Source: Candidatus Acetothermia bacterium
Lineage (GTDB): Bacteria > Bipolaricaulota > Bipolaricaulia > Bipolaricaulales > Bipolaricaulaceae
DNA: 8,156 bases
Assembly: GCA_003552425.1 (NCBI GenBank)
Contig: PUMC01000107.1
Span: 1-8,156, forward strand
Direction: 5' to 3'
A program made the translations under genes and the position numbers. The notes beneath the pieces are model-generated. The model made no database searches. It saw only the letters and a list, made by a program, of their open reading frames with translations, and was not told the DNA's origin. Below, piece by piece: positions 1-8,156 of this stretch. Numbering within the stretch: position 1 is the stretch's first letter; each line of letters begins with the position of its first letter.

Positions 1-519
1 GTCCACGGTGTGTGCCCACTCAATGGAGAACGTCACGCCCAACATGTCCATCGTCGCACCCAGCGTCATGCACCGGTAGGCAGGCCCTTTGTATGCCCAC
101 CGCGAGTCCACCCAGGTGGCTGTGAGCCCGTCGGTGGGAACGGTGATGGACGACGTTTGCTCATCGAGATCGGTCGCGATGAACGACGACAGAATGCTCC
201 GTTTGAGGGAAAGGGTGTACGAGGTGTCCTTGGCCGTGATCTCACCTGTAGGCAGGAACATCATTAGGCCTTCGATCTGCGCGATGGCAAGTAGGCCTTT
301 CAGTCCGAAAGCTTGATCGGCAAAGCCGTCCTCGGTGAACCTGGACATGCTGCTGATCGTCCACGTGTCGTTGACCGTGTAGCTCAGATCGAGCTTCGTG
401 TACTCCAGCTCGGGGTCCGGGAGCAGGTAGATATGCGTGTCCCACGACCCCGAGATCTGGCCCCATCCAGAAAGACCCAACAAACACACCGCCGCAACAA
501 TCAGGATAGGCTTGCTCAT
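1..519 (-). CDS. Exported beta-rich protein of unknown function, N-terminal part (3' end beyond window)
   Basis: I do not recognise this gene. An uninterrupted minus-strand frame runs from the ATG at 519 to the window edge (173 codons, no stop), so it is partial. The start is supported by a Shine-Dalgarno GAGGAGG (complement of 531-537), 11 nt upstream. Residues 1-22 form a good signal peptide: Lys3, a hydrophobic core ILIVAAVCLLGL, then SGWGQ with a plausible cleavage point near it. Cys12 sits inside the core but AAVC is not a convincing lipobox, so a lipoprotein is unlikely. The mature part opens SGSWDTHIYLLPDPELEYTKL and continues with alternating polar and hydrophobic residues, many Thr/Ser and aromatic residues, and no transmembrane helix. 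That would suit a secreted or outer-membrane beta-sheet protein. It is transcribed divergently from fusA. The reading frame and signal peptide are seen directly; the location is inferred. Confidence 0.75.
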   Translation of the reverse strand, partial: MSKPILIVAAVCLLGLSGWGQISGSWDTHIYLLPDPELEYTKLDLSYTVNDTWTISSMSRFTEDGFADQAFGLKGLLAIAQIEGLMMFLPTGEITAKDTSYTLSLKRSILSSFIATDLDEQTSSITVPTDGLTATWVDSRWAYKGPAYRCMTLGATMDMLGVTFSIEWAHTVD

Positions 520-605
520 GGGTTGCCTCGCCTCCTCGCGAAGACGGTATGCTCTTTGTCTGGATACAACGATGGAACAGGTCCCGGAACCTTGCCCGTT
601 GGGTC

Positions 606-621
606 CGTGATCCCTATCACA
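606..621. promoter_or_regulatory. Possible CRP/FNR-family operator (palindrome CGTGA-N6-TCACA)
   Basis: The sequence CGTGATCCCTATCACA is an inverted repeat (GTGAT/ATCAC) matching the CRP-type consensus TGTGA-N6-TCACA at 9 of 10 defined positions. It lies 12 bp upstream of the fusA -35 box, in the gap between two divergent genes, so it could act on either. Its centre is about 54 bp upstream of the predicted fusA start of transcription, which is not an ideal class I or II position. It could be a chance match; no regulator gene is visible here. Confidence 0.3.
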
Positions 622-633
622 CCCGGTGGTTGG

Positions 634-661
634 TTGACAGGAAGCACGGGGCGAATAAGCT
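634..661 (+). promoter_or_regulatory. Predicted sigma-70-type promoter of fusA
   Basis: A perfect -35 TTGACA (634-639) is followed after 16 bp by a weak -10 TAAGCT (656-661). Transcription would then start near 668 and give a leader of about 85 nt. The leader contains a small perfect hairpin, GCGGC-ACAC-GCCGC (707-720). It is not followed by a T-run, so it is not a terminator. The leader ends in the Shine-Dalgarno GGAGGA (742-747), 6 nt before the fusA ATG. The -35 is convincing; the -10 is not. Confidence 0.45.
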
Positions 662-753
662 AAGGTGTCCTCAGCACGCCCAACGCTCCGGACTGGGTGT
701 GAGGGCGCGGCACACGCCGCACAGGCCGGGGCAACCAAAGTGGAGGAAGAGGT

Positions 754-2838
754 ATGGGAACGATTGCCATGGAGCAGGTGCGCAATATCGGTATCGCCGC
801 GCATATCGACGCGGGCAAGACCACGGTTACCGAGCGCATCCTGTTCTTCACAGGAAAGAGTCACAAGTTGGGCGAGGTGCACGACGGCCGGGCGGTGATG
901 GACTGGATGCCCCAGGAACGTGAACGGGGAATCACCATCTCCTCCGCGGCCACGACGACATATTGGAAAGGTCACCGGGTCAACGTCATCGACACACCGG
1001 GCCACGTGGACTTCACCGCGGAGGTGGAGCGCAGCTTGCGTGTTGTGGACGGTACGGTGGCACTCTTCTGCGCCGTGTCCGGTGTTCAGCCGCAGTCGGA
1101 GGCGGTGTGGCGGCAGGCGGAACGCTACCGGGTTCCGAGAATCGCGTTCATCAACAAGATGGACCGAACGGGGGCTGACTTCTGGGCGGCGCTGGGGGAG
1201 ATCCGCAGCGAGCTCGGGGCCAATGCGGTGCCCATGGTGCTGCCCATTGGCGCTGAGCAGGAGTTCCGGGGGCTTGTCGACCTTCTCGACATGCATGCCA
1301 TCTTCTACGAGGAGGGACCGGAGGGTGTGCAACTTCGCGAAGCCCCGATACCTCAGGACCTCGTGGATGAGGCCCACAGCGCCCGTGAGCAGCTGGTGGA
1401 GCGCGCCAGCGAACAGGACGATACGTTGCTCGAGGTGTTCATGGAGGGCCGTGAACCCACGCGCGCTGAGCTTTTGGACGGGCTTCGGGCGGCCACCATT
1501 GCTGGGCGGCTGGTGCCCGTGCTCTGTGGCTCGGCGTTCCGCAACAAGGGTGTGCGGCGCCTTCTGGACGCCGTGGTGGACTTCCTGCCCTCGCCGGCGG
1601 ACGTGCCCCCGGTTCGGGGTACCTGGAACGACATCGAGGAAATCCGGCGGGCGGACCCCGACGGTCCGCTGGCGGCGTTGGCGTTCAAGGTGCAGGCGGA
1701 CCGGCATGTGGGCAAGCTCACGTTCCTGCGGGTCTACTCTGGTGTGCTCCGGCCCGGGGATACCGTGCTCAACGCGGGCCGCGATGCCGAACAGCGTGTG
1801 GCCCGCTTGTTCGAGGTCCACGCCAACCGCCGGGAAGCGGTGGACGCCTTGCACGCCGGGGAGGTCGGGGCTGCGGTCGGGCTGGCGGATACGTTCACCG
1901 GGGACACGTTGTGCGTTGCCGAGCATCCTGTGATCCTGGAGGCCATGGAGTTTCCGGCGCCGGTGATCGACCTGGCGCTGCTTCCCGACTCGCGGCGTGA
2001 TGCGGACCGGATGGGGATGGCGCTCGGGCAACTGGCTGCCGAGGATCCGACGTTTTTGGTGCGCTCGGACCCGGAGACGGGGCAGGTGGTCGTGTCGGGG
2101 ATGGGCGAGCTCCACCTGGAGATCATCGTGGATCGTCTGCGCAGGGAGTTCGACGTGGAGGTGGCTCCTGGTCGGCCGCAGGTTGCCTACCGGGAGACGG
2201 CCACGGCCACCGTCGAGCACGAGCACCGTCACGTGAAGCAGACCGGGGGACGGGGGCAGTTCGCCCACGTCGTCATCCGCCTGGAGCCGGGTGAACCCGG
2301 TGGGGGCTTGCAGTTCGAGGACAAGGTGACCGGTGGTCGAATCCCACGGGAGTTCATCCCTGCCGTGCGCCGCGGTGTGATGGAAGCGATGGCCGAGGGT
2401 CCGTACGCGGGTTGCCCGGTGGTGGATGTCTGCGTGACGCTTCTCGACGGGTCGGCGCACGATGTCGATTCTTCGGAACAGGCATTCCGGGTGTGTGGGG
2501 CGACAGCGTTTCGCGATGCGATGCGAAGGGCCAGCCCGCGCCTCCTCGAGCCGTCGATGACGCTCGAGGCCACGGTACCTGAGGAGCACACCGGCGCCGT
2601 GATGGGTAGCCTGGCAGCTAAACGCGGTCGCATCCTTGGTGTGGAGGTGAAGGGGGGCGCGCAGGTGCTCCGCGCTCGGGTCCCCCTGGCGGAGATGTTT
2701 GGCTATTCCACGGAGATTCGCAGCATGACAAGCGGACGGGGCTCGTTCACGATGCACTTCGAGCGGTACGAACCCGTTCCGGTTGAGGTGGCCGAGGAGA
2801 TCGCCAACGCGCGCCGCGAAGCCGTGAAGGTGCAGTAG
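754..2838 (+). CDS. fusA: Translation elongation factor G (EF-G)
   Basis: EF-G is the cytoplasmic GTPase that drives translocation of tRNA and mRNA on the ribosome and, with RRF, helps recycle ribosomes. The 694-residue protein has the usual length and all five domains. GTPase motifs are intact: AHIDAGKTT (16-24, P-loop), RGITI (58-62, switch I), DTPGHVDF (80-87, with catalytic-type His84), NKMD (134-137) and CGSAF (258-262). Domain II covers roughly 300-390, III 400-475, IV 476-600 and V 600-690. The domain IV tip keeps [10 protein letters not shown] (569-578), but the residue before His569 is Ala where Tyr is usual. Domain V contains [20 protein letters not shown] (644-663). The ATG at 754 is set by GGAGGA 6 nt upstream; an in-frame ATG at 769 is less likely. 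The gene is not in a str operon: no rpsL, rpsG or tuf lies beside it. It could be the sole EF-G or one of two paralogues. Confidence 0.97.
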
Positions 2839-2849
2839 TACGTAGTACG
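2836..2849. repeat. Tandem 7-bp duplication over the fusA stop codon
   Basis: TAGTACG occurs twice in direct tandem (2836-2842 and 2843-2849). The first unit begins with the fusA TAG stop, and the last G of the second is the first G of the repeat element GGGGTCAGG. Similar stop-linked tandem duplications occur at both ends of the second element. Confidence 0.85.
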
Positions 2850-2960
2850 GGGTCAGGACGTGCGTCATCACATCTGCGATGTGGCGGCGATCCCGGTTGC
2901 GATGTGATGGCGCACGTCCTGACCCCGGTTCATGCACGTCCTGACCCCGGTCCTGACCCC
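2849..2960. repeat. Palindromic intergenic repeat element, copy 1 (GGGGTCAGGACGTGC family)
   Basis: A non-coding palindrome starts 10 bp after the fusA stop. The left arm is GGGGTCAGGACGTGCG (2849-2864), then T, then CATCACATC (2866-2874). The right arm mirrors it: GATGTGATG (2901-2909), G, CGCACGTCCTGACCCC (2911-2926). This gives 26-bp arms broken only by one T/G position (2865/2910), around a 26-nt loop. Beyond the right arm come a further inverted unit, GCACGTCCTGACCCC (2934-2948), and a truncated one, TCCTGACCCC (2951-2960). A competing small hairpin, CACATC-TGC-GATGTG (2869-2883), could form inside it. No T-run follows, so it is not a classic intrinsic terminator, though it could protect mRNA 3' ends. 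The overall layout recalls REP/BIME elements. No transposase is present in the window. The mobility class is inferred; the structure is seen directly. Confidence 0.9.
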
Positions 2961-2971
2961 GGTTGAACCGT

Positions 2972-2977
2972 TACAAT
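2972..2977 (+). promoter_or_regulatory. Predicted -10 box for the Sm_multidrug_ex-type gene, leaderless arrangement
   Basis: TACAAT (preceded by GT) ends 5 nt before the ATG at 2983, so transcription should begin at or beside the start codon. No Shine-Dalgarno site is present. No good -35 is seen, because that region lies inside the repeat element. A small palindrome, CGGTT-G-AACCG (2960-2970), sits just upstream. The motif resembles the -10 boxes before uspA and mgtE. Confidence 0.45.
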
Positions 2978-2982
2978 CCACT

Positions 2983-3444
2983 ATGGGCTCGTGGGAAGTG
3001 CTTATGGTTCTGGGGTTGTCGGCAGCACCGATCTCGGAGCTGCGCGGTGGATTGCCCCTGGCCCTCAGCTACGGTGCTTCTCCGGCCGTGGCCTATGCGC
3101 TTGCCGTGGCGGGAAACCTTCTTCCAGTGCCGTTTCTCCTCTGGGGCCTGGGTTGGCTCCTGCCGAAGCTGGTGTTGTTGCCAAGGCCGCTCGGAGATTG
3201 GGCCGATCGCTACCTCTCATGGCAGACCGCGCGCCATGGGCCTCGCGTGGAGCGCTGGGGTAGCTTGGCGCTCATGCTCATCGTAGCGGTACCCTTGCCG
3301 ATCACCGGTGCGTGGACGGGGTGCTTGGCCGCTGTGCTCGTCGGTGTAAGCCGTCGACGTGCGCTACCTGCTGTGGTGGCGGGGGTGCTGATCGCAGGGG
3401 TGTTGGTGTTGTTGGCTTCGCTGGGCGTACTGGCGTTGGTATAG
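2983..3444 (+). CDS. Small membrane protein, Sm_multidrug_ex family (PF06695/COG2426)
   Basis: This 153-residue integral membrane protein matches the 'small multidrug export protein' family, a name that rests on little direct evidence; the true substrate is unknown. Family features are clear: SELRGGLPLAL (18-28) after the first hydrophobic stretch, GNLLPVPFL (44-52), and VAVPLPITGAWTG (101-113), followed by hydrophobic stretches to the C-terminus. About four to five membrane segments are expected, with a basic loop (around 70-95) between the halves. The ATG at 2983 is preferred. An in-frame ATG at 2932 would add 17 residues encoded by the repeat element (MHVLTPVLTPVEP), unlike the family. The start lacks a Shine-Dalgarno site but has TACAAT 5 nt upstream, suggesting a leaderless message. 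It ends 28 nt before uspA and could be cotranscribed with it, although uspA seems to have its own -10 box. Confidence 0.85.
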   Translation: MGSWEVLMVLGLSAAPISELRGGLPLALSYGASPAVAYALAVAGNLLPVPFLLWGLGWLLPKLVLLPRPLGDWADRYLSWQTARHGPRVERWGSLALMLIVAVPLPITGAWTGCLAAVLVGVSRRRALPAVVAGVLIAGVLVLLASLGVLALV

Positions 3445-3447
3445 CGC

Positions 3448-3453
3448 TACAAT
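3448..3453 (+). promoter_or_regulatory. Possible -10 box of uspA
   Basis: GCTACAATGG contains TACAAT (3448-3453), 19 nt before the uspA ATG and just after the preceding stop. Transcription would begin near 3460, immediately ahead of the Shine-Dalgarno AGGAGGG (3461-3467). No clear -35 is seen at 17 bp. The call rests on the resemblance of this box to those before the 2983 gene and mgtE. Confidence 0.35.
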
Positions 3454-3472
3454 GGTTGAGAGGAGGGATAGC

Positions 3473-3916
3473 ATGCTCCCGATCAAGAAGCTTCTTTGTC
3501 CCACCGATTTCAGCGATGCCTCTCTCGAGGCGTTGGACGTGGCGATGAGCTTCGCCCGCCATTTCGGGGCCGAACTCCTTGTTGTCCACGTTGTCGCTCC
3601 GGTGCCCACCGTGGCGGCTCCCACCGACCCGGTTGCCTTCGACGTCGGGGCCTACCAGCAAGGTCTTGGCGACGCCTCGGAACGGCAGCTGAGGGAACTC
3701 CTCGAGAAGCGTGTACCTGAGGGGGTGACCTACCGCGGTGTCGTGGTACAGGGTGACGCCGCCCACGAGGTCATCCGCACGGCGGAGGAGGAGAACGTGG
3801 ACCTCATCGTCACGGCCACCCGAGGGGCGTCCACCTGGCGCGTGTTCGTGTTCGGTTCCGTGGCTGAACGAATCGTGCGTGGAGCACCGTGCCCGGTGCT
3901 TACGATTCCGCCGTAA
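3473..3916 (+). CDS. Universal stress protein, UspA family
   Basis: This is a single-domain Usp protein of 147 residues, the usual size. These are cytoplasmic alpha/beta proteins, usually dimeric, often ATP-binding, and linked to stress survival; the exact role is rarely known. The N-terminal strand and acidic residue are present (IKKLLCPTDFSDAS, Asp12). The C-terminal nucleotide-binding region reads ATRG (115-118), nine residues, then GS (128-129), and ends APCPVLTI. In ATP-binding members the motif is GxxG-x9-G(S/T); here the first Gly is Ala, so ATP binding is likely but not certain. The ATG at 3473 is chosen because AGGAGGG lies 5 nt upstream; the in-frame ATG at 3452 overlaps the -10 box and adds residues unlike the family. 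It converges on the Clp gene with only a repeat element between them. Confidence 0.92.
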   Translation: MLPIKKLLCPTDFSDASLEALDVAMSFARHFGAELLVVHVVAPVPTVAAPTDPVAFDVGAYQQGLGDASERQLRELLEKRVPEGVTYRGVVVQGDAAHEVIRTAEEENVDLIVTATRGASTWRVFVFGSVAERIVRGAPCPVLTIPP

Positions 3917-3929
3917 ACCGCGTAAACCG
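3912..3929. repeat. Tandem 9-bp duplication over the uspA stop codon
   Basis: CGTAAACCG occurs twice in tandem (3912-3920 and 3921-3929). The uspA stop TAA lies in the first unit, and the second supplies another in-frame TAA (3923-3925). The last G is the first base of the element GGGGTCAGG. AACCGGGG also occurs inside the element as its internal linker, so part of the second unit may belong to the element. Confidence 0.85.
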
Positions 3930-4074
3930 GGGTCAGGACGTGCATGAACCGGGGTCAGGACGTGCGTCATCACATCTGCGACGTGGTGGCGACCCCAGTT
4001 GCGATGTGATGGCGCACGTCCTGACCCCGGTTCATGCACGTCCTGACCCCAACCATCATGCACGTCCTGACCCC
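3929..4074. repeat. Palindromic intergenic repeat element, copy 2 (longer)
   Basis: This copy fills the gap between the convergent uspA and clpB-like genes. Forward units GGGGTCAGGACGTGC lie at 3929-3943 and 3951-3965, joined by ATGAACC. Inverted units lie at 4014-4028, 4036-4050 and 4060-4074, joined by GGTTCAT and AACCATCAT. The inverted repeat has 48-bp arms (3929-3976 and 4003-4050) with one T/G mismatch (3967/4012) and a 26-nt loop (3977-4002). The inner 26 bp of each arm are identical to copy 1, while the loop differs from copy 1 at four positions, all transitions. The units repeat every 22 bp (24 bp for the last), and unit numbers differ between arms and between copies. Being palindromic, it would fold in transcripts from either side and could separate the two convergent genes. 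That function is inferred. Confidence 0.92.
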
Positions 4075-4085
4075 GGTTCCCGGTT
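4072..4085. repeat. Tandem 7-bp duplication at the clpB-like stop codon
   Basis: CCCGGTT occurs twice in tandem (4072-4078 and 4079-4085). Read on the minus strand, the Clp gene ends TGA-ACCGGG-AACCGGGG, with the last A of TGA opening the first unit. Here too a duplicated stop-proximal sequence joins GGGGTCAGG. TGAACCGGG also resembles the element's own linker TGAACCGGGG, so the stop codon may have been supplied by the element. Confidence 0.8.
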
Positions 4086-6304
4086 CAAGTGCGTAGTTCG
4101 AGTTGGCCGTTGTGTGCGTCGAGGTGCACGCGGTCGCCTTCCTTGATCTCCCCGCGGACGAGCATGGTGGCCAGAGGGTTCTCCACTTGGTGGCGGATGG
4201 TGCGCTCGAGCGGACGGGCGCCGTAGTGGAGGTCGTAGCCTTCCTTGGCCAGAAGGTCGAGGGCTTCCGGGGTGTGTTCAAGGGTGATGTCCTGTTCCTC
4301 AAGGCGCTTGCGGAGGATGTCCAGTTTGATGGTGGCGATCTCCTTGACCATGTGCGGGTCGAGCCTTCGGAAGACGACGATCTCGTCGAGCCGTCCCAGG
4401 AGTTCGGGGCGGAACGTCTGGCGCAGGGATTCCCGCACCAAGCGCTCGGCTTCCTCGAAGGTAGCCGCTGTCTGGAAGTGTTCGGAGCCCACGTTGGAGG
4501 TCATCACGATGAGCGTGTCCCGGAAGTTCACCGTGTGCCCTTGGCCATCGGTGAGCCGGCCTTCATCGAGGAGCTGAAGGAGGATGTTCATCACCTGCGG
4601 GTGGGCCTTCTCCACCTCGTCGAGAAGGATGACCTGATAAGGGCGTCTGCGTACGGGCTCGGTGAGCTGGCCTCCTTCTTCGTAGCCGACGTAGCCCGGC
4701 GGGGCTCCGATGAGGCGTGCCACAGCGTGTTGTTCCATGTACTCGGACATGTCGATGCGCAGGAGCGCGCGATCGTCGCCGAACAAGACCTGAGCGAGGG
4801 CTTTGGCGAGTTCAGTCTTCCCGACGCCGGTGGGTCCAAGGAAGAGGAATGTGCCCGATGGGCGTCTGGGGTCACAGAGTCCTGTGCGGGCGCGCCGGAC
4901 GGCTTCCGCCACAGCTTTCACACCGGCTTCTTGGTCCACCACACGTTTGTGGAGGAGGTCCTCGAGGTGAGCGAGGCGCTCCCGCTCTCCCTGTAGCAGC
5001 CGCTGGACGGGGATCCCCGTCCATACGGCGACCACTTCGGCGACGTGCTCAGCGGTCACGACGCGGGGCGCTTCGTCGGCGGCCGCCTTGAGGCGGAGCT
5101 TGGAGGCTGCTTCGTCAAGGAGGTCGAGGGCTTTGTCGGGGAGTTTCCGCTCGGTGATGTAGCGGTCGGCCAGCCGTGCCGCGGTGGGCAGTGCGGCGTC
5201 GTCGACCGTTACGCGATGGTGTTCCTCGAGCTTGCCCTTGATCCCGGCGAGGATGTGCACGGTTTCCTCAGGGGTGGGTTCGCGCACGAAAACCTGGGCC
5301 ATGCGCCGCTCCAGGGCCGCGTCCTTCTCCACGTGCTTGCGGTACTCGTCGAGTGTGGTGGCGCCGATGAGCCGTAGGCGCCCGCGGGCGAGGGGTTCCT
5401 TCAGCATGTTGGCTGCGTCGACCGCCCCTTCGGCGGCTCCCGCGCCGACGACGCTGTGGAACTCGTCGATGAACAGGATCGTGTTGCCGGATGATCCCTC
5501 GACTTCCCGGAGGACGGCCTTCATGCGTTCCTCGAACTCGCCCCGGAACTTCGACCCGGCGACCATTCCGCCTACGTCGAGGGCGACGACTTGCTTGCCC
5601 TTGAGCGCTTCGGGGACTTCACCGGACGCGATGCGCTGCGCGAGGCCTTCGGCGATGGCTGTCTTTCCCACGCCGGGTTCACCGACGAGTACGGGGTTGT
5701 TCTTGCGGCGTCGGAGAAGGATCTGGATCACGCGCTCGATCTCCTCCTCCCGGCCGACCACCGGGTCGAGTTCGCCGCGCTTGGCCAGCTGGGTGAGGTC
5801 GATGCCGTACTTCTCGAGCACGCGGTAGCGTTCCTCGGACTCGGGGGAGTCGACGCGCTGCGCTCCGCGTACCTGATGGAGCGCAGTGTACACGGCGTCG
5901 GGTGTGATGCCGTGCTTGACGAACAGGCGGGCCAGCCCGGGGTCGTCGTCGCGGGCCACGGCGATGAGCAGGTGATCGACGCCGATGTAGTCGTCGCGCA
6001 GGCGTTTGGCCTCCGCTTCGGCGGCCTGGAACACTTCCTCGAGCCGCGGTGTGATGTACACGGTTTGGCCGGTCCCCTGGCTAACGCACGGGCGCAGGGC
6101 CAGCAGGTGCTCGAGGTCGCGCACGAGCCCGGGGATCGTCACGCCCATCGCTTTGAGCACGTCCTGGGCCACGCCCTCGTGGGTGGCCAGGGCGTGGAGC
6201 AGATGCTCGACGTCCAGTTGGTTATGGCGCCGCTCGCGGAGCGTCTCCTGTGCGCTCGCCAACACCTCCTGTGCACCTTGTGTCAACCTATCGGAACGGA
6301 TCAT
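4085..6304 (-). CDS. clpB: ClpB-like AAA+ unfoldase lacking the middle domain
   Basis: This two-ring Hsp100 ATPase of 739 residues is cytoplasmic and hexameric and threads proteins through its pore. An N-domain with two Clp repeats covers about 5-145. Ring D1 has GEPGVGKT (208-215), pore loop KFRGE (252-256; Tyr is usual, Phe here), ILFIDE (276-281) and DAALERRM (328-335). Ring D2 has GPTGVGKT (490-497), pore loop GYVGYEEGG (537-545), VILLDE (558-563), GRLDE (637-641; usually NR[IL]DE) and the sensor-2 GAR (695-697). Sequence between motifs resembles ClpB ([20 protein letters not shown]), but the roughly 120-residue ClpB coiled-coil middle domain is absent: [14 protein letters not shown] (401-414) leads straight to VWTGIPV (427-433). 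No ClpC middle domain and no [LI]GF ClpP-docking tripeptide are seen between 606 and 630. Start ATG at 6304 has AGGAGGG 7 nt upstream. A CIRCE operator overlies its promoter. ClpA or ClpC naming is possible. Confidence 0.9.
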
Positions 6305-6319
6305 CGTCGTACCCTCCTA

Positions 6320-6346
6320 TTAGCAATCTCGTATCTAGAGTGCTAA
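6320..6346. promoter_or_regulatory. CIRCE operator (HrcA binding site) of the clpB-like gene
   Basis: On the minus strand the sequence is TTAGCACTC, nine bases, then GATTGCTAA. The CIRCE consensus is TTAGCACTC-N9-GAGTGCTAA; only one of 18 conserved bases differs. It starts at the last base of the -10 box and ends one base before the Shine-Dalgarno site, the usual placement for HrcA repression. HrcA is the heat-shock repressor known for controlling groESL and dnaK operons. This predicts heat induction of the Clp gene. hrcA is not in this window. Confidence 0.9.
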
Positions 6347-6374
6347 TTCTAGCAGGTTTCGCCTCGCCGTGCAA
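6346..6374 (-). promoter_or_regulatory. Extended -10 promoter of the clpB-like gene
   Basis: On the minus strand, TTGCAC (6374-6369) is followed after exactly 17 bp by TAGAAT (6351-6346). A TG one base before the -10 box makes an extended -10 (TGCTAGAAT). Transcription would start inside the CIRCE operator, so HrcA binding should block it. The -35 matches only its first three bases, which the extended -10 could offset. Confidence 0.75.
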
Positions 6375-6400
6375 CAGTGGTAAGCCCGTACCGATGCGGC

Positions 6401-6406
6401 TACACT
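6401..6406 (+). promoter_or_regulatory. Predicted -10 box of mgtE, leaderless arrangement
   Basis: GCTACACT contains TACACT (6401-6406), which ends 7 nt before the mgtE ATG, so transcription would begin at the start codon. No Shine-Dalgarno site is present. The -35 position (6378-6383, TGGTAA) is poor. It lies only 27 bp beyond the outer end of the divergent clp promoter. No Mg2+-sensing M-box leader can fit here. Confidence 0.5.
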
Positions 6407-6413
6407 GTCTTCC

Positions 6414-7733
6414 ATGACGCTCCATGCAGAGCGCAAGGTCGAGGTTCAGGAGCTCCTGCGCCAGCACCCGGCTGACGTGGCGGAGATCTTGTCGGCGCTC
6501 CATGACCACGAGGCGGTGGAGCTTCTGCAGCGTTTGTACGAGCGTCGCCGCCGCGCGGCTGCGGCACCCCTTGGGGAGATGGAGCCCGAGGATGCCGCAC
6601 ACCTCCTGGCCGAACTGTCTCGAGATACGGCAGTGCAGATCCTGTCGCGGATGGACCCCGATGATGCAGCTGACCTCCTCGCTGAGCTGCCGCCAGAGAC
6701 CGTGCAGGACATCCTCCGGCGTCTGGAGCGGGAAGATGCTCAGGAACTCTCTGGCCTTCTATCGTACGCGCCGGACAGCGCGGGCGGACTCATGTCTCCC
6801 GAGGTGGTGGCACTGTCGGCGCGCCTTTCCTGCCAGGAGGCCATCGACACGCTTCGCCGGGTGGCCGAGGAGATGGAGACGGTGTACTACGCCTACGTGG
6901 TGGATGCCGAGGGGCGGCTGCTCGGGGTTCTCGCCCTGCGCGACCTCGTGTTCGCGCCCCCGGAGGCGCCGGTGGTGTCGGTGATGCGTTCGGATACGGT
7001 GACGCTGCCGGTGGACATGGATGTGGAGGAAGTCGCCCAGACCTTCGACAAGTACAACTACCTTGCGCTTCCTGTCGTGTCGCAGGACAGCCGCCTGTTG
7101 GGTGTGGTGACCGTGGACGACGTGATCGACGTGATCCGTGAGGAGACCACCGAGGACTTCCTGCGGATGGGCGGTATCCCCGCCGGTGAGGAGGACCCGC
7201 TGACGCCGGTGCGGGAGTCCGTCCGCAAGCGCCTGCCGTGGATGATGGCCAACATCCTGTTCTGCCTGGTGGCGGTTGTGGGGATCGCTGTGTTCGAAGG
7301 GACGATCGAACAGGTGGCGTTCCTGGCGGTGTTGATGCCGATCATCGCGGACATGGCGGGGAACGTGGGCTCGCAATCGATGAGCGTGACGATCCGCGGG
7401 ATGGCCACGGGTCACTTCACATGGGGCGACCGGTGGAAGGCCTTACGTAAGGAATTCACGGTGGGGATCATCAACGGCGCTGTCCTCGGTGTGCAGCTGG
7501 GGGCGATCACCTTCCTATGGCGGGGAAACCCCTACCTGGGGGTGCTGGCACTGTTCACGATGTGGATGACCACCGTGATATCGTATGTGCTTGGAAGCTC
7601 GATTCCCACGTTCCTCCGGCGCCTGAAGCTCGATCCGGCGATGATGAGCGGCGCTGTGGTCACGACGGTGGCCGATCTCCTGGCGTTCTTCTTCTTCCTC
7701 GGGCTGGCCACGGCGTTCATCGACCGACTATGA
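6414..7733 (+). CDS. mgtE: Magnesium transporter MgtE
   Basis: MgtE is a dimeric inner-membrane Mg2+ channel whose cytosolic domains close the pore when internal Mg2+ is high. The 439-residue protein is near the usual 450. The superhelical N-domain (about 10-125) contains the acidic DPDDAADLLAELPPE (81-95), typical of Mg2+-sensing sites. Two CBS domains span about 130-250, and the second ends in VTVDDVIDVIREE (232-244). Five membrane helices follow from about 278; the conserved pore segment is PIIADMAGNVGSQ (309-321), and the last helix carries the pore-type Asp421 in TTVADLLAF (417-425), equivalent to the key Asp of Thermus MgtE. The ATG at 6414 lacks a Shine-Dalgarno site and sits 7 nt after TACACT, suggesting a leaderless message. 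It diverges from the clp gene, and its TGA overlaps the next ATG, implying translational coupling. Regulation would be mainly at the protein level. Confidence 0.96.
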   Translation: MTLHAERKVEVQELLRQHPADVAEILSALHDHEAVELLQRLYERRRRAAAAPLGEMEPEDAAHLLAELSRDTAVQILSRMDPDDAADLLAELPPETVQDILRRLEREDAQELSGLLSYAPDSAGGLMSPEVVALSARLSCQEAIDTLRRVAEEMETVYYAYVVDAEGRLLGVLALRDLVFAPPEAPVVSVMRSDTVTLPVDMDVEEVAQTFDKYNYLALPVVSQDSRLLGVVTVDDVIDVIREETTEDFLRMGGIPAGEEDPLTPVRESVRKRLPWMMANILFCLVAVVGIAVFEGTIEQVAFLAVLMPIIADMAGNVGSQSMSVTIRGMATGHFTWGDRWKALRKEFTVGIINGAVLGVQLGAITFLWRGNPYLGVLALFTMWMTTVISYVLGSSIPTFLRRLKLDPAMMSGAVVTTVADLLAFFFFLGLATAFIDRL

Positions 7734-8156
7734 ATGCGGCGCTTCTGAGCGGCGCGTTGGTGGTGATCGTCCTTTCCGCGGCGGCGGCCCCGCTTTCGCT
7801 CCCGCTGCGGGGAGCAGGCGGCGCGCTGCTTCTTGGGCTGTGGGCGTACGCGGCTTGGTCCGGGAGGGCGGGTGATCCGCGCTCTCCGTTGCGGCTCCTT
7901 CCGGGCGTGGCACTCGTGTTCTTCGGGTTGGCGCTTGTGGGGGCCGAGGCGGCGCTCGTTGCCTGGGCGGCGGTCCCTCCGTTGGTCGTCGCTTTGGATC
8001 AGGCGCGGTTCAAGGATTGGCGGTCGCTGGCCACGGGGCTTTACGTTATACTGTGGCTTGATCTGTTTGCCTTGGTACACCAGCTTGTGGCTGTGGGGCG
8101 CCAGCTTTCGGGGGTTGCCTTGCTGTCGTGGAGCCTGGGGTTGGGCGTGGTGGCCA
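7730..8156 (+). CDS. Integral membrane protein of unknown function, N-terminal part
   Basis: I do not recognise this gene. The ATG at 7730 overlaps the mgtE stop (ATGA), with no Shine-Dalgarno site, so translation is probably coupled to mgtE. The frame stays open for 142 codons to the window edge. It is rich in Ala, Leu, Val and Gly, with about four hydrophobic segments: roughly 4-20, 28-43, 63-80 and 83-95, then more after about 108 (LYVILWLDLFALVHQLVAV, 108-126). Short basic loops (SGRAGDPRSPLR, QARFKDWRS) separate them. No charged catalytic motif is evident. As the second gene of an mgtE operon it could affect ion transport, but the family is unknown and the C-terminus is missing. Confidence 0.7.
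   Translation, partial: MNAALLSGALVVIVLSAAAAPLSLPLRGAGGALLLGLWAYAAWSGRAGDPRSPLRLLPGVALVFFGLALVGAEAALVAWAAVPPLVVALDQARFKDWRSLATGLYVILWLDLFALVHQLVAVGRQLSGVALLSWSLGLGVVA

Follow-up and report, generated by a model that had tools for sequence, protein, structure and literature searches.

Two palindromic repeats, here called E1 and E2, lie about 1 kb apart in intergenic DNA of a Candidatus Acetothermia bacterium (contig PUMC01000107.1). Their presence raises the question whether they belong to a family of mobile elements or serve as hairpins for the neighbouring genes. To answer it we analysed a stretch of 8,156 nt, referred to as the window, and compared its repeats with similarly ended sequences and transposase genes in other genomes. 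Pfam searches identified the adjoining genes, and the repeats were resolved into the following features:

2836-2838: stop codon of the EF-G gene fusA (Pfam)
about 2835-2964: E1, whole element, between fusA and the Sm_multidrug_ex gene
2835-2848, forward strand: tandem 7-nt left flank GTAGTAC GTAGTAC, abutting E1 (sequence, flank-duplication scan)
2849-2874, forward strand: E1 left arm, GGGGTCAGGACGTGC + GTCATCACATC (15-mer search, inverted-repeat detection)
2875-2900, no strand: E1 centre, 26 nt (repeat comparison, fold)
2901-2926, reverse strand: E1 right arm (15-mer search, inverted-repeat detection)
2927-2948, reverse strand: E1 outer end unit, GGTTCAT + GCACGTCCTGACCCC (15-mer search, repeat comparison, family D2)
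2949-2964, reverse strand: second outer end unit of E1, shortened, GGT + CCTGACCCC, then GGTT (sequence, 15-mer search)
2983 (assumed start) to 3444: Sm_multidrug_ex gene (Pfam)
to 3916: uspA, Usp (Pfam)
about 3912-4085: E2, whole element, between the convergent genes uspA and clpB
3912-3928, forward strand: duplicated left flank of E2, CGTAAACC G CGTAAACC (sequence, flank-duplication scan)
3929-3950, forward strand: E2 outer left end unit, GGGGTCAGGACGTGC + ATGAACC (15-mer search, repeat comparison, flank-run test)
3951-3976, forward strand: E2 left arm (15-mer search, repeat comparison)
3977-4002, no strand: E2 centre, 26 nt (repeat comparison, fold)
4003-4028, reverse strand: E2 right arm (15-mer search, repeat comparison)
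4029-4050, reverse strand: E2 outer right end unit, GGTTCAT + GCACGTCCTGACCCC (15-mer search, repeat comparison)
4051-4074, reverse strand: second outer right end unit of E2, AACCATCAT + GCACGTCCTGACCCC (15-mer search, repeat comparison, flank-run test)
4075-4085, reverse strand: GGTT CCC GGTT, reaching the clpB stop codon (sequence alone)
4085-6304, complement: clpB, ClpB (Pfam)

The fusA stop codon lies inside the first GTAGTAC copy beside E1 and the uspA stop codon inside the first CGTAAACC copy beside E2, and E2 occupies the whole gap separating the stop codons of uspA and clpB. Among the first 55 hits listed for the Sm_multidrug_ex protein, organism names are given for nine (eight Bipolaricaulota or Acetothermia, one Coriobacteriia); the closest of these is 71% identical, and a further hit reaches 92%. 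A search for the shared 15-mer revealed eight exact copies in the window (forward strand: 2849, 3929, 3951; reverse strand: 2912, 2934, 4014, 4036, 4060), all eight of which carry GGGGTCAG. Two further matches with three mismatches were found on the reverse strand, at 2946, which is the shortened E1 end, and at 6157, which lies within clpB and is unrelated; shuffled controls gave a mean of 0.77 matches with up to three mismatches (maximum 4). Alignment of E1 with E2 showed 96% identity across 101 nt (2848-2948 and 3950-4050). All four differences fall in the 26-nt centre (P = 0.0037 if placed randomly) and the arms are identical. Outside the arms, E1 carries one further end and one shortened end on its right side, and E2 has a single further end on its left side and two on its right. 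The sequence GGTT CCC GGTT at the clpB border may be the shortest reiteration of the E2 right end. In predicted single-strand folds the arms pair almost perfectly, with -65 kcal/mol for E1 and -122 kcal/mol for the extended E2. The first-pass annotation of this DNA had described two intergenic palindromes that share a 15-mer around a 26-nt centre, one just after fusA and one between convergent uspA and clpB. The palindromes and, by Pfam, their location were confirmed; the figure for the centre is correct for arms of 27 nt (E1) and 48 nt (E2), the facing 15-mers themselves being 48 nt apart. That annotation mentioned neither the additional outer end copies nor the left flank of 7-8 nt that is duplicated at each terminus, as GTAGTAC GTAGTAC followed by GGGG in E1 and CGTAAACC G CGTAAACC followed by GGGG in E2.

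Dyads with the same ends were searched for in the GTDB genome collection with the pattern GGGGTCAGGAC N40-70 GTCCTGACCCC. This search revealed 98 stretches in several phyla, which belong, by record prefix, to 28 assemblies, 17 of them with at least two stretches. Carriers included Planctomycetes MAGs (up to 17 stretches), a deltaproteobacterial MAG, Mariprofundus erugo P3 and other Zetaproteobacteria, an uncultured proteobacterium, Fimbriimonadaceae, a MAG filed as Eubacterium, Pseudomonadaceae and others. The terminal 11 nt are constant by construction, since the search pattern fixed them. The interiors of the dyads are lineage-specific: those of the same assembly are similar, as are those of some related assemblies, namely several Planctomycetes, and M. 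erugo with two Zetaproteobacteria MAGs; otherwise the interiors differ. The first-pass annotation had named both the two-arm structure and the 15-mer as search targets; the former led to the same-ended dyads in 98 stretches, but the latter was found in none of these loci and on no arm of 107 dyads. The likeness of the window elements to the dyads therefore consists of the terminal 11 nt and the layout.

The dyad pattern was absent from viral contigs, and a single viral 17-mer match, by its appearance phage coding sequence, was treated as chance; spread by viruses was rejected. Plasmid spread was likewise rejected: two plasmid records match E1 in part, over 43% and 27% of the query, and the better match lies within annotated genes and, as far as inspected, shows no like palindrome. 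Comparison of one Mariprofundus locus (L005) with 22 other genomes of the genus revealed no clean empty site, because the matching relative carries other elements there. At this locus (L005:1467-2513, M. erugo) two similar 100-aa genes adjoin dyads and the contig carries short repeats, which together are perhaps a cassette array. Mirrored dyad flanks, in which the left flank resembles the reverse complement of the right, were considered as a main claim and dropped after a by-genome permutation: for 73 elements from 8 genomes the summed run was 301, whereas 5000 permutations averaged 262 and reached at most 309. As the run falls within the permutation range, it mostly reflects family-conserved flank. 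At four loci (L026, L034, L046, L052) the flanks beyond the dyad are mutually reverse-complementary over 10-13 nt.

Transposase genes of the Y1 type were found in most of the dyad carriers. Y1_Tnp matches occurred in 21 of 23 dyad-bearing assemblies searched (23 of the 28; 136 matches) compared with 5 of 14 named control genomes. We examined 70 of the 136 genes, comprising 30 returned as loci and 40 picked by hand, mostly RAYT-size open frames. A gene was scored as having both ends if GGGGTCAG lay at most 400 nt upstream of its start codon and CTGACCCC near its stop codon, in the orientation of terminal inverted repeats (TIRs). Both ends were present at 20 genes, one at three and neither at 47, with the motif reversed at two; the fraction of 20 in 70 is not a random estimate because 40 of the genes were chosen. 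At 18 of the 20 two-ended loci (exceptions L117 and L127) the ends also agree inward, over 12-29 nt from the terminus. A second sample, 30 of the 44 Y1_Tnp matches from 16 other genomes of the M. erugo genus, gave six genes with both ends, two one-sided, 22 with none and two with the motif reversed. In seven of the 23 positive loci (L113, L115, L132, L134, L141, L143, L145) the TGA within the terminal CTGACCCC serves as the stop codon of the transposase gene, and at L118 of genome G004 a Y1 transposase gene has three end copies per side, spaced 81 nt.

In a tree built from 67 of the 70 Y1 proteins the TIR label requires 10 changes, compared with a mean of 19.2 after shuffling and none of 500 shuffles as low, although some rows are near-copies that inflate this clustering. 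The clustering of the label indicates that several sub-clades use GGGGTCAG ends. None of 15 short rows (131-166 aa) that form one clade, which we take to be IS200-type, is flanked by the TIRs. Pfam searches with the proteins of the 23 positive loci detected Y1_Tnp in all 23, Bac_DnaA_C in four and other HTH-type models in one to three each.

The transposase ends of 12 genomes were compared with the dyads of those 12. In four genomes the transposase end fits the genome's own dyads far better than those of other genomes, with 30 nt in G005 (L141; at most 12 nt elsewhere), 28 nt in G009 (L145; 12 nt), 25 nt in G004 (L118; 11 nt) and 20 nt in G003 (L128; 13 nt). The other eight are without a clear margin of own over foreign matches. 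Two of these, G015 and G007, show a 17-18 nt match both within and between the pair. In the remaining six (G001, G008, G010, G014, G020 and G021) no transposase end is closer to its own dyads than to others' (L132 of G001: 12 nt with its own, 14 nt with G009; L117 of G021: 11 nt with its own, 13 nt elsewhere), and many ends there could not match the pattern-fetched dyads because they do not start with GGGGTCAGGAC. In G005 an exact 18-nt arm occurs 40 times and the reversed control pattern not at all. Some genomes with dispersed same-motif dyads encode, in short, Y1 transposases with matching ends, and the matches in four of 12 genomes provide sequence support for partnerships between such transposases and miniature palindromes. 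The first-pass annotation had suggested that GGGGTCAGG-type termini lie beside Y1 transposases of other genomes, and the transposase-locus ends and the dyad matching bear this out.

These results support well that E1 and E2 are passengers or remnants of a mobile element. Very likely both are copies of one non-autonomous miniature element, moved in trans by a Y1 (HUH) transposase that belongs to the RAYT/TIRYT group, although the 47 of 70 Y1 genes that lack such ends count against this. Since the 8-kb window is without a Y1 transposase gene, we infer the mobilising enzyme of this host. Its gene would be, or would once have been, located elsewhere in the genome between the same ends. In E1 and E2 two GGGGTCAG-type TIRs face each other across a short centre. 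The enzyme would most likely recognise the GGGGTCAG end together with its arm, nick one strand at the GGGGTCAG terminus and move a hairpin-forming single strand, and the miniature copies would travel as its passengers. REPINs, reportedly described by Bertels and Rainey in 2011, are said to be comparable mobile units of two inverted end modules moved in trans by a Y1 enzyme. Their ends are reportedly REPs of the GTAG/GTGG type, whereas those of the window elements are GGGGTCAG TIRs.

The duplicated flanks of E1 and E2 have counterparts at other ends. With a minimum length of 6 nt and a gap of at most 3, a threshold set after the window had been seen, flank duplications were found at 13 of 325 outermost GGGGTCAG ends (L001-L168 and the window) and at 30 of 6500 random positions, which were unmatched for intergenic location; excluding the two window ends and two at L044 that are members of longer arrays left 9 of 321. 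More often the repeated unit takes in part of the end as well. Among 92 pairs of GGGGTCA spaced 8-45 nt apart, 57 (32 loci, 15 assemblies) have 6 nt or more of the preceding flank in common; the count drew on 88 of the 98 dyad loci, and a control with other loci of the same assembly gave a mean fraction of 0.086. One genome, G005, contributed 38 of the 57. The outer units of the window are longer, consisting of 15 nt of the end plus ATGAACC, have little flank in common (runs of 0-4) and occur in both E1 and E2, so that they were probably moved or copied as part of the element.

Reiteration of flank plus end may be a trace of staggered nicking. Repeated nicks at the junction, with a stagger of about 7-19 nt, would leave tandem copies of flank and end fragment outside the termini; two staggered nicks, fill-in and rejoining could produce each duplication, and the tandem copies might afterwards grow or shrink by slippage. 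In its wider form this proposal, which we make tentatively and hold to be possible rather than probable, states that TIRYT-type Y1 enzymes repeatedly nick in a staggered manner around the terminus, each round duplicating a junction segment of 7-19 nt (flank and 0-8 nt of the end). The ends would then act as local generators of minisatellites whose units record past nicks in many phyla, this host included. The main rival, to which we give close to an even chance, is that the reiterations and flank duplications arose by ordinary slippage during replication, either at the ends or at a strong hairpin, without any contribution from nicking. Replication can stall at hairpins, and some duplications show, by eye and uncounted, 2-3 nt of microhomology. 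However, reiteration also occurs at seven of the 31 transposase loci that have such ends, where the listed cases have no opposite arm within 130 nt inside, which disfavours hairpin-stalled replication as the only cause. In 23 of the 57 reiterations, moreover, the end fragment has the length of GGGGTCA(G), 7 or 8 nt, a further point against slippage. The longest reiteration agrees better with slippage, as its units are of two near-uniform types, like those of a minisatellite. It was found in a Mariprofundus relative (L190, G026:C3:1036800-1039800, reverse strand, about 813-1010) and comprises 12 GGGGTCA copies in units of 17 and 15 nt, GGGGTCAGCGAAAACTA and GGGGTCAGAAAACTA. This array runs into an element ending CTGACCCC and is a minisatellite anchored on a transposon end. 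Should nicking have left the reiterations, genome sequences could reveal where these enzymes cut, and a single enzyme assay could check the position.

For the palindromes as such, the other explanation to be weighed is that they are regulatory hairpins of the host, which protect mRNA 3' ends or insulate convergent genes and spread by local duplication without a transposase. Both elements lie directly 3' of stop codons and their folds are strong (-65 and -122 kcal/mol, the latter for the extended E2). Within the 101-nt match the centre alone varies between identical arms, and local duplication could also yield two copies 1 kb apart. However, in other phyla similar ends are found around Y1 transposase genes and on dispersed dyads. 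A scan of 2700-4200 for terminator-like sites (a GC-rich stem followed by a T run) found none, leaving the role in termination that the first-pass annotation had considered unsupported, and an Rfam search gave no match at the gathering threshold. We consider regulatory hairpins of this kind improbable. A search of the window for tRNA genes also revealed none. Membership in the GTAG- or CGTC-tagged REP superfamily is very improbable: CGTC does occur within the arms and GTAG directly before E1, but such tags are expected, according to the available text of PMC3733652, to stand unpaired at one end of a repeat 20-40 bp long, whereas CGTC lies inside the paired arm of the fold, and the GTAG belongs to the duplicated fusA end while E2 has GTAAACC before its hairpin.

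As passengers of a Y1 transposase, E1 and E2 are ordinary in kind, and their host is unreported as far as searched. Di Nocera et al. 2013 (PMC3733652) described, in the text available, Y1 transposases flanked by TIRs, some of the type GGGGWSAS, as TIRYTs and TIRtrons, and TIR repeat families that are moderately abundant, many as dimers or clusters. The window GGGGTCAG fits GGGGWSAS, the flanking of Y1 transposases was seen here in other genomes, and the window holds two dimeric copies 1 kb apart within 8 kb. The impression that the repeat looks undescribed thus holds for this exact sequence and, as far as searched, for the host, but not for the ends, since the literature already has the GGGGWSAS TIRs of TIRtrons. 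In contrast to those TIRtrons, the host here belongs to Bipolaricaulota, and no autonomous copy was seen in the window; the name 'acetothermia' is not mentioned in the available text of the paper. The reiteration of flank together with 7-8 nt of the end was not found described in that text either (PMC3733652), and is possibly a new observation.

Searches of the literature for a 9-mer or its complement revealed no title on such repeats among the matches listed, and neither did a search combining GGGGTCAG with transposase and repeat. The names TIRYT and TIRtron appeared in the searched literature in Di Nocera 2013 and Quentin 2018 only. According to the sections of Quentin et al. 2018 available (PMC6006769), 20 of 26 published TIRYTs fall in TnpAREP subclass 2.1, all with a C-terminal HTH. 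No REP-like sequences were found there near subclass 2.1 and further analyses are called necessary, so that the GGGGWSAS-ended enzymes named in 2013 awaited, in that text, confirmation of their place in the 2018 classification. In agreement with subclass 2.1, HTH models match some of the TIR-flanked proteins; in contrast to it (PMC6006769), some of the Y1 proteins with GGGGTCAG ends here are shorter and lack the C-terminal extension.
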